Source: an uncultured Lachnospiraceae bacterium (GTDB lineage: Bacteria > Bacillota > Clostridia > Lachnospirales > Lachnospiraceae). Taken from it: a DNA stretch of 64,000 nucleotides. Shown here piece after piece: positions 1 through 64,000 of the stretch. Numbering within the stretch: the stretch's first letter is position 1; each line of letters starts with the position of its first letter. The translations under genes were made by a program, and so were the position numbers. Under the pieces are notes generated by a model. That model was not told the origin of the DNA. It worked only from the letters and a program-made list of their open reading frames with translations, and did not search any database. The stretch spans positions 186,001 through 250,000 of the forward strand of contig CANQSA010000001.1 in assembly GCA_947626415.1 (NCBI GenBank), written 5' to 3'.

Positions 1-25
1 TAAAAATCCTTAATTTTACGGTACT

Positions 26-934
26 TTACCGCAATTCATAAGGAGTCATCTGATATACGTAGTAGTTGAGCCAGTTGCTGTACAGACAATTGGAATTCCC
101 CCGCCATGTCAGAAGCGGTTTGTTATCCGGATTATCATCCTTGTAATAATGATAGGGAATCTGAATATCCAATCCTTTTTCCAGATCGCGCTTATATTCC
201 TTATCCAGTGTCATCCGGTCATACTCCGAATGGCCCGTGACAAAAATCTGTTTGCCTTCATCCGCAATAATGATATAGCTTCCTGCCTGTTCGGACCGCG
301 CCAGAACCGTCAGCGCCGGATTCGCCGCTACCGCTTCCTCATCAATTCCGGTATGACGGGAATGCGGCGCCAGAAACACATCGTCAAATCCTCGCAGCAA
401 CGGAACCTTACGCAGCAGCGCCGTGTGTTCAAATATGCCGAACATCTTATGCGGCAGCAGCACTTTTCGGATCCCGTAATGGTAATACAACCCTGCCTGT
501 GCGCCCCAACAGATATGAAAGGTACTGGTTACATTGGTCTTAGACCACTCCATGATCTCTGTCAATTCCTCCCAGTAATTTACTTCCTCAAATTCCAACT
601 GTTCTACCGGAGCGCCGGTAATGATCAGGCCGTCATAAGACAGTTCCTTCACTTCCGAAAAGGCCTTATAAAACTTATTGAGATGGCTGATCGGCGTATT
701 CTTGGAAACATGCGTCTCCACATATAGAAAAGTAACCTCCACCTGCAGCGGCGTATTCGACAGCGCGCGCAATAATTGAATCTCCGTCTCTTCTTTTAAT
801 GGCATCAGATTCAAAATCGCGATCTGCAGCGGACGGATATCCTGACTGATCGCGCGGTTCTCGTCCATAATAAATATATTTTCTTTTTCGATCACGGCTT
901 TTGCCGGTAAATCTCCCTGAACTTTAACGGGCAT
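26..934 (-). CDS. metA: Homoserine O-acetyltransferase (MetA family)
   Basis: Acylates homoserine at the start of methionine synthesis. The 302-residue length is normal for MetA. The catalytic cysteine is C142 (HICWGAQA), and H235 and E237 (GHSEYD) complete the active site. Residue 111 is Glu (GAPVEQ). In characterised MetA proteins Glu here goes with acetyl-CoA use and Gly, as in E. coli, with succinyl-CoA, so acetylation is inferred despite the family name. GGGAGG precedes the ATG. It lies 42 bp after ligA on the same strand and no SAM riboswitch fits in that gap, so it is probably co-transcribed with ligA. Confidence 0.93.
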
Positions 935-976
935 TTCTTTCCCTCCCTTGCCTGTTTATATCCTCTAAAATAATCC

Positions 977-2929
977 CTATTCCAGCATATCCAAGAACTG
1001 TTCCTCGGTAACGACCGCGACGCCCAGTTCCTTCGCCTTCCGGTTTTTTGTAGAATTAGACATGGCGTCATTATTGATCAGATAATCCGTCTTGCCGGTC
1101 ACGCTGCCGGTCACCTTGCCGCCCAGACTTTCGATTAGTTCCTTCACCTCATTCCGGTTGGCAAAATGCGTAACGGAGCCGGTGATCACAAAGGTTTTTC
1201 CCGCCAGCTTCTGCTCTGCAGGCTCCTCCTGCTGCCCGGTCAAAATCACCTGCTCCAGCAGATGATCGTACTGCTGCCGGTGTGCCGGATTTGCGAAAAA
1301 TATCACATAGGCATGCGCGATCACATCGCCGATCCCCTCGATCTGAACCAGTTCTTCCTCCGTGGCTGCCGCCGTCTTCTCCGGATCCTCTGCAAACTGC
1401 TTACAAATGAGCTTTGCGGTCGCCAGCCCGATATTGGGGATTCCCATTCCATACAGAATCCGGTACAAAGCGGTATTCCTTGCCTGCTCAACCGACGCGG
1501 TCAGATTCTCAAAGGATTTTTCTCCCAATCCTTCCATAGACACGATCTGCGCTTTATGCTCTTTCAGATGAAAAATATCGCACCGCTCCTTTAAAAGTCC
1601 CTGCGCAATCAGCTTCTTCAGGGTTTCTTCGGAGAGGCCGTCAATATTCAGGGCATCCCGGCTGACAAGATGCGTAAAGGATTTTACATGCTTGGCGCTG
1701 CATTCCGGATTGGTACAATATAGGGTCCTGGTTTCGTTTTCTTCCTGAATCACAGCAGGACCGCCACAGGCCGGACAGGTTTCCGGGATCTCCAGATTCC
1801 CGCTGCCGGTCAGATTTTCCGCGATCTGCGGAATGATCATATTTGCCTTATAAACCAGTAAGCGGTCGCCGATTCCCAGCTTCAGTGCTTCCACAATACT
1901 GATATTGTGCACACTGGCACGGCTTACTGTCGTTCCTTCCAGTTCCACCGGTTCAAAAATCGCCACCGGATTAATCAGGCCGGTACGGCTGGGACTCCAC
2001 TCCACAGAAAGCAGCTTCGTTTCCGCCGTTTCATCCTGCCATTTAAACGCAATCCCATTTCTGGGGAATTTTGCCGTCTGCCCCAGGGACAAGCCATATG
2101 CAATATCGTCATACATTAAAACCAGCCCGTCGGAAGGCACATCAAAGGTTTGAATTGCTTCGGCAAACGAGTTTACTGCGGCCGCAACCGTCTTCCGATC
2201 GGTCATTCGATATTCCACTACTTCAAATCCCTGGCTTTTCATCCAGAGGAATTGTTTTTCAATGGAATTTTCAAAATCGACCCCGTCTGCTTCAATCAGC
2301 GCAAACGCGAAAAAATGTACCCGCCGCTGTGCCGTGACCGCGTTGTTTAACTGACGGACCGTTCCGGCACACAGATTTCTCGGATTCTTATATTTGCCCT
2401 CCGCTTCTTCAATGCCATCGTTAATCTGGGCAAAATCGGAATATCGGATCACGGCTTCCCCACGCAGTACCAGGCGTCCGGCATACGCGATCCGAAGTGG
2501 GAGATTGACAAAGGTTTTCGCATTATTGGTCACCACTTCTCCCACTTCTCCGTTTCCTCTGGTTACCGCTTTAACCAGTTCTCCGTTCTCATAGGTCAGT
2601 ACCACAGTCAGACCGTCCAGCTTCCAGGAGAGGATTCCTTTTTGCTCCCCCAGAAATTCCGCCAGCTGCTCCCGTTCCTTCGTCTTATCCAGGGACAGCA
2701 TCGGGCTCGGATGACGCTCCTTCGGAAGCTCCGTCAGCACCTCATACCCCACCCGAACCGTAGGGCTGTTTGCCAGCGTAATCCCGGTCTCTTTTTCCAG
2801 AGCTGCCAGTTCATCATATAATTTATCATATTCAAAATTCGTCATGATCTCCGCGCCGTCCTGGTAGTATGCTTTCGCGGCCCGGTTCAGCGTAATGACT
2901 AATTCCTGCATTCTCTCTTTTCGGTTCAT
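977..2929 (-). CDS. ligA: NAD-dependent DNA ligase LigA
   Basis: Seals nicks in replication and repair using NAD+. From the chosen start it has 650 residues, close to the usual LigA length. The adenylated lysine is K103 (SWKLDGLT). A four-cysteine zinc finger follows the OB domain (CPACGG, then CTNPEC), then helix-hairpin-helix repeats, and a C-terminal BRCT domain occupies about the last 75 residues (LAGKTFVITG onward). The frame is open for 59 more codons upstream, but I start at MNRKERM because GGAGG sits 5 nt before this ATG and the ATG overlaps the stop of the preceding pseudouridine synthase as ATGA, typical of translational coupling. Confidence 0.95.
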   Translation of the reverse strand: MNRKERMQELVITLNRAAKAYYQDGAEIMTNFEYDKLYDELAALEKETGITLANSPTVRVGYEVLTELPKERHPSPMLSLDKTKEREQLAEFLGEQKGILSWKLDGLTVVLTYENGELVKAVTRGNGEVGEVVTNNAKTFVNLPLRIAYAGRLVLRGEAVIRYSDFAQINDGIEEAEGKYKNPRNLCAGTVRQLNNAVTAQRRVHFFAFALIEADGVDFENSIEKQFLWMKSQGFEVVEYRMTDRKTVAAAVNSFAEAIQTFDVPSDGLVLMYDDIAYGLSLGQTAKFPRNGIAFKWQDETAETKLLSVEWSPSRTGLINPVAIFEPVELEGTTVSRASVHNISIVEALKLGIGDRLLVYKANMIIPQIAENLTGSGNLEIPETCPACGGPAVIQEENETRTLYCTNPECSAKHVKSFTHLVSRDALNIDGLSEETLKKLIAQGLLKERCDIFHLKEHKAQIVSMEGLGEKSFENLTASVEQARNTALYRILYGMGIPNIGLATAKLICKQFAEDPEKTAAATEEELVQIEGIGDVIAHAYVIFFANPAHRQQYDHLLEQVILTGQQEEPAEQKLAGKTFVITGSVTHFANRNEVKELIESLGGKVTGSVTGKTDYLINNDAMSNSTKNRKAKELGVAVVTEEQFLDMLE

Positions 2930-3702
2930 GTTTCCTCCACGCCGGACCTCCGTCCGGGCTTCCCGTCTCGTTTCATATCCTGTCTCATTTTCTCCCAGAT
3001 TTCGGGCGGCACCTCTTTCCATTCTCCTTCTGCCAGTGTGCCCAGTTCCAGATTTAAAATTCGGATCCGCTTCAATTTCACGACGCGGTATCCCAAAGCC
3101 TCGCACATTCTGCGGATCTGTCGGTTCAGACCCTGCGTCAAAATGATCTGAACTGTTTTTTTACCGGTCTGTTTGACCTTACAGGGGCGGGTCACCGCAT
3201 CTAAGATCGTTTCTCCGTTCCGCTTTGCGGTGAGGTGTACGCCCTGACGCATATTCCGCAGAAAACTGCCGGTAATTTCTTTATCTACGGTCACAACATA
3301 TTCCTTTTCATGGTAATTCGCGGCTCGCTGCAGGTCGTTGGCAAAGGTCCCATCATTCGTCAAAAGAAGCAGACCGGAGGAATGTTTATCCAGCCGTCCC
3401 ACATAAAACAGTCTGGACGGATAGCCGACAAAATCGATGACGTTATCCGGATTTGCCGGATCTGCCGTACACTCGATTCCTTCCGGTTTATGAAGCATGA
3501 GAAGCACCGGTCTCTGTTTTGGCTGCACCGGTTTCCCCTCACAGGTCACTGTGTCTCCCGACTGTACCATCTGCCCGATTTGAGCCGGCAGCCCGTTGAT
3601 CCGGACCTGGCCCGCCTCGATCAGAACATCCGCCTGCCTCCGGGCACAGACACCTGCCCGGCTTAAATATTGATTGATCCGGATTCCCTTCGTTTCTTCC
3701 AT
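2926..3702 (-). CDS. 23S rRNA pseudouridine synthase, RluF-like
   Basis: Isomerises a specific uridine in large-subunit rRNA. Residues 1-60 form an S4 RNA-binding domain (INQYLSRAGVCARRQAD). The RsuA/RluF-type catalytic domain follows, with the catalytic Asp at about D105 in VGRLDKHSSGL, and ends with the family segment RQIRRMCEALGYRVVKLKRI, which resembles RluF more than RluB or RsuA. The start MEETKG (258 residues) is preferred over a frame-open position at 3774, because the longer form would begin inside the gdhA terminator. The C-terminus is basic (KRDGKPGRRSG). Its stop overlaps the ligA start by 4 bp. Confidence 0.85.
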   Translation of the reverse strand: MEETKGIRINQYLSRAGVCARRQADVLIEAGQVRINGLPAQIGQMVQSGDTVTCEGKPVQPKQRPVLLMLHKPEGIECTADPANPDNVIDFVGYPSRLFYVGRLDKHSSGLLLLTNDGTFANDLQRAANYHEKEYVVTVDKEITGSFLRNMRQGVHLTAKRNGETILDAVTRPCKVKQTGKKTVQIILTQGLNRQIRRMCEALGYRVVKLKRIRILNLELGTLAEGEWKEVPPEIWEKMRQDMKRDGKPGRRSGVEET

Positions 3703-3730
3703 TTCTGCCGCGCACCTTTCTTCTGATTTG

Positions 3731-3760
3731 CAAAAGGCTGTCCCTGCAAAAGGGACAGCC
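3731..3760 (-). terminator. Terminator hairpin after gdhA
   Basis: A perfect 10-bp inverted repeat (GGCTGTCCCT / AGGGACAGCC) with a 5-nt loop lies between gdhA and the downstream pseudouridine synthase gene. In the minus-strand transcript it is followed by TTTTG, a short U run, so termination may be partial. Confidence 0.65.
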
Positions 3761-3805
3761 CTGATATAACGCATATGTAGTCAAAACAAATACGATTTGG
3801 AATTC

Positions 3806-5173
<1,368 letters not shown>

Positions 5174-5184
5174 TCATCTTTGTG

Positions 5185-5213
5185 ATTATAGTACATTGCC
5201 ATTCATTTTGCAA
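5185..5213 (-). promoter_or_regulatory. Sigma-A promoter of gdhA
   Basis: On the minus strand: TTGCAA, a 17-nt spacer, then a perfect TATAAT, 45 nt upstream of the gdhA start. Confidence 0.75.
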
Positions 5214-5259
5214 TATTTTTTTCTGCTGTTTCTGCAAAAAGCTCTCGTCGGAGGTTCTT

Positions 5260-6138
5260 TTAGTCCCCGAGCAGTGATTTACAGAACGCATCCAGCGTTT
5301 TATCCTTTTTTCTTGCCGCTTTCAGTTTTTTATCCACATCCGCGTTGAATGCCTTCACATCCTCGTCCTGATTCAGAGAAGAAATGTATTGACCGATCTC
5401 TCCATCCGGTTCCCAGGCGTGAATATACCAGGATCCCTTTTCCGGATCTTTGACAACATACAAAACCGCAGAACTGGGCGCCGGCGTTTCGATATTCAGA
5501 AATTTGGTATTATAAGCGGCATATACCACCCGGGCATTATCTGTCATTCCCTTTTTCAAGGAAAGCGTGATTCCGGAATACCCTTCGATATACGCGGTTT
5601 CATTCTTCATTTCCTTCAAAACTTCATCGGTCAGATTGTCAACATATTTCTTTAACTGCTTCTCATCCGCCTTTACCTTAGCGGAAAAATAGGCTTTTAC
5701 CAGATCCGTGATCTCCTGATCCGTATTGTTCACCAGATTATTTTCTGTGCTTTCCTCCTGACTGTCCGTCTGCGGCTCCGGCGTCTCCTGCGTTCCGCCT
5801 TCAAATTCCGGCGTGTTTTCTTCTTCCGTCGCCTGCGGTGTCTGATCCGTCTCCGGTTCGGTTTTGTCAGATCTGACAGCCTGAACGACCAAAAACAGGA
5901 TCGCGAACACCAAGAGCACTAACGCCGTCACACATACAGCCGTGATTATCTGCTGTTTTTTTCTCTGCTTCTGCAGCTGCTTTTTCTTACTGATCCGCTG
6001 CCCACTGCGCTGCCGTCCGGTATGCTGCTGTCTGACAGGCCGCTGCCCGGTATGCTGTTGTCTGTTATTTTGCTGTCCGGCAGGGCGCTGTCCCTTATGT
6101 ACATTTCTTTGATTCCGATCATTTCCAGGCTGTTCCAT
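5260..6138 (-). CDS. Membrane-anchored protein with a Gln/Arg-rich cytoplasmic tail (unknown)
   Basis: Not recognised as a named family. Three parts are visible in 292 residues. The first is a cytoplasmic N-terminus of about 60 residues, very rich in Gln, Arg, His and Thr with short repeats (RQQHTGQR-like). The second is one membrane helix at about 65-90 (AVCVTALVLLVFAILFLVV). The third is an extracellular part that begins with an acidic Pro/Thr/Glu linker and ends in a 150-residue domain with the size and alternating pattern of an NTF2-like fold (ITDLVKAYFSAK at its start). GGGAGG precedes the ATG and the gene has its own promoter. The basic tail could bind nucleic acid or acidic lipid, but nothing in the sequence proves this. 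Confidence 0.7.
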   Translation of the reverse strand: MEQPGNDRNQRNVHKGQRPAGQQNNRQQHTGQRPVRQQHTGRQRSGQRISKKKQLQKQRKKQQIITAVCVTALVLLVFAILFLVVQAVRSDKTEPETDQTPQATEEENTPEFEGGTQETPEPQTDSQEESTENNLVNNTDQEITDLVKAYFSAKVKADEKQLKKYVDNLTDEVLKEMKNETAYIEGYSGITLSLKKGMTDNARVVYAAYNTKFLNIETPAPSSAVLYVVKDPEKGSWYIHAWEPDGEIGQYISSLNQDEDVKAFNADVDKKLKAARKKDKTLDAFCKSLLGD

Positions 6139-6189
6139 ATGTTTCCTCCCTCGTACCGGGTCCGGTATCTTCCCCTCAATATGCCCTAC

Positions 6190-6218
6190 ATCATAGCAAA
6201 ATAATTAAAAAAAATCAA
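6190..6218 (-). promoter_or_regulatory. Sigma-A promoter of the 5260-6138 gene
   Basis: Minus strand TTGATT, 17-nt spacer, TATGAT. It stands almost back-to-back with the tRNA-Arg promoter at 6228-6256. Confidence 0.6.
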
Positions 6219-6227
6219 GATTTGTGG

Positions 6228-6256
6228 TTGATTTCTCACGAAACATCATGTACAAT
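6228..6256 (+). promoter_or_regulatory. Promoter of tRNA-Arg
   Basis: TTGATT, 17-nt spacer, TACAAT, with the -10 element ending 16 nt before the tRNA. Confidence 0.7.
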
Positions 6257-6272
6257 AGCCTTGTTGCGATCT

Positions 6273-6344
6273 GCACCCGTGGCCTAATGGATAAAGCGTT
6301 GCCCTCCGGAGGCAAAGATGTGGGTTCGATTCCCGCCGGGTGTA
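6273..6344 (+). tRNA. tRNA-Arg (anticodon CCG)
   Basis: The cloverleaf can be drawn from the sequence. The 7-bp acceptor stem (GCACCCG with CGGGTGT) has one G-T pair at its end. The anticodon stem is TTGCC/GGCAA with loop CTCCGGA, giving anticodon CCG. The T-arm is GTGGG TTCGATT CCCGC. The D stem has one mismatch. CCA is not encoded. A terminator hairpin follows 12 nt later. The remains of an integrase abut the 3' side, as expected of a tRNA used as an integration site. Confidence 0.93.
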
Positions 6345-6356
6345 TGTGTTGAAAGG

Positions 6357-6394
6357 TGCGAAACCCCAGTAAAATCAAGGGTTTCGCATTTTTT
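6357..6394 (+). terminator. Terminator of tRNA-Arg
   Basis: TGCGAAACCC (6357-6366) pairs with GGGTTTCGCA (6379-6388), a perfect 10-bp stem with a 12-nt loop followed by six T. Confidence 0.85.
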
Positions 6395-6665
6395 GTCAGC
6401 TCTTTACCGATTTTTGAGACTTGCGCTGATTTGTAATCCATATTAGATACATCATATGTGTAATTACGCATATTCACCTGTTCCGTGTTCCCCAAAAGAC
6501 TGCTTGTGACGCTTTTCGGCACATTATTGAATTTTTGATTACCTTTTTATGGTAATCAATATCTTCCCATTTCAAAGCAGCTATCTCTCCTACCCTCATC
6601 CCGGTAAACATTGCAAATTGTACAGCATATGACGCTATATATAGTGGATTCCTAATATGATTCTC
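6395..6665 (-). pseudogene. Tyrosine recombinase (integrase) remnant
   Basis: Two pieces of one phage/ICE-type integrase survive in different frames. The upstream piece (about 6530-6665) reads NPLYIASYAVQFAMF then TGMRVGEIAALKWEDID, which holds the first catalytic arginine region. The downstream piece (about 6395-6522) reads SSLLGNTEQVNMRNYTYDV, the C-terminal segment with the catalytic tyrosine. Roughly 130 residues carrying the central catalytic residues are missing between them, and the frame shifts at the junction, near KKVIKNS. No start codon region remains. The enzyme cannot be active. Its position next to the 3' end of tRNA-Arg, reading toward it, suggests the tRNA was its target. Confidence 0.8.
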
Positions 6666-6681
6666 TTTTCAATTATACAAG

Positions 6682-6723
6682 GGCTGCCGCACTGCGTTTT
6701 TTTACGCTTATGCGACAGCCCCT
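6682..6723 (-). terminator. Imperfect inverted repeat after the BspA-like gene
   Basis: GGGCTGCCGCA (6682-6692) pairs with TGCGACAGCCC (6712-6722) with one mismatch. It sits about 40 bp past the stop of the surface-protein gene. There is no clear U run on the minus strand, so it could be a weak terminator or the scar of a mobile element at the integrase breakpoint. Confidence 0.4.
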
Positions 6724-6764
6724 TTGGTGCTGTTTTTATATTTGTATTTCACATTTGCGCTGCC

Positions 6765-9700
6765 TTACTGTTTTTTAGGGCGCTTGTACGAAATAGCCAT
6801 TACCGGTATTGAAGCAGCAAGTGCGGCAAGTATCAGCATTATGCCCATATCGCCTGTTTGCGGCACATCGGTAATTGTATTGGTATTATCTGCGGGGGTA
6901 TTGTTTGTACCGCCGCTTGTCTGGTTATCCGTGGGATTTGTCGGCTTATTGTCCGGTTCTTCGCTTGGCTCTACATTTGGCTCATCACTTGGATTTTCAC
7001 TCGGCTCGTCGCTCGGTTTCTCACTCGGTTCTTCGCTTGGCTCATCACTCGGTTCTTCGCTCGGTTCTTCACTTATTGCCACAAAGGTAATTCCGTTTTC
7101 ATTTGCATATGTTTCCGCATAACTGTTGCTATAACCGTAAATAACAATATCGTCGCATCCGGCAAATACACCATCACCTATCTCAGTAACACTTGCAGGT
7201 ATTGTTATGCTTGTCAGTCCTGTGCAATGTGAAAACGCATAATCAACTATTGACGTAACACTGTCAGGAACTGTTATACTTGTCAGTCCTGCACAATCTG
7301 CAAACGACCCGCCATCTATTTCCGTAACGCTTCCGGGTATAGTGTAGGCACCATTCTTACCTCCGGGATATGTTATCAAAATAGTCTTGTCTTTGTTAAA
7401 TAGAACACCATTTTCAGATAAATAATTTTCATTATTCTTATCAACATCAATACTTGTTAGTCCTGTGCAATATGAAAACGCCTCAACACCTATCTCCGTA
7501 ACACTGTCGGGAATTGTTATACTTGTTAGTCCTGAGCAGCCTCCAAACGCCCCATTACCTATCTCCGTAACACTGTCGGGTATTGTTATACTTGTCAGTC
7601 CCGTGCAATCCAAAAACGCCGCCATACCTATTTCCGTAACACTGTCGGGTATTGTGTAGTCACCTTTTCTACCTACGGGATACAATATAAGAGCAGTCTT
7701 GTCTTTGTTAAATACAATGCCGTTTTCAGATAAATAATTCTCGTTATTCTTATCAACATTGATACTTATCAGTCCTGTGCAGCCAAAAAACGCACCCATA
7801 CCTATTTCCGTAACACTGCCGGAAATTGTTACACTTGTCAGTCCTGTGCAGCCATAAAACGCCGACATACCTATCTCCGTAACACTGTCGGATATCTTTA
7901 CGTCTGTCAGTCCCGTGCAGTCATAAAACGCCCAATTGCCTATCTTCGTAACACTGTCGGGTATCGTTACGCTTGTCAGTCCTGTGCAACCTTCAAACGC
8001 ATAATTTCCTATTGATGTAACAGACTTACCGTCAATTTTGGAAGGAATAACAACATCTCCGCCGTTTCCGGTATAACCTGTAATTCTTACACTGCCGTCT
8101 TCGTTTTCTTTCCACTCGTAATCATCGGCTGTTTCAACATCTATTGCAACAAAAGCAAGTTCGTTTTCATTTGCGTAAGTTTCGGCATAACTGCCACTAT
8201 AACCGTGAATAACAAAATCGTTGCATCCGTAAAATGCAGCGGAACCTATCTCAATGACACTCGCAGGTATTGTTATATTGGTCAGTCCTGTACAATTGTA
8301 AAATGCCAAACTGCTTATTGATGTAACGCTGTCGGGTATCGTTACGTCTGTCAGTCCTGTGCAGCCGAAAAACGCACTATAACCTATTGATATAACACTG
8401 TCGGGTATCGTTACACTTGTCAGTCCTATGCAGCCGTCAAACGCACTCGAGTCTATCTCGGTAACACTATCGGGTATGGTGTAGGCGCCTTTCTTACCTA
8501 CAGGATATATTATCAAAGTAGTTTTATCTTTATCAAATAAAACACCATCTTCGGATGTGTAGCTTTCGTTATTTTGACCAACATTTATTGCTGTCAGTCC
8601 TGTACAACCTGAAAACGTATCATCACTTATTGATGTAATGCCGCCGGGAATAGTTACGCTTGTCAGTCCTGTGCAATCTTTAAACGCATAATAGCCTATT
8701 GATGTAACGCTGTCGGGTATTGTTACGCTTGTCAGTCCCGTGCAATCACTAAATAAAAACGACTCTATCTTAGTAACACTGCCGGGTATGATTACTCTTG
8801 TCAGCCCTGTGCAGCCATAAAACGCACTACTGCCTATATCCGTAACACTGTCGGGTATCGTCACGCTTGTCAGTCCTGTACAGCCAAAAAACACCTCTCC
8901 ACCTATTGATGTAACACTGTCGGGTATCGTTACATTTGTCAGTTCTATGCAATCGACAAATGCACCATCACCTATTGATGTAACACTGTCGGGAATGGTT
9001 ATGCTTGTCAGACCTGCGCAGTCGGCAAACGCCCTATAGCCTATCTCGGTAACACTATCGGGTATGGTGTAGGTACCTTTCTTACCTACGGGATATGTTA
9101 TCAAAGTAGTTTTATCTTTGTCAAATAAAACACCATCTTCGGATGTGTAGCTTTCGTTATTTTGACCAACATTTATTGCCGTTAGTCCTGTACAACCATC
9201 AAACGTATCATTACCTATTGATGTAACACTGTCGGGTATCATTACGCTTGTCAGTCCTGTGCAATCTTTAAATGCCCTTTTGCCTATTGATGTAACAGAC
9301 TTACCGTCAATTTTGGAAGGAATAACAACATCTCCGCCGTTTCCGGTATAACCTGTAATTCTTACACTGCCGTCTTCGTTTTCTTTCCACTCGTAATCAT
9401 CGGCTGTTTCAGCATCTATTGCAACAAAAGCAAGTTCGTTTTCATTTGCATATGTTTCGGCATAACTGTTGCTATAACCGTGAATAACAAGATTGTCGCA
9501 TCCGGCAAATGCACTTTTACCTATTTCAATAACACTTGCAGGTATTGTTATACTTGTCAGTTCTGTGCAGCCGGAAAACGCACTACTGCCTATTGATGTA
9601 ACGCTGTCGGGTATCATCACGCTTGTCAGTCCTGTGCAACCCTTAAACGCACTACTATATATCTCCGTAACACTGTCGGGTATCATTACGCTTGTCAGCC

Positions 9701-11003
9701 CTGTGCAGCCGGAAAACGCACTACTGTCTATTGATGTAACGCTGTCGGGTATCATCAGGTTTGTCAGTCCTGTGCAACCCTTAAACGCACTACTACCTAT
9801 CTCCGTAACACTGTCGGGTATCATTACGCTTGTCAGTCCTGTGCAGCCGGAAAACACACTACTGCCTATTGATGTAATGCTGTCGGGTATCGTCACGCTT
9901 GTCAGCCCTGTGCAGCCGTAAAACACACTACTGTCTATTGATGTAACGCTGCCGGGTATGATTACACTTGTCAGCCCTGTGCAGCCGTAAAACGCACTCC
10001 TGCCTATATCCGTAACGCTGTCGGGTATCGTTACGCTTATCAGTCCTGTGCAACCATCAAACGCAAAAACACCTATTGATGTAACACTGTCGGGTATCGT
10101 TACGCTTGTCAGTCCTGTGCAGCCATCAAACGCAAAATCACCTATTGATGTAACACTGCCGGGTATCGTTACGCTTGTCAGTCCTGTGCAGCTTAAAAAC
10201 GCATCATTACTTATTGATGTAACACTGTCGGGTATCATTACGTTTGTCAGTTCTGTGCAACCGGAAAACGCAAAATCACCTATTGATATAACGCTATCCG
10301 GAATTGTTATGTCTGTCAGTCCCGCGCAGTCGGCAAACGCCCTATAGCCTATCTCGGTAACACTATCGGGTATGGTGTAGGCGCCTTTCTTACCTGCGGG
10401 ATATATTATCAAAGCAGTTTTATCTTTGTCAAATAAAACACCATCTTCGGATGTGTAGCTTTCGTTATTTTTATCAACATTTATTACTGTCAGTCCTGTG
10501 CAGCCTGAAAACGTATCATCACTTATTGATGTAACACTGTCGGGAATGGTTACGCTTGTCAGTCCTGTACAATTGTAAAACGCCAAACTGTCTATTGATG
10601 TAACGCCGTCGAGTATTGTTACGCTTGTCAGTCCCGTGCAATCACTAAATACAAACGGCTCTATCGTAGTAACACTGCCGGGTATGATTACACTTGTCAG
10701 CCCTGTGCAGCCGTCAAACGCAAAAAAACCTATTGATGTAACAGACTTACCGTCAATTTTGGAAGGAATAACAACATCTCCGCCGTTTCCGGTATAACCT
10801 GTAATCGTTATACTGCCGTCCTCGTTTTCTTCCCATTCAAAGCCGTCATCGGTTGTTCCCTCGGTTGTTCCCTCGCCTGCCGCCTTTTCCGTAATGCCGC
10901 TGCCTATCATTCGCGGCAAATCAACAGCCACACTGCTGCCGGCCAATAACGCCGCAAGAGATATACAACAAATCTTCTGTGCCAGCCTCGTAAAATCTGC
11001 CAT
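6765..11003 (-). CDS. BspA-like leucine-rich-repeat surface protein with sortase signal
   Basis: Predicted cell-wall protein of 1412 residues for adhesion or binding of host or microbial partners (inferred from the BspA/LRR_5 family). A signal peptide (ICCISLAALLAGSSVA) is followed by three modules that each open with GGDVVIPSKIDGKSVTSIG. Each module holds many 23-residue LRR_5 units of the type SAFSGCTGLTSVTIPDSV, interrupted by non-LRR inserts (NNESYTSEDGVLF). The C-terminus has a Pro/Glu/Ser wall linker of EPSEEPSDEPS units, then VPQTGD, a hydrophobic helix and KRPKKQ, a sortase-type anchor. The start is MADFTR, chosen because GGAGG lies 7 nt upstream. The DNA looks more AT-rich than its neighbours and the gene sits beside an integrase remnant, both suggesting transfer. 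Confidence 0.92.
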   Translation of the reverse strand: MADFTRLAQKICCISLAALLAGSSVAVDLPRMIGSGITEKAAGEGTTEGTTDDGFEWEENEDGSITITGYTGNGGDVVIPSKIDGKSVTSIGFFAFDGCTGLTSVIIPGSVTTIEPFVFSDCTGLTSVTILDGVTSIDSLAFYNCTGLTSVTIPDSVTSISDDTFSGCTGLTVINVDKNNESYTSEDGVLFDKDKTALIIYPAGKKGAYTIPDSVTEIGYRAFADCAGLTDITIPDSVISIGDFAFSGCTELTNVMIPDSVTSISNDAFLSCTGLTSVTIPGSVTSIGDFAFDGCTGLTSVTIPDSVTSIGVFAFDGCTGLISVTIPDSVTDIGRSAFYGCTGLTSVIIPGSVTSIDSSVFYGCTGLTSVTIPDSITSIGSSVFSGCTGLTSVMIPDSVTEIGSSAFKGCTGLTNLMIPDSVTSIDSSAFSGCTGLTSVMIPDSVTEIYSSAFKGCTGLTSVMIPDSVTSIGSSAFSGCTELTSITIPASVIEIGKSAFAGCDNLVIHGYSNSYAETYANENELAFVAIDAETADDYEWKENEDGSVRITGYTGNGGDVVIPSKIDGKSVTSIGKRAFKDCTGLTSVMIPDSVTSIGNDTFDGCTGLTAINVGQNNESYTSEDGVLFDKDKTTLITYPVGKKGTYTIPDSVTEIGYRAFADCAGLTSITIPDSVTSIGDGAFVDCIELTNVTIPDSVTSIGGEVFFGCTGLTSVTIPDSVTDIGSSAFYGCTGLTRVIIPGSVTKIESFLFSDCTGLTSVTIPDSVTSIGYYAFKDCTGLTSVTIPGGITSISDDTFSGCTGLTAINVGQNNESYTSEDGVLFDKDKTTLIIYPVGKKGAYTIPDSVTEIDSSAFDGCIGLTSVTIPDSVISIGYSAFFGCTGLTDVTIPDSVTSISSLAFYNCTGLTNITIPASVIEIGSAAFYGCNDFVIHGYSGSYAETYANENELAFVAIDVETADDYEWKENEDGSVRITGYTGNGGDVVIPSKIDGKSVTSIGNYAFEGCTGLTSVTIPDSVTKIGNWAFYDCTGLTDVKISDSVTEIGMSAFYGCTGLTSVTISGSVTEIGMGAFFGCTGLISINVDKNNENYLSENGIVFNKDKTALILYPVGRKGDYTIPDSVTEIGMAAFLDCTGLTSITIPDSVTEIGNGAFGGCSGLTSITIPDSVTEIGVEAFSYCTGLTSIDVDKNNENYLSENGVLFNKDKTILITYPGGKNGAYTIPGSVTEIDGGSFADCAGLTSITVPDSVTSIVDYAFSHCTGLTSITIPASVTEIGDGVFAGCDDIVIYGYSNSYAETYANENGITFVAISEEPSEEPSDEPSEEPSEKPSDEPSENPSDEPNVEPSEEPDNKPTNPTDNQTSGGTNNTPADNTNTITDVPQTGDMGIMLILAALAASIPVMAISYKRPKKQ
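7140..10760 (-). repeat. Tandem LRR-coding DNA repeats with long near-identical blocks
   Basis: Units of about 69 bp coding one LRR each recur dozens of times. On top of these, a block of about 200 bp is almost identical at roughly 8009-8215 and 9284-9490, and its first part recurs at about 10734-10830. Such blocks favour slippage and unequal recombination. Confidence 0.85.
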
Positions 11004-11108
11004 TTTTCTGCCTCCATTCATTCATAAATATATTTTTCTTTTCTGAAATAATGTAACATATGCACATTAATATTTTCTATGAACAAAAATATTTCATCAA
11101 GATATTTA

Positions 11109-11137
11109 ATTATACACTTTTCTGTTATAAAACGCAA
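11109..11137 (-). promoter_or_regulatory. Promoter of the BspA-like gene
   Basis: Minus strand TTGCGT, 17-nt spacer, perfect TATAAT, about 105 nt before the start codon. The long, AT-rich leader between them shows no structure I recognise. Confidence 0.6.
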
Positions 11138-11257
11138 GTGATTTAAAATAACTTCAAATACTTCCAAAAAACTCCGAATAATTATTTTAATTTCATATCA
11201 GGCATAACGTACACAATATAAAAAATCGCAGTTGTGTGTATTACGTATTTACACAAC

Positions 11258-11298
11258 AAAAAATCATACCACCGTCAGGACAATCCCAACGGCGGTAT
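11258..11298 (-). terminator. Terminator left over from the lost BspA-like gene
   Basis: ATACCGCCGT pairs with ACGGTGGTAT (10 bp, one G-U) in the minus-strand transcript and is followed by GATTTTTTG. It lies upstream of the promoter of the intact BspA-like gene, so it may now insulate that gene from readthrough. Confidence 0.65.
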
Positions 11299-11371
11299 TT
11301 GTCGGATTATTGCCCGGTTTTTCGCCTGGCTCTACACTCGGCTCGTCACCTATTGCAATAAAATCGAAACC
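11264..11371 (-). pseudogene. Fossil C-terminal tail of a second BspA-like gene
   Basis: The minus strand reads FIAIGDEPSVEPGEKPGNNP then TNTAVG to a stop. This matches the junction and wall-linker region of the intact neighbour (FVAISEEPS and VEPSEEPDNKPTNPT). At the DNA level about 60 bp (roughly 11297-11350) align closely with 6938-6990. Nothing else of the gene remains: no repeats, anchor or start. A terminator hairpin persists at its end. Confidence 0.75.
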
Positions 11372-11532
11372 TTTTTGATTACTTTTTACTGCAATTTTGA
11401 TTACCTTTTGCAAATTTCATTGCACAAATGCCTTAAAATAAGCATTTTTTATTGGAAGCGCAAAAAGTAAAACAGCGCAAGTTGCATCTTGAATTTAAAG
11501 AAGACCATGTTAAGATAACTCAATGCCTTCTA

Positions 11533-12831
11533 TTACAGATCCATCGCCGATTCATCCAACAGGAATTGTTCGATCCCGACATACAAGATCCCGTTCTCGT
11601 CATGCCATGGCTCGATATCCTCTCTCACCACAACGATCTTCTTAAAGGAATCTTGTATTTTCATAAATGGGCGAATCTCCTGCTTCCGCTTCTCTTCATC
11701 CGGGATGGCAAATGCAGACTGGATATAATAGCGTTTGCTGCCCCGGTTCGCAACAAAATCTACTTCGTACTGCACTCTTTTTTGCTTTCCCTCATCGGTC
11801 CTCGCTGTGGCTTCCACAACGCCGACATCAATATCAAACTCCCGAACGCGGAGCTCGTTATAAAGAATATTCTCCATGATGTGATTTTCTTCCTGCTGCC
11901 GGAAGTTCAGCCTTGCGTTGCGAAGCCCCACATCGGAATAATAATACTTCATCGGGGAACCGATCTGCTTCCTTCCCTTCACATCATAGCGTTTTGCGCG
12001 ATAAAGCATAAACGCATCGATGAAGTAATCCAGGTATCTGCCTACCGTATCATTGGTCACAGACAGCCCCTTGACCGAACTGAAGGTGTTCGCGATGCGA
12101 ATCGGATTTGTCAGGGAGCCGACCGCAGACGCCATCAGATCCAGCAGATCATCCAGCACCGTCTTGTCGTGGCCGATCTTGTGACGCGCCATGATGTCGT
12201 CCAGATAGATCTTATCGAAAAGATCGTGCAGATATTTGCTTTTGTCCTGCGGTGTTTTCTGCCGGAGGATCAGCGGCATCCCGCCGTAGGTAAAATAATC
12301 CCGCCACGCATGGCGTTTATCGTCTCCGTAAGCATAATAGAATTCCTGATAGCACAGCGGGTTTACGCGCACCTCGTCCCCCCTTCCGCGAAATTCGGTC
12401 AGAATATCGGAAGAAAGCATTTTGGAATTGCTTCCCGTGACATACAGATCGACATTCTTGATCTTCATAAGTCCCAGCAGGACATCAACGAAACCGACGG
12501 TTTCCCCGCTATCCGGCAGATATGGGTTCGGAATATCCGCCACCTTCTGAATCTCGTCCAGAAAGACGTAGTACATCCCATCCTTATCCACGAGCAGGCT
12601 TCGAATATACTTTCCAAGTTCCAATGGATTTCTATACCGGATATTTTCATCATCATCCAAAGCAAGCGCAATGATATGGGAATCATCCACGCCAATACTG
12701 TTCAGGTATTTACGGTAGATCTCAAACAGCAGATAAGATTTTCCGCAGCGCCGGATGCCGGTAATCACCTTAACCATTCCGTTTTCTTTCTTATCGATCA
12801 GCTTATTCAGATACCTTTGGCGTTGTATCAT
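11533..12831 (-). CDS. AAA ATPase with DUF4143 domain
   Basis: A member of the large AAA_14/DUF4143 family, ATPases of unknown cellular role common in gut anaerobes. The 432 residues show Walker A (TGIRRCGKSYLL, about 25-36), Walker B (YYVFLDEIQKV) and the family block VTGSNSKMLSSDILTEFRGR, then the DUF4143 region with the nuclease-like segment YEVDFVANRGSKRYYIQ near the C-terminus. The start MIQRQRYLNK is chosen because AGGAGA precedes it; the open frame continues 13 codons further up. It stands alone between the BspA-like locus and the degenerate lipoprotein gene. Confidence 0.88.
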   Translation of the reverse strand: MIQRQRYLNKLIDKKENGMVKVITGIRRCGKSYLLFEIYRKYLNSIGVDDSHIIALALDDDENIRYRNPLELGKYIRSLLVDKDGMYYVFLDEIQKVADIPNPYLPDSGETVGFVDVLLGLMKIKNVDLYVTGSNSKMLSSDILTEFRGRGDEVRVNPLCYQEFYYAYGDDKRHAWRDYFTYGGMPLILRQKTPQDKSKYLHDLFDKIYLDDIMARHKIGHDKTVLDDLLDLMASAVGSLTNPIRIANTFSSVKGLSVTNDTVGRYLDYFIDAFMLYRAKRYDVKGRKQIGSPMKYYYSDVGLRNARLNFRQQEENHIMENILYNELRVREFDIDVGVVEATARTDEGKQKRVQYEVDFVANRGSKRYYIQSAFAIPDEEKRKQEIRPFMKIQDSFKKIVVVREDIEPWHDENGILYVGIEQFLLDESAMDL

Positions 12832-13012
12832 GCCCGTCTCTCCTTTCGACAAAAATGTGTATGTATGCATTTTTGGCTAATGATAGTATACGCCTTTTTT
12901 GATAAAAAAGCAAGCGGAATATAGACTTCGGAGCGTCATAATTCTTTTAGCGAGAGTTAGATAAATTGTAATTTTGATACTCATAGATCGCACTGTCATA
13001 CTCTTCCCGGTC

Positions 13013-13361
13013 TTACTCTGCTGCGGTAAACACAGCGGTTATATCGCCGCTGCCAAGCGCCTTTTTCCAGTTTGTAAGATCATCGATTTTCCCGATTCAG
13101 GTATAGCTCCATGAATTAGAACCGTAAAAAATGACGATCTGATCTCCGCTGTACAGGACAATATCACCTTCAGTTGTAGTAGTCTGATGGTTGTCGGCCG
13201 AAAGACTTTTTCATTTCAGTTTCGTCCTCTTGCGTATTGTTATCGTCACTCGTACCAATAGCGCCGTTTTCGCGCATGTCCGTATTCCTGTCTTCCTGCG
13301 CGGCACACGCGGACAGCATCAGTACGCATGTAAGGATCATCCATATCAGAACCTTTTTCAT
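13013..13361 (-). pseudogene. Broken cyclophilin-like lipoprotein gene
   Basis: The 5' part is intact: GGGAG, ATG, signal peptide MKKVLIWMILTCVLML and lipobox LSAC, then a Glu/Asp/Asn-rich linker that runs to a stop at 13170. In another frame, 13015-13196 encodes the C-terminal half of a cyclophilin-like fold protein (TTTEGDIVLYSGDQIVIFYG, then SNSWSYT, stop, IGKIDDL). The middle of the domain is deleted, the frame is shifted, and a TGA stands where relatives have Arg, explainable as CGA to TGA. It is divergent from the LysR gene, whose target it may once have been. The stretch 12832-13012 holds only degenerate sequence. Confidence 0.75.
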
Positions 13362-13462
13362 ATAAAGACTCCCTTCCCGCCGCCTGCTCCTTTCACCCTT
13401 TCTGCTTCTGACTTTTTTCTGACATCTGCAGTATAGCAAATTGACATTCTCCTTGCTAATGG

Positions 13463-13504
13463 TTATAATGAATATTGTGATATTCATTATAAGAATATCA
13501 CAAT
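13463..13504. promoter_or_regulatory. Nested palindromic operator between lysR and the lipoprotein gene
   Basis: Two perfect inverted repeats overlap by sharing one arm. TTATAATGAATAT (13463-13475) pairs with ATATTCATTATAA (13480-13492). ATTGTGATATTC (13474-13485) pairs with GAATATCACAAT (13493-13504). The element ends 20 bp before the LysR start and lies between two divergent genes, as LysR-type operators do. Confidence 0.7.
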
Positions 13505-13524
13505 CTTGAACGGAGAACATTAAT

Positions 13525-14424
13525 ATGGAAATTCGTACTTTAAGATACTTTCTTGCCATTGCAAGAGAGGAAAACATGAGCAAAGCCGCAGAGATCCTGC
13601 ACGTTACGCAGCCCACGCTTTCCAAGGCGCTGCGGGCATTGGAAGACGAACTGGGGAGAAAGCTGTTTATACGACACAGCTTCAGCATTTCGCTGACCGA
13701 GGAAGGGATGCTCCTTCGTGACCGGGCGGAAAGTCTTGTCACCATGGCGGACAAAATAGAAACGGAATTTCTGTCGCTGGATGACGTCACCGGGGGCGAA
13801 CTTTATTTGGGGCTGGCGGAATCCTGTCAGATCCGCTATCTTGCAAGGGAAATCCGCAGGCTGAAAAGCGTATATCCGGACCTAAACTACCACATTACCA
13901 GCGGAGACACCGAGCAGGTCACCGAAAAGCTGGATAAAGGGCTTTTGGATTTTGCAGTGGTGTGCGATACGCCGGATGCTCGAAAATACAAATATCTCCC
14001 GTTCCCGGAGCCGGATATTTGGGGCGTAGTAATGCCCCGTGAAGCCCCGCTTGCAAAAAAAGAGGCCATCACTGTGGATGACCTTGTCGGGCTGCCTCTT
14101 TTTTCCTCGGAGCAAGGATGGGAAAACGATATTGCAAAATGGTGCGGCGAACGCATCCATGACCTTCATTTGGAAGGCTCATTCCGACTGTCCTATAATG
14201 CGTCGGTTTTTGTCAAAGAGGGACTCGGCTATCAGCTTACGTTTGCTGGTCTTGTAAACACCACCCCGGACAGCGGGCTGGTCTTCCGGCCGCTTACGCC
14301 GAGACTCGAAACGAAACTCTTTCTCATCTGGAACAAGTATCAGACATTTACGCCGATCGCAGAGCGTTTTCTCACCGGAATCAAAGCGAACTTTGGGGAA
14401 TACAATCCGAAACAGACTGAATAA
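13525..14424 (+). CDS. LysR-family transcriptional regulator
   Basis: A 299-residue DNA-binding regulator. The N-terminal winged helix-turn-helix is typical (YFLAIAREENMSKAAEIL, HVTQPTLSKALRALEDELG), followed by the dimerisation helix and a periplasmic-binding-like effector domain (about 90-295). A ribosome site (CGGAGAA) precedes the ATG. It is divergent from the ruined cyclophilin-like lipoprotein gene, with the palindromic operator between. LysR proteins usually control the divergent gene, so this regulator may have lost its local target. Effector unknown. The next gene, mgtE, converges on it. Confidence 0.93.
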   Translation: MEIRTLRYFLAIAREENMSKAAEILHVTQPTLSKALRALEDELGRKLFIRHSFSISLTEEGMLLRDRAESLVTMADKIETEFLSLDDVTGGELYLGLAESCQIRYLAREIRRLKSVYPDLNYHITSGDTEQVTEKLDKGLLDFAVVCDTPDARKYKYLPFPEPDIWGVVMPREAPLAKKEAITVDDLVGLPLFSSEQGWENDIAKWCGERIHDLHLEGSFRLSYNASVFVKEGLGYQLTFAGLVNTTPDSGLVFRPLTPRLETKLFLIWNKYQTFTPIAERFLTGIKANFGEYNPKQTE

Positions 14425-14509
14425 CTTCTGTAATGCCATTTTTTCTTGTTTTGGCATTGCATAATCGCTCCCATTTTTTAATGTACTTTTCACTGCAGTT
14501 TTACGTCAT

Positions 14510-15931
14510 TCAACCTGCCAAATGAAATATATTTAATAGCAGCAGCCCGCTTAACCCATAATACGTTACAACGGCGACCAGATCCGTGATGGTAGTAATG
14601 AGAGGGCCGGAAGCCGCCGCGGGATCCACATGGATTTTTTTAAAGAAAATAGGAACAATCGTACCTACGGCGCTGGATATGAGCATGGCAAGCAGAAGGG
14701 AACTTCCAATGCAGCCGGAAATGGCGAACGCTGCCAGCAATGTTTTTCCTTTTGCAAAATGTATATACAATCCAAGCGCAGCAAAAGAAACTGCACCTAA
14801 CAGCGCCCCATTGGATAATCCGATCTTTATTTCCTTTACGACTAACTGCATTTTCTGCTGCCCGGTAAGGTTCTCATCCATCAGTACACGGATCGTGACT
14901 GCGAGGGACTGCGTACCTGCATTTCCCGCCATATCAAGGATCAGGGACTGGAAACATATGATCAGGGTGAGCTGGGATACTACCTGCTCGAAAACCCCAA
15001 CTACAGAAGAAACCAGTATACCAAGCCCCAGCAGCACAAAAAGCCAAGGCAGCCTTTTTTTCATACTCTGCATAAGTGGTTCTTTCAGATCTTCTTCAGC
15101 CGTCAAACCCGCCAGCTTTGCATAATCTTCTCCCATCACGTCATCAACAACCTGTATAATGCTTTGGGAAGTAATAACACCCTGAATGTGATTATGGTTG
15201 TCCAATACCGGAATCAGATCTTCAGAATAATCCTTTAACTCTTCAATACAGTCATCAATCGTTTCATGTCCGTATACGTAAGGATACGATGTCATCACCA
15301 GAGATTTGAAATCTGTATCCTGACGAGCGATAATCAGTGCCTTTAGATTAACTGCGCCGTAAAACACAGCATCTTTATTTTCCACAAATATCGTTGATAT
15401 ATTATCATTTTCTGCCGCCTGTCTGGTCAGTTCTTTCATCGCCTGCCCAACGGTAACATTTTCTCTGATCAGGATATAATTCGTCGTCATTTTGCTGCCT
15501 ATTTCGTCATCATCATAAGAGGAAATTACAGCAAGCTCCTTCTTGACGGTTTCATCCATGCACTCGAATAGATTTCTCTTCTTTTCTCTGTCAAGTTCTC
15601 CAAGAATTTTTATTGCGGAATCGGATTCCATACATTCAATAATCTGCGCCGCTTTTTTTAAATCCATTTCTTCCAAATAAACGGCGGCGTCTTCATAGTC
15701 CGTGTACTCTAAAATATTCGAGACCATTGCCGTATCCAGGATCCGGTATATCTTCTTTCTTTCTGCCACATTGAGAAAGGGCAGGACTTCAGCGATATCA
15801 TTTTCATGATAATCATCGAGCCGTTCCCTCTTTGCGCTGGGAGAAGCGCTGCTCCTAATGATGCTGATGATCTCACTTGTATAATCAGGTTTAGAAGATG
15901 AAATTTCTCTTTTTGCTTCTAACATATCCAT
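14510..15931 (-). CDS. mgtE: Magnesium transporter MgtE
   Basis: A Mg2+ channel-type importer of the cytoplasmic membrane, 473 residues. Order: an N-terminal superhelical MgtE_N domain (about 30-130, YHENDIAEVLPFL), two CBS domains (about 135-260), a plug helix, then five membrane helices with the family signature near the end (DPAAASGPLITTITD). GGAGG lies 8 nt before the chosen ATG (MDMLEAKRE); the frame stays open 29 codons upstream but those codons fall inside a structured leader. The CBS domains of this family sense intracellular Mg2+. A leader ORF and attenuator-like stem upstream suggest control at the RNA level too; I see no M-box. Confidence 0.93.
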   Translation of the reverse strand: MDMLEAKREISSSKPDYTSEIISIIRSSASPSAKRERLDDYHENDIAEVLPFLNVAERKKIYRILDTAMVSNILEYTDYEDAAVYLEEMDLKKAAQIIECMESDSAIKILGELDREKKRNLFECMDETVKKELAVISSYDDDEIGSKMTTNYILIRENVTVGQAMKELTRQAAENDNISTIFVENKDAVFYGAVNLKALIIARQDTDFKSLVMTSYPYVYGHETIDDCIEELKDYSEDLIPVLDNHNHIQGVITSQSIIQVVDDVMGEDYAKLAGLTAEEDLKEPLMQSMKKRLPWLFVLLGLGILVSSVVGVFEQVVSQLTLIICFQSLILDMAGNAGTQSLAVTIRVLMDENLTGQQKMQLVVKEIKIGLSNGALLGAVSFAALGLYIHFAKGKTLLAAFAISGCIGSSLLLAMLISSAVGTIVPIFFKKIHVDPAAASGPLITTITDLVAVVTYYGLSGLLLLNIFHLAG

Positions 15932-16112
15932 TTCAAGAGCCTCCTTTTTTCCGTGAACAGTGAGCCAGGAGGAGCGAAGAGAAAATGCCCGCCCCCTGGA
16001 GTGACAAATAAAAGACAAATAAAATTATGCCACCAGAGCCTGCTGCGTGGTATTTGCCTTGTTTTTTAATGTTTGGGAATAAAATCAGATCTGAAACAGA
16101 AAGAAAAAGCAG

Positions 16113-16217
16113 TTATGCAAAACAAAAATGGACAGTTTTGCAGCTGATCATTCTATTCAGTTTCAGTTCTATACAAATACTTCGGTCATAACTGTCGCAA
16201 CTATCCATTTTGTTCAT
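16113..16217 (-). CDS. Leader ORF upstream of mgtE (34 residues)
   Basis: A small ORF (MNKMDSCDSYDRSIC at its start, ending HFCFA) with an AAAGGCGG ribosome site 9 nt before its second ATG (16208), which is the more likely start and gives 31 residues. It lies between the mgtE promoter and the mgtE gene. Its second ATG is inside the 5' arm of a long inverted repeat and its last codons follow the 3' arm, so translation would compete with the stem. It contains four Cys. Whether the peptide or only the act of translation matters cannot be told. No family recognised. Confidence 0.5.
   Translation of the reverse strand: MNKMDSCDSYDRSICIELKLNRMISCKTVHFCFA
16115..16211 (-). promoter_or_regulatory. 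Attenuator-like stem in the mgtE leader
   Basis: In the minus-strand RNA, AAAATGGATAGTT (16211 to 16199) pairs with AACTGTCCATTTT (16137 to 16125): 13 bp with one G-U, then TTTTTGTTTTG, a terminator-like U tract. The 61-nt loop is coding sequence of the leader ORF. A CTGAAAC in the loop can instead pair with GTTTCAG just downstream (16088-16094), a possible antiterminator. Confidence 0.45.
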
Positions 16218-16254
16218 CCGCCTTTCATAAAAAATTGATACTCTTTGCGTATAA

Positions 16255-16283
16255 ATTATATTTCATTTTTAACTTAATTGCAA
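16255..16283 (-). promoter_or_regulatory. Promoter of mgtE and its leader
   Basis: Minus strand TTGCAA, 17-nt spacer, perfect TATAAT. It places the mRNA start about 315 nt before mgtE, leaving a long leader. Confidence 0.75.
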
Positions 16284-16310
16284 GTTTCAAAATAAAAATT
16301 GTATTAGAAT

Positions 16311-16371
16311 ACACAAAAAAATGGGACTATTCCATTAGCTAAAATTATTTAGCCGGACAATCGTCCCATTT
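16311..16371 (-). terminator. Terminator of the beta-helix gene
   Basis: AAATGGGAC pairs with GTCCCATTT (arms 16363-16371 and 16319-16327), with an inner TTTAGC/GCTAAA type hairpin in the loop. On the minus strand it ends in a run of T (complement of the A run before 16321). Confidence 0.75.
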
Positions 16372-16428
16372 AGGTGACAAATATAGTAAAAATTATAGAA
16401 TATAAAAAGCAGGATACGTTCAAACCTG

Positions 16429-19236
16429 TCAGCAGACTACACCGGTCGAATCATATGCACTGGTATAGGTTTTCCCGTTTGCGCTGATGCAGCGCACCGT
16501 ATATCTGTATTTTCCTTTCGCCGGCGCTTTTTTCCAGGTATAACTGGTGGAAGCGGTATCCGCTATTTTAACCCAGCCGCGGCTTGTCTTGTAAAAAACT
16601 CTGTATTTTACTGCTCCGGCCACCCGATTCCATTTCAGTGTTACCTTGTTCTTGGATTTAACTGCGCGGCTGATCTTGGGCGCGGCAATATAAGTAACGC
16701 CTTTTCCCTGTTTATCATAGGCTTCCGCGCAATTTTTGCCGTCTTTGGTGATACTGCGTACCGTAAACGTATACTTCTTGCCGCTTACCGCTTTTTTCCA
16801 AGTATAGCTGGCGGAAGCAGTCTCTGCAATCTTAACCCAGCCGCCGGCTGATTTATAATAGACTCGGTATTTCGCGGCGCCCGATACTTTTCCCCACTGG
16901 ATCGTCACGCCTGCAGCAGAATTTGCAGCACTTTTTATTTTCGGCGCAGCGATATAGGTGATTTTTTTCCCTGCAGTATCATAAGCGCTGGTATAGCTTT
17001 TTCCGTCCCCGCTGAGACATCTTACGGTAAAGGTATATTTCGTGCCGCTTTTGGCATTCTTCCAGGTATAGCCTGTCAAACTGGTATCCGTTATTTTGAT
17101 CCATTTCTTTCCTGTTTTATAAAAGACACGGTACCTCTCCGCTCCCGCTGACGGCTTCCAACTGATTCGGATTCCGTCCGCTTCAGCAGAAACTCCCGTA
17201 AGGATCGGTGTGGATTGAGAAACGGTATTTTTATTTAAGGTAATGCTGCCGGCACTGATATTGCTGATTCCCGGGCCATACAGTTCATTACCTGTAATAT
17301 TGCCGGATGCCTTCTCAGAATCTCCATCCAATATCCGGATTCCTTTTTTCCCGCTTGCGCGGACTGTATTGGAATCCACCTGAAACGTGGATGCGTTCAG
17401 ACAGATCCCGTTAGCAGCCGAATCACACACTGTATTATTTGAGATTGCAACAACCGATTGGATCACGCTGATCCCATGCGCGCCGGAATCCGTAATTTCA
17501 TTTTTCAGGATTTTGGCGTTAGAATTTTCGCAAATACAAAATCCGCTGCCGGTCGATCCGGAGATGTGATTTTCGGACATAACCGCCTCGGTATCTGCCA
17601 GATAAAATCCATGCTTACCCGATCGGATAATCTCATTGGCCGAGCAGTTCGTATCTATACAATCCGAGAGTGAAATGCCGGTCCGTTTTACATCCGATAT
17701 CTGATTTCCCTCCGCTGTTACTTCTGACAGGCTGGCGCAGATACCGTTGCAGGCGGCATTTATGATCTGATTATCTTTGAGAACCGCCGAAGATAATTCT
17801 ATATTAATCCCGTTGCTTTCGGCATCGGAAATATGATTTTCGGCAAATACCGCAATATTGCTGTTTACGATCCGAACCCCGTTAATCCCCGGATTTTGTA
17901 TGATGTTTTTGGTCATGGTAATATCGTCGCAGCTGCTTATGCGGATCGCGTTATCCGCAGTATCCGAAATGGTATTTTCCATAATAACGCCGGAAGTACC
18001 GGCCAGATAGAGCCCTACGCCGGAAGCATTTATGATCGTGTTGCCCTTTGCGAAAAGGCAGCCGCCGCTTATCTGAACCGCATTCCATCCGTCCGGTCTG
18101 AACGAACGCAGATCCATAATATTGTCTTCCAGATTGATTACATTATCGCCGATGCCGTATAAAACCCGTTTCCCTGCTCCATAGATTTCATTATTTCGAA
18201 TGATCAGATTCGAGTTCGATACATAAAAAACATCCTGCTGAAAAATATCCGAAACAGAATCGAATCCATAAGTAATCGTATTATTGGTCACAGCGCCAAC
18301 GGCTCCGCCGCTGGCCCGCAGAAAGGCCCGCGCGTTCAACGCGGTATTCCCGCTGATGATCGCATCCGTCATATACGGCAGATCGATGCAGCAGGAACCC
18401 ATATTTTCAAAATGATTGTTCAGGATCTGGATCGAATTGCTGGAACACTGCCCATGATGGCTTCCCACACCGCTGAGACAATTATAAAAGCTGCAGTTCT
18501 GTACCGTTATATTCTGACAGGCTGTTCCGTCCAGCGGCATCGCCATCGCTGCGGTATCCGCACGGGCATAATCCAGCTGAAGCGCCTCTGAGCGGATGGA
18601 TGCCTTATTCGTGCCGGCTGTGCTGCTGTTCAGATAATCATAGTTCACTTCCGAACTATAAACAAAATCCTGAAAGATCACATTTTGTACCGTTGCGTTG
18701 CAGACTGCGACCAATTCAATAAAATGATTGCCGCAGCAGCGTTTTATCGTCATGTCTTCCAGACGAATATTATTTCCATGCCATAACGCGATCAGATCGG
18801 TAGCCGGTGAACCTTCCTCCGCGCTGCCGTCCCATACACCTCCGCTTATCGTCACATTTTTTATCTGATCATATCCCGGAATCGTACTGTTCTTATAAGC
18901 ACTGTACAGCATAAATTTGGAAGTGTCTCTGCGGACAATGACCGCATCCGGATCCAGGATCAGTTTGGTATTGGAATAGATTCTGAGCGGCTTACTGATA
19001 TAATAGGTGCCGGCAGATATATGCACGGTAAGCGGGGCTTCGTCTGAAGCCCGGCTCCCTGTATTGAGCGCGGACTGCAGTGCGTCTGTATCATCCGCTT
19101 TATCCGTACCATCTGCTCCGTACTGATCTGCTTCTGCCGTAATGCCGGAATTCGCTGCGGCATAAACCGGAAACGCGGCAAACCAACTCAAACTCATTAA
19201 AAGGAAACCAAACAGGATTTCTTTTAATTTTCTCAT
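16429..19236 (-). CDS. Secreted right-handed beta-helix protein with three FN3 repeats
   Basis: A 935-residue exported protein. The signal peptide is MRKLKEILFGFLLMSLSWFA ending VYAAA. Residues about 30-640 form a pectate-lyase-like parallel beta-helix: an opening substrate-domain-like segment (ADDTDALQSALNTG), then coils of the form ISGNTAL, MENTISDTADNAIRI, LKDNQIINAACNGI. Three fibronectin type III repeats follow, each with YRVFYK, a Trp, SYTWKKA and KYTFTVR. There is no sortase motif, choline-binding repeat or S-layer domain, so it is probably released or held non-covalently. Such helices bind or cut polysaccharides, but no catalytic residues can be assigned. GGAGG precedes the ATG; terminator at 16311-16371. 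Confidence 0.88.
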   Translation of the reverse strand: MRKLKEILFGFLLMSLSWFAAFPVYAAANSGITAEADQYGADGTDKADDTDALQSALNTGSRASDEAPLTVHISAGTYYISKPLRIYSNTKLILDPDAVIVRRDTSKFMLYSAYKNSTIPGYDQIKNVTISGGVWDGSAEEGSPATDLIALWHGNNIRLEDMTIKRCCGNHFIELVAVCNATVQNVIFQDFVYSSEVNYDYLNSSTAGTNKASIRSEALQLDYARADTAAMAMPLDGTACQNITVQNCSFYNCLSGVGSHHGQCSSNSIQILNNHFENMGSCCIDLPYMTDAIISGNTALNARAFLRASGGAVGAVTNNTITYGFDSVSDIFQQDVFYVSNSNLIIRNNEIYGAGKRVLYGIGDNVINLEDNIMDLRSFRPDGWNAVQISGGCLFAKGNTIINASGVGLYLAGTSGVIMENTISDTADNAIRISSCDDITMTKNIIQNPGINGVRIVNSNIAVFAENHISDAESNGINIELSSAVLKDNQIINAACNGICASLSEVTAEGNQISDVKRTGISLSDCIDTNCSANEIIRSGKHGFYLADTEAVMSENHISGSTGSGFCICENSNAKILKNEITDSGAHGISVIQSVVAISNNTVCDSAANGICLNASTFQVDSNTVRASGKKGIRILDGDSEKASGNITGNELYGPGISNISAGSITLNKNTVSQSTPILTGVSAEADGIRISWKPSAGAERYRVFYKTGKKWIKITDTSLTGYTWKNAKSGTKYTFTVRCLSGDGKSYTSAYDTAGKKITYIAAPKIKSAANSAAGVTIQWGKVSGAAKYRVYYKSAGGWVKIAETASASYTWKKAVSGKKYTFTVRSITKDGKNCAEAYDKQGKGVTYIAAPKISRAVKSKNKVTLKWNRVAGAVKYRVFYKTSRGWVKIADTASTSYTWKKAPAKGKYRYTVRCISANGKTYTSAYDSTGVVC

Positions 19237-19302
19237 AACTCTATTCCTCCTTCATCCCTTCTTACCGGATCGGGCTCTCTGCCCTGCCGCATCTCTGAAC
19301 AG

Positions 19303-20187
19303 TCAAATATGCAGTCCGATCTCAGGTTCATAAAAATATGCATGGTCGGCCAGAAATTCCTCTTCCCTCACTGCGACCTGATTGGCTTCTTTTACAATCT
19401 CATGAAAAGATTCCGAATCCATTCCTTCTTTTTCCGGAACCAGGATCACCTCATGGACGGAACTTGGCAATACATAAAAGGCTTTTTGTATCCGTTCTCC
19501 AAAGTGTTTTAAAACCTGCGGATACAAAATCGCCGCTGCTCCGTAACACTGCTGTCTGTTAGTCAGAATATAAAAGGAAGGCTCCGCCGTCTCCGGTCCG
19601 ACAAGGAGTCCTGCCTGTCTCATATAGTGTTCTATTTCAAACAATTCCACCTTACAGAGCTTCGGTGTATTCCGATATGCGTCATCCCACAGACGATCTA
19701 CATCTACGCTCCACTGCTGCAGGTGTTCCCATCGTATCAGGATCGTTCCGCTTCCCTGCGCATTCTCCTCTGTCAGGTAACAAAACAGGATCGCGAGATC
19801 CAGAAACGGAAGATACGGAACTTGCTCCAATAATTCCCGATTCTTCTCCCGGTTGACCAGCCGGTATATGATGCGCTCCTGCACATGTGTGTAATCCAGA
19901 AACTTCTCCGGATCAAAACCGGATCTGCCCTGACAATCCTGGTAGATACGGCATATGTCAGCCGCCAGCTCTTCCAGGCTTTTGCCTTTTTTATAATCCC
20001 GGTACAGATCCTCCAAATAAACCGCGGGAGTTTCCCGCAGGTTCTCCTTCGTAAGTATCAGCACATCCCCGATAACGCCGTTATTACGGGCAAACGATTC
20101 CGTTTTCACACGGATATCGGGCTGCTGCTCCCGAAGGAGCCCTTCAACAGCCTTACAAATCTGTTCTTTAAATATACAATATGTCAT
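19303..20187 (-). CDS. DUF5688 family protein
   Basis: A 294-residue soluble protein of the uncharacterised DUF5688 family, which I associate with Lachnospiraceae. It opens MTYCIFKEQICKAVEGLL and carries the family's NNGVIGDVLIL and TPAVYLEDLYRDYKKG segments near the N-terminus; the C-terminal half includes SSVHEVILVPEKEGMDSE. No signal peptide, membrane segment or known catalytic motif is visible. The start is set by GGAAAGG upstream; the frame is open 19 codons further. It has a promoter of its own (20272-20300), 66 bp ahead of the beta-helix gene on the same strand, so readthrough into that gene is possible. Confidence 0.8.
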   Translation of the reverse strand: MTYCIFKEQICKAVEGLLREQQPDIRVKTESFARNNGVIGDVLILTKENLRETPAVYLEDLYRDYKKGKSLEELAADICRIYQDCQGRSGFDPEKFLDYTHVQERIIYRLVNREKNRELLEQVPYLPFLDLAILFCYLTEENAQGSGTILIRWEHLQQWSVDVDRLWDDAYRNTPKLCKVELFEIEHYMRQAGLLVGPETAEPSFYILTNRQQCYGAAAILYPQVLKHFGERIQKAFYVLPSSVHEVILVPEKEGMDSESFHEIVKEANQVAVREEEFLADHAYFYEPEIGLHI

Positions 20188-20271
20188 CCTACCAATCCTT
20201 TCCGAAAAATAATACCAACCTCGGCTGCGCAGCGCTTGGTTCAATTACATATCGTATGAGATATTAGACAT

Positions 20272-20300
20272 ATTATATATCATTATTTTTCAAATTGCAA
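20272..20300 (-). promoter_or_regulatory. Promoter of the DUF5688 gene
   Basis: Minus strand TTGCAA, 17-nt spacer, perfect TATAAT. Confidence 0.7.
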
Positions 20301-20349
20301 CACTTTATTTTGTGTGCTATCACATATTGCCTTTCTATTTTGTCAAGAT

Positions 20350-22146
20350 CTATTCACCGTTTGCAGCTTTCTTATAATAGATTACAACTAACTCCGGATT
20401 TTCAGAAATTTGCTGATAGCCGTTTTTAATCAGCGCATCTTCCCTCCGATCCAGCAGATTCCGAAATTCATCGTATCGGAGATCAAAGACATAGGCTTCC
20501 ACATTCTGTGCGTTGCCTTCCGTCATTCGGTAAATGACATCCCTGTGGGACAGATATGACAGCAGATAAGTCGTGGATTCCACGGATGCGTCTGCCGGGA
20601 TCCGATCCAGATTTTCTTTGATCGTATCCAGCGTTTCCCGCTCATTCGCATAGACTTCCCCATAATACAGCTTCTGCGAGATTACCGCGGTAAATAACAT
20701 CAGGGATACAAGCCCCATGGAAATCAGGATTTTTTTCTGTTCCGTCCGCGGTCTGGGCTGCAGTTCCAAAACAGTAAGGAAAAAGAACAGCGCCGTCACT
20801 CCGTAAGTGTACTGATAAAAAATCGAGTGCTGATAGCCGTTATTAGACATCAGATTGATCACCAAAAAAGGAATCAGCAGCAGATACCGGCTGATTTTCT
20901 TTGTCCAAAATAGAATTCCCAAAAGAGGTGCCAACATATACAGCATAAATAAAATCTTTTCTTCCGTAAAACATTGTTCGATCAAATACGCCGGATTTTT
21001 TAGGATATTGGTGATCATAGAACCGATTCCGCCGCCGTTTAAAATAAAATTACTGTAACGGCCGATCATCGCCCCGTCTCCATACGTCTGCAGATAATAA
21101 AACACCGCAAAGAACCAGGCGATTGATGTGATCAGGGTAGCAAGCCCCGACTTCCACTTCTTTTTCCCGAATATCATATACAAAGCGACACAGGCCACAT
21201 AAATGGCCGCGTCCTCTTTTACGCCCAGTACCAGCACCGTCATCACCGCAAACAGAACGGTTTTCTCACTTTCCAGCGCATACAGCATCCACAAAAGTAA
21301 AGGCAGCAGCAGTTTATTCTCGTGAAAATCATAAAACAGGCCGCCCGTCGTCGCCGGATATAAAAGATAGACTATGCAAAGGCCGAAACAGATTCCGTTT
21401 GCCATTCCCTTTTGTTTTCCCAGCTTCCACAAGGGAATCACGCCGCTTCCGACCACCAGCACCTGTAAAATCAGGATCGTAATCTGCGACGGAAAAATCG
21501 CATAAACGGGAAGCAGCAAATAGAGACTGGGCGACACATGTACCGCGAAATGCGACAGCAGTCCTTCCCGCTCACAGGTCGTAAGCGGCAGACCGGTCTT
21601 TCGCATATAATAATACATCTGCGAAAAAATCCCGAAGTCAAAACACGGCGTACGCAGATCTAAATAGCGCAGTACAACGAGGCTTCCGACCAATCCCACC
21701 CATAAAAAGGCGCCGATCCCGCAAAACAGATAAAATCTTCTGCCATTCGTCCGGATCCGTTCCAGCCATGCCTGTTTTTTTGAGATCACCAGCAGCCAGA
21801 CCAGCAGCGTAACGCCTCCGAATCCCAACGCTACATTCAGATCCTGCGACTTCAGGCACGCCGTAAATCCGTACAGAACCACACAGACTGTAAAACAGGC
21901 TGTCGGAATCCATTTTCGTTTCAAAAAGCAGCCGATCGCAAAGATTACGGCTCCGTATAACAAAGAAAACAGGATCAGTTTTCCCGTCCCGATCTCCGCA
22001 ATCGCGGACAGGGTAAAAAAGCGGCTGTCTTCCCCGATCTGCATCAGCAGACTGGCAAGCAGCCATCCGGATGCCAACGCAAACACCGCCATTATGCCGG
22101 TTTCCTGTATCTGTTTTTCTTTCATCCGCATCCAGATCCGGTTCAT
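20350..22146 (-). CDS. DUF2079 polytopic membrane protein
   Basis: A 598-residue membrane protein with roughly a dozen hydrophobic segments. It carries the DUF2079 hallmark in the first large loop (CFDFGIFSQMYYYMRKTGLP, then LSHFAVHVSPSLYLLLPVY), which resembles GT-C type glycosyltransferases of the membrane, so a lipid-linked sugar transfer role is possible but unproven. The C-terminal soluble tail (LDRIPADASVESTTYLLSYL) is the usual globular end of the family. The start at MNRIWMRMK is favoured because GGAGGGG lies upstream; a start 6 codons earlier would lack a ribosome site. The next genes downstream are the DUF5688 and beta-helix genes. Confidence 0.8.
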   Translation of the reverse strand: MNRIWMRMKEKQIQETGIMAVFALASGWLLASLLMQIGEDSRFFTLSAIAEIGTGKLILFSLLYGAVIFAIGCFLKRKWIPTACFTVCVVLYGFTACLKSQDLNVALGFGGVTLLVWLLVISKKQAWLERIRTNGRRFYLFCGIGAFLWVGLVGSLVVLRYLDLRTPCFDFGIFSQMYYYMRKTGLPLTTCEREGLLSHFAVHVSPSLYLLLPVYAIFPSQITILILQVLVVGSGVIPLWKLGKQKGMANGICFGLCIVYLLYPATTGGLFYDFHENKLLLPLLLWMLYALESEKTVLFAVMTVLVLGVKEDAAIYVACVALYMIFGKKKWKSGLATLITSIAWFFAVFYYLQTYGDGAMIGRYSNFILNGGGIGSMITNILKNPAYLIEQCFTEEKILFMLYMLAPLLGILFWTKKISRYLLLIPFLVINLMSNNGYQHSIFYQYTYGVTALFFFLTVLELQPRPRTEQKKILISMGLVSLMLFTAVISQKLYYGEVYANERETLDTIKENLDRIPADASVESTTYLLSYLSHRDVIYRMTEGNAQNVEAYVFDLRYDEFRNLLDRREDALIKNGYQQISENPELVVIYYKKAANGE

Positions 22147-22236
22147 TTCCGTTTCCCCCTCCACACTGTTTCATCCGCGCTGTGATGGTTTCTCATAAAA
22201 CCCGTTTTCTCGCCCAAAACTGATTCCCCGCAAGAG

Positions 22237-22266
22237 AAAAAAGCTCCTGCCGAAACAGAAGCCTTT
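22237..22266 (-). terminator. Terminator of efp
   Basis: In the minus-strand RNA AAGGCTTCTG pairs with CAGGAGCTTT (two G-U), loop TTTCGG, then a T run (TTTTTTC). Confidence 0.75.
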
Positions 22267-22276
22267 TGATTCATCT

Positions 22277-22834
22277 TTATACTCTTGATAAGTATTCGCC
22301 GGTTCTGGTATCGATCTTGATCCGGTCTCCCTGATTCACAAACAGCGGTACATAAACCATTGCTCCTGTCTCAACTGTAGCGGGCTTTGTCGCTCCGGTT
22401 GCCGTATCGCCCTTAAAACCGGGCTCCGTATCGATGATCTCCAGCTCTACAAACATCGGCGGCTCGATCGCGAAAATATTGCCGTTATAGGAACAGATCT
22501 TAACCATCTCATTCTCTTTCACGAACTTCAGGGTATCGCCGATTGCTCCCTGATCCAGCGCGATCTGCTCGTAATTCTCTACGTTCATAAAATGGAACAG
22601 ATCTCCGTCGGAATACAGATACTGCATATCTACTCTGTCGATCCGTGCTGCCGGGAACTTCTCAGTCGGACGGAACGTCTTCTCAACTACGCCGCCGTTG
22701 ATGATGTTCTTTAACTTGGTTCTTACAAAGGCAGCGCCCTTGCCCGGCTTTACATGCTGAAACTCCAGTATCTGGTACACGTTTCCTTCGATCTCCAGTG
22801 TAAGTCCGTTTCTAAAATCTCCTGCTGATATCAT
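22277..22834 (-). CDS. efp: Elongation factor P
   Basis: Relieves ribosome stalling at polyproline. At 185 residues it has the full three-domain length: KOW-like domain I, two OB domains, and the C-terminal signature [17 protein letters not shown]. The tip of domain I carries a lysine at K32 ([15 protein letters not shown]), the site modified in many bacteria; no modification gene is visible nearby. AGGAGG precedes the ATG. It follows nrdR and yqeG on the same strand and ends at a terminator. Confidence 0.97.
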
Positions 22835-22903
22835 AAATAAACCTCCTGCGTTTTCTCTGCGTTCTTCACTAATATCCTATTCTATATGAAATGGCGGCAT
22901 TTT

Positions 22904-23428
22904 TCAACCACTTTTTTCCCTGACGTCCTCTTTTCTGCATTTTCTTTGATAAAAATACAATACGATCCGCTCCAGATACCGCTTGAAAACAATCTGGATC
23001 TCCTCTTTCGGATGGATCGGCTTTGTCAGAATACTCGGGATTCCCGCCCGATTGGCGCCGTATATATCCGTAAACAGCTGATCCCCGATAAACAGCGTAT
23101 TTTCCCGTCCGGTTCCCATGATCTCCATGGCGCGGATATAATTCTTCCGGGACGGTTTATGCGCGTCACAGACAAAATCCGACTGTACGCTCCGGGCAAA
23201 CGGTGCAACCCGCGGTTCCTGATTGTTGGAGATCAGGCAGGTAGAAAATCCCATATCGTGAAGCCGGGCAAACAGGGCCTGCGCTTCTTTTGTCGCAGGC
23301 GCTCCGTGCGGCACCAGCGTATTGTCAATATCGTAGATCAATCCCCGATACCCTTCCCGGTAATACCCGGCATAATCTATCCCGTATGCGCTGTCCGCGC
23401 ATCGGGTCGGATAAAAGCATCTGAACAT
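22904..23428 (-). CDS. yqeG: YqeG-type HAD phosphatase
   Basis: A 174-residue cytoplasmic HAD subfamily IIIA phosphatase. Motif I is YDIDNTLVPH (about 32-41), motif II is in CLISNNQ, and motif III/IV is ENTLFIGDQLFTDIYGANRAG. YqeG is broadly conserved in Firmicutes, often near ribosome-assembly genes; here it sits 9 bp after nrdR and 69 bp before efp. Substrate unknown for this protein. The C-terminus is basic (YQRKCRKEDVREKSG). Confidence 0.88.
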   Translation of the reverse strand: MFRCFYPTRCADSAYGIDYAGYYREGYRGLIYDIDNTLVPHGAPATKEAQALFARLHDMGFSTCLISNNQEPRVAPFARSVQSDFVCDAHKPSRKNYIRAMEIMGTGRENTLFIGDQLFTDIYGANRAGIPSILTKPIHPKEEIQIVFKRYLERIVLYFYQRKCRKEDVREKSG

Positions 23429-23437
23429 ACATCTCCT

Positions 23438-23890
23438 CTATTTGTTCAACAGTTTTTTTAATTCGTTCATAAACGTATTCACATCTTTAAACTCCCGGTA
23501 AACAGACGCGAACCGGACATAGGCCACCTGGTCCAGATCCATCAGCCGATCCATGACCAGCTCTCCGATCTTGGAACTGGGGATCTCCTTTTCCCCCATA
23601 TTATAAAGAATATTTTCGATCTCTTCCGCAAATTCCTGGATCTTCTCCATGGAAACCGGGCGCTTATGACAAGACCGCACCAGACCGTCTATCAGTTTGT
23701 TCCGCTTAAAGGGCTCCCTGGTCTGATCTTTCTTAATGACGATCAGCGGAGTGGTCTCTACAGTCTCATAAGTGGTAAACCGTTTCCCACAGCTGTCACA
23801 CTGCCGTCTGCGCCGAATCGACGCATTGTCGTCCGCCGGACGGGAATCGATCACTCTTGTATTTTCAACGCTGCAATACGGACACTTCAT
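23438..23890 (-). CDS. nrdR: Transcriptional repressor NrdR
   Basis: Represses ribonucleotide reductase genes when dATP is high. The 150-residue length is typical. It opens with a zinc ribbon (MKCPYC, then CDSCGKRFTTYE) followed by an ATP-cone domain (VIKKDQTREPFKRNKLIDGL). The ribosome site is AGGAGGT. It is first in the nrdR-yqeG-efp cluster, transcribed from a consensus promoter at 23920-23948 and divergent from typA. No nrd gene lies in this window. Confidence 0.96.
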   Translation of the reverse strand: MKCPYCSVENTRVIDSRPADDNASIRRRRQCDSCGKRFTTYETVETTPLIVIKKDQTREPFKRNKLIDGLVRSCHKRPVSMEKIQEFAEEIENILYNMGEKEIPSSKIGELVMDRLMDLDQVAYVRFASVYREFKDVNTFMNELKKLLNK

Positions 23891-23919
23891 AGGTACCTCC
23901 TGTAACTTCTTTTTTATTT

Positions 23920-23948
23920 AGTATATTATTTTTTACCGGACAGGTCAA
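23920..23948 (-). promoter_or_regulatory. Promoter of nrdR
   Basis: Minus strand TTGACC, 17-nt spacer, TATACT, 30 nt before the start codon. Confidence 0.75.
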
Positions 23949-23961
23949 GGAAATTTTACCC

Positions 23962-23989
23962 TTGTATTTTAGAAGAATTGTGCTATAGT
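23962..23989 (+). promoter_or_regulatory. Promoter of typA
   Basis: TTGTAT, 16-nt spacer, TATAGT with a TG extension one base upstream of the -10 element. Confidence 0.65.
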
Positions 23990-24036
23990 AAGAAATTGTG
24001 ATTACAGATTGAATTGAATTAAGGAAGGTTACACCC

Positions 24037-25863
24037 ATGAAAATGAAACGAGACGATATCCGCAATGTGGCGATTATCGCCCATGTGGATCACGGTAAAA
24101 CCACATTGGTAGACGAGCTGTTAAAACAGAGCGGCACATTCCGGGAAAATCAGGCTGTCGCAGAACGTGTGATGGATTCCAACGATCTGGAGCGGGAACG
24201 CGGGATCACCATTCTGTCAAAAAACACAGCCATTACTTATAAAAATACCAAGATCAATATTATCGACACACCGGGCCATGCCGATTTCGGCGGCGAAGTA
24301 GAACGGGTTTTGAAAATGGTAAACGGCGTGATCCTGGTCGTAGACGCTTTTGAAGGCCCGATGCCGCAGACCAAATTCGTGCTGCGCAAAGCGCTGGATC
24401 TGGATCTGCCGGTCGTTGTCTGCATCAATAAGATCGACCGGCCGGAAGCACAGCCGGAACGGGTCATCGATGAAGTCCTGGATCTGCTGCTGGAACTGGA
24501 CGCCAGCGAAGAACAGCTGGACTGCCCGTTTGTCTTTGCTTCTGCCAAAGGCGGATACGCGACTCTGGATCTCACCAGACGTCCGGTAAATATGATCCCC
24601 ATGTTTGACACGATCTTAGAACACATTCCGGCGCCGGAAGGGGATCCGGAAGCAGGCACGCAGGTTTTGATCAGCACCATTGATTATAATGAATATGTGG
24701 GACGGATCGGCGTCGGCAAGGTAGACAACGGCGTGATCCGGGTCAACCAGGATGTCGTTTTAGTCAACGCCCACGATCCTTCTTATACCAAAAAGGTCAA
24801 GATCAGTAAGTTATATGAATTTGACGGATTAAATAAAGTAGATGTGCAGGAAGCCTCGATCGGTTCCATTGTGGCGATCTCCGGTATTCCCGATATTAAG
24901 ATCGGCGATACCATCTGCTCGCCCGAAGCGCCCCAGGCAATCCCGTTCCAGAAGATCTCCGAGCCGACGATTGCCATGAATTTCATGGTAAACGACAGCC
25001 CGCTGGCCGGACAGGAAGGCAAATTTGTTACCTCCCGTCATATCCGGGAGCGGCTGATGCGGGAATTGAATACTGACGTTTCCCTGCGTGTGGAGGACAC
25101 GGATTCTCCGGACTGCTTCAAGGTATCCGGACGGGGAGAACTGCATCTGTCCGTCCTGATTGAAAATATGCGGCGGGAAGGCTATGAATTTGCGGTCAGC
25201 AAAGCGGAAGTCCTTTACAAAAAGGATGAAAACGGCGCTCTGCTGGAGCCGATGGAACTGGCTTATGTAGACGTGCCGGAGGAATTTGCGGGTACCGTGA
25301 TCGAAAAGCTAAGTACCAGAAAAGGAGAACTTCAGAATATGGGAACCGCAAACGGCGGCTATCAGCGGCTGGAATTTTCCATCCCGTCCCGCGGGCTGAT
25401 CGGTTACCGGGGCGAGTTTATGACAGATACCAAAGGAAACGGGATCCTGAATACGATCTTTGACGGCTACGGCCCTTACAAAGGCGATATCCAGTACCGC
25501 GGACAGGGTTCCCTGATCGCATTTGAAGCAGGCGAATCCATCACCTACGGTCTGTTCAACGCGCAGATGCGCGGCACGCTGTTTATCGGCCCCGGCGAGC
25601 GCGTCTACTCCGGTATGGTCATCGGGCAGAACGGAAAAGACGAAGATATCGAATTAAATGTATGCAAGAAAAAACAGCTGACGAATACCCGAGCGGCCGG
25701 TTCTGACGAAGCGCTGAAGCTGACGCCGCCCAAAATCCTCAGTCTGGAGCAGTGCCTGGAATTTATCGATACAGACGAGCTTCTGGAGATCACCCCCAGT
25801 CATCTGCGGATCCGTAAGAAGATTCTGGATCCCACGCTCCGGAAACGGGCAAACAGAAACTGA
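24037..25863 (+). CDS. typA: Ribosome-associated GTPase TypA/BipA
   Basis: A translational GTPase acting on the 50S subunit, needed under stress and cold in other bacteria. The 608-residue length is standard. GTPase motifs are clear: AHVDHGKTTLVDEL, RERGITI, DTPGHADFGGEV, NKIDRPEAQP. EF-G-like domains II, III and V follow, with the TypA-specific C-terminal domain (IEDIELNVCKKKQLTNTR-like region near 540-560). AAGGAAGG precedes the ATG. Its stop codon directly abuts the stop codon of the convergent yigZ with no spacer, so no separate terminator can be seen. Confidence 0.97.
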   Translation: MKMKRDDIRNVAIIAHVDHGKTTLVDELLKQSGTFRENQAVAERVMDSNDLERERGITILSKNTAITYKNTKINIIDTPGHADFGGEVERVLKMVNGVILVVDAFEGPMPQTKFVLRKALDLDLPVVVCINKIDRPEAQPERVIDEVLDLLLELDASEEQLDCPFVFASAKGGYATLDLTRRPVNMIPMFDTILEHIPAPEGDPEAGTQVLISTIDYNEYVGRIGVGKVDNGVIRVNQDVVLVNAHDPSYTKKVKISKLYEFDGLNKVDVQEASIGSIVAISGIPDIKIGDTICSPEAPQAIPFQKISEPTIAMNFMVNDSPLAGQEGKFVTSRHIRERLMRELNTDVSLRVEDTDSPDCFKVSGRGELHLSVLIENMRREGYEFAVSKAEVLYKKDENGALLEPMELAYVDVPEEFAGTVIEKLSTRKGELQNMGTANGGYQRLEFSIPSRGLIGYRGEFMTDTKGNGILNTIFDGYGPYKGDIQYRGQGSLIAFEAGESITYGLFNAQMRGTLFIGPGERVYSGMVIGQNGKDEDIELNVCKKKQLTNTRAAGSDEALKLTPPKILSLEQCLEFIDTDELLEITPSHLRIRKKILDPTLRKRANRN

Positions 25864-26505
25864 TCACGGATTTAAAATAACGGTTCCGTCCAGGATCCCG
25901 TAGGTTTCTTCCCCCAGGATCCTGATCTCTGCCCTGCCGCCGGTTGCTTCCGTTACCTTGGAAAGAAACGTCTGCTCCCGGTCCGGCGGGGCAAGCACTT
26001 CCGTCTCCACAATATCCGTATAGCGGGTCTCCAGTTCCCAGACCTCTGTCTGCTTCTCAATATACTGGAGTCTGCCGATCCCCGTATAATCTGTCCGGAT
26101 CAGAATGCGGCTTGCGCGGCTGCATTCCAGAACCTGACCGGCATCCAGCCCTGCTTTCGCGGCTGCCTGATACGCCCGGACCAGTCCGCCCGTACCCAGA
26201 AGAACGCCGCCAAAATATCTGGTTACCACAACCACGCAGTTATGAATCTCCTCTCCCAGCAGAACATCCAGCATCGGGCGTCCCGCCGTACCGGCAGGTT
26301 CCCCGTCGTCGCTGCACCGGGCAATCTGATTTCGCTCTCCGATCACATAGGCAAAACAGTTATGTCTGGCGTCCCACCTTTGTTTTCTGACCGCCTCGAT
26401 AAACGCCAGCGCAGCCTCTTCTGATTCTACTCTTGCGGTCTGACCGATAAATCGGGACTTTTTTTCTATGATCTCTCCGATTCCGCTTTTATACAATAGT
26501 TTCAT
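25864..26505 (-). CDS. yigZ: YigZ/IMPACT family protein
   Basis: A 213-residue member of the UPF0029/IMPACT family, probably linked to translation or RNA, exact role unknown. Family marks: IEKKSRFIGQ near the N-terminus, the block SDDGEPAGTAGRPML, then VVVTRYFGGVLLGTGGLVRAYQ, and a C-terminal DUF1949-like domain. Start MKLLYKSG is chosen for the GGAG 6 nt upstream. Convergent with typA, stop against stop. Confidence 0.92.
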   Translation of the reverse strand: MKLLYKSGIGEIIEKKSRFIGQTARVESEEAALAFIEAVRKQRWDARHNCFAYVIGERNQIARCSDDGEPAGTAGRPMLDVLLGEEIHNCVVVVTRYFGGVLLGTGGLVRAYQAAAKAGLDAGQVLECSRASRILIRTDYTGIGRLQYIEKQTEVWELETRYTDIVETEVLAPPDREQTFLSKVTEATGGRAEIRILGEETYGILDGTVILNP

Positions 26506-26569
26506 TTTCGGCTCCAAATTAATTTTTCACGGGACATAATCCGTATTTGTAATAGTATTTTAACATTTT

Positions 26570-26597
26570 TTGCTTTATTTTCAAGGCATTTTATAGT
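26570..26597 (+). promoter_or_regulatory. Possible promoter of the penicillin-binding protein gene
   Basis: TTGCTT, 16-nt spacer, TATAGT, about 40 nt before the start. The -35 match is only fair. Confidence 0.45.
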
Positions 26598-26636
26598 ATA
26601 CTATTGTTGATTTTACGTTTAAGAAAGGACGAATAT

Positions 26637-29075
26637 ATGAATTTCAGTTATAAAAAGACAATGGAGAAGCGGATCATGCTGACATCCATGCAGCGGAAGC
26701 TTTCTACCAAGATTCTGATCACTTCTTTTAAACTGATCCTCTATCTGATCGTCGTTCTCTGTGTTACAGGCGGTTTCTTTGTCCTCGGTATGGCAAAAGG
26801 AATTATAGATACTGCGCCGGATATCAATACGGTCAGCATCGCGCCTGCCAGCCACTCCACTACGGTTTACGATGCCAACGGCAAAAAGATCGAGGAACTG
26901 ATCACTGCCGGCTCCAACCGTGTCAGCGTAACGCTGGACAAGATCCCGGAGCAGCTGCGCTGGGCTTTCGTATGTACGGAGGACGCCAGATTTTACGAGC
27001 ATAACGGAATCGACCTGAAAGGTATCATGCGTGCCGGTTTTCGGACGATCACTGAATTTGACCTGTCAGAAGGCGCCAGCACCATTACCCAGCAGCTGTT
27101 AAAGAACAATGTCTTTACGGGCTGGGAGGGCGATCAGACTTACGGCTCCCTGTTTAAGCGAAAATTACAGGAACAGTATCTGGCGCTTCAGGTCGAGAAG
27201 ATCTATAGTAAGGACGATATCCTGACGAACTATCTGAACACGATCAACTTAGGGGCCAACACCTTGGGCGTCCAGATGGCATCCCAGCGGTATTTTAATA
27301 AGAACGTAGAAGACCTGACGCTTTCCGAGTGCGCCGTCATCGCCGGTATCACGAAGAATCCGTACCAGTACAATCCGATCCGGTTTCCGGAAGACAACGC
27401 GGAACGGCGCAAGACGGTATTGGATAATATGAAGGAATATGGCAAGATCACGCAGGAAGAGTATGATGAAGCCATGGCCGACGATGTTTACAGCCGGATC
27501 AAGGAGCATGATAATGATATCGGGGATTCTTCTCCGTACTCCTATTTTATTGATGAACTGATCGAGCAGGTACAGAGCGACCTGATGACCTATAAGGGAT
27601 ACACCAGAACCCAGGCATACAACGCGCTTTACAGCGGCGGTCTGAATATCTATACCACACAGGATCCGGAGATTCAGAAGATCTGCGATAAGGAATTTCA
27701 GGATGACAACAATTTCCCGGTTCAGACCAAATGGTCCGTAGACTGGGCCTGGTCGGTTGCCTCTGAGGACGGTGTGATCACCAACTACTCACAGGGCTAC
27801 ATTACCTACTATCACAGGAATACCTTAAACGAGCCTGATTTCAAGCTGCTGTTTAATTCTAAAGAAGAAGCGAAAAAATGCGTGGAAGAATATAAACAGG
27901 CGATGCTGAAGAATACCGATACGGAGATTGCGGAACGGCTAAGCTATACCATCCAGCCGCAGGCTTCTTTCGTAGTCATGGATCAGCATACCGGCTATGT
28001 CAAAGCTATCGTAGGAGGCCGCGGGGTCAAAGAATCAAGTCTTACCCTGAACCGCGCCACCAATACGACCCGGCAGCCCGGTTCTACCTTTAAGATTCTG
28101 GCAGCTTACGCGCCTGCGCTTGACGTAAAGGGCTATACTCTGCAGACTACCATTGTCGATGCGCCGTATACCTATTCAAACGGCCGTCCGGTCAGCAACT
28201 GGTGGGGCGACTGGTACCGCGGAGCTCTGACCGTGCGTTCTGCGATTGCTCTGTCCGCCAATATCTGCGCGGTCAAGACCATTACCGATGTTACTCCGCA
28301 GCTGGCTTATGAATATTTACAGAATTTCGGGATCACCACATTAGTGTTAAGCCGACAGCTTGGCGACGGAACGGTGATCGGAGATATCGGGCAGTCCCTG
28401 GCACTGGGCGGTCTGACGGACGGGGTAACGAATCTGGAACTGACGGCTGCCTATGCCGCCATCGCGAACCAGGGCGTTTATACCCAGCCGGTATTTTACA
28501 CGCAGATCGTGGACCATAACGGGAAGGTGATCCTGGATAATACCACGCCAACCACTCATTCCGTTATTAAGGATACTACTGCTTACGATCTGACTGTAGC
28601 GATGCAGGACGTCGTCACGGCAGCCGGAACCGGTCCGAACGCGGCGATCCGAAATATGCATGTCGCCGGCAAAACCGGTACGACTTCCAAGGATTACGAC
28701 CTTTGGTTTGCCGGATACACGCCGTATCTGACTGCAACGATCTGGACCGGATATGACGAAAATTATGACCTCGGAAACGGCGTATGGCATGAAACGCTGT
28801 GGAGTAAGATCATGACGCAGATCCACGAATTAAAGGGATATGAGGATAAGGATTTCGATAAGCCCAGCAGCTGGATCCAGCTGGAGATCTGCGACCAGAC
28901 CGGCAAGATCGCGAATCCCAGTATCTGCACTTCCACCCACACGGAGTATTTCAGTCCGGACAAGGTTCCGAGTTCTACCTGTACCGGACACTATGTCAAC
29001 TGGGGGAATGACAGCGATGATACTTCATATGATGACTCCGGCTCGGGAGATTCCGGTTCGGAAGATTCCGAATAA
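26637..29075 (+). CDS. Class A penicillin-binding protein (PBP1A-like)
   Basis: Bifunctional peptidoglycan glycosyltransferase/transpeptidase of the cytoplasmic membrane, 812 residues. A basic cytoplasmic tail is followed by one membrane helix (about 30-55). The GT51 domain has its catalytic Glu at about 115 (EDARFYEHNGID) and GASTITQQLLKN. The transpeptidase has the active serine at 483 (PGSTFKI), SAN in ALSANICAV, and KTGTT at 679. The tail is acidic, Ser/Asp-rich and repeats GSGDSGSEDSE instead of PASTA domains. Start MNFSYKK has AAGGAC upstream; 11 more codons are open before it. A hairpin at 29081-29108 ends the transcript. Confidence 0.93.
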   Translation: MNFSYKKTMEKRIMLTSMQRKLSTKILITSFKLILYLIVVLCVTGGFFVLGMAKGIIDTAPDINTVSIAPASHSTTVYDANGKKIEELITAGSNRVSVTLDKIPEQLRWAFVCTEDARFYEHNGIDLKGIMRAGFRTITEFDLSEGASTITQQLLKNNVFTGWEGDQTYGSLFKRKLQEQYLALQVEKIYSKDDILTNYLNTINLGANTLGVQMASQRYFNKNVEDLTLSECAVIAGITKNPYQYNPIRFPEDNAERRKTVLDNMKEYGKITQEEYDEAMADDVYSRIKEHDNDIGDSSPYSYFIDELIEQVQSDLMTYKGYTRTQAYNALYSGGLNIYTTQDPEIQKICDKEFQDDNNFPVQTKWSVDWAWSVASEDGVITNYSQGYITYYHRNTLNEPDFKLLFNSKEEAKKCVEEYKQAMLKNTDTEIAERLSYTIQPQASFVVMDQHTGYVKAIVGGRGVKESSLTLNRATNTTRQPGSTFKILAAYAPALDVKGYTLQTTIVDAPYTYSNGRPVSNWWGDWYRGALTVRSAIALSANICAVKTITDVTPQLAYEYLQNFGITTLVLSRQLGDGTVIGDIGQSLALGGLTDGVTNLELTAAYAAIANQGVYTQPVFYTQIVDHNGKVILDNTTPTTHSVIKDTTAYDLTVAMQDVVTAAGTGPNAAIRNMHVAGKTGTTSKDYDLWFAGYTPYLTATIWTGYDENYDLGNGVWHETLWSKIMTQIHELKGYEDKDFDKPSSWIQLEICDQTGKIANPSICTSTHTEYFSPDKVPSSTCTGHYVNWGNDSDDTSYDDSGSGDSGSEDSE

Positions 29076-29080
29076 TATTT

Positions 29081-29108
29081 ACGGCAGGCGCCGATCGGTG
29101 CCTGCCGT
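29081..29108 (+). terminator. Terminator of the penicillin-binding protein gene
   Basis: ACGGCAGGC pairs with GCCTGCCGT, a perfect 9-bp stem and 10-nt loop, 6 nt after the stop codon. The following TATCTATAT is a poor U tract. Confidence 0.65.
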
Positions 29109-29117
29109 TATCTATAT

Positions 29118-29157
29118 AAACAGCTCTGTTTTCCATACGGAAACAGTTCTGCTGTTT
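29118..29157 (-). terminator. Two-tier hairpin between spoVAE and the PBP gene
   Basis: AAACAGC/GCTGTTT forms an outer stem and CTGTTTCC/GGAAAACAG an inner stem around a GTAT loop. It can form on either strand and lies downstream of both converging genes, so it is probably a shared terminator. Confidence 0.55.
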
Positions 29158-29165
29158 TACGCTTC

Positions 29166-29215
29166 CTAATTTTTCAGCTTCTTGATTTTCCAGCTTCTTA
29201 ATTTTTCATTTTCGG
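29166..29215 (-). repeat. Three 16-17-nt tandem repeats at the spoVAE stop codon
   Basis: Minus strand: ATGAAAAATTAAGAAGC, TGGAAAATCAAGAAGC, TGAAAAATTAGGAAGC. The first copy holds the last codons and the TAA stop of spoVAE. Confidence 0.7.
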
Positions 29216-29554
29216 ATCAAAAATCAGCGATGCCGCATACCCGAACAGCAGCGCGCCGGAGATGCCTGCCGCGCTGGCCTCAAATCCGCCGCGGAACAGT
29301 CCCAGCAGACCATCCGAGTCCACGGCTTCTTTTACTCCCTGATACAGTGTATTCCCAAATCCGGCAAGCGGTACACTAGCGCCGCAGCCGGCCCAGTCTA
29401 TAAACGGCTGATATACGCCGGCAAATCCCAGAATCGCACCCAGACATACCAGTCCAACCATGATCCGGCCCGGCATCAGCTTGGTCCGGTCCATGAAAAT
29501 CTGTACGACCGCGCAGATCAGTCCGCCGATCAAAAACGCTTTTACATAATCCAT
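29198..29554 (-). CDS. spoVAE: Stage V sporulation protein AE
   Basis: A 118-residue membrane protein of the SpoVA channel for dipicolinic acid in the spore inner membrane. Three to four hydrophobic segments are seen (KAFLIGGLICAVVQIFMD, IMVGLVCLGAILGFAGVY, and the C-terminal GISGALLFGYAASLIF), and the VPLAGFGNTL motif shared with SpoVAC. Last gene of the cluster, 20 bp after spoVAD. Its stop codon lies in a small tandem repeat. Confidence 0.93.
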   Translation of the reverse strand: MDYVKAFLIGGLICAVVQIFMDRTKLMPGRIMVGLVCLGAILGFAGVYQPFIDWAGCGASVPLAGFGNTLYQGVKEAVDSDGLLGLFRGGFEASAAGISGALLFGYAASLIFDPKMKN

Positions 29555-29574
29555 AACTTGATCCCTCTCTTTCT

Positions 29575-30579
29575 TTACTCACATTCTACGATCACGCAGT
29601 GAGCAACGCCCGGTACGCTTTTTCCTTCGTTAAAGCTGATCGTGGAAAGCAGGGCGCCTGTCGGAAGAAATAATACCTTCTTCCACGCCTTTTTCTCTAT
29701 CTGTTTCAAAATATAACTGCAGAAGGTCACCGCGCTGCAGCCGCAGCCGCTTCCGCCGGCGTGGGTATCCTGCCGCTCGCTGTCAAAGATTTCGATCCCG
29801 CAGTCCATATGCTGTTTGGAAATGTCAAACCCTTTGTCTTTTAACAGTTCGATCAGAATTGTCTGCCCCACATACCCCAGATCTCCCGTTATGATCCTGT
29901 CATAGGCCTCCGGCGAAACATCAAAATCCATCAGGTTCTGATAAATGGCGTCTGCCGCCGCCGGCGCCATGCAGGCTCCCATATTCATGGAATCTTTTAC
30001 CCCATAGTCTACGATCTTTCCTGTTGTGATCCCGGTAATGCGGGCAATTCCCTTCTCTTTTCCCAGAATAACGGCACCGCTTCCGGTCACGGTCCAGGTT
30101 GCCGAGAAAGGCCGTTGATTTCCGTATTCCAACGGAAACCGGAATGTCTTTTCTGCGCTTCCGAAATGGCTGGACGCCATGGCGATCACATGCTCCGCGT
30201 ATCCGCCTGCCACTGTCATGGCGCCAAGGCTCAATGCCTCGCCCATAGTGGAGCAGGCTCCGTACAGGCCAAAAATGGGAATATTGTAATCCATCAGACC
30301 AAACGAGGTCGCGATCAGCTGATTGAGCAGATCTCCGGAAAAAATATACCGAATCTGTTCCGGCGTCATTTTGGCTTTTTCCATAACAATGGCCGCCGCG
30401 TCTTTCTGCAGATTCGCCTCTCCCTCTTCCCAGGTCTGCCCGTTGATATACGGATCCTCATAAGTTTTATCAAACAGGTTTCCAAGCGGGCCTTCCGCCT
30501 CTTTTTTCCCTGCCACGCCGGCAGCATTTATAATGTGTACTGCCTGTTCAAATTGAATACTCTGCTTTCCTACGATCAT
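29575..30579 (-). CDS. spoVAD: Stage V sporulation protein AD
   Basis: The soluble dipicolinate-binding subunit of the SpoVA complex, with a thiolase-like fold. The 334-residue length is usual. Recognisable segments are SGDLLNQLIATSFG, PIFGLYGACSTMGEAL (thiolase-like Cys region), SHFGSAEKTFRFPLEYGNQR and GGSGCGCSAVTF. AAAGGAGG precedes the ATG. It lies between spoVAC and spoVAE, as in other Clostridia. Confidence 0.96.
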   Translation of the reverse strand: MIVGKQSIQFEQAVHIINAAGVAGKKEAEGPLGNLFDKTYEDPYINGQTWEEGEANLQKDAAAIVMEKAKMTPEQIRYIFSGDLLNQLIATSFGLMDYNIPIFGLYGACSTMGEALSLGAMTVAGGYAEHVIAMASSHFGSAEKTFRFPLEYGNQRPFSATWTVTGSGAVILGKEKGIARITGITTGKIVDYGVKDSMNMGACMAPAAADAIYQNLMDFDVSPEAYDRIITGDLGYVGQTILIELLKDKGFDISKQHMDCGIEIFDSERQDTHAGGSGCGCSAVTFCSYILKQIEKKAWKKVLFLPTGALLSTISFNEGKSVPGVAHCVIVECE

Positions 30580-30591
30580 ACGGCGCCTCCT

Positions 30592-31041
30592 TTAAAACAA
30601 CTGCGTGATCCAGTAGATCAGTCCTAAAAACCAGCTGGAAATGATCCCGTACAGAATTACCGGACCGGCAATCGTAAAGATTTTTGCGCCGACGCCGAAG
30701 ACCCAGCCTTCTTTCTTAAACTCAATTGCCGCCGCTACAACGGAATTGGCAAATCCCGTGATCGGTACCAGAGAACCGGCTCCGCCGAATTTCGCGATTT
30801 TCGGATAAAGATTGAGGCCGGTCAGGATCACACTGAGCAGGATCAGCGCAAGCGACGTCCACGCTGCCGTATCTTCCTGATTCAGGCCTCCGCTTTTCAG
30901 CCAGTTTGTGATAAGCTGGCCCAGCGTACAGATGATACCGCCCACCAGAAACGCCTTACAGATATTCAGCCACATATTTGTTGTAGGCGTAACCTGTTTT
31001 ACATACGCATTGTACTTTTCTTCCTTTGTCTTTACTGTCAT
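30592..31041 (-). CDS. spoVAC: Stage V sporulation protein AC
   Basis: A 149-residue integral membrane protein; in Bacillus SpoVAC acts as a mechanosensitive channel for dipicolinic acid release. It starts MTVKTKEEKYNAYV with a soluble N-terminus, then four membrane segments and the motif VPITGFANSVVAAAIEFKKE typical of SpoVAC/AE. A ribosome site (GGTGGAAATGGT) lies upstream. Gap to spoVAD is 12 bp. Confidence 0.95.
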   Translation of the reverse strand: MTVKTKEEKYNAYVKQVTPTTNMWLNICKAFLVGGIICTLGQLITNWLKSGGLNQEDTAAWTSLALILLSVILTGLNLYPKIAKFGGAGSLVPITGFANSVVAAAIEFKKEGWVFGVGAKIFTIAGPVILYGIISSWFLGLIYWITQLF

Positions 31042-31092
31042 ACCATTTCCACCTTTCCGCCGCGCTGCATGCTCTGCATACCGGCCTGTATT

Positions 31093-31530
31093 TTATTTTG
31101 CCATCCCGTGAAAGAACTGAAACAGACTGCCGCAAAGTTTTCCCAACGCAAGGGCCAGTACCAGATATCCCAGTCCGCCGGTCAGCTTCATTCTCCGCAT
31201 GAAAATTGCAGTTGTATTTAACGCTTCTGCCAGCGCCGTAGCCAGGCAGCCTACAAAAAGGCCCGTAAACAGCCCGTATATGCACAGGCAGACGATCCCG
31301 GCCCAGTTTTCGATCTGCAGAGATGGGCCCAGCAGATACCAGAGATTTCCCAAACTGCCTCCCAGAATAATGCTCCACTCATAGAAGCGGATCCGGTCCG
31401 CCGTATCGGTCTTTCCGATCAACCTGGGCACCACGCCGATGGTTGTGATCAGCGCAAATACGCCTGCCGCTACTGCGAATCCCGCGCCCAGCCCTGTCAG
31501 CAGAATAATTCCCATTTTAATCCAGATCAA
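31093..31530 (-). CDS. spoVAB: Stage V sporulation protein AB
   Basis: A 145-residue membrane protein with four or more hydrophobic segments (GIILLTGLGAGFAVAAGVFA at the start), matching SpoVAB including VPRLIGKTDTADRIRFYE and GLFVGCLATALAEALNT. The start used is TTG, overlapping spoVAA by 14 bp with AGGAGG 10 nt upstream. An in-frame ATG five codons later (31515) is possible. Confidence 0.9.
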   Translation of the reverse strand: MIWIKMGIILLTGLGAGFAVAAGVFALITTIGVVPRLIGKTDTADRIRFYEWSIILGGSLGNLWYLLGPSLQIENWAGIVCLCIYGLFTGLFVGCLATALAEALNTTAIFMRRMKLTGGLGYLVLALALGKLCGSLFQFFHGMAK

Positions 31531-32143
31531 GATGCTCCGACCTCCTGTTTGTCCCCTCGATCAGGGTTGTATTGATATCGTCTTCATACAGCCGGACCTC
31601 CACCTCAATGGGCGTAGGATCTTTGGATACACGTTTCTGTCCGAAATGGTTATAGAATACCAGGATTCCCAGAAAAATGCCGATGCTGTAGGTCCATTCG
31701 ATCGGGGTAAAGCCGCCGGACTCCTTTCCCATGATCTGACTGTAAATGCCTGAAAACAACTGCTCGATCGAGATATCATTATTAAAGGACATGATTGCGA
31801 AGGCGCTGCCGAAAAACAGGATCAGACAGATCAGCGCCACCTTCAGCCCTTGCCGGACCGGATGCATGTGCTTATCGGATTCCAGTTCTACGACCGTATC
31901 CACTTCCCCTAAGGGCGTTACCTCCAGCGCCGGATAAAGCGCATGGATCTCCTTTACGATCACCATAACGGAAACCACGATCCGCGTCTGCTTTCCGCCC
32001 GGAATTTTTGCGATTTTCATTGCCTTTAATTTATTTACGATATGGGAATCGGTACACTCCATTTTCGCGACATCCCCCAGCATAACCGTTGTATCGGTGA
32101 CCTGAACGCATTTCGGCAATTTCAGATACAGAATCTCACTCAT
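31517..32143 (-). CDS. spoVAA: Stage V sporulation protein AA
   Basis: A 208-residue protein, first of the spoVA genes. The N-terminal soluble half has the SpoVAA look (YLKLPKCVQVTDTTVMLGDV, IVVSVMVIVKEIHALYP); the C-terminal half has two membrane helices (VALICLILFFGSAFAIM and the segment around SIGIFLGILVFYNHFG). GGGAGG precedes the ATG. A forespore-type promoter lies just upstream, so the five spoVA genes can be expressed apart from sigF. Many Clostridia keep only AC, AD and AE; this genome has AA and AB too. Confidence 0.93.
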   Translation of the reverse strand: MSEILYLKLPKCVQVTDTTVMLGDVAKMECTDSHIVNKLKAMKIAKIPGGKQTRIVVSVMVIVKEIHALYPALEVTPLGEVDTVVELESDKHMHPVRQGLKVALICLILFFGSAFAIMSFNNDISIEQLFSGIYSQIMGKESGGFTPIEWTYSIGIFLGILVFYNHFGQKRVSKDPTPIEVEVRLYEDDINTTLIEGTNRRSEHLDLD

Positions 32144-32179
32144 AGCTGCCTCCCAAATCTAAGCTTTTCATGTGAGATT

Positions 32180-32208
32180 TAGTATGATTCTTTTTGCCGG
32201 ATTTATTC
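32180..32208 (-). promoter_or_regulatory. Forespore (sigma-G/F type) promoter of spoVA
   Basis: Minus strand GAATA, 17-nt spacer, CATACTA, matching the Bacillus sigma-G/F pattern. The -35 element overlaps the last codons of sigF and the -10 ends 37 nt before spoVAA. Confidence 0.65.
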
Positions 32209-32929
32209 ACTGCTCCGGATTCATTTTTTTTCGCATTTGATTTAAGATCCGTTTTTCCAGTCTGGAAACCTGTACCTGCGATACGCCTAGTTCTTTTGCG
32301 ATTTCCGATTGTGTTTTATCCATAAAATACCGCAGACGAATAATTGTTTTATCCTTTTCATCCAGCGCTTCCAATGCCTCCTGCAGGACAACCCGGTCCA
32401 GCAGCTCTTCACTTTTGCTGACGTTATCCTCCAGCTTGTCCATCAGCAGGATCGCGTTTCCGTCTCCCTGATAAATGGTTTTATACAGAGACTCCACCTC
32501 CGCGGTAGCCTCCAGCGCCATCATCAGTTCCTCGCCCGGTACTTCCAGCGCGCCTGCCAGTTCCTCCAGTGTAGGCTCCCTGCCCAGCGAAAGATTCAGG
32601 CTCTCCTTCACATTTTTGCTTTTTATGGCGAGTTCTTTTAAGGATCGGCTGACTCGGATCATGGTATTATCCCTCAAATACCGTTTAATCTCTCCGATAA
32701 TCATCGGAACGGCATAAGTGGAAAATCGCACATCCATACTCAGATCAAATTTATCAATTGCCTTAAGCAGGCCAATACAGCCGATCTGAAACAGGTCTTC
32801 CGGATCCTGTCCCCGATTGGAAAACCGCCGGACCATACTCCAGACTAGCCCCAGATTTTCTTTTACGATTGTATCTCTTGCTTCTTTATCCCCTTGGTGT
32901 GCCAATTCGATCAGCGCAAGGGTTTCCAT
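32207..32929 (-). CDS. sigF: Sporulation sigma factor F
   Basis: The first forespore-specific sigma factor, 240 residues. Region 2 (DLFQIGCIGLLKAIDKFDLS, RFSTYAVPMIIGEIKRYLRD), region 3 and a region 4 helix-turn-helix (SEIAKELGVSQVQVSRLEK) are complete. The protein alone could be SigF or SigG; position directly after spoIIAA and spoIIAB decides for SigF. Start METLALIE is chosen for GGAGG 5 nt upstream. Its anti-sigma factor is the upstream SpoIIAB. Unusually, 125 bp with nested hairpins separate it from spoIIAB, while the two are nearly contiguous in Bacillus. Confidence 0.95.
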   Translation of the reverse strand: METLALIELAHQGDKEARDTIVKENLGLVWSMVRRFSNRGQDPEDLFQIGCIGLLKAIDKFDLSMDVRFSTYAVPMIIGEIKRYLRDNTMIRVSRSLKELAIKSKNVKESLNLSLGREPTLEELAGALEVPGEELMMALEATAEVESLYKTIYQGDGNAILLMDKLEDNVSKSEELLDRVVLQEALEALDEKDKTIIRLRYFMDKTQSEIAKELGVSQVQVSRLEKRILNQMRKKMNPEQ

Positions 32930-32942
32930 ATTAACCTCCATT

Positions 32943-33074
32943 CCGGAGCGTTTACGCGACCGGGCGATGAGAAATTCGCGAAGGCGATTTCTCGTCTGCC
33001 ATCATGGCTATTTGGGACGCTCCGGCACAAATAGCCGTGTGAAAAAGCAGCACATCAGTGTGATTTTTCACACG
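32943..33074 (-). promoter_or_regulatory. Nested hairpin element between spoIIAB and sigF
   Basis: Three perfect stems in mRNA order: CGTGTGAAAAA/TTTTTCACACG (33074-33036), spanning the spoIIAB stop; GGCTATTTG/CAAATAGCC (33036-33007); and CCGGAGCGT/ACGCTCCGG (33025-32943), which encloses a further GCGATTTCTC-type stem. The second and third share bases and exclude each other. The last arm ends just upstream of the sigF ribosome site. Confidence 0.65.
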
Positions 33075-33516
33075 ATTCCTCCATTCTCATCGGAATCTCA
33101 ATTCGCTTATACATGGTAACCGTAGTGCCCTTTCCTACATCAGACTCCACCTCCAGGCGGTCCATAAAGGCTTCCATAAATACAAAGCCCATTCCCGAAC
33201 GCTCCATTTCCGGCTTTGTCGTAAACAGCGGTTCCTTTGCTTTTTCAATATCGGGGATCCCCACACCGGTATCAGACACCACAACCTTGATCTCCCGGTC
33301 TCGGATCTCACAGCGCAGGATAACTTGATTGTCCCGCTTTCCTTCGTATCCGTGAATGATTGCGTTTGTTACTGCTTCGGAAACTGCTGTTTTAATGTCG
33401 GAGATCTCCTCCAGCGTAGGGTCCAGCCGGGTGATAAACGCAGCAACCACGACTCTGGCAAATGACTCATTTTCAGAGATACTCTCAAAACTCACTTCCA
33501 TCTTATTTTGAAACAT
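33055..33516 (-). CDS. spoIIAB: Anti-sigma F factor SpoIIAB
   Basis: A serine kinase and anti-sigma factor that holds SigF and phosphorylates SpoIIAA. 153 residues from MFQNKMEVSF, with AAGGAAGG upstream. GHKL ATPase boxes are present: SEAVTNAIIHGYEG (N box), VVSDTGVGIPD (G1) and ERSGMGFVFMEAFMD (G2). The open frame extends about 90 codons upstream but there it only overlaps spoIIAA. The last codons form one arm of a hairpin that spans the stop. Confidence 0.95.
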   Translation of the reverse strand: MFQNKMEVSFESISENESFARVVVAAFITRLDPTLEEISDIKTAVSEAVTNAIIHGYEGKRDNQVILRCEIRDREIKVVVSDTGVGIPDIEKAKEPLFTTKPEMERSGMGFVFMEAFMDRLEVESDVGKGTTVTMYKRIEIPMRMEESCEKSH

Positions 33517-33535
33517 AGTATTCCTTCCTTTCTTT

Positions 33536-33895
33536 CTATTGAATTGCATCTCGTACCGTCTGATACCGGTCCACCAGTTTATGTAAGCCGGATATGACAA
33601 AGATCCGTTCCAACTGTTCGCTGACGTTGGCAACAGCAATCGTGCCGCCCAGTCCCCGGACCGTTTTATATCGTCCCATAATAACGCCGATCCCCGAACT
33701 ATCCATAAAATTGGTTTTCGCAAAGTCAAATACGATGTGCCGGATCTGATGTTTATACAAATAATACTCCGACCGGTTTTTAATATGCTCTGCACTGTGA
33801 TGATCCAATTCGCTCCCCAATGTAATGACCAGGGTATTTCGCTCTACCCGATATGCAATATCTGACTTTTCCGTCTCCTGCCATTCTGTTTTCAT
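33536..33895 (-). CDS. spoIIAA: Anti-anti-sigma factor SpoIIAA
   Basis: A 119-residue STAS-domain protein that releases SigF from SpoIIAB when dephosphorylated. The phosphorylated serine lies in the motif FMDSSGIGVIMGRYK (about residues 63-77). AAGGAGG lies 10 nt before the ATG. First gene of the spoIIA operon; 19 bp separate it from spoIIAB. A sigma-H promoter is expected but I could not place one convincingly. Confidence 0.95.
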   Translation of the reverse strand: MKTEWQETEKSDIAYRVERNTLVITLGSELDHHSAEHIKNRSEYYLYKHQIRHIVFDFAKTNFMDSSGIGVIMGRYKTVRGLGGTIAVANVSEQLERIFVISGLHKLVDRYQTVRDAIQ

Positions 33896-33937
33896 ATTCG
33901 TATGGCCTCCTTTCTTACAAACAAAGTTTTCTATAGA

Positions 33938-33974
33938 GAAAAAGAGATGACAGACTCACTTCGTCTATCATCTC
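33938..33974 (-). terminator. Terminator of the zinc-ribbon/TPR gene
   Basis: GAGATGATAGAC pairs with GTCTGTCATCTC (12 bp, one G-U) with a 7-nt loop and CTTTTTC after it on the minus strand. It separates the folC cluster from the spoIIA operon. Confidence 0.8.
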
Positions 33975-34027
33975 TTCTTTCGTACTGTTCTGATTCTATT
34001 TTATCGCTGCCGTTTCCGTCCGGTCCG

Positions 34028-35437
34028 TTACTCGCTCAAGCTGCCGCCCTTGTAATCCGGCACAAACTGCTGCGCTTCCGATGCGGCCTGGGTTCCGGGG
34101 AATGTATCAACCACCTGCTTAAAGATCTTCGTCGATTCATCCCTGCTGCCGCTCGCATAATAAGCACAGCCCATCTTATACATGGCATCGGCATAAGTAG
34201 CGTCTACCTCCAGGCATCGCTTGTATGCGGCAATCGCATCCTCATATTTTCCCGCGTCATACGCCTCTTCGCCGGTTTCAAAATAATTCTTCGCCATCGT
34301 ATCTTTCAGGGAAGCCTTCAGGTTCTTGTAAACCGTATCAAACACCTGGGAATCCATTGCGACATCTTCATTAATCTGCCCCAATGCGTCGGCGGCATTA
34401 TCATACTTCTGATCCGCATAAGCAGACAGCGCCGTGATCAGATTCTCATAATTACTGACTGTATTTTTCCCCTGCGCAGTATTCTGATCCGCCTGCTTCT
34501 GCAGTTTTTCCTTCTCCTCCGTCAGCGACGCGACCTGCCGTTCTAATTCCGAAATGCTCGAATTCTTAATGGCAATCCGCTGGTTATAGGTACGCACCAG
34601 GTCGTTATTTTTGTCTACTTCATTCTGCACCCGAACCGGCGTCACCAGAAAATACATGGCAAGCGCTCCCAGCAAAAGCCCGATCACCACGTTTAAGATA
34701 GTAACCGCGCCGTTTGTCGGTTCCCGGTACGCATGCGGTGGTACGATTACGGCGTCGCCGCTCAAAGCCTGCCGTTCCTCGATCGGATCCTTCTGCTTTT
34801 TCTCCGGGTTCTTCTTTTCCCGCTGCAGCAGTGCCTCTACCTCTTTCATATAGCGAAGACTCAGCGTATTGCAGCGGTCCACCGACAGCGCTTTCCGCAA
34901 TTCTCTCCTGGCCCGCTCATATTCTCCGGTCTTCATCAGCAGCAGCGCCAGCAGCTGGCGTCCTTTCACCATCCGTGGATTCTGGCTGAGTACTTTCTTC
35001 AGCTGGATAATGGCGACATCATCAGCGCCTCGTTTTGCCATTTTCAGCGCCGTATTAAAATTCTTGATGTTGCGCTTCATCTCCTCCAGACGGTTGCTGT
35101 TGCTCTGTATCAATTTGATATAGTTGTTGGCAAGATTATTCGTCGCATCATAATTCTGGCTGATGACCCACTCCGACAAGGCCTGCACTGTTTCGCCCAT
35201 CTCATAGTATACCAGCCCCAGCAAATTCCTCGCCTTCGTATTCCGCTTATTCAGCCGGAGGCTCCGCTCCAGGCTTGCAGCGGCGCCGGACAGATCCCGG
35301 TTCTGTGCCTTCATCAACCCCATGTTATAGAATGTGTTCGACATTCTGATTATCTTCTTATATACCGTCACCCGCACGCCGCAGTTACTGCAAAAATCAC
35401 TGCCGGATAACGTACTCCCGCAATTAAAACATTTCAT
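34028..35437 (-). CDS. Zinc-ribbon, TPR and coiled-coil membrane protein (unknown role)
   Basis: A 469-residue protein of mixed architecture, family not recognised. It opens with a zinc ribbon (Cys 3, 6, 16, 19). Three or four TPR units follow (about 30-200: NTFYNMGLMKAQNRDLSGAA, LLGLVYYEMGETVQAL, LLALLLMKTGEYERARRELR), then a basic linker. One membrane helix (about 250-270, TILNVVIGLLLGALAMYFLV) leads to a coiled coil (ELERQVASLTEEKEKLQKQA), and a second TPR set ends the protein (ETGEEAYDAGKYEDAIAAYK). Repeats thus lie on both sides of the membrane. It is 3 bp after a 46-residue gene and behind folC, and ends at a terminator. Confidence 0.85.
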   Translation of the reverse strand: MKCFNCGSTLSGSDFCSNCGVRVTVYKKIIRMSNTFYNMGLMKAQNRDLSGAAASLERSLRLNKRNTKARNLLGLVYYEMGETVQALSEWVISQNYDATNNLANNYIKLIQSNSNRLEEMKRNIKNFNTALKMAKRGADDVAIIQLKKVLSQNPRMVKGRQLLALLLMKTGEYERARRELRKALSVDRCNTLSLRYMKEVEALLQREKKNPEKKQKDPIEERQALSGDAVIVPPHAYREPTNGAVTILNVVIGLLLGALAMYFLVTPVRVQNEVDKNNDLVRTYNQRIAIKNSSISELERQVASLTEEKEKLQKQADQNTAQGKNTVSNYENLITALSAYADQKYDNAADALGQINEDVAMDSQVFDTVYKNLKASLKDTMAKNYFETGEEAYDAGKYEDAIAAYKRCLEVDATYADAMYKMGCAYYASGSRDESTKIFKQVVDTFPGTQAASEAQQFVPDYKGGSLSE

Positions 35438-35440
35438 ACT

Positions 35441-35581
35441 TTAGTTTTCCTTCATTTCTTCCATCAGTTCCAACATAATGTCCGTCATATCCGTTACGGA
35501 GCTGTTATAGATTGCGTCCTCCGTATCGTCGATCTCCAGACTTGGATGAAATTTTTTGATTTCTTCATCAAAATTGATCAT
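35441..35581 (-). CDS. Small acidic protein (46 residues)
   Basis: Starts MINFDEEIKKFHPSLEIDD and ends in an acidic Met/Glu/Leu helix (TDIMLELMEEMKEN). AAGGTGAT lies before the ATG, 11 bp after folC, and its stop is 3 bp from the zinc-ribbon/TPR gene, so translation is probably coupled to both. No homologous family recognised. The tight packing and ribosome site are the evidence that it is real. A partner or adaptor role for the TPR protein is only a guess. Confidence 0.6.
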   Translation of the reverse strand: MINFDEEIKKFHPSLEIDDTEDAIYNSSVTDMTDIMLELMEEMKEN

Positions 35582-35592
35582 AGTATCACCTT

Positions 35593-36882
35593 TCACTCCT
35601 GTATCGCTGCTTTCAAGGCTCCGATCAGATATAAGGAACCGGTACACAACAGTATTTCCTTCTCCTGCTTCTTATGTAATCCCAACAAATATGCCCGTTT
35701 GCAGTCCGGCTCCACAAAAATAGGTGCCTGCGTATACTGCCGAAAACACTGCTTCAGCGCTTCCGGATCGGTTCTTCTGCCATTTGGGATCTCTGTCAGG
35801 ATAATCCCTTTCCACTGCACCCTCCGGCACAATTCCCGGATCATCTCCGGATAATCTTTGTCCTGCACAGCCGAAAACAACAGATATTTCTCTCCCGGCA
35901 GACCGGAAACCGTATCCATCAATGCCGTCACGCCGTCCAGATTATGGCCGCCGTCCAGATATACGCCTTCCGCCGCCTGTTCCATTCTGCCTGCCCAGGC
36001 AGTAGCCGCAATTCCGGCGGATACCTGTTTCACAGACGGACGCGGCGACAGTTGTTCCGCTGCCGCGATCGCGATCCGGGCATTCATACACTGATATGCC
36101 GCCGGAAACGGAACTTTAAAAATACTCTTATCATAATACCCATTACAACAGCAAAAATCAATATCTTTATCTGATTTTTTCAGAATTTTCCAGTCGTTAT
36201 CTGTAACCGGGATCAGCTGAGATTCCGAATTTCCCAGTCGGTTTGCGATCTGCCGGAATACTGTGGAAACCGTCTCATTTCCGGCTTCATAGACAAGCGG
36301 AACGCCGGATTTTATAATGCCGCCCTTTTCAGCCGCGATCTGCTCCAGGGTATCTCCCAGAATCTCGGTATGGTCATAAGCGATCTTTGTGATCACACAG
36401 ACTTCCGGCTGGTCGATCACATTGGTCGCGTCCAGTCTGCCGCCCAGACCGGTTTCCAGAACCGCATACTCCACCCGGCACTTTTTAAAATAAAGCATCG
36501 CCAGCACAAACAGACATTCAAAAAAAGATGGATGTGCTTTGCCTTCCTCCGTCATGCGGTCGATCTCCGCCTTCATTACCAGAAAACAATCCAGAAATGC
36601 TTCATCCGGGATCTCCGTTTCATCTACCCGGATCCGTTCGTTGACGCGGATCAGGTGGGGCGAAGTAAACAGACCGGCACAATATCCCATCTGCCTTAGA
36701 ATGCTGTGAATAAACGCGCAGACAGAGCCTTTTCCGTTTGTTCCCGCCACATGGATCACTTTCATCCCGTGCTGGGGACTGCCCAGCCGTTCCAACAGTT
36801 CTCTGAGATTCTCGGGTGTTGTCTTTTTGGAAAATCTGGGAATCGCCAGTAAATATTCCGTGGCTTCTTTATAGCTGTACAC
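35593..36882 (-). CDS. folC: Folylpolyglutamate synthase/dihydrofolate synthase
   Basis: Adds glutamate to dihydropteroate and to folates, 429 residues. P-loop: HVAGTNGKGSVCAFIHSIL (about 41-59). Mur-ligase-like signature: ETGLGGRLDATNVID. C-terminal domain contains VYLDGGHNLDGV. The start codon is GTG with GGAGG upstream. It heads a small operon with the 46-residue protein and the TPR membrane protein, from a promoter at 36909-36937, divergent from the glucokinase. Confidence 0.95.
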   Translation of the reverse strand: MYSYKEATEYLLAIPRFSKKTTPENLRELLERLGSPQHGMKVIHVAGTNGKGSVCAFIHSILRQMGYCAGLFTSPHLIRVNERIRVDETEIPDEAFLDCFLVMKAEIDRMTEEGKAHPSFFECLFVLAMLYFKKCRVEYAVLETGLGGRLDATNVIDQPEVCVITKIAYDHTEILGDTLEQIAAEKGGIIKSGVPLVYEAGNETVSTVFRQIANRLGNSESQLIPVTDNDWKILKKSDKDIDFCCCNGYYDKSIFKVPFPAAYQCMNARIAIAAAEQLSPRPSVKQVSAGIAATAWAGRMEQAAEGVYLDGGHNLDGVTALMDTVSGLPGEKYLLFSAVQDKDYPEMIRELCRRVQWKGIILTEIPNGRRTDPEALKQCFRQYTQAPIFVEPDCKRAYLLGLHKKQEKEILLCTGSLYLIGALKAAIQE

Positions 36883-36908
36883 GGCCGTTCCTCCTTCATT
36901 CCATTTTC

Positions 36909-36937
36909 ATTTTACTACAAAGCCATTCCGTTGACAA
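36909..36937 (-). promoter_or_regulatory. Promoter of folC
   Basis: Minus strand TTGTCA, 17-nt spacer, TAAAAT, 26 nt before the GTG start. Confidence 0.65.
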
Positions 36938-36963
36938 GGTAAAAATCCCGGGATCGACAGTGG

Positions 36964-36992
36964 TTGCAATCTATCCGGTTCAATGTTAAAAT
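36964..36992 (+). promoter_or_regulatory. Promoter of the ROK kinase gene
   Basis: TTGCAA, 17-nt spacer, TAAAAT, 60 nt before the start codon. Confidence 0.65.
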
Positions 36993-37052
36993 ACAGAGAG
37001 ATGAAAGGAAAATGGAGCCTATACTGCAATTTGCTCCGGAACGGAGGGCACT

Positions 37053-37997
37053 ATGGAATATGGATTTGGAATTGATATCGGCGGAACAACGGTAAAACTG
37101 GGCTGTTTCCAAAGGGACGGACAGTTAGTGGATAAATGGGAAATCCCAACCAATCGCGATAACGGAGGCATCTCGATCCTGCCGGATGTGGCGGAAAGCA
37201 TCCACGCTTATATCCACGACCATGCCTTATCGGATTCCCGTATTTTAGGAGCCGGAATGGGAGTGCCGGGTCCCGTGGAACAGGACGGAACCGTGAACCG
37301 CTGCATTAATCTGGGCTGGGGCGTATTCAATGCTGCGGAAACGCTGTCCGGCCTGTTAAATATGCCTGTCCGCGCCGGTAATGACGCTACCGTCGCGACG
37401 CTGGGCGAAATGTGGCAGGGCGGCGGCAGAGGATTCCGAAATGTAGTCCTGCTGACGCTTGGAACCGGTGTGGGCGGCGGCGTTGTCATTGACGGCGATA
37501 TCGTATACGGCACGACCGGCGCCGCCGGAGAAGTCGGCCATCTCTGTGTGAATCCGGAAGAGACAGAGCACTGCAACTGCGGCAATGCAGGCTGTCTGGA
37601 ACAATACGCTTCCGCGACCGGGATCGTACACATGTATGAAAAGGCTCTGCCTTCCTATCAGGGACAGACTGTCCTTTCCGACGAATCCCTGTATTCCCGC
37701 CCCATTACCGCTAAAGATATATTCGACGCTGCCAAGGCCAACGACGGATTTGCGCTCTCTCTGGTGGCCCGTTATACTCATTATCTGGGACTGGCCTGCT
37801 CTTATATCGGCGACATTGTCAATCCCGAAGTATTCGTAATCGGAGGCGGCGTTTCCCAGGCCGGAAGCATCCTGTTAGAAGGAACGGAAGCCGCATACCG
37901 AAAATATGTGTTTCACGCCTGCCGCAACGCTAAATTTCGGCTGGCCGCATTAAAAAACGACGCCGGTATCTACGGCGCCGCTAAACTGATCTTATAA
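37053..37997 (+). CDS. glk: ROK-family glucokinase
   Basis: Phosphorylates glucose with ATP in the cytoplasm; 314 residues. ATP motif IDIGGTTVKLG (about 8-18), sugar-binding NDATVATLGEMW, TLGTGVGGGVVIDG, the EVGHLCVN segment, and the zinc motif CNCGNAGCLEQYAS of bacterial ROK kinases. There is no N-terminal DNA-binding domain, so it is an enzyme and not a ROK repressor. GGAGG lies 5 nt before the ATG. Glucose specificity is inferred from close resemblance to Firmicute glucokinases; other hexoses are possible. Confidence 0.9.
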   Translation: MEYGFGIDIGGTTVKLGCFQRDGQLVDKWEIPTNRDNGGISILPDVAESIHAYIHDHALSDSRILGAGMGVPGPVEQDGTVNRCINLGWGVFNAAETLSGLLNMPVRAGNDATVATLGEMWQGGGRGFRNVVLLTLGTGVGGGVVIDGDIVYGTTGAAGEVGHLCVNPEETEHCNCGNAGCLEQYASATGIVHMYEKALPSYQGQTVLSDESLYSRPITAKDIFDAAKANDGFALSLVARYTHYLGLACSYIGDIVNPEVFVIGGGVSQAGSILLEGTEAAYRKYVFHACRNAKFRLAALKNDAGIYGAAKLIL

Positions 37998-38010
37998 AAG
38001 AAATGAATCA

Positions 38011-38042
38011 AAAAGACCTGCAAGAAAACTCACAGGTCTTTT
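38011..38042. terminator. Bidirectional terminator between glk and tRNA-Gln
   Basis: AAAAGACCTG (38011-38020) pairs with CAGGTCTTTT (38033-38042), a perfect 10-bp stem and 12-nt loop with T runs on both strands. Confidence 0.85.
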
Positions 38043-38047
38043 CTTAC

Positions 38048-38119
38048 TGGCCCTAAAGGATTCGAACCTTTACAATGACGGAGTCAGAGTCCGTTGCCTT
38101 ACCATTTGGCGAAGGGCCA
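38048..38119 (-). tRNA. tRNA-Gln (anticodon CTG)
   Basis: Full cloverleaf on the minus strand: acceptor stem TGGCCCT with AGGGCCA, anticodon stem ACGGA/TCCGT with loop CTCTGAC giving CTG, T-arm AAAGG TTCGAAT CCTTT. CCA is not encoded. It has a consensus promoter and shares a terminator with glk. Confidence 0.93.
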
Positions 38120-38138
38120 TTGCTATGCAACAAGACAG

Positions 38139-38167
38139 ATTATAACAGAGCTTTTTTTATTTGTCAA
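38139..38167 (-). promoter_or_regulatory. Consensus promoter of tRNA-Gln
   Basis: Minus strand TTGACA, 17-nt spacer, TATAAT: a perfect sigma-A promoter, as expected for a stable RNA. Confidence 0.9.
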
Positions 38168-38251
38168 TCGGATTTTTACCTTTCTTTTCGCTTTTTTATT
38201 TTGATTGTTCGATTGGGGGGCGAATTTGTTGGAAGATTGTAAAAAACTTAG

Positions 38252-38842
38252 TTAAGCGAAAAATGAAACGATTGCCGTTATAATACTGACCACAGTAACC
38301 ACACATGAAATAACCGTAACCCGATTACTTCTTTTTGAATGTATACTTGCAAAAAGTATAGCTTCCTGTGAATCATCAAGATATTTGTCCATTTCTGAGT
38401 ATTTATCGTATGCAGATTCGAACAATTGATACTTTTCATCTTCATCTATTTCATCTTTTACTTCCGATTCTTTTGCTAATTTAAAAGCATTTTTTGCTTT
38501 TAATTCCAATTTATTCAATTCAGGCAAAAATTTTCCATTGTCTGCCAATCCTAAATCTGTATCTTTGTAGTCGTTTCTAAAACTACAAACTTTTTCTTCC
38601 ATAGAAATACAAAGATATTTATAACAATCTAATATAGCTCTCTTTAAATGATTTTCCGCCGCTGAAATATCTTTATCACTCTTTTGTAATTTATAACGTG
38701 CCAAATGAGTAAAGATCGAACGTATTTCATTAAATATTTCTATGGGATATTCATTATCCCTTACTTCCAACTCTGCAATAAATGGAGCTATAATATTTTG
38801 GTATTGCCAATATATTTTTTCTTCAACGGTATTTATCTCCAT
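38252..38842 (-). CDS. Helical protein with C-terminal membrane anchor, possible HEPN fold (unknown)
   Basis: A 196-residue protein, not recognised as a named family. The body is helical and highly charged; the last 22 residues form one membrane helix (VTVISCVVTVVSIITAIVSF). In the N-terminal third, NEIRSIFTHLARYKL holds R-x4-H, the pattern of HEPN ribonucleases, followed by HLKRAILDCYKYL, a helix-pair arrangement often seen in HEPN folds. This is suggestive only. GGAG lies 8 nt before the chosen ATG. The DNA looks more AT-rich than folC or hppA nearby. A terminator separates it from the upstream 82-residue gene. Confidence 0.6.
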   Translation of the reverse strand: MEINTVEEKIYWQYQNIIAPFIAELEVRDNEYPIEIFNEIRSIFTHLARYKLQKSDKDISAAENHLKRAILDCYKYLCISMEEKVCSFRNDYKDTDLGLADNGKFLPELNKLELKAKNAFKLAKESEVKDEIDEDEKYQLFESAYDKYSEMDKYLDDSQEAILFASIHSKRSNRVTVISCVVTVVSIITAIVSFFA

Positions 38843-38886
38843 ATACTTTTCTCCATGGTAATATCGTATTTCCCTTTTACTAAAAA

Positions 38887-38915
38887 TACCCGTGACAAAC
38901 CTTTCATCACGGGTA
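38887..38915 (-). terminator. Terminator between the two small accessory genes
   Basis: TACCCGTGA pairs with TCACGGGTA, 9 bp, 11-nt loop, then TTTTTAG on the minus strand, right after the stop of the 82-residue gene. Confidence 0.8.
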
Positions 38916-38918
38916 CTT

Positions 38919-39167
38919 TCACACTTCAAAAAATTTTTTACTCTTTTTCTCCAAATCCTCGCTTGTTCTTATCCTTCTTCTTGCCAATAACGGATTCCCT
39001 CTACCGATCACTCCATACCTAAGCTTTTTAGGAAATGACAATTTAGCCTTATTTTTCTTTTCTATCCAAGCGCGCTCCTCTTCTGTATTCATATTAATAA
39101 ATTGTTCCACTGGAACACCAATCACCCGTTCTATATTCATTTTTGTTTCTTTTGATATCATATACAT
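38919..39167 (-). CDS. Small basic protein (82 residues, unknown)
   Basis: Reads MNIERVIGVPVEQFINM after a short lead-in, then a Lys/Arg-rich second half ending EDLEKKSKKFFEV. No family recognised, no membrane segment. The first ATG (39167) has only a weak GGGGC upstream; an ATG ten codons in (39140) is equally plausible. It precedes the HEPN-like gene but a terminator lies between them, so they are not a simple operon. It could be a partner or antitoxin, but nothing in the sequence shows it. Confidence 0.5.
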   Translation of the reverse strand: MYMISKETKMNIERVIGVPVEQFINMNTEEERAWIEKKNKAKLSFPKKLRYGVIGRGNPLLARRRIRTSEDLEKKSKKFFEV

Positions 39168-39295
39168 CTTTTTGCCCCAAATAAGTCATTCGTATAAATA
39201 CTTAATGGAATATATTTTTTAACTTACAAATAGAATTTTACACCACTATGGCTTATCCGTCAATCACTTCTTTTACTTCTTAAAAATGATTTTCT

Positions 39296-39445
39296 CTACT
39301 TTCCGGCTAGCCGCAGCACTTCTTCCAACGGCAGCCCCAGCCGGCTCGCGATATCTTCCGGCTTGATAAGATCAAGCAGGTTTTTCGCGATTTTTTTACG
39401 CTCAGACTGCTCGCCCCGCGCAAAGCCGTCTCGCTTACCTGCTCC
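39296..39445 (-). pseudogene. C-terminal fragment of an Rpn-family nuclease (PDDEXK transposase-like)
   Basis: The minus strand reads DGFARGEQSERKKIAKNLL then IKPEDIASRLGLPLEEVLRL to a stop. This is the characteristic tail of Rpn/PD-(D/E)XK putative transposases of gut Firmicutes. The catalytic N-terminal domain is absent. 39168-39295 shows nothing else I can assign. Confidence 0.7.
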
Positions 39446-39510
39446 GGACAGACTTTACATAATATGAAATCGTCGCAGAAAGTCAGATCTTCAGTTGTTT
39501 TTTATCATAC

Positions 39511-39550
39511 AAAAAGCGCCAATACCGGAGATATCTCCGATATTAGCGCC
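39511..39550 (-). terminator. Terminator of the hppA-phosphodiesterase transcript
   Basis: A long stem (GCGCTAATATCGGAGA with TCTCCGGTATTGGCGC, two mismatches or G-U) followed by TTTTTG on the minus strand, 29 bp past the phosphodiesterase stop. Confidence 0.85.
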
Positions 39551-39578
39551 ACTATAAGACTTCAAATTTATTTTGTTA

Positions 39579-40094
39579 TTACTCCGGTAATGTCCGGAAT
39601 GAAAATTCTTCCTCCAAGATTAGATAGCTGTGCGCGCTCCCCGCTTTCGGAATGGCAACGGAGCCGGGATTCACATAGCGGTAATCCCCGATCCGTTCAT
39701 CCGCAGGCACATGCGTATGTCCGTGCAGCAGAATATCGCCCGGCTTTAACATCGGCAGATTGGCACGATGATAAATATGCCCGTGCGTGGCAAAAATCAT
39801 ATGCCCCTTCCAGTATAAAATACAGGAATCCGACAAAATGGGAAATTCCAGCACCATCTGATCCACTTCCGTATCGCAGTTTCCGCGCACACAAAGAATC
39901 TCTTCTTTTATCCCGTTCAGCATGGTAATGACCGCCTTGGGGTCATACTCTTTCGGCAGATCATTTCTCGGTCCGTGATAGAGAATGTCTCCAAGCAGCA
40001 ATAATTTATCCGGTTTTTCCCGTTCCCTGGCAGCGAGCAGTTCTCTGCAGTAATAGGCGCTGCCGTGGAGATCGGATGCGATCATTATTTTCAT
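39579..40094 (-). CDS. yfcE: YfcE-type metallophosphodiesterase
   Basis: A 171-residue calcineurin-like phosphoesterase. All metal motifs are present in order: SDLHGS, GDILYHGPRND, VRGNCDTEVD, FATHGH and LHGHTHVP. It belongs to the YfcE group, active on phosphodiesters in vitro; natural substrate unknown. The start (MKIMIASD) comes 4 bp after the hppA stop, without a strong ribosome site of its own, so it probably depends on coupling to hppA. It ends at a strong terminator. Confidence 0.9.
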   Translation of the reverse strand: MKIMIASDLHGSAYYCRELLAAREREKPDKLLLLGDILYHGPRNDLPKEYDPKAVITMLNGIKEEILCVRGNCDTEVDQMVLEFPILSDSCILYWKGHMIFATHGHIYHRANLPMLKPGDILLHGHTHVPADERIGDYRYVNPGSVAIPKAGSAHSYLILEEEFSFRTLPE

Positions 40095-40098
40095 CGTC

Positions 40099-42114
40099 TT
40101 AGAATAATCCACTGTTAAACAACGGGGCAAATACAACTGCCACAATCGTCATCAGCTTAATTAAGATATTGATAGACGGACCGGAAGTATCCTTAAACGG
40201 ATCGCCGACGGTATCGCCGACAACAGCCGCCTTGTGTGCTTCGCTTCCCTTTCCGCCATGGTTGCCTTCTTCAATATATTTCTTGGCGTTATCCCATGCG
40301 CCGCCTGCGTTCGACATGAAAATCGCCATCAGCACACCGGTTACCAGCGCGCCTGCCAGCAGACCGCCCAGAGCCTCCGCGCCTAAGATCACGCCTACCA
40401 GGACAGGGCAGACAACTGCCATGATTCCCGGTATGATCATCTCGTGTAAAGCCGCTGTCGTAGAAATGCCGACGCAGGACTTATAATCCGGCTTTGCTTT
40501 CCCTTCCAGGATTCCCGGAATGGTCTTAAACTGCCGTCTGACCTCTTCGATCATCTTATGAGCAGCCTTGGATACCGATTCCATGGTAAGGGCGGAAAAC
40601 AGGAATGCCAGCATACCGCCGATAAACATACCCACAACGACCTTCGCACTTAAAATATTGATCCCGCCCAGCGGTTCTCCGTGAACATTTACCGTCTGCG
40701 CGTACGTTACAAACAGCGCCAGCGCCGTCAACGCGGCGGAGCCGATCGCAAAACCTTTTCCCATGGCCGCTGTAGTATTTCCTACCGCATCCAGCTTGTC
40801 GGTGATCTCTCTGACCTCCGGCTCCAGTCCGGACATCTCCGCGATACCGCCGGCGTTATCCGCGATCGGGCCGTAAGCGTCTACCGCTACCGTGATACCG
40901 GTCGTTGATAACATGCCGACTGCTGCCAATGCAATTCCGTATACGCCGTTTTCAAAACTGCCGGAACCGCCTGCCGCAAAGAATGCGCCGATTACACCCA
41001 CGCCAATAAGCAGAATGGGAACGGCCGTAGACTGCATGCCGACTGCCAGACCGCTGATAATGGTCGTAGCTGCGCCGGTCTCGGACTGCTTCGCAATTTT
41101 CTTAACAAAGCGATAATCACCGGACGTATAGATCTCGGTTACAATACCGATGATCAGACCGACTGCCAGACCTACTATGATTGCAATGGCAGGGCCAAAG
41201 CTGTCAAAGTACATCTTACTGAATACGATCGCAGCGATCACAACCAGTACGCTGGCGGAATAGCTGCCCGCTTTCAAAGCTTTATGCGGATTGGCTCCCT
41301 CTTTTCCTCTTACGAAGAAACATCCGATGATCGATGCCAGGATTCCCATAGCAGACAGAATCAGCGGGAAAATCGCTCCGTCTTTGCCGAATGCGATTGC
41401 GCCCAGTGTCAGCGCCGAGATCATAGAACCCACATAGGACTCAAATAAGTCAGCGCCCATGCCTGCTACGTCGCCTACATTATCGCCTACATTATCCGCG
41501 ATCACGGCCGGATTTCTCGGATCATCTTCCGGAATTCCGGCTTCCACCTTACCGACCAGGTCCGCGCCTACATCGGCTGCCTTGGTATAAATACCGCCGC
41601 CCACACGGGCAAACAGCGCGATTGAGGACGCGCCTAAACTATATCCAAATAAAATATCCACATTTTCTGTCAGCAGATAGATCAGGCTGACGCCGAGCAG
41701 TCCCAGTCCGACCACGCACATTCCCATTACCGCGCCGCCGGAAAAGGCAATCGACAATGCTTTATTCATACCGCCTTCTTTTGCCGCATTGGCAGTTCTC
41801 ACATTCGCCTTGGTTGCCGTATTCATTCCGAAATATCCGGCGATCGTGGAACTCAGCGCGCCTGCCAGGAAACATACTGCCGTCATCCAGTTTCCGATGC
41901 CGACTCCGATCAAAATAAACAGCACCGCCACAAAAATAACCAGGATCTTATATTCCGACATCAGAAATGCCTGGGCGCCTTCATGGATAAAGGACGCGAT
42001 TTCTTTCATCCGGTCATTTCCCGGCTGCTGCTTTCCTACTTTCAGTGACAGGTATCCGGCAAATAACAGGGCCAGAACGCCCATAACCGGTACCACATAC
42101 TTTAAAGCCTCCAT
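40099..42114 (-). CDS. hppA: Membrane-bound pyrophosphatase (K+-dependent type)
   Basis: Hydrolyses pyrophosphate and pumps H+ or Na+ across the membrane. 671 residues with about 16 membrane helices. Active-site segments are complete: [40 protein letters not shown], and near the end [24 protein letters not shown] has Ala where K+-independent enzymes have Lys, so K+ dependence is inferred; the pumped ion cannot be settled from what I see. AGGAGG precedes the chosen ATG (MEALKYV). It lies 56 bp after valS and couples to yfcE. Confidence 0.95.
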
Positions 42115-42170
42115 ATTTTCCTCCTTCTGCCACCGCATATGATGACATATTTACTGGGTTATACGATCTG

Positions 42171-44834
42171 TTACCTGAGCAGATGAGAAAGCTGGTCTTT
42201 CACCTGCGCCATCATCTGTACATATTTTTCCCGTTTCGCCTGTTCCGCCGCGATCTTTTCCGCCGGCGCCTTATTCACAAAGTTCGGATTGCCGAGCATT
42301 CCGTCAGACCGGGCGATTTCCTTTTCCAGTCTGGCCTCTTCCCTGCGCAGCCGCTCCAGTTCTTTGTCAATATCCACCAGTTCCGCAAACGGCATATAGA
42401 TTGCTGCCTGCGGGATCACTGCCGGTACCGCGTCTTCGGGAATTCCCGTTTTGTCCGCCTGTACGATTACCTCGCTGGCGGAGCCCAGAGTCGCGAAAAA
42501 TACTTTGCTGCGGTCAAATACCTGACGGACAGCTTCCTCTTCCGCAACTACATAGACTTTTGCCTTTCTGCTGGGAGGAACATTCATGCCGGTACGCACA
42601 TTCCGGATCGACCGGACGGCTTCCTTCATCATTTCCACCGCTTCTTCCTCGTCGGTATAGACGTTTGCCTCGTCATATACCGGCCAGTCGGAGATCATAA
42701 TGGATTCTTCCTCGTCCTGCAGAGTACAGAAGATTTCTTCTGTCACAAAAGGCATATATGGATGTAACAGCTTCAACGCCTTCACAAGCACCGTCTTTAG
42801 CGTCCAGAGGGCCGCCTGTTTCGTATCGTTGTCTTCGCCGTATAACCTCGGTTTTACCATTTCAATGTACCAGTCGCAAAATTCTTCCCAGATAAAGCTG
42901 TAGATCTTATCCGCCGCGATTCCCAGTTCAAACCGTTCCATATTTTCGGTTACTTCCTTCACAACGGCATTGACCTTGGATAAGATCCAGTGATCCGTCT
43001 GGGTCAGGTGTTCGGACGCATCGGCCGCAATGCCTTCTTCCGGCATATTCATCAGAATAAACCGGGACGCGTTCCAAACCTTATTGGCAAAATTTCTGCT
43101 GGCCTCTACACGCTCCCAGTAGAAGCGCATATCGTTTCCCGGCGCATTCCCTGTGATCAGCGTAAACCGCAGGGCATCCGCGCCGTACTGATCAATCACT
43201 TCCAGCGGATCGATTCCGTTTCCTAAGGATTTACTCATTTTCCGTCCCTGGGAATCCCGTACCAGTCCGTGGAACAGAACCTGTTTAAACGGTTTCTCTC
43301 CCATCTGCTCGTAACCGGAGAAAATCATCCGGATCACCCAGAAGAAAATAATGTCATAGCCGGTTACCAGAACATCGGTAGGATAAAAATAAGACAGTTC
43401 CTCCGTCTGCTTCGGCCATCCCAGTGTAGAAAACGGCCACAGAGCGGAACTGAACCAGGTATCCAGCGTATCTTCATCCTGTTTCATATGGTCATGTCCG
43501 CACTTCGGGCAGACCGTCGGCGCGTCGGCACTCTTCGCGACTACCATTTCCCCGCACTTTTCACAATAGTAAGCCGGGATCCGGTGTCCCCACCACAGCT
43601 GACGGGAAATACACCAGTCGCGGATGTTATCCGTCCAGTTAAAATAAATCTTATCCATACGTTCCGGCAGCAGCTGGATCTCGCCGGACTTCACCGCTTC
43701 CACCGCCGGTTTGATCAGCTCATCCATTTTGACAAACCACTGCTGTTTGATCAGCGGCTCTACCGTAGTGCCGCAGCGGTCATGCGTACCCACGTTATGG
43801 CTGTGGTCTTCTACTTCCTTTAACAGCCCCAGCGCGTCCAGATCCGCCACAATGGCCTTTCTGGCTTCATAGCGTTCCATGCCCGCGTATTTGCCGCCCA
43901 GTCCGTTGATCGTGGCGTCGTCATTCATGATATTGATCTCCGGCAGATGGTGCCGTTTTCCCACTTCAAAGTCGTTCGGATCATGAGCCGGTGTGATCTT
44001 AACCACGCCGGTTCCGAATTCTTTATCCACATACGAATCCGCAATGACCGGGATCAGTTTGTCAACCAGCGGCAGAATCACCTGTTTTCCGATCAGGTGC
44101 CGGTACCGTTCGTCCTCCGGATGGACCGCTACCGCCGTATCGCCCAGCATGGTTTCCGGCCGGGTCGTAGCGATCTCTACAAATTCTCCCGGAACTGCCT
44201 TCCCGTTTTCATCCGCGATCGGATATAAAATATGCCAGAAATGCCCTGCCTGTTCCTCATGCTCTACTTCCGCGTCGGAAATAGAGGTCTGACATACCGG
44301 ACACCAGTTGACGATCCGGGAGCCTTTATAGATCAGGCCTTTTTCATATAATTTAATAAACACTTCCTCAACTGCCTCGGAGCAGCCTTCGTCCATAGTG
44401 AACCGTTCCCGGTCCCAGTCTGCGGAGGAACCGATCTTTTTTAACTGATTGATGATCCTGCCGCCGTATTCCCGCTTCCATTCCCAGGCGCGTTTCAGAA
44501 ATCCTTCCCGGCCCAGTTCTTCCTTATCAATGCCCTCCTGCTTCAGCTGGTCGATGATCTTAACTTCCGTCGCAATGCTGGCATGGTCCGTTCCCGGCTG
44601 CCACAGCGCATTATACCCCTGCATCCGTTTAAACCGGATCAGGATATCCTGCATGGTATTATCCAACGCGTGTCCCATGTGCAGCTGTCCCGTAATATTC
44701 GGCGGCGGCATCACAATGGTAAACGGCTTCTTGCTTCTGTCTGCCTCGGCATGGAAATATTTTTTCTCCAGCCATTTCTCATATAATCTTCCTTCGATTT
44801 CCTGCGGATTGTAATTTTTCTCCAGTTGCTTCAT
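42171..44834 (-). CDS. valS: Valyl-tRNA synthetase
   Basis: Charges tRNA-Val; 887 residues, standard length. HIGH-type motif [14 protein letters not shown] (about 45-58), editing domain with [22 protein letters not shown] motif [14 protein letters not shown], anticodon-binding domain, and the C-terminal Val-tRNA coiled coil ([20 protein letters not shown]). GGAAGGAG lies before the ATG of [10 protein letters not shown]. It is 40 bp after the TPR gene of the DUF5717 cluster, with no T-box leader and no terminator between, so it seems to be read from that operon. Confidence 0.97.
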
Positions 44835-44874
44835 TGCAGTAAACTCCTTCCAACGTATTTCCATCCGGCTTTTA

Positions 44875-45645
44875 TCAGCTGTCCTGCCGGTAAGCATTCA
44901 GGATCTGCGCGACCGTTTCCGGTCCGATCTCTTCCGCTGACGCTTCAGCCTCACTTCGGGCTTCCTCCAGCCGCTGCCGGCACTCCGCCAGCATCTTATC
45001 CGATACATGGAACCGGCTGACATCCTGTTCCAGGGTTTCTTTGTCTCCCACCAGATAATCACTCATGATCAAATGCTTTAAAATGCCCAGATTCGAGGTC
45101 AGCTTATAGCTTTCCCGAAAACACTCTGCCGCATCTCTATATTTAAACATATTCGCGCAGACGATTCCCAGATTATTGTATATATTTCCATAGAACCGGT
45201 TCCCCAGCGCCGCGTCCCAGCGTTTCTGCAGGATCGTCCGATAGCACTGAAAGGCCCGCCGGTATTTCTTATGATTCAGCAGAATATCCCCCTTTTCCTT
45301 CAGCCGTTCCGTGGAAGATTTCTGCTCCAGCAGCGCCAGTTCCTTCTGCAGCTGAACCAATTCCTCCGCACTGTAATAGGACGCCGCGTTTACCACATAG
45401 CTGATCAGTTCCGAAAGGCCGGCCCGATGAGACGTCACTTGCCGGATCCCGTCCGCGATGAACGTAAGTTTTAAATCCTCTTCGATATACCGGACCAGAT
45501 CTTCGTCAAAAAAGCTCTCATCGATCAGATATACATAGTTATATAAATAATACCCGATCTCTTCAATGGAATACACGTTCTTATCGATATCTTTCAGATG
45601 GAACGGAACCGCTGACCGGTTCGTACAAAGCATAAATCCGCTCAT
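44875..45645 (-). CDS. TPR protein of the DUF5717-DUF5716 cluster (unknown)
   Basis: A 256-residue soluble protein. The N-terminal half is a conserved-looking block ([35 protein letters not shown]) that I cannot name; the middle and C-terminal half hold TPR-like repeats ([38 protein letters not shown]), and the last 50 residues are a charged helix. Its ATG overlaps the DUF5716 stop (ATGA) and has GGAGG 5 nt upstream, so the two proteins are made together. Probably an adaptor for the same complex. Confidence 0.8.
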
Positions 45646-46943
45646 AACAGCCTCCTTTCCACATCCTGCGGCAGTGCGATTGTCTCTCTGACTTTCAGAC
45701 CTGACGCCGGGAAAAATTCACCAAAGCCCAGGTCTACCGCCTCGATTACAAAATGCTCCGCGTCCGTATAAAATACATGCACGCCTACCCGCGTGGTCTT
45801 ATGCGGCCTGCGCGGGAATTCCTTTAATTCCAGATAAACCACCTTGCCGATTCCCGTCACCGGCGATGTCACCTGAAAAGTCAGATGACTGACCCGGTCC
45901 AGAATTCCTTCCACATAGGCTTCCGTCTCATACCAGCGAACCCCCGCTTTTAACAGCACAGCTTCGCTCTCTACATTCGGAAGACTGGTCTTTAAGGAAA
46001 TGTTGACGCCGGTCAGACCCGGACACTGAAACAGATAGTGTTCCAGCGTCGCCGCGTAAAAATATTCTCTGGCGCAGAAACCCGCGCCCTTGACGATCAG
46101 GTTATTTCCCTGAAATACCCGCCGTTTATTGCATAAAAACGGAATGGACTCTTTGGCCCATGCCTTATCAAATCCCTCTCCTGTCAGGTAAACCGCCGAC
46201 ACGATCCGCCCCTGAAAAAGCTGTTTCAGCAAAGACAGGAAAATCTGATCCGCCTGCTCCATTCCCTCCGGACTGTTTAACATCCGGATGTTCAGATCCT
46301 GACTGAAATCATATTCCTCCGTCAGCACACAATTATTCTGGCTTCGTCTGGAGGCCAGCTTCATGATCCGGCAGATAAAGCCTTCCCTGCCGAAGTTCAT
46401 CATGACAACCTGATTATTCCAGATCTCCCGTTTCTGGTGCAGCACATAATATAAAAAGCTCTCCGTGTGGCTGACCACCCGGATATGATCCCGGCTGATC
46501 CCCAGCTGGGTCAGCGCCTCGGTCATCCGATCCACGAGCATCTTATCCGGCACATCCACACTGACGGCCACATGGGTGATCCGGCTGATCTGAAGCGTCG
46601 TCTGTACGAGCTGCTGCAATTCTCTCAGGAAGATAAACAAAAGTTCGCTTCCCGTATAATGCATTCCTTCAACCGTAATTCCCTGCTCCGCTTTCAGAAC
46701 CGACGGCAGATCGATCAGCGTGCCGGTCCGCCGTTCCGACTGGCGCATCGCTTCTTCCCCGATACACCACAGCGTTCTTCCTTTGTATTTTAAAATCCTG
46801 CTGGGAATTAAGTAAGTTTCTTCGCCGCCTCCGGGAACACGCATAGACTGCACCGTACGGTTTTCCTCATCCAGATAGCTTATCTGCGTATACGCGGCGG
46901 AAAAATCAATTCCGATGATTGTACTGTAATTCGCCTGATTCAT
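45642..46943 (-). CDS. DUF5716 protein, Hsp70/actin-fold ATPase-like
   Basis: A 433-residue soluble protein of the uncharacterised DUF5716 family. The N-terminal 290 residues follow the actin/Hsp70 plan: phosphate-1-like IIGIDFSAAYTQISYLD (about 9-25), an Hsp70-like VAVSVDVPDKMLVDRMTEAL and IRVVSHTESFLYYVL, phosphate-2-like VVMMNFGREGFICRIM, and adenosine-like AVYLTGEGFDKAW. The phosphate-2 loop lacks the usual Asp, so ATP may be bound without fast hydrolysis. The C-terminal part (about 300-433) is beta-rich, where Hsp70 has its substrate domain. GGAAAGGAAGG lies upstream. 27 bp after DUF5717, 4-bp overlap with the TPR gene. Confidence 0.82.
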   Translation of the reverse strand: MNQANYSTIIGIDFSAAYTQISYLDEENRTVQSMRVPGGGEETYLIPSRILKYKGRTLWCIGEEAMRQSERRTGTLIDLPSVLKAEQGITVEGMHYTGSELLFIFLRELQQLVQTTLQISRITHVAVSVDVPDKMLVDRMTEALTQLGISRDHIRVVSHTESFLYYVLHQKREIWNNQVVMMNFGREGFICRIMKLASRRSQNNCVLTEEYDFSQDLNIRMLNSPEGMEQADQIFLSLLKQLFQGRIVSAVYLTGEGFDKAWAKESIPFLCNKRRVFQGNNLIVKGAGFCAREYFYAATLEHYLFQCPGLTGVNISLKTSLPNVESEAVLLKAGVRWYETEAYVEGILDRVSHLTFQVTSPVTGIGKVVYLELKEFPRRPHKTTRVGVHVFYTDAEHFVIEAVDLGFGEFFPASGLKVRETIALPQDVERRLL

Positions 46944-46970
46944 CTGTGCGCCTTCCTTTCCTGCATGATC

Positions 46971-49900
46971 TTAAAAAATATAAAACAGATTCTCTGCCAG
47001 TTTCTGCTTTTTGATATATTCCGCAACCAGACGTTTCTGTTTGTCCGATTCATTCTGTCTGCCTGCCATTACCACATTATTTAACAGATTATAACGGCTG
47101 CCGTCGTGATATTCATACGGATTGCTGATCTCCAGGATCCGTCTGGCAGATGTCGTTGTTTCCTCTCCGTCTGTTTCATTAAAAAAGTATTCCAGACGTT
47201 CCCCGTAAAACAGGGTAAACGATTTGACATAAACGCCGGGCAGCACGGTTTCCATTGCTTCCGTCAGCAGTCTCGTGCCTTTTCCGCTGTCTTCAATCGC
47301 ATAGCTGATGCTTACCTGCCTGCCCGGTACCGTCCGGTAGTCGACTACGGTCTGATCCATTACAAAGAACGGCAGTTCAAACCAGCGGATATACTGTTTA
47401 TAAAAATCAAAGATCAGATTGCGGTTCGCAAGATCCATGATCAGACCCTGATAAAATGACCTCTGTTTATCGTCCATCTGTTCCAGTCCCGCACCGTATT
47501 CCGCAAGCGCTGCCCGGCACAGTCTGGGAACATTCAGTCCGTTTCCCATATCCGTTTCCAGGAAGTCATAGATGTAAGACAATTCTTCCCGGGCCGTCTT
47601 TCCGATCCGGCGCATAAACAGCAGATAACAGCAGTATACATAAAACGCTGCCCGCATCTGCTTTCCGACTCCATAGCGGAAATACGAAGCAAACAGGCGT
47701 TTCAGATCGAACTGCTCCGTCTGCGTAACTATGACCTGTTCCAGGATCCGTTCTTCCAGTACATGATTTTCATAGAAGAAATTCGCAGAGGTCTTCCACA
47801 GCTCGCACATTTCCGCAACAGTCCCGTTATACTGCTCACACAGATGCGACAGGATCGGCTCATTATATTTGCCTTTCTGGTAAACATACAGGCACAGTTC
47901 CATAAAGAACGGCTCCCGGCTTACCGTCTCATCTTCCAGCAGGATTGTCAGGCACCGCATGATCCCCCGTACCGAAAGTTCCTCATAACCATGCGCTTTC
48001 ATCAGCCCGTAAACCTGCGGATACAGGGCTCGCTGCAGCATCAGATCCATGACCCGAATTGCCAGGCGGCGGTCCAGCACGGAGAAATCGATATGCAGCA
48101 GATATTCGTCCAGTCCTTCGCCTTTCTGTTCATGGTCATAATATTCCAGCATCTGATAGATCAGCTCGCGTTTAAACGAGTTCCGGATCCTTGGCGATTC
48201 CAGCAGATACTGATAGAGATCCGTCTGCGGCAGCGGATTCTTCCGATACTTAATATATTTCTCCGCGAAGAACAGCAGCAGCGACAACTGACTCTTATCC
48301 GGATTCCCGGTATCTTTCAGATATCCCTGCAGATCTAAGAGCGGCTCCGTCTCATACTGCAGATTGCAGTAACGTCTGCCCCGCGCGTCAATAAAGACCA
48401 GAACCGGATCTTCCGTATACAGACTGATATAGGCTTTTCCTTCCGTAACCTTGTAAATCTGTTCTCCCAGCATCTCCTTATGGATTACCGCTACCTCACA
48501 GATATAGGGCGCGTCCACCCGCAGTTCGCTGGTCATTACCACATCCGTCAGGTTCTTTGCCACATCCGAATGTACTACAGAAGATTTCAGGATATCCTGA
48601 TAAATGACCGCAAGCTGCCGGTTCATATGATTCTTCAGTAATTCATCTACCAGATACTGCTCCATACTCTGCAGATAGTTCTGATAAATATTCTGTATCT
48701 TTTTCTTATTCTCTATCACATTGCAGAACAAAAAGCTGCGCCGTTCTCCCAGCATATCGCTGTTGTACAGGAAATACATGTATACGATCTCCGGCAGGAG
48801 TCCCGTATAATCCGCCGGCAGCGACATCATATAATATTCATACAGATTCGTCAGACGGATATCCGCCTCGATTCCGGCCCGGTACCACGGCAGATACGCC
48901 TCTCCCACGCGGCTTCCGCGGATCATCGCACTGCAGAGTGCGGACAGCACCTGCACATCTGCCTGTTTCTCGTAAATCAGCCGGAGGCTCTCGTACAAAG
49001 CCGGCTGGTATTTCTTTTCCAACAGCGCCAGTTCCACCAGCTGCTCCGCCAGTCCCTTGCTGATCGCGTCATGTCTGGCGCCGAACAGCAAAAGCTGCAG
49101 TTCAAAGGTATTCAGAACACGCAGCAGCCTGGGTTGATCATTCAGCACATTCAGCGCCTCGAAATACAGACGCGGGCTTCTGGTTCCCCTTCGGAACTGC
49201 TCTTTAATCATCGTATATTTTAAACTCCGGTTCAGATCGTACCGCTCGTCCATATACAGCAGCACCCAGAGCGATATGTCACTTCCGGTCTCAGCATAAA
49301 TCGCCTGAACCGTTTCCAGCGTATTAGCGGTAAAGACCGCCTCCCGTTTTTCCAGACTTCTCACATACAGGTAATAACAATACAGATCCAGATTCTTGTC
49401 CGCGTCTCTCATCTGGTTCTTAATAAAATAATCTAAGATCCGAACGGCTTCTTCCCGCTTTTCCACGCTGAGCAGCACCTGTGCTTTCACCAGATACGGC
49501 CAGAGCAGACTGTCGTCCAGCCGGATCAGACGGTTCATCACAGCGACTGTTTCATTCGCCCAGGAAGAAATGCTGCATTTTTTCATGCGAAAATCCAGAT
49601 ACTTCCGGTTCGCCGCAATGATATTCCCGGCAACCGCAGCCTTTACGCTCCGGTCTGCCATTTGGTTATATACCACTACTTCAAACACAAGCACCTGGCT
49701 GCCGCTTAAAAATGTGATCCTTCCCCGGTTCTTCCCCCGGTACAGTTTCTCTGTACGGATCAGATATGTATATTCCATCCGGTTTCCCGTAAAATCTTCC
49801 TGTGAGATCAGCGGTTTGGACAGGCAGATAAAATCGCCTTCCGCCTCCACCCGTATATTGACATAACCCCAGGTACTCCGGTTCAGCAGGATCGTATCCT

Positions 49901-50528
49901 GATAATCCTCCCTAAGCCCGTCAAACTCCGCGTTCTTTCGGTCCAAAGACAGCACGACCGGCTTCTTTTTATGGATCGAGATCAGAAATTCTTCCATCGC
50001 AAGCTGTTTATCCACACTGTTCTTCAGACCTTCATAAATTCCCATATGATGCAGATCATTATTCTCTATGATCCGCACGAAATCAGGAGAAATAAACAGC
50101 TTCAGCGCTTCGTCATAATTGGTCTGTACCAGATTGGCAAAATGAAAATAATTCTCGATCTTCCCCAGGGAGCTCTCGATCACACCTTCCAGGATTGTAA
50201 GCCGAATCGGAATGATAAATTCTCCGCCGTTTGAGATAAAATAAATGCTTCCCTGATACAGGCTGCCGCCCAGGAGTCCCTGCGTATCAATCTCATAGTG
50301 GATCTGGATCTCTTCGCCTGAGATTACCGGATCCAGCAGCCGGATGCGCGCATTACTTCCATACAGGTTGCCCTTTATCACTCTTCCATTGGTACTGGAG
50401 ATCGTAAAGCTGCCCGTATAGGTCTTTCCCGCCTCTACCCGTTCTTCTACGGAAAGAACGGAAATCGCGATTCTGGGTTTCTCATATTCTATTTTCCCTA
50501 TCGCCATCTGTCGGATAATCTCGTTCAA
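46971..50528 (-). CDS. DUF5717 giant protein
   Basis: An 1185-residue protein of the uncharacterised DUF5717 family. No signal peptide or membrane helix is visible, so it is probably cytoplasmic. The first 100 residues look like a beta-sandwich (RIAISVLSVEERVEAG, YTGSFTISSTNGRVIKGNLY), followed by a second beta domain to about 300. The long middle (about 310-1050) is all-helical and TPR-like (LLSVEKREEAVRILDYFIKN). The C-terminus returns to beta strands (VPGRQVSISYAIEDSGKG) and ends KLAENLFYIF. The start codon is TTG with GGGAG 7 nt upstream. It heads the operon with DUF5716, the TPR gene and valS. Confidence 0.85.
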   Translation of the reverse strand: MNEIIRQMAIGKIEYEKPRIAISVLSVEERVEAGKTYTGSFTISSTNGRVIKGNLYGSNARIRLLDPVISGEEIQIHYEIDTQGLLGGSLYQGSIYFISNGGEFIIPIRLTILEGVIESSLGKIENYFHFANLVQTNYDEALKLFISPDFVRIIENNDLHHMGIYEGLKNSVDKQLAMEEFLISIHKKKPVVLSLDRKNAEFDGLREDYQDTILLNRSTWGYVNIRVEAEGDFICLSKPLISQEDFTGNRMEYTYLIRTEKLYRGKNRGRITFLSGSQVLVFEVVVYNQMADRSVKAAVAGNIIAANRKYLDFRMKKCSISSWANETVAVMNRLIRLDDSLLWPYLVKAQVLLSVEKREEAVRILDYFIKNQMRDADKNLDLYCYYLYVRSLEKREAVFTANTLETVQAIYAETGSDISLWVLLYMDERYDLNRSLKYTMIKEQFRRGTRSPRLYFEALNVLNDQPRLLRVLNTFELQLLLFGARHDAISKGLAEQLVELALLEKKYQPALYESLRLIYEKQADVQVLSALCSAMIRGSRVGEAYLPWYRAGIEADIRLTNLYEYYMMSLPADYTGLLPEIVYMYFLYNSDMLGERRSFLFCNVIENKKKIQNIYQNYLQSMEQYLVDELLKNHMNRQLAVIYQDILKSSVVHSDVAKNLTDVVMTSELRVDAPYICEVAVIHKEMLGEQIYKVTEGKAYISLYTEDPVLVFIDARGRRYCNLQYETEPLLDLQGYLKDTGNPDKSQLSLLLFFAEKYIKYRKNPLPQTDLYQYLLESPRIRNSFKRELIYQMLEYYDHEQKGEGLDEYLLHIDFSVLDRRLAIRVMDLMLQRALYPQVYGLMKAHGYEELSVRGIMRCLTILLEDETVSREPFFMELCLYVYQKGKYNEPILSHLCEQYNGTVAEMCELWKTSANFFYENHVLEERILEQVIVTQTEQFDLKRLFASYFRYGVGKQMRAAFYVYCCYLLFMRRIGKTAREELSYIYDFLETDMGNGLNVPRLCRAALAEYGAGLEQMDDKQRSFYQGLIMDLANRNLIFDFYKQYIRWFELPFFVMDQTVVDYRTVPGRQVSISYAIEDSGKGTRLLTEAMETVLPGVYVKSFTLFYGERLEYFFNETDGEETTTSARRILEISNPYEYHDGSRYNLLNNVVMAGRQNESDKQKRLVAEYIKKQKLAENLFYIF

Positions 50529-50561
50529 TGTTATTCTCCCTGATTCTGTCTATATCTGTTA

Positions 50562-50590
50562 AGTATACCCTATTTTTGTCTGTTTGACAA
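50562..50590 (-). promoter_or_regulatory. Promoter of the DUF5717 operon
   Basis: Minus strand TTGTCA, 17-nt spacer, TATACT, 33 nt before the TTG start. No other promoter is obvious before valS. Confidence 0.7.
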
Positions 50591-50635
50591 GTCAGGTTGC
50601 CCCTGAAATTTCCAGAATTGCAAAATTTCATCCGG

Positions 50636-51958
50636 TTATTCAAACCGGTCCAGGCTCTTCAGATAATCGGAAATGCGCGCTTCGTACCCGTTTTCGGTCG
50701 GCTCGTAAAACCGTTCCCCGGTTAGACCTTCCGGCAGATACTGCTGCTTTACATAATGCCCAGGAAAATCATGTGCATATTGATACCCGATGCCGTGCCC
50801 CAGTTTTTCGGCGCCCTTGTAATGCGCGTCCTGCAAATGTGCCGGTACCGGCATCGTCTTGCTGTTTTTTACCAGGTTCATCGCACGTTCGATTGCCAGA
50901 CACGACGCGTTGCTTTTCGGAGCGGACGCCACATAGGTAACCGCCTGTGCCAAAGGGATCTGCGCTTCCGGCATCCCCACCTGATGAACCGCCTGCGCCG
51001 CCGCCACCGCCACCTGCAGGGCCTGCGGATCCGCGTTTCCCACATCTTCCGCCGCGCAGATCATGATCCGCCGCGCAATAAATTCGATGCTTTCCCCCGC
51101 ATACAGCATCCGCGCCAGATAATAAATGGCCGCGTCCGGATCGGAACCGCGCATACTTTTGATAAACGCGGAGATTACATCATAGTGATTATCCCCGTCT
51201 TTATCATAACGGAGCACCCGTTTCTGAATACACTGTTCGGCCACTTCCTCCGTAATATGAATCTTGCCGTCTTCCGAAGGCGCCGTAGTCAGGATCCCCA
51301 GCTCTATGGCGTTCAGTGCCAGCCTGGCGTCTCCGTTGGAAATATCCGCCAGAAACTCCTCCGCCGCAGGCTCCAGTACGGCGTTGTAAGCGCCCATGCC
51401 CTTTTCCTTATCCGTTACAGCCCGTTCCAGCAGAATCTTAATATCACTCTTTTCCAGCGGTTTCAGTTCAAAAATGACAGAACGGGAGATCAGCGCGCTG
51501 TTTACTTCAAAATAAGGATTCTCCGTCGTAGCGCCGATCAGGATCAGTGTTCCGTCCTCTACGAAAGGCAGCAAATAGTCCTGCTGCCCTTTGTGAAAGC
51601 GGTGGATCTCATCTACAAACAGGATCGTCTTTTTCCCGTACATCCCCAGCGCGTCTTTCGCCTTGCGGACCACTTCTTCCATATCCTTTTTCCCTGCCAT
51701 CGTTGCGTTCAGCTGCTGAAATTCCGCACTGGTCGTATGCGCGATCACCTTCGCCAGCGTCGTCTTCCCGGTTCCCGGAGGGCCGTAAAAAATAATGGAA
51801 CGCAGCTTATCCGCCTGAATGGCGCGATAGAGCAGCTTATCTTTGCCGATGATATGCTGCTGCCCTACAACCTCTTCCAGCGTCGTAGGGCGGATCCTCG
51901 ATGCCAACGGCGCCGTCTGATCCATATTGGCACTTCTCATATAATCAAATAAGTCCAT
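50636..51958 (-). CDS. rarA: Replication-associated recombination protein RarA (MgsA)
   Basis: An AAA+ clamp-loader-like ATPase acting at stalled forks, 440 residues. Walker A IIFYGPPGTGKTTLAKVIA (about 53-71), Walker B LFVDEIHRFHKGQQD, sensor 1 LIGATTENPYFEVN, and the C-terminal tetramerisation domain with the family tail GHYVKQQYLPEGL. It starts inside the phosphopantetheinyl transferase gene (14-bp overlap), implying co-expression. No clear terminator before the DUF5717 promoter. Confidence 0.95.
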   Translation of the reverse strand: MDLFDYMRSANMDQTAPLASRIRPTTLEEVVGQQHIIGKDKLLYRAIQADKLRSIIFYGPPGTGKTTLAKVIAHTTSAEFQQLNATMAGKKDMEEVVRKAKDALGMYGKKTILFVDEIHRFHKGQQDYLLPFVEDGTLILIGATTENPYFEVNSALISRSVIFELKPLEKSDIKILLERAVTDKEKGMGAYNAVLEPAAEEFLADISNGDARLALNAIELGILTTAPSEDGKIHITEEVAEQCIQKRVLRYDKDGDNHYDVISAFIKSMRGSDPDAAIYYLARMLYAGESIEFIARRIMICAAEDVGNADPQALQVAVAAAQAVHQVGMPEAQIPLAQAVTYVASAPKSNASCLAIERAMNLVKNSKTMPVPAHLQDAHYKGAEKLGHGIGYQYAHDFPGHYVKQQYLPEGLTGERFYEPTENGYEARISDYLKSLDRFE

Positions 51959-52607
51959 CTGCTTCCTCCTTATCGCTTTCCTGGTTTATTTCACCCGGCC
52001 ACGGCATCCAGATCACCTGTACGGGACCGTCCGCGTATAAACTCCAAATCACTTTCTCCGGCTGTCCGTTTTCTGTCTGTCCGACTTCTTCCTCTCCGGA
52101 CACCGTCCGATCCCAGATCGCTTTCTGCCGGATATTCTGCTTTTGCATCTGAAACCGTATCCCTCTGCCGCTCCATTTTCCATAGGCTTCCTTCCGGGTC
52201 CAGATCTCTAACGCGCGTCGGTTCTGCGCTTCTTTTGACTTTGCTTCACAGATCCACGCCTCTTCATCCGGATGGAAAAACCGTCGGATCAGTTCGGCGG
52301 AAATCTGCCGTCTTCTTTCCAGATCAAATCCCAGACTGCAGACCGGGCGTCCGGTTTCCCTGCGGCCGACCGAAACGGCAGCCGCTACGATCTCCCCGCT
52401 GTCCGAAATGCTGAACGCTGCTTCCGGCAGACGGGGCAGGACCGGCTTCCCCTCTGACATCTCTTCAAATACGATCCGATCATCAGAAACGCCGTACTGC
52501 GCTTTCAGGATACTGCGCAGCATACGCCGCCCCGCGCTTTCTCCCTCCCGTTTCATTTTCTGCTGTATGGAAAACGGAATCCGTTTCCAGTAGATCGATA
52601 CTTCCAT
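51945..52607 (-). CDS. 4'-phosphopantetheinyl transferase (Sfp type)
   Basis: Activates carrier proteins by adding phosphopantetheine from CoA. 220 residues from MEVSIYWKR, the Sfp-like two-lobed size. Motifs: GKPVLP with SISDSGE in the first lobe, the magnesium motif GFDLERRRQ, and WTRKEAYGKWSGRGI. This long type usually serves secondary-metabolite or non-AcpS carriers; no synthase is in the window, so its substrate lies elsewhere. ATG at 52607 has GGAG 5 nt upstream; a GTG two codons earlier is less likely. Confidence 0.88.
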   Translation of the reverse strand: MEVSIYWKRIPFSIQQKMKREGESAGRRMLRSILKAQYGVSDDRIVFEEMSEGKPVLPRLPEAAFSISDSGEIVAAAVSVGRRETGRPVCSLGFDLERRRQISAELIRRFFHPDEEAWICEAKSKEAQNRRALEIWTRKEAYGKWSGRGIRFQMQKQNIRQKAIWDRTVSGEEEVGQTENGQPEKVIWSLYADGPVQVIWMPWPGEINQESDKEEADGLI

Positions 52608-52731
52608 CTTCACTCCGTTTCTTCGTCTGAACCAATATGACTATTATAAAACCCGACCCCCTTTTTCGTCAATATTCATTCCAATCTCATGACAAACTTG
52701 TGAATATTTTCTAAACTATCCGTGTCTTGAC

Positions 52732-52760
52732 TTGTCCCGCTTTTCGATTTGTGTTATCAT
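52732..52760 (+). promoter_or_regulatory. Possible promoter of citrate synthase
   Basis: TTGTCC, 17-nt spacer, TATCAT, 34 nt before the start codon; a TG lies three bases before the -10. Confidence 0.45.
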
Positions 52761-52793
52761 AGGAGATATTGAATCGAGGAGGAGGTACTGTAT

Positions 52794-54161
52794 TTGAGCG
52801 AAAACCCATATTCCAGAATCACAGAAGAAATCGTAAACCTGGCGCAGATCTGCACAGAGCACTGCGGCATTGATCCGGATCTTTACAGTATGTATGATGT
52901 AAAGCGGGGTCTGCGCGACATTAACGGGAAGGGCGTTCTGGCAGGGCTGACAGAGATCGGCGATGTCGTTTCCTATGAGACGGTCGACGGAAAATCCGTA
53001 CCCTGTGAAGGCCGCCTGTATTACCGGGGGATTAACATAGAAGATATTGTAAGCGGTTTTCTGCGGGAAGACCGTTTTGGATTTGAAGAAGTAACTTATC
53101 TGCTTTTGATGGGAAAACTGCCGAATAAAGCCGAATTGGATGATTTCTGCAATCTGTTGGCAAACTACCGAACGCTTCCCACTAATTTTGTGCGGGACAT
53201 CATTATGAAAGCGCCCAGCGCGGATATGATGAATACGCTGGCGCGGAGTGTGCTGACCCTGTATGCATATGACGACCGGGCAGACGATATTTCCCTGCCG
53301 AATGTCATGCGGCAGTCGCTGCAGCTGATCAGCCTGTTTCCGCTGTTTTCCGTTTACGGCTATCAGGCTTACCGGCATTATCATGAAGGCGACAGCCTGA
53401 TCATCCATACGCCGCAGCGCGGACTTTCCACAGCGGAGAATATCCTGTATCTGCTGCGTCCGGACAGTAAATATTCCCATCTGGAAGCCAAGATCCTGGA
53501 TCTGGCGCTGGTGCTTCACGCGGAACACGGCGGCGGCAATAACTCTTCCTTTACAACGCATGTGGTTTCTTCCTCCGGCACCGATACCTACTCCTCTACG
53601 GCTGCTTCGCTGGGTTCCCTGAAAGGGCCGAAGCACGGCGGCGCCAATATCAAGGTCGTCCAGATGTTTGAGGATATGAAACAGGTGATCCCGGACTGGG
53701 AGGACGAAGGACTGGTACGCCAATATTTGCATGATCTTCTGAATAAGAAAGCATTTGACCGGGCGGGTCTGATTTATGGGATGGGACACGCTGTTTATTC
53801 CATTTCCGATCCCCGTGCTAAAATCTTCCGCCGGTTTGTAGAAAAGCTGTCCGAAGAAAAGCATATGGAGAAAGAATTCCGGCTTTATTCTCTGGTAGAG
53901 GAACTGGCGCCGAAGGTGATCGCCGAGGAACGCCATATCTATAAAGGCGTCAGCGCCAATGTGGATTTCTACAGCGGTTTTGTTTATTCCATGCTGGGAC
54001 TTCCTACCGAATTGTTTACGCCGCTGTTTGCTATTGCCAGGATTACGGGCTGGAGCGCGCATCGCATGGAAGAGCTGATGAATGCCGGCAAGATTATCCG
54101 GCCCGCTTACAAAAGCGTGGCTGCCCATGTCCCATACGAACCGCTGGAAGGCCGCAGATAA
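52794..54161 (+). CDS. gltA: Citrate synthase
   Basis: Condenses oxaloacetate and acetyl-CoA; 455 residues. Active-site regions: EHGGGNNSSFTTHVV with GPKHGGANIKV, the catalytic His in LIYGMGHAVYSISDPRA, and the Asp in SANVDFYSGFVYSMLGL. It resembles the longer citrate synthases of gut Clostridia, which run a partial cycle toward 2-oxoglutarate and glutamate (compare gdhA at 3.8 kb). The start is TTG, with GAGGAGGAGG 8 nt upstream; no in-frame ATG fits better. It stands alone, facing polyphosphate kinase across a shared terminator. Confidence 0.95.
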   Translation: MSENPYSRITEEIVNLAQICTEHCGIDPDLYSMYDVKRGLRDINGKGVLAGLTEIGDVVSYETVDGKSVPCEGRLYYRGINIEDIVSGFLREDRFGFEEVTYLLLMGKLPNKAELDDFCNLLANYRTLPTNFVRDIIMKAPSADMMNTLARSVLTLYAYDDRADDISLPNVMRQSLQLISLFPLFSVYGYQAYRHYHEGDSLIIHTPQRGLSTAENILYLLRPDSKYSHLEAKILDLALVLHAEHGGGNNSSFTTHVVSSSGTDTYSSTAASLGSLKGPKHGGANIKVVQMFEDMKQVIPDWEDEGLVRQYLHDLLNKKAFDRAGLIYGMGHAVYSISDPRAKIFRRFVEKLSEEKHMEKEFRLYSLVEELAPKVIAEERHIYKGVSANVDFYSGFVYSMLGLPTELFTPLFAIARITGWSAHRMEELMNAGKIIRPAYKSVAAHVPYEPLEGRR

Positions 54162-54192
54162 TCCGCTTTTTTCAGATAAACAACCTTACATA

Positions 54193-54227
54193 AAACCGGC
54201 GCAGACCGATCAGTTCTGCGCCGGTTT
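54193..54227. terminator. Bidirectional terminator between citrate synthase and ppk
   Basis: AAACCGGCGCAGA pairs with TCTGCGCCGGTTT, a perfect 13-bp stem with a 9-nt loop. The stop codon of ppk lies inside the stem-loop. Confidence 0.85.
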
Positions 54228-56351
54228 CTTTCGTTTCCTGATTTTTCCCCATAGATGCCGCCGCCGTTTTTTCTCCGGTTCTGCCGCCAGATCCCGGTAA
54301 GATTCATACAAATACCGCTGGCTGTCTTTTGCGCGGCGGTTCTCCGGCTTTTTCTTTCTGTAGCTTCCGTCCGCGTTCATGTACCAGCCTCTTTCATCAT
54401 CCTGAATACAGGCCGTCAGGATCCGTAAGATTTCCTTTCGGATCTCCGGCTGCAGTATTTTGACAAAAACCTCTACCCGCCTGACTGTATTTCGGGTCAG
54501 CAGATCGCCGGAGCCGATAAAAATCTGCTGCCGCTCTCCCACGCCAAAACAGAAGATCCGGGAATGTTCCAGATATCTTCCGACAATACTCTTTACCGTA
54601 ATCTGTTCCGTCATGGATCTGACGCCCGGACGCAGACAGCAGATCCCGCGGATCACCAAATTGACTGTTACCCCTGCCCGGGACGCCTCCACTAATTTCC
54701 GCATGATCTCCAGATCGTTCATCGCATTTACTTTAATGGCGATATATCCGTCTCTGCTCTGCCGCTGCGCCCTGATCTCCGCTTCGATCAGCGCAAGCAC
54801 CCTGGTACGGTAACACAGGGGCGCCACCCAGAGCCGCTCCGCGGATGTGACGAATTCTCCGTTTCGCAGCGCGCAAAACACCGACTCTGCTTCCCTTCCA
54901 ATCTGTTCATCCGCTGTGATCAGCGAAAGATCCGTGTACAGCTCAGCCGTTTTTTCATTATAATTGCCCGTTCCGATCTGTGTAAGATAGGCGGTTTTAT
55001 TCCGGTGTTTCTTCGTGATCAGACACAGCTTCGCGTGGATCTTATATCCCGGCGGTCCATACAGGATCCGGCAGCCGGCTTTTTCCAGTATTCTGGTATA
55101 TTCAATATTACTCTGCTCGTCAAATCTGGCGCGCAGTTCCACAAAACAGCTTACTGCTTTCCCCTGCTCCGCCGCATAGAGCAGCGCCGCTACGATCTTG
55201 CTGGGATTGGCCAGGCGGTACAGCGAGATCTGAATGGAAATCACTGCCGGATCGTTCCCCGCATCATAAAGCAGCTGTACAAAGGGCTGCATGGTCTGAT
55301 ATGGAAAATGCAGCAGAAGATCGCTTTTTTCCGCAAGGGCCATTACTCTGCCTTTCTGCAGCGGGATCCGGTTTACGGGAATCTGCGGCGGATAGAACAG
55401 TTTTTCCGCCTGCTTCGGCGTCAGCTTTAACTGTTCCCGAAATCCGGGCTCCGGCGAAAACTCCAGCGGGATCCCAGATGTAAAAACCCGGTTCGGTTCC
55501 ATTTTTAACTGTCTGCACAACAGCTCTGACAGTCTGGGAGACGGCGGTTTCCAGAACTGCAGCCGCACGGGAGGCAATCGTCTGCGCGCCTGCAGCAGCG
55601 TTTCCACGGTATCGCGGTAATCCGGGTCCGCTTCTTCCTCCAGCACACTCTCTTCATACTCCAGATCGGCGCTCCGGGTAACGCGGATCAGATTGATCTC
55701 CTTCGGCCGCTGTCCCCGGAACAGCCTCGCGGCAAATTTGGCTACGATCTCCGCCGTAAACGCGATCCTGCGCTTATTTTCCAGCTCATACATATAAAAT
55801 CGGGGCAGGCTGCCCAACGGAATCATGCCAAGCTGCCTTGCCCCATCTTTTGTATCAAATAAGATCACCATATACTGTTCTTTGTTTTTAAGAAACGGGA
55901 ACGGATGCCGGCTGTTCACGATCTGTAAAGACAGCTGATACCGCAGTACATGATTGAAATAATTCTGCAAAATCAGTGCGTCCACCTTTTCCAGATGGTC
56001 CGGTTCCAGGATCAGGATTCCGGCCTGCTTTAAGCGGGCACAGATCTGACCGTACAGCTCCGCCGCTTTTTCGGTCAGTTTCCTTACCTCCTTCATAATA
56101 TGAAACAGCTGCTCCGCCGCCGTCTGTCCCGTTTTTACATCCCGCCGTTTCGGTTCCGCCAGCATCCGGTCTGTCAGAGAGCCGACCCGCACCATAAAGA
56201 ATTCATCCAGATTGGAATGAAAAATGGAAAGAAATTTTAAGCGTTCCAAAAGCGGCGTTTTTTCATCGGCGGCCTCCATTAAGATCCGCCCGTCAAACGC
56301 AAGCCAGCTCAATTCTCTGTCCAGATAGAGCCCCGTATGATATTCCCCCAT
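54210..56351 (-). CDS. ppk1: Polyphosphate kinase 1
   Basis: Builds polyphosphate from ATP, membrane-associated in other bacteria; 713 residues. The N-terminal domain opens YLDRELSWLAFDGRIL. The catalytic half has the phosphorylated His in GPPGYKIHAKLCLIT and the second His in VGRYLEHSRIFCFG, with phospholipase-D-like spacing, plus TQIGTGNYNEKTAELYTDLS. The C-terminal tail is very basic (KKRRRHLWGKIRKRKKPAQN). It lies 24 bp after the ABC exporter genes and may be read with them. Confidence 0.95.
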   Translation of the reverse strand: MGEYHTGLYLDRELSWLAFDGRILMEAADEKTPLLERLKFLSIFHSNLDEFFMVRVGSLTDRMLAEPKRRDVKTGQTAAEQLFHIMKEVRKLTEKAAELYGQICARLKQAGILILEPDHLEKVDALILQNYFNHVLRYQLSLQIVNSRHPFPFLKNKEQYMVILFDTKDGARQLGMIPLGSLPRFYMYELENKRRIAFTAEIVAKFAARLFRGQRPKEINLIRVTRSADLEYEESVLEEEADPDYRDTVETLLQARRRLPPVRLQFWKPPSPRLSELLCRQLKMEPNRVFTSGIPLEFSPEPGFREQLKLTPKQAEKLFYPPQIPVNRIPLQKGRVMALAEKSDLLLHFPYQTMQPFVQLLYDAGNDPAVISIQISLYRLANPSKIVAALLYAAEQGKAVSCFVELRARFDEQSNIEYTRILEKAGCRILYGPPGYKIHAKLCLITKKHRNKTAYLTQIGTGNYNEKTAELYTDLSLITADEQIGREAESVFCALRNGEFVTSAERLWVAPLCYRTRVLALIEAEIRAQRQSRDGYIAIKVNAMNDLEIMRKLVEASRAGVTVNLVIRGICCLRPGVRSMTEQITVKSIVGRYLEHSRIFCFGVGERQQIFIGSGDLLTRNTVRRVEVFVKILQPEIRKEILRILTACIQDDERGWYMNADGSYRKKKPENRRAKDSQRYLYESYRDLAAEPEKKRRRHLWGKIRKRKKPAQN

Positions 56352-56375
56352 ATTCTCTCATACTCCCGTGATCGA

Positions 56376-58121
56376 TCATGATAATTCAAACTGACTGTTG
56401 TACAGTTCAGCATAAAATCCGTTCTTCGCAAGCAGGGACTGGTGCGTTCCCTGTTCAATGATATGCCCGTCCTTCATAACCAGGATCATATCCGCCTCCC
56501 GAATGGTAGAAAGCCGGTGCGCCACAATAAAACTGGTACGTCCCTGCATCATCTTGGTAAACGCCCGCTGAATCCGGATCTCCGTTCTGGTATCAATGGA
56601 GGAGGTCGCTTCATCTAAGATCAGCATGGGCGGCAGAGAAAGCATAACCCTGGCGATACACAAAAGCTGCTTCTGGCCGCCGGACAGGTTTCCGCCGTCT
56701 TCCGTAAGCTCCGTATCATACCCTTTGGGCATTCGTTTGATAAAGCTGTGTGCGTGGGCTTCCTTTGCGGCCCGTACGATCTCTTCCTCTGACGCATCCG
56801 GTTTTCCGTATGCGATATTTTCCCGGATGGTCCCGGACTTCAGCCAGGTTTCCTGCAGCACCATGCCGTAGTGTTCCCGCAGGCTGTGACGGGTAATCTC
56901 ATAAATACTGTGTCCGCTGACCCGGATATCGCCGCTGTCCGCGTCATAAAAACGCATCAGCAGGTTGATCACGGTACTTTTTCCGCAGCCGGTAGGCCCT
57001 ACGATCGCCACCCGCTGACCCGGCTCTACATGCAGATTCAGACCGGTGATCAAATCCTGATCCGGCGTATAAGAAAATGCCACATTTTCAATATCTACTC
57101 TGCCGTCGGTTTCTGTAAGCGCGGGCATATCCTCCGGTTCCGCTTTCATCCCCGGCTCGTCGATCAGGGCAAACACCCGCGCGGCGGACGCCAGCGCCGT
57201 CTGCAGCTCCGTGATCACACCGGAAATCTCATTGAACGGTTTGGTATACTGATTGGCGTAGCTTAAAAACATGGTAAGCTGTCCTACCGTCAGCATATTG
57301 TGGATCGCCGCAATCGCGCCGGCAATTCCCACTCCGGCATAGACCAGCCCGTTCACGAACCGGGTCGACGGATTGGTAAGGGAAGAATAGAAGGTTGCCC
57401 GCAGACTGTGCTTGGCGAGTCTGTCGTTGATCTCACAGAAGGTTTCAATATTCTCCGCCTCATGTCCGAATGCTTTTACGATCTTCTGGCTGTCGATCAT
57501 CTCATTGACAAAAGAAGTCAGTTCTCCCCGGGTTTCCGACTGCAGCTTTGCCATCTCATACGTATGTTTGGCAATGAACCTGGCCACAAACAGGGATAAC
57601 GGCGTGATCACAACCACCACGATCGTGATCTGCCAGTTGGTAAACAGCATGAAAAATAAAGTTCCGAATATCGTTACCACACCGGTGAACAGTTGGGAAA
57701 ATCCCATGAGCAGTCCGTCGGAAAACTGATCAATATCCGCCACGATCCGGCTTACGATATCCCCATGCCCGTGCGCGTCGATATAACCGACCGGCAGCCG
57801 GGCAAGATGAGAAAACGCCTCGCAGCGAACATCCTGTACCACGCGGTATGCGATCCGATTGTTCAGGATATTCATGATCCACTGGGCAATGGCGGTAGCC
57901 GCCACTACGATCAAAAATTCGAATATGATCTTTTTTAATTCCCCGAAATCTACCCGGCCCGGTCCGAGGATCTGATCGACCGCGCGTCCGGTTAAGATCG
58001 GCGCGTATAAGATCAGGACAACCGATGCGGCTGCAAATAAAATGGATAACACCACGGAAAAGCGGTATCTGCGGATGGCCTGCAGAACTCGTCTGACCGT
58101 GCCGGTCTGTTTCTTTCTCAT
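56376..58121 (-). CDS. ABC exporter subunit (catalytically complete half)
   Basis: A 581-residue half-transporter: six membrane helices (about 20-310), then an ATPase with Walker A VGPTGCGKSTVINL, signature LSGGQKQLL and Walker B LILDEATSSID with the catalytic Glu. It overlaps the preceding exporter gene by 4 bp, so the two form a heterodimer of the BmrC/BmrD or MdlA/MdlB type. Substrate unknown; drugs or lipids are usual for this group. Confidence 0.9.
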   Translation of the reverse strand: MRKKQTGTVRRVLQAIRRYRFSVVLSILFAAASVVLILYAPILTGRAVDQILGPGRVDFGELKKIIFEFLIVVAATAIAQWIMNILNNRIAYRVVQDVRCEAFSHLARLPVGYIDAHGHGDIVSRIVADIDQFSDGLLMGFSQLFTGVVTIFGTLFFMLFTNWQITIVVVVITPLSLFVARFIAKHTYEMAKLQSETRGELTSFVNEMIDSQKIVKAFGHEAENIETFCEINDRLAKHSLRATFYSSLTNPSTRFVNGLVYAGVGIAGAIAAIHNMLTVGQLTMFLSYANQYTKPFNEISGVITELQTALASAARVFALIDEPGMKAEPEDMPALTETDGRVDIENVAFSYTPDQDLITGLNLHVEPGQRVAIVGPTGCGKSTVINLLMRFYDADSGDIRVSGHSIYEITRHSLREHYGMVLQETWLKSGTIRENIAYGKPDASEEEIVRAAKEAHAHSFIKRMPKGYDTELTEDGGNLSGGQKQLLCIARVMLSLPPMLILDEATSSIDTRTEIRIQRAFTKMMQGRTSFIVAHRLSTIREADMILVMKDGHIIEQGTHQSLLAKNGFYAELYNSQFELS

Positions 58122-59851
58122 GACGCCGACACCTCCTTTTGATCCATCTGGGAAAGGCAGATCTCCCGATAGACCTGACAGGTTTCGTACAGTTCCTCAT
58201 GGGTGCCGTCTCCCACCAGTCTGCCGTCGTCCATCACCAGGATCCGATCCGCGTTTTGCACGGTGGAGATCCGCTGAGACACCAGAAATACCGTCGTATC
58301 CCATTCCAGATCCCGGAGCGCCCTGCGCAGTCTGGCGTCCGTGGCAAAATCCAGCGCCGACGCTGAATCGTCGAGGATCAAAATCTCCGGTTTCTTTACA
58401 AGCGCTCTGGCTATCGTCAGCCGCTGCCGCTGTCCGCCGGACAGATTCCTGCCGCCCTGCAAAATCCGGGTGTCAAGCCCGTCTTCCTTTCCTTCTACGA
58501 TCTCTTTGGCCTGCGCCACCGCCAGCGCCGCGCCGATCTCTTCATCCGTAGCATCCGGTTTGCCCCACTGCATATTTTCCCGGATCGTACCGGAAAACAG
58601 CACCGCTTTCTGCGGAACCACGCCTATTTTTTCCCGCAGACGGGCAAACGGATATCGCTTCACATCCATACCGTCGATTAAGACGCCGCCCTCTGTGGCG
58701 TCATAAAACCGGGCGATCAGATTGACCAGCGTGGTCTTGCCGGAACCCGTACCGCCGATCACGCCAACGGTTTCTCCCCGTCCTGCCCGGAACGAGATAT
58801 GTTCCAGCGCCGCGTCTCCGGCGCCGGCATAGGTAAAGGACACATCCTCCATAATGACTCTGGGCGCTCTGGAACCCCCGGAGAACTTACCGTTTCCTTC
58901 CGTCATGGACGGTTCTGTTTCCAATACGGCAGCGATCCGCTTCGCGCAGGCAAGCGACCGGGTCAGCAGAATGATCAGATTCGCCAGCTTCACCAGTTCG
59001 ACCAAAATCTGCGACATATAGTTCACCAGCGCCACGACTTCGCCCTGCTGCAGTCTGCCGGTATTGACCTGATCTCCGCCGATCCACAGCACCGCCACCA
59101 GGCCCAGATTGATCAGAACGCAGGTAAGCGGATTGAGCAGCGCCGATATTTTCCCGACAAACGACTGGGTATGCCGCAGGTCCTTCGCGCATTCCGTAAA
59201 TTCCGCGATCTCGTCCTGCTGCCGGTTAAAGGCGCGGATCACCCGGACGCCAGTCAGATTCTCCCGCACCCGTCTTAAGATTCCGTCCAACTGCTTCTGT
59301 GCCTTGCTGTAATACGGCATGGTGATCAGCATAATCCCGAATACGACCACGGATAACAGCGGAATGACTGCCACAAAGATAAGCGCCGCCTTTCCGTCTA
59401 CCGTAAATGCCATAATCATGGAGCCAAACACGATAAACGGAGAGCGCAGAAACAGACGCAGCACCATATTGACGCCGTTCTGCACCAGGTTCACGTCACT
59501 GGTGAGCCGGGTCAGCAGCGTAGGCGTTCCGATCCGGTCGATCTCCGTATAGCTAAACGCATTGATATGCACAAATAAATCCTGCCGCAGCCGCCTGCCG
59601 AACCCGGTAGCCGCTTTTGCCGCAAAATACTGCGCCGTAACCGAGCTGACCAGTCCTACGATCCCCAGCAGGAGCAATACGGCTCCCATTAACAGTACAT
59701 ATCCCTGATCCCGGCCGGCCACGCCCACATCGATGATGTCCGCCATCACCAGAGGCACCAGCAGTTCAAAGCCGGCCTCCAGCATCTTAAACAGCGGCGC
59801 CAGGATACTCTCTTTCTTATATGCGGATAAATACACCAATAATCTCTTCAT
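58118..59851 (-). CDS. ABC exporter subunit (degenerate-site half)
   Basis: The partner half-transporter, 577 residues: six membrane helices, Walker A IGGTGSGKTTLVNL, signature LSGGQRQRLTIAR, and Walker B LILDDSASALD, where Asp replaces the catalytic Glu, the known asymmetry of heterodimeric exporters. Start MKRLLVYLSA with AAGAAGG upstream; the frame is open 17 codons further. The two subunits overlap (ATGA). A LacI-type regulator gene lies upstream but ends in a terminator, so control by it is not implied. Confidence 0.9.
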   Translation of the reverse strand: MKRLLVYLSAYKKESILAPLFKMLEAGFELLVPLVMADIIDVGVAGRDQGYVLLMGAVLLLLGIVGLVSSVTAQYFAAKAATGFGRRLRQDLFVHINAFSYTEIDRIGTPTLLTRLTSDVNLVQNGVNMVLRLFLRSPFIVFGSMIMAFTVDGKAALIFVAVIPLLSVVVFGIMLITMPYYSKAQKQLDGILRRVRENLTGVRVIRAFNRQQDEIAEFTECAKDLRHTQSFVGKISALLNPLTCVLINLGLVAVLWIGGDQVNTGRLQQGEVVALVNYMSQILVELVKLANLIILLTRSLACAKRIAAVLETEPSMTEGNGKFSGGSRAPRVIMEDVSFTYAGAGDAALEHISFRAGRGETVGVIGGTGSGKTTLVNLIARFYDATEGGVLIDGMDVKRYPFARLREKIGVVPQKAVLFSGTIRENMQWGKPDATDEEIGAALAVAQAKEIVEGKEDGLDTRILQGGRNLSGGQRQRLTIARALVKKPEILILDDSASALDFATDARLRRALRDLEWDTTVFLVSQRISTVQNADRILVMDDGRLVGDGTHEELYETCQVYREICLSQMDQKEVSAS

Positions 59852-59908
59852 TGTCGTTATAACCTTCTTACAGCATTCTCTTTTTTCCGTCCGTTTATAC
59901 ATCCGGCC

Positions 59909-59967
59909 AAAAAGGAACTGCCGCAGTCCGTTTTCCGCAATCTGAAAACCCGTTCTGCAGCAGTCCC
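59909..59967 (-). terminator. Terminator of the LacI-family gene
   Basis: A long imperfect hairpin (GGGACTGCTGCAG with CTGCGGCAGTTCC and an inner GTTTTC/GAAAAC) ends in TTTTTGG on the minus strand. Confidence 0.75.
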
Positions 59968-59998
59968 CTCCGCCAGGCTCCCCGTCTTTCCAGGCGGG

Positions 59999-60994
59999 TC
60001 ATTCTGCTTTCGCCGGCGTTACGCTCTCTCCGTCAATGATCTCATAGCCCAGCTTCAGCTGTCTGGAGATCAGCGTCTGCCGGTCGATCATTTCAAGCAG
60101 CATCTTCGCTCCTTCTTCTCCGCTCTTCCTGTGATAGAGATGGGCTGTGGTCAGCTTCGGCGTGATCACTCTGGAAATCCGGTTATGACCGATTCCCACG
60201 ACTGCCAGGTGTTCCGGGATCCGGTAACCCTTGCTCTTCAGATACTGTACCGCTCCCACCGCGATATCGTCCGTCGCGCAGAATACGCCGTTTAATCCCC
60301 GGCACCGTTTCAGCAGTTCTTCCATCTTCTCATAACCCGACTCCAGGCGGAAATCCGCCTCGATGATCTTGTCCCGTCCGTCCAATCCGTACTCCTTCAT
60401 CGCGTCAATGTAGCCCTTGATACGCTGCCTGCCTGCCGCTTCATCCCTGGGCGTCACACCGATGCATCCGATGTCTCTCCTGCCAGATTCCAGCATACGC
60501 AGCGTCAGTGCCTTCGCCGCTCCGTGGTCATCATGGTACACGCAGGGATAATCTTCATACTGCTGTCCGATGATAACGAGCGGGATCGTCATTTTCTTAA
60601 AAATCGTCTTATGCTGCTTGGTAAAGACCGTAGCGGAAAAAATAATACCGTCAACCGCATGGGTCAAAAACAGATTCAGATATTCCAATTCCCGTTCCAC
60701 CTGATGCTCTGTGTTCGCAAGCAGCATCTGATAACCCTGCTCCGCCAGGATACTGCTGATCCCTTCTGTTACTCTGGCTATGGCTTCGGAGCTAATCTTC
60801 GGTACAATAACGCCGATGATCTTGGAACGCTTCGTCCGCAGTACCTGCGCCTGCGTCGACGGCCGGTAGCCCGTCTTCTCGATTACTTCCCGAATCCGCT
60901 GCCGCTTCTCTTCACTGACATATCCGTTATTCAGATATCTGGATACCGCAGATACCGATACGCCTGCCAATGCTGCAATCTCACTGATGTTCAT
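59999..60994 (-). CDS. LacI-family transcriptional regulator
   Basis: A 331-residue repressor. The N-terminal helix-turn-helix and hinge are typical (ISEIAALAGVSVSAVSRYLN, SEEKRQRIREVIEKTGYRPS), followed by a periplasmic-binding-like sugar domain. The start is MNISEIAA, with AAGGAGGG 6 nt upstream. No sugar-use genes are adjacent: an ABC exporter lies on one side and BlaR/BlaI on the other, so its regulon is elsewhere. It has its own promoter and terminator. The effector cannot be read from the sequence. Confidence 0.93.
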   Translation of the reverse strand: MNISEIAALAGVSVSAVSRYLNNGYVSEEKRQRIREVIEKTGYRPSTQAQVLRTKRSKIIGVIVPKISSEAIARVTEGISSILAEQGYQMLLANTEHQVERELEYLNLFLTHAVDGIIFSATVFTKQHKTIFKKMTIPLVIIGQQYEDYPCVYHDDHGAAKALTLRMLESGRRDIGCIGVTPRDEAAGRQRIKGYIDAMKEYGLDGRDKIIEADFRLESGYEKMEELLKRCRGLNGVFCATDDIAVGAVQYLKSKGYRIPEHLAVVGIGHNRISRVITPKLTTAHLYHRKSGEEGAKMLLEMIDRQTLISRQLKLGYEIIDGESVTPAKAE

Positions 60995-61063
60995 GAAAGT
61001 CCCTCCTTTCCTATGAATTTTGTATGATATAACCATTTTCATCGTGTGAAAATTGTGCACTTT

Positions 61064-61092
61064 GTTATAAATTCATTGTAATGGATTGCCAA
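61064..61092 (-). promoter_or_regulatory. Promoter of the LacI-family gene
   Basis: Minus strand TTGGCA, 17-nt spacer, TATAAC, about 70 nt before the start. Confidence 0.6.
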
Positions 61093-61147
61093 CAAATAAG
61101 CAAGGAAAAAATACCGGAATGTCCGCATTTTTTTGTGAACGCAGAGA

Positions 61148-61178
61148 AAAGGCAGAGAAAATCACTTCCTCTGCCTTT
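61148..61178 (-). terminator. Terminator of the BlaI-BlaR1-like operon
   Basis: AAAGGCAGAG pairs with CTCTGCCTTT, a perfect 10-bp stem with an 11-nt loop. TCTCTG follows on the minus strand. Confidence 0.7.
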
Positions 61179-61240
61179 CCCGTTTGGAGACTTGCATATT
61201 CTATAATAAAGCTAGAACTGCCCGATGAATGTTTCAGTTC

Positions 61241-62626
61241 TTAGTAACTGTCTCTTATAAAATAAGTTCCCATTACATTGACCGGCGTGTCCGTCTTATT
61301 CTCTATGATCACATTATAGCTGCCGGTAGTGTTCAGGTAGAACGGATGACTTCCATAGTCGGTTATCTTCACATACCGTTTGAACCCGTCCGGTTCGATG
61401 ATACCGACCTGCACGGTGACATCGGTAGGCACAACGCTGACCGTTACATAAATACAGCCGCCCTTACATGCCTTGAAGTTCCGAGTCAGCGTAACGCCGT
61501 GGGCCTTTATATTCCAGTTAAATCCATAGGAACCTTCTTCATTGGGTTCCGCATCCGCCTTCGGCATGGCAGCATACGTCACCGCTTCCACAGGGGAGAG
61601 CTTCTCCCGGAATTCCATTAACTCCGGCTCTGCCGTGATTGCTTCTTCTACAGAAACCTCTGTGCCGGCATAGACGGATTCATACAGTTCCATTGCCGAA
61701 AGCGTAGCTCCGTAAACGGAACCGGTGCTCAAAATCAGAGCCAGCGCCATAGCGATCACGGCGCGAAGTCTGGTGTAGGGTTTTACATGCTGATTCTTGA
61801 TCATACGCTCAATCCTTTCCGATAACTCACTTTTCCCTTCGGTCAACCGGGGACTGATATAATCCTGAGCCGCATCACCCGCTGCGATTGCCAGGATAAT
61901 GGAGAAATATTCCCTGTGGCTCCCCATTTGTCTGCCGGCGCGGAAATCGCAGGAGTATTCGCTCCATCTCTGGATCAGCCGCATCAGGATCCGGACAACG
62001 GGATTAAAGAAATGAAGGATTGCCGCTATGGCTGCAAGCTGTTTCAGCCAGATATCGTGCTCCTTGTAGTGCGTCAGTTCATGGATCAGGATCACCCGCA
62101 GCTCTTCCTCACTGTAGTCCTCGACCGGAAGCATCACCTTCGGCCGCAGAAGCCCGCTGATCTGCGGTACCGGTACCCGATAGCTTCTGACGATCCCCAC
62201 ACGCTTTGCGGAAATATGCAGCTCGGCACAGATCGCCGCAAACTGTTTCTGAACCTCTGCGGGACACGGAATGCTGTCTGCGCACAAGTTATGTAATCTG
62301 CGGATTCCCCGGGCATAGCTGATCACACCCCAGATCACGCCTGCCAGCCAGACGGCGATAATCCCATAGCTGATCGATAAGATCAGCGGCGTCTTTACAA
62401 ACATATAGGCTTCCCAATAGCCCGAAAAGACAATCTTAAGATGCAGAACCAAATATCCGACCGGCACATAGTAGAACAGCAGCACCACTTTCAACAGATC
62501 GTACAGAATATTCGTCACGCCGGCACGTTCCAGAATCCTGCCAATCAGATACCACGCCAGAGTCAGGATACTGCCTGTAAGCGTAGTGATTACAAGCGCA
62601 TAGAGAAACTCAATCGTCCAGTCCAT
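61241..62626 (-). CDS. BlaR1-like M56 membrane metallopeptidase
   Basis: A 461-residue sensor-protease. Four hydrophobic segments are visible; the zinc protease motif LIHELTHYKEHD lies at about 180 between the third and fourth. After the last helix (VIAMALALILSTGSVYG) the extracellular part is about 150 residues, beta-rich, and ends NVMGTYFIRDSY. It lacks the penicillin-binding sensor domain of true BlaR1/MecR1, so the signal is probably not a beta-lactam. Overlaps the end of the BlaI-like gene by 17 bp. It presumably cleaves that repressor. Confidence 0.9.
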   Translation of the reverse strand: MDWTIEFLYALVITTLTGSILTLAWYLIGRILERAGVTNILYDLLKVVLLFYYVPVGYLVLHLKIVFSGYWEAYMFVKTPLILSISYGIIAVWLAGVIWGVISYARGIRRLHNLCADSIPCPAEVQKQFAAICAELHISAKRVGIVRSYRVPVPQISGLLRPKVMLPVEDYSEEELRVILIHELTHYKEHDIWLKQLAAIAAILHFFNPVVRILMRLIQRWSEYSCDFRAGRQMGSHREYFSIILAIAAGDAAQDYISPRLTEGKSELSERIERMIKNQHVKPYTRLRAVIAMALALILSTGSVYGATLSAMELYESVYAGTEVSVEEAITAEPELMEFREKLSPVEAVTYAAMPKADAEPNEEGSYGFNWNIKAHGVTLTRNFKACKGGCIYVTVSVVPTDVTVQVGIIEPDGFKRYVKITDYGSHPFYLNTTGSYNVIIENKTDTPVNVMGTYFIRDSY

Positions 62627-63002
62627 CCAAAATTTCCCGAATTTCTTTTACTTCTTCTTTGGTAAACTTCTTCGCATGGCACAGACCGGATACCATCTTA
62701 GCGGGATTCCCTTCAAACCAGAAGTCAACGCTTTCTCGCGCCAGTTTCTCCCGATAAGCTACCTCACTCTTCATCGCGTGCACGTAGGACAGCCGTCCCT
62801 GCCGATAAGTTGTGATAAAATCCTTATCTGACAAATGCAGCAGGAATGTAACAACGGTCGTCTTGGCATAGTCTTTGCCATAATCAGTCCGCAGCAGTTC
62901 GATCAGCGCGGGAACCGAAATATCTTCCTTCGCGTCCCAGATCGCTTTCATAATCACTGTTTCTGCTGCGCTTAAATTTCTTTCTTGTTTTTTTATTTCC
63001 AT
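62610..63002 (-). CDS. BlaI/MecI/CopY-type repressor
   Basis: A 130-residue winged-helix repressor (LSAAETVIMKAIWDAKEDIS, then KTTVVTFLLHLSDKDFITTY, where relatives have TVxTLLxRLxxKG) with a C-terminal dimerisation helix that is the usual cleavage region (PAKMVSGLCHAKKFTKEEV). GGAGG precedes the ATG. It is followed in overlap by the M56 protease, the classical BlaI-BlaR1 pairing. TAGTAT repeats around its promoter may be its operator. Confidence 0.93.
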   Translation of the reverse strand: MEIKKQERNLSAAETVIMKAIWDAKEDISVPALIELLRTDYGKDYAKTTVVTFLLHLSDKDFITTYRQGRLSYVHAMKSEVAYREKLARESVDFWFEGNPAKMVSGLCHAKKFTKEEVKEIREILDGLDD

Positions 63003-63025
63003 CTTTGGACACCTCCACTATTTTA

Positions 63026-63064
63026 TACTAGCTTTATCATACTAATGCCCAGTCAAAAAAGCAA
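63026..63064 (-). promoter_or_regulatory. Promoter and possible operator of the BlaI-like operon
   Basis: Minus strand TTGCTT (63064-63059), 17-nt spacer, TATGAT (63041-63036). The 6-mer TAGTAT occurs twice, once over the -10 and once just downstream, fitting an autoregulatory site. Confidence 0.5.
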
Positions 63065-63072
63065 GCTTTTTT
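63055..63072 (-). terminator. Small terminator-like hairpin after the sensor kinase
   Basis: AAAAAAG pairs with CTTTTTT around a CTTG loop. It overlaps the -35 region of the BlaI-like promoter and is a weak call. Confidence 0.35.
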
Positions 63073-63104
63073 TACAATTTTCTGCATTTTTTTTACAAAT
63101 CCGC

Positions 63105-64000
63105 TTACAAAACGATCACAACCGTAAATTCATCCTGTTCCTGTCGGATCTGAATACTGCCCCGATACTGCCGGATCACACGGATCACGTTGGCAAGTCC
63201 GAAGCCGTGTTCCCTGGCGTCCTCTTTCGTGGTATGCCAGGTCCCGTCGCTGTCGCTTCCCTGACCGGGCTTGCAGTGATTCCGGATCCAGATCTGCTGG
63301 GAATCGCGGAAATGGCGGAATTCCATGGTGATCCACCGGTCGGAAGGCAGCTTTTCATTGGCTTCCATCGCATTGTCAAGCAGATTGGTAAACACCGTAC
63401 ACAGATCGATCGGTTCCATATGAAATTCCGGGATCAGCTGTCCGATCACGGAAAAACTGATCTGTTTCTGCTCCATCTGCTCGGTATAGGTATTCAGCAA
63501 TCCGTCCAGCACATCATTTCCCACATGAACGCTGTTGGAGATCTGCCGGATCTTCCCCTCCAGCTGTTCCAGATAGTGTTGGACGCCGTTATAATTTTCC
63601 TGCGCCATCATACTCTGCATGATCCGGAAATGTCCTTTCATATCGTGACGGAACCGCTGCATTTCCTGCTGTTTCCGCTGCAGGCTGGTATAATAGTCCG
63701 CCTGCTGCTTTGTCATCAGTTCCCGCTGTTTCGCCCGGTTGATAAGCTGGCAGACCAGCATTTGGATCAGCAGCACGATCATAAACAGCGCGGGAAGCAG
63801 AACCAGGATCCAAAAGTCCAGGTTCCAGCGGTATTCCTCAGTGCCTTTGCCGGCCGGAAACAGGCGGATACGAATGCGGGCTAGCGCATACAGCGCCAGA
63901 ATCGCGATGCAGACGATCTGCAGTTCGACCCGCCAGAACAGAGAGGAACCGGCGCTGACGACCCGTTTCAGATTCTTGCGCTGCAGCACAAACAGAATGG
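63105..64000 (-). CDS. AgrC-like GHKL sensor histidine kinase (5' end outside the window)
   Basis: At least 298 residues; the frame continues through the window edge, so the N-terminal membrane region is incomplete. Two membrane helices remain (about VELQIVCIAILALYALARI and FWILVLLPALFMIVLLIQML), then a coiled coil, the phosphorylation site FRHDMKGHFRIM, the N box FTNLLDNAMEANEKL and G box GFGLANVIRVIRQY of the AgrC/HATPase_c_5 type. It is a peptide- or signal-sensing two-component kinase; its LytTR-type regulator is expected upstream. A GTG at 63989 is open but lies inside a helix and is unlikely as the start. Confidence 0.85.
   Translation of the reverse strand, partial: ILFVLQRKNLKRVVSAGSSLFWRVELQIVCIAILALYALARIRIRLFPAGKGTEEYRWNLDFWILVLLPALFMIVLLIQMLVCQLINRAKQRELMTKQQADYYTSLQRKQQEMQRFRHDMKGHFRIMQSMMAQENYNGVQHYLEQLEGKIRQISNSVHVGNDVLDGLLNTYTEQMEQKQISFSVIGQLIPEFHMEPIDLCTVFTNLLDNAMEANEKLPSDRWITMEFRHFRDSQQIWIRNHCKPGQGSDSDGTWHTTKEDAREHGFGLANVIRVIRQYRGSIQIRQEQDEFTVVIVL

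Follow-up and report, generated by a model that had tools for sequence, protein, structure and literature searches.

The window analyzed here is a stretch of 64,000 nt, and the locus of interest lies on its minus strand, ahead of mgtE. This gene starts at ATG 15931, and its identity was found to be genuine by Pfam. A sigma-70-type promoter-like site lies upstream and matches the consensus at 10 of 12 positions. It gives the mgtE leader a length of ~315 nt (from 16283-16255 to ATG 15931), which agrees with the promoter and the leader of about 300 nt described in the initial annotation. A TATAAT-like box stood ahead of 67 of 78 leaders of the type described below, yet such a box was also present in 68% of shuffles and, therefore, the test of promoter conservation was uninformative. 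The promoter-like site is located 3′ of a terminator-like inverted repeat of the upstream gene, read from the sequence as AAATGGGAC...GTCCCATTTTTTT (16316-16371, minus strand) and lying immediately ahead of the leader promoter. The repeat is likely the terminator of that gene (935 aa, 16429-19236) and, thus, mgtE would be a separate transcription unit. The features of the locus are listed here in the order of their coordinates.

14510-15931, minus strand: mgtE, the controlled gene, with MgtE_N, CBS, and MgtE domains (Pfam PF03448, PF00571, PF01769)
15940-15946, minus strand: Shine-Dalgarno sequence of mgtE, AAGGAGG, read from the sequence
16012-16060, minus strand: candidate terminator hairpin from a hairpin search, AAGGCAAATACCACGCAG...CTGGTGGC...TATTTGTCTT, then TTATTTG
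16085-16102, minus strand: arm b′, which contains GTTTCAG, lies 3′ of the leader stop, and forms a duplex with b
16113-16208, minus strand: leader ORF of 31 codons, MDSCDSYDRSICIELKLNRMISCKTVHFCFA, with stop codon TAA at 16115-16113; the first ~10 codons are kept as protein in 81 leaders
16125-16137, minus strand: arm a′, near the leader stop and running into the U-tract TTTTTGTTTT; 13-bp pairing with a
16160-16172, minus strand: arm b, with its start 12 nt 3′ of the CGA first base; a covariation peak whose position follows CGA
16182-16184, minus strand: candidate control codon CGA (Arg, codon 9), from codon usage in leaders and the tRNA-Arg set
16199-16211, minus strand: arm a, the region of the leader start codon; 13-bp pairing with a′, covariation peak at -10 to +4
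16218-16225, minus strand: Shine-Dalgarno sequence of the leader ORF, AAAGGCGG, read from the sequence; a purine-rich site is kept in relatives (GGCAGGTGA in group A1)
16255-16283, minus strand: sigma-70-type promoter-like site, TTGCAA-N17-TATAAT

Elsewhere in the window, the minus strand at 6765-11021 encodes a large protein with repeated leucine-rich units (SVTSIGxxAFxxCTGL) and a Glu-Pro-Ser tail, which is probably a cell-surface repeat protein. The source genome also carries a second MgtE with 60% identity (L085, G000:C2:110751-112139, minus strand) that has no such leader, and a relative from the same genus (G001) carries only the L085-type MgtE.

The leader peptide and its CGA codon

The initial annotation had described a leader ORF of 31-34 residues with a ribosome site. 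The ORF, its Shine-Dalgarno sequence, and the 31-residue form held up, as comparison of relatives placed the conserved start at the inner ATG (16208). The 34-residue form, which would start at ATG 16217, was not conserved in relatives and is unsupported because this ATG abuts the Shine-Dalgarno sequence.

Leaders of this type were found ahead of 81 mgtE genes, nearly all of them from Lachnospiraceae. They were collected from 24 MgtE loci of named genomes, nearly all Lachnospiraceae or unclassified Clostridia, and from whole-genome searches of Lachnospiraceae. A nucleotide search of relatives with the leader as the query yielded chance matches only, since the leader diverges too fast outside its core, and genus-level searches for close relatives added few further leaders. 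A core DNA pattern was matched in 18 of 397 Lachnospiraceae genomes, with 0 control matches, and all 18 matches sit a few hundred bases 5′ of an mgtE, so the leader is specific to this gene. The count of 18 is a lower bound because the pattern is strict. The pattern was absent from ~370 non-Lachnospiraceae genomes of the class and, among 391 class-wide genomes, matched only two, both already-known members of the Lachnospiraceae. The leader is missing from many close mgtE genes, among them L114, which is the nearest relative found, and the second mgtE copy of the source genome. At one locus (L086, G138:C53:13997-16907), two mgtE genes are arranged in tandem; the leader of the first, VDGSDSHERS, starts with GTG, and the second gene begins within ~110 nt of the first.

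The leader peptide in the window begins MDSCDSYDRS, and the consensus start over the 81 leaders is M-D-(S/G/N)-C-D-S-(H/N/x)-G-R-S. The Asp codons at positions 2 and 5 interchange between GAC and GAT, where the variation is C/T only, the Cys codons interchange between TGT and TGC, and a Ser codon switches between AGT and TCT. Judged by these codon changes, the leader start is conserved at the protein level. Conservation is limited to the first ~10 residues and the C-terminus diverges; a free-standing small protein was rejected for this reason. The peptide ahead of the control codon contains 28.8% acidic and 0.9% basic residues, compared to 8.4% and 12.7%, respectively, for the remainder of the same ORFs. 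In 74 of the 81 leaders, two or more acidic residues precede the control codon, and proline is almost absent from this part.

In 65 of 69 leaders, CGA is the first Arg codon to appear in codons 5-13. Among the later Arg codons of the same ORFs, CGA accounts for 15 of 121, and it makes up 5.1% of the Arg codons in mgtE genes. This first CGA may fall anywhere between codons 6 and 12. In 15 of 79 leaders, codons 5-13 contain no CGA, and several of these leaders carry CAA or CAG at the corresponding site. No tRNA-Arg(UCG) was found in the source genome, which is 99% complete; the tRNA-Arg anticodons found were ACG, CCG, CCT, and TCT. Therefore, CGA must be decoded by the weak inosine-A wobble pair. 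In a his-leader assay, CGA was measured to be poorly decoded (PMC4046918). CGA is thus likely the control codon of an attenuator. The conserved acidic N-terminus and CGA, both absent from the initial annotation, look like the sensing part of the leader. Inspection by eye showed neither a conserved stop in an overlapping frame nor a slippery site at CGA, and frameshifting at this codon was rejected on that basis. A strongly conserved G opens codon 14 (+39) in 46 of 58 leaders whose codon 9 is CGA (or CAA/CAG/AAA); this base lies within arm b, 15 nt after CGA.

A codon of this kind could also report the supply of charged tRNA-Arg(ICG), or translation speed in general, and not Mg2+. Such a reading would account for CGA as the control codon and for a layout like that of the trp and his leaders. 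On the other hand, there is a single Arg codon and it lies ahead of an Mg transporter gene, whereas arginine attenuators are expected ahead of arginine genes, and the conserved acidic peptide would be left unexplained. We consider it very improbable that this supply is what the leader senses. Slightly less improbable, though still doubtful, is an erm-type arrest peptide that senses a ligand, perhaps a metal ion bound via Asp, Cys, or His in the tunnel, with CGA as the arrest site. The specific and conserved MDSCDSHGRS contains residues that could act as metal ligands, and arrest at codon 9 would give an identical geometry. However, many leaders carry other residues in place of Cys and His (MDSGDSLGR, MEGSDGAGR, MGSDGR, MDDGDYR), so that acidity and CGA persist and the ligand set does not.

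Competing helices and downstream elements

The initial annotation placed the inner start codon in the 5′ arm of a 13-bp stem, with the 3′ arm running into a U-tract. This stem, a:a′, is present in the window as AAAATGGATAGTT/AACTGTCCATTTT, with 16211-16199 paired to 16137-16125 across a loop of ~60 nt. A 13-bp stem with such a U-rich end was seen in 0 of 400 dinucleotide shuffles, and any 13-bp stem in 22 of 400. The fold of the whole leader was only mildly more stable than that of shuffles (z = -1.3 and -1.8). The alternative pairing of CTGAAAC with GTTTCAG, which had been noted as well, was also found (16166-16160 with 16097-16091) and proved to be the core of a longer helix, b:b′. In the alignment of relatives' mgtE leaders suggested at that time, the ORF and both pairings were conserved and covaried, and the proposal did not fail for lack of conservation.

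Covariation was scored through a self-versus-cross test, which compares the pairing of a segment to its own downstream sequence with its pairing to the downstream sequence of other leaders. In group C (diverse, n = 53), z was -12.9 for a:a′, -9.4 to -11.1 for b:b′, and -3.1 for a control segment, values that include a baseline of z ~ -3 due to the similar G+C content of arms from one genome. In group A1, which holds closer relatives, z was -2.4 for segment a and -5.0 for segment b; kinship among leaders enters none of these scores through a tree, though the cross-pairing control errs on the conservative side when sequences are related. Profiled by a sliding segment, the 79 leaders gave sharp peaks at -10 to +4 (t = -7.9) and at +35 to +48 (t ~ -7.5). 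Codons 4-10 formed a flat valley without consistent covariation in this profile, and the conserved codons were rejected as RNA pairing partners on this ground.

Arm a′ ends around the leader stop codon (median +1 nt). Since the segments follow each other in the order a-b-a′-b′, the helices a:a′ and b:b′ are mutually exclusive; masking a in the folding raised the pairing of b from 0.20 to 0.52. The position of b was found to follow that of CGA. The b peak started at +37 in leaders with CGA at codon 9 and at +29 in those with CGA at codons 6-8, and the centroid of b shifted with CGA position by 5.7 nt (permutation p = 0.0008). In both classes of CGA position, this puts the start of b 10-13 nt 3′ of the CGA first base. 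No shift of b was seen in the three leaders that carry CGA at codon 12, too few for a judgment. A ribosome gives a toeprint 15-16 nt from its P-site codon, and on the positions seen here the start of b should coincide with the leading edge of a ribosome whose A site holds CGA. Of all the observations, this tracking argues most strongly that the regulatory state is a ribosome that waits at CGA. With a ribosome modeled at CGA, equilibrium folding raised the pairing of b only from 0.20 to 0.27 and left the accessibility of the mgtE Shine-Dalgarno sequence unchanged. A modeled ribosome one codon past CGA covers b, and the pairing of b fell from 0.27 to 0.165.

Clear intrinsic terminators lie further downstream in many relatives. 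Hairpins resembling intrinsic terminators were found between the leader and the mgtE start at 32 of 77 loci, compared to 4.7 ± 1.3 in shuffles. Where a terminator lay 3′ of the leader, b′ of the same locus overlapped its 5′ arm in 11 of 22 cases (4.1 expected), suggesting that b:b′ is the antiterminator at those loci. The window shows no such overlap between b′ and its terminator-like hairpin at 16060-16012. U-tracts followed a′ in 21 of 79 leaders, compared to 7.6 ± 2.3 at random positions, so a:a′ may itself terminate transcription in some lineages, as proposed for the window. The initial annotation's view of this stem as an attenuator or terminator may stand for part of the family and does not extend to all of it; more generally, a:a′ occludes the start site of the leader itself and precludes b:b′. 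Behind b′, U-tracts were not enriched (5 leaders), and b:b′ was rejected as a terminator.

These data bear on a simpler version, in which a:a′ would be the sole switch, an intrinsic terminator broken by the translating ribosome, with b:b′ incidental. The absence of comparable stems with a U-tract from the 400 shuffles and the enrichment of U-tracts behind a′ are both consistent with it. Yet b:b′ covaries as strongly as a:a′ and b follows CGA, most leaders have no U-tract behind a′, and the conserved peptide and CGA would go unexplained. A sole switch at a:a′ thus appears most unlikely.

The downstream element that would turn mgtE off varies among lineages. Pairing of the mgtE Shine-Dalgarno sequence with the b′ region gave z = -5.5 in group C and -0.6 in group A1, with a weak positional peak (t ~ -3). 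In some lineages b′ may face the mgtE ribosome site instead of a terminator, although the overall signal is weak, and uniform sequestration of the mgtE Shine-Dalgarno sequence was rejected as a general rule. In one subgroup (L042-L050, L054), b is GGGCG.ATA and b′ is TAT.CGCCC, which is also able to pair with the mgtE ribosome site GGGCG. Four loci (L046, L048-L050) have a hairpin and then TTTTTT(T) directly ahead of the mgtE ATG.

A proposed attenuation mechanism and its signal

The architecture is well supported by comparison, which establishes, at the level of sequence, the leader peptide, CGA, both helices, the tracking of CGA by b, and the link to mgtE. The mgtE leader is very likely a translation-dependent attenuator, and the translation-coupled attenuator of the initial annotation remains the best reading of it. 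Our preferred explanation, which we hold to be probable, is an attenuator with the logic of trp and his, in which a slow CGA stands behind a short acidic peptide and the pause there switches mgtE on. From 5′ to 3′, the proposed order is a (leader start), CGA, b, a′ (leader end), b′, and then a terminator or the mgtE ribosome site. In this scheme, a:a′ would be the protector, b:b′ the antiterminator, and the downstream structures the OFF element.

When the leader is untranslated, a:a′ would form, hiding the leader start and trapping b. With b trapped, b′ would be left to the OFF structures, which depending on lineage would be an intrinsic terminator or a pairing with the mgtE ribosome site; in some lineages, including that of the window, a:a′ itself runs into a U-tract. 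A ribosome that paused as CGA entered its A site would extend to the start of b and sit between a and a′, so that b:b′ could pair and mgtE would be expressed. Once the ribosome has moved beyond CGA, b would be covered. Pausing of the ribosome at CGA is suggested by these arrangements, and we favor the pause as the ON state of mgtE. The ribosome itself would, thus, probably decide mgtE expression through the leader peptide and the competing hairpins.

The signal is more plausibly Mg2+ than not, with low Mg2+ as the most likely cue. Low Mg2+ is the likeliest cue because the controlled gene encodes an Mg transporter, no M-box precedes the mgtE loci scanned, and the acidic residues have a precedent in MgtL. 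Low Mg2+ would weaken the inosine-A wobble decoding of CGA and thereby may slow it, and ribosomes carrying an acidic N-terminal peptide would be disfavored. Early acidic residues cause ribosome pausing or drop-off, and MgtL works in this way at low Mg2+ (PMC11282234). Extended to the whole family, a single codon would let the ribosome sense intracellular Mg2+, as the rate of CGA wobble decoding behind the acidic peptide would select the helix and, hence, set the production of the transporter; we put this forward only tentatively.

In MgtL, low Mg2+ acts via drop-off and not via a maintained pause (PMC11282234). If drop-off took the place of the pause here, a:a′ would be favored and the logic would be reversed: low Mg2+ would cause drop-off behind the acidic peptide and a:a′ would be ON, while full translation would give b:b′ and OFF. 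The acidic N-terminus of the leader fits intrinsic ribosome destabilization, a slow codon would prolong exposure to drop-off, and in the MgtL precedent drop-off at low Mg2+ leads to transporter expression (PMC11282234). Against this reversal, U-tracts are enriched after a′ and not after b′, b′ often doubles as a terminator's 5′ arm, so that b:b′ is the antiterminator, and the position of b matches the edge of a ribosome stalled at CGA, a match that drop-off would not require. We therefore regard reversed logic as unlikely, though less so than the other alternatives, and continue with the pause at CGA as the ON state.

The initial annotation had likened the leader to mgtL of enterobacteria in logic and called the two unrelated in sequence. 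Both peptides do start acidic and their sequences do differ, as do the bacterial families; the likeness does not extend to an EPDP-like motif, which is absent here. Like the mgtL leader of mgtA, the mgtE leader has a short ORF with acidic residues at its very start, ahead of an Mg2+ transporter gene, with competing RNA structures and, as we propose from its sequence, translation as the sensor. MgtL itself carries prolines in an EPDP motif and works through drop-off and a Rho-dependent terminator (PMC11282234). In contrast, the mgtE leader lacks an acidic-proline motif, has almost no prolines, and combines a nearly invariant CGA with two covarying helices, a:a′ and b:b′; its OFF element would be an intrinsic terminator or ribosome-site pairing. 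With the trp and his attenuators it shares a conserved leader ORF that has a ribosome site and a coding signature, mutually exclusive protector and antiterminator helices, and a control codon directly 5′ of the antiterminator arm; a terminator segment that uses the 3′ antiterminator arm may be present at some loci. It differs from them in having one slow CGA in place of a run of codons for the amino acid of the pathway, and in its target, a metal-ion transporter gene, to whose product an Arg codon is unrelated. The erm-type translational attenuators share an early pause with refolding, which here would be at about codon 9, and in some mgtE lineages possibly the sequestration of the main gene's ribosome site. 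Unlike them, the mgtE leader has no antibiotic ligand, its main gene is mgtE, and control would run through a codon and an acidic peptide. A riboswitch candidate, the Thioalkalivibrio mgtE motif, also lies 5′ of mgtE; it belongs to another phylum and, in the portion of the report consulted, is described as a structured RNA whose stem holds the mgtE start, with no leader ORF reported (PMC11109978).

A leader of this type was not found described in the literature searched, which was the open-access part of PubMed Central. If the proposal is true, ribosome-based control of an Mg2+ transporter would have been invented a second time, independently, in dominant gut bacteria, and the leader would be an attenuator whose control codon is slow by decoding and not by lack of an amino acid. 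The proposal also makes testable the sensing of Mg2+ by ribosomes via wobble decoding and acidic nascent chains.

The leader stands where an M-box might be expected. The M-box riboswitch (RF00380) likewise controls Mg transporter genes and is present in some Lachnospiraceae, but the mgtE leader is a peptide-coding leader in place of an aptamer. The initial annotation saw no M-box, and an Rfam search confirmed this: neither an M-box nor another family reached the gathering score in the mgtE leader of the window, for which reason such families were rejected, and RF00380 gave no weak match there at E ≤ 10. At the gathering level, the M-box was absent from the window and from the 60 mgtE loci scanned. 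The same model found M-boxes in 10 of 100 Lachnospiraceae genomes, ahead of other Mg transporter genes (L202-L211), which by eye from their translations are other MgtE proteins, MgtA-like ATPases, and one CorA. Among these 10 genomes, only G089 also has a leader-bearing mgtE.
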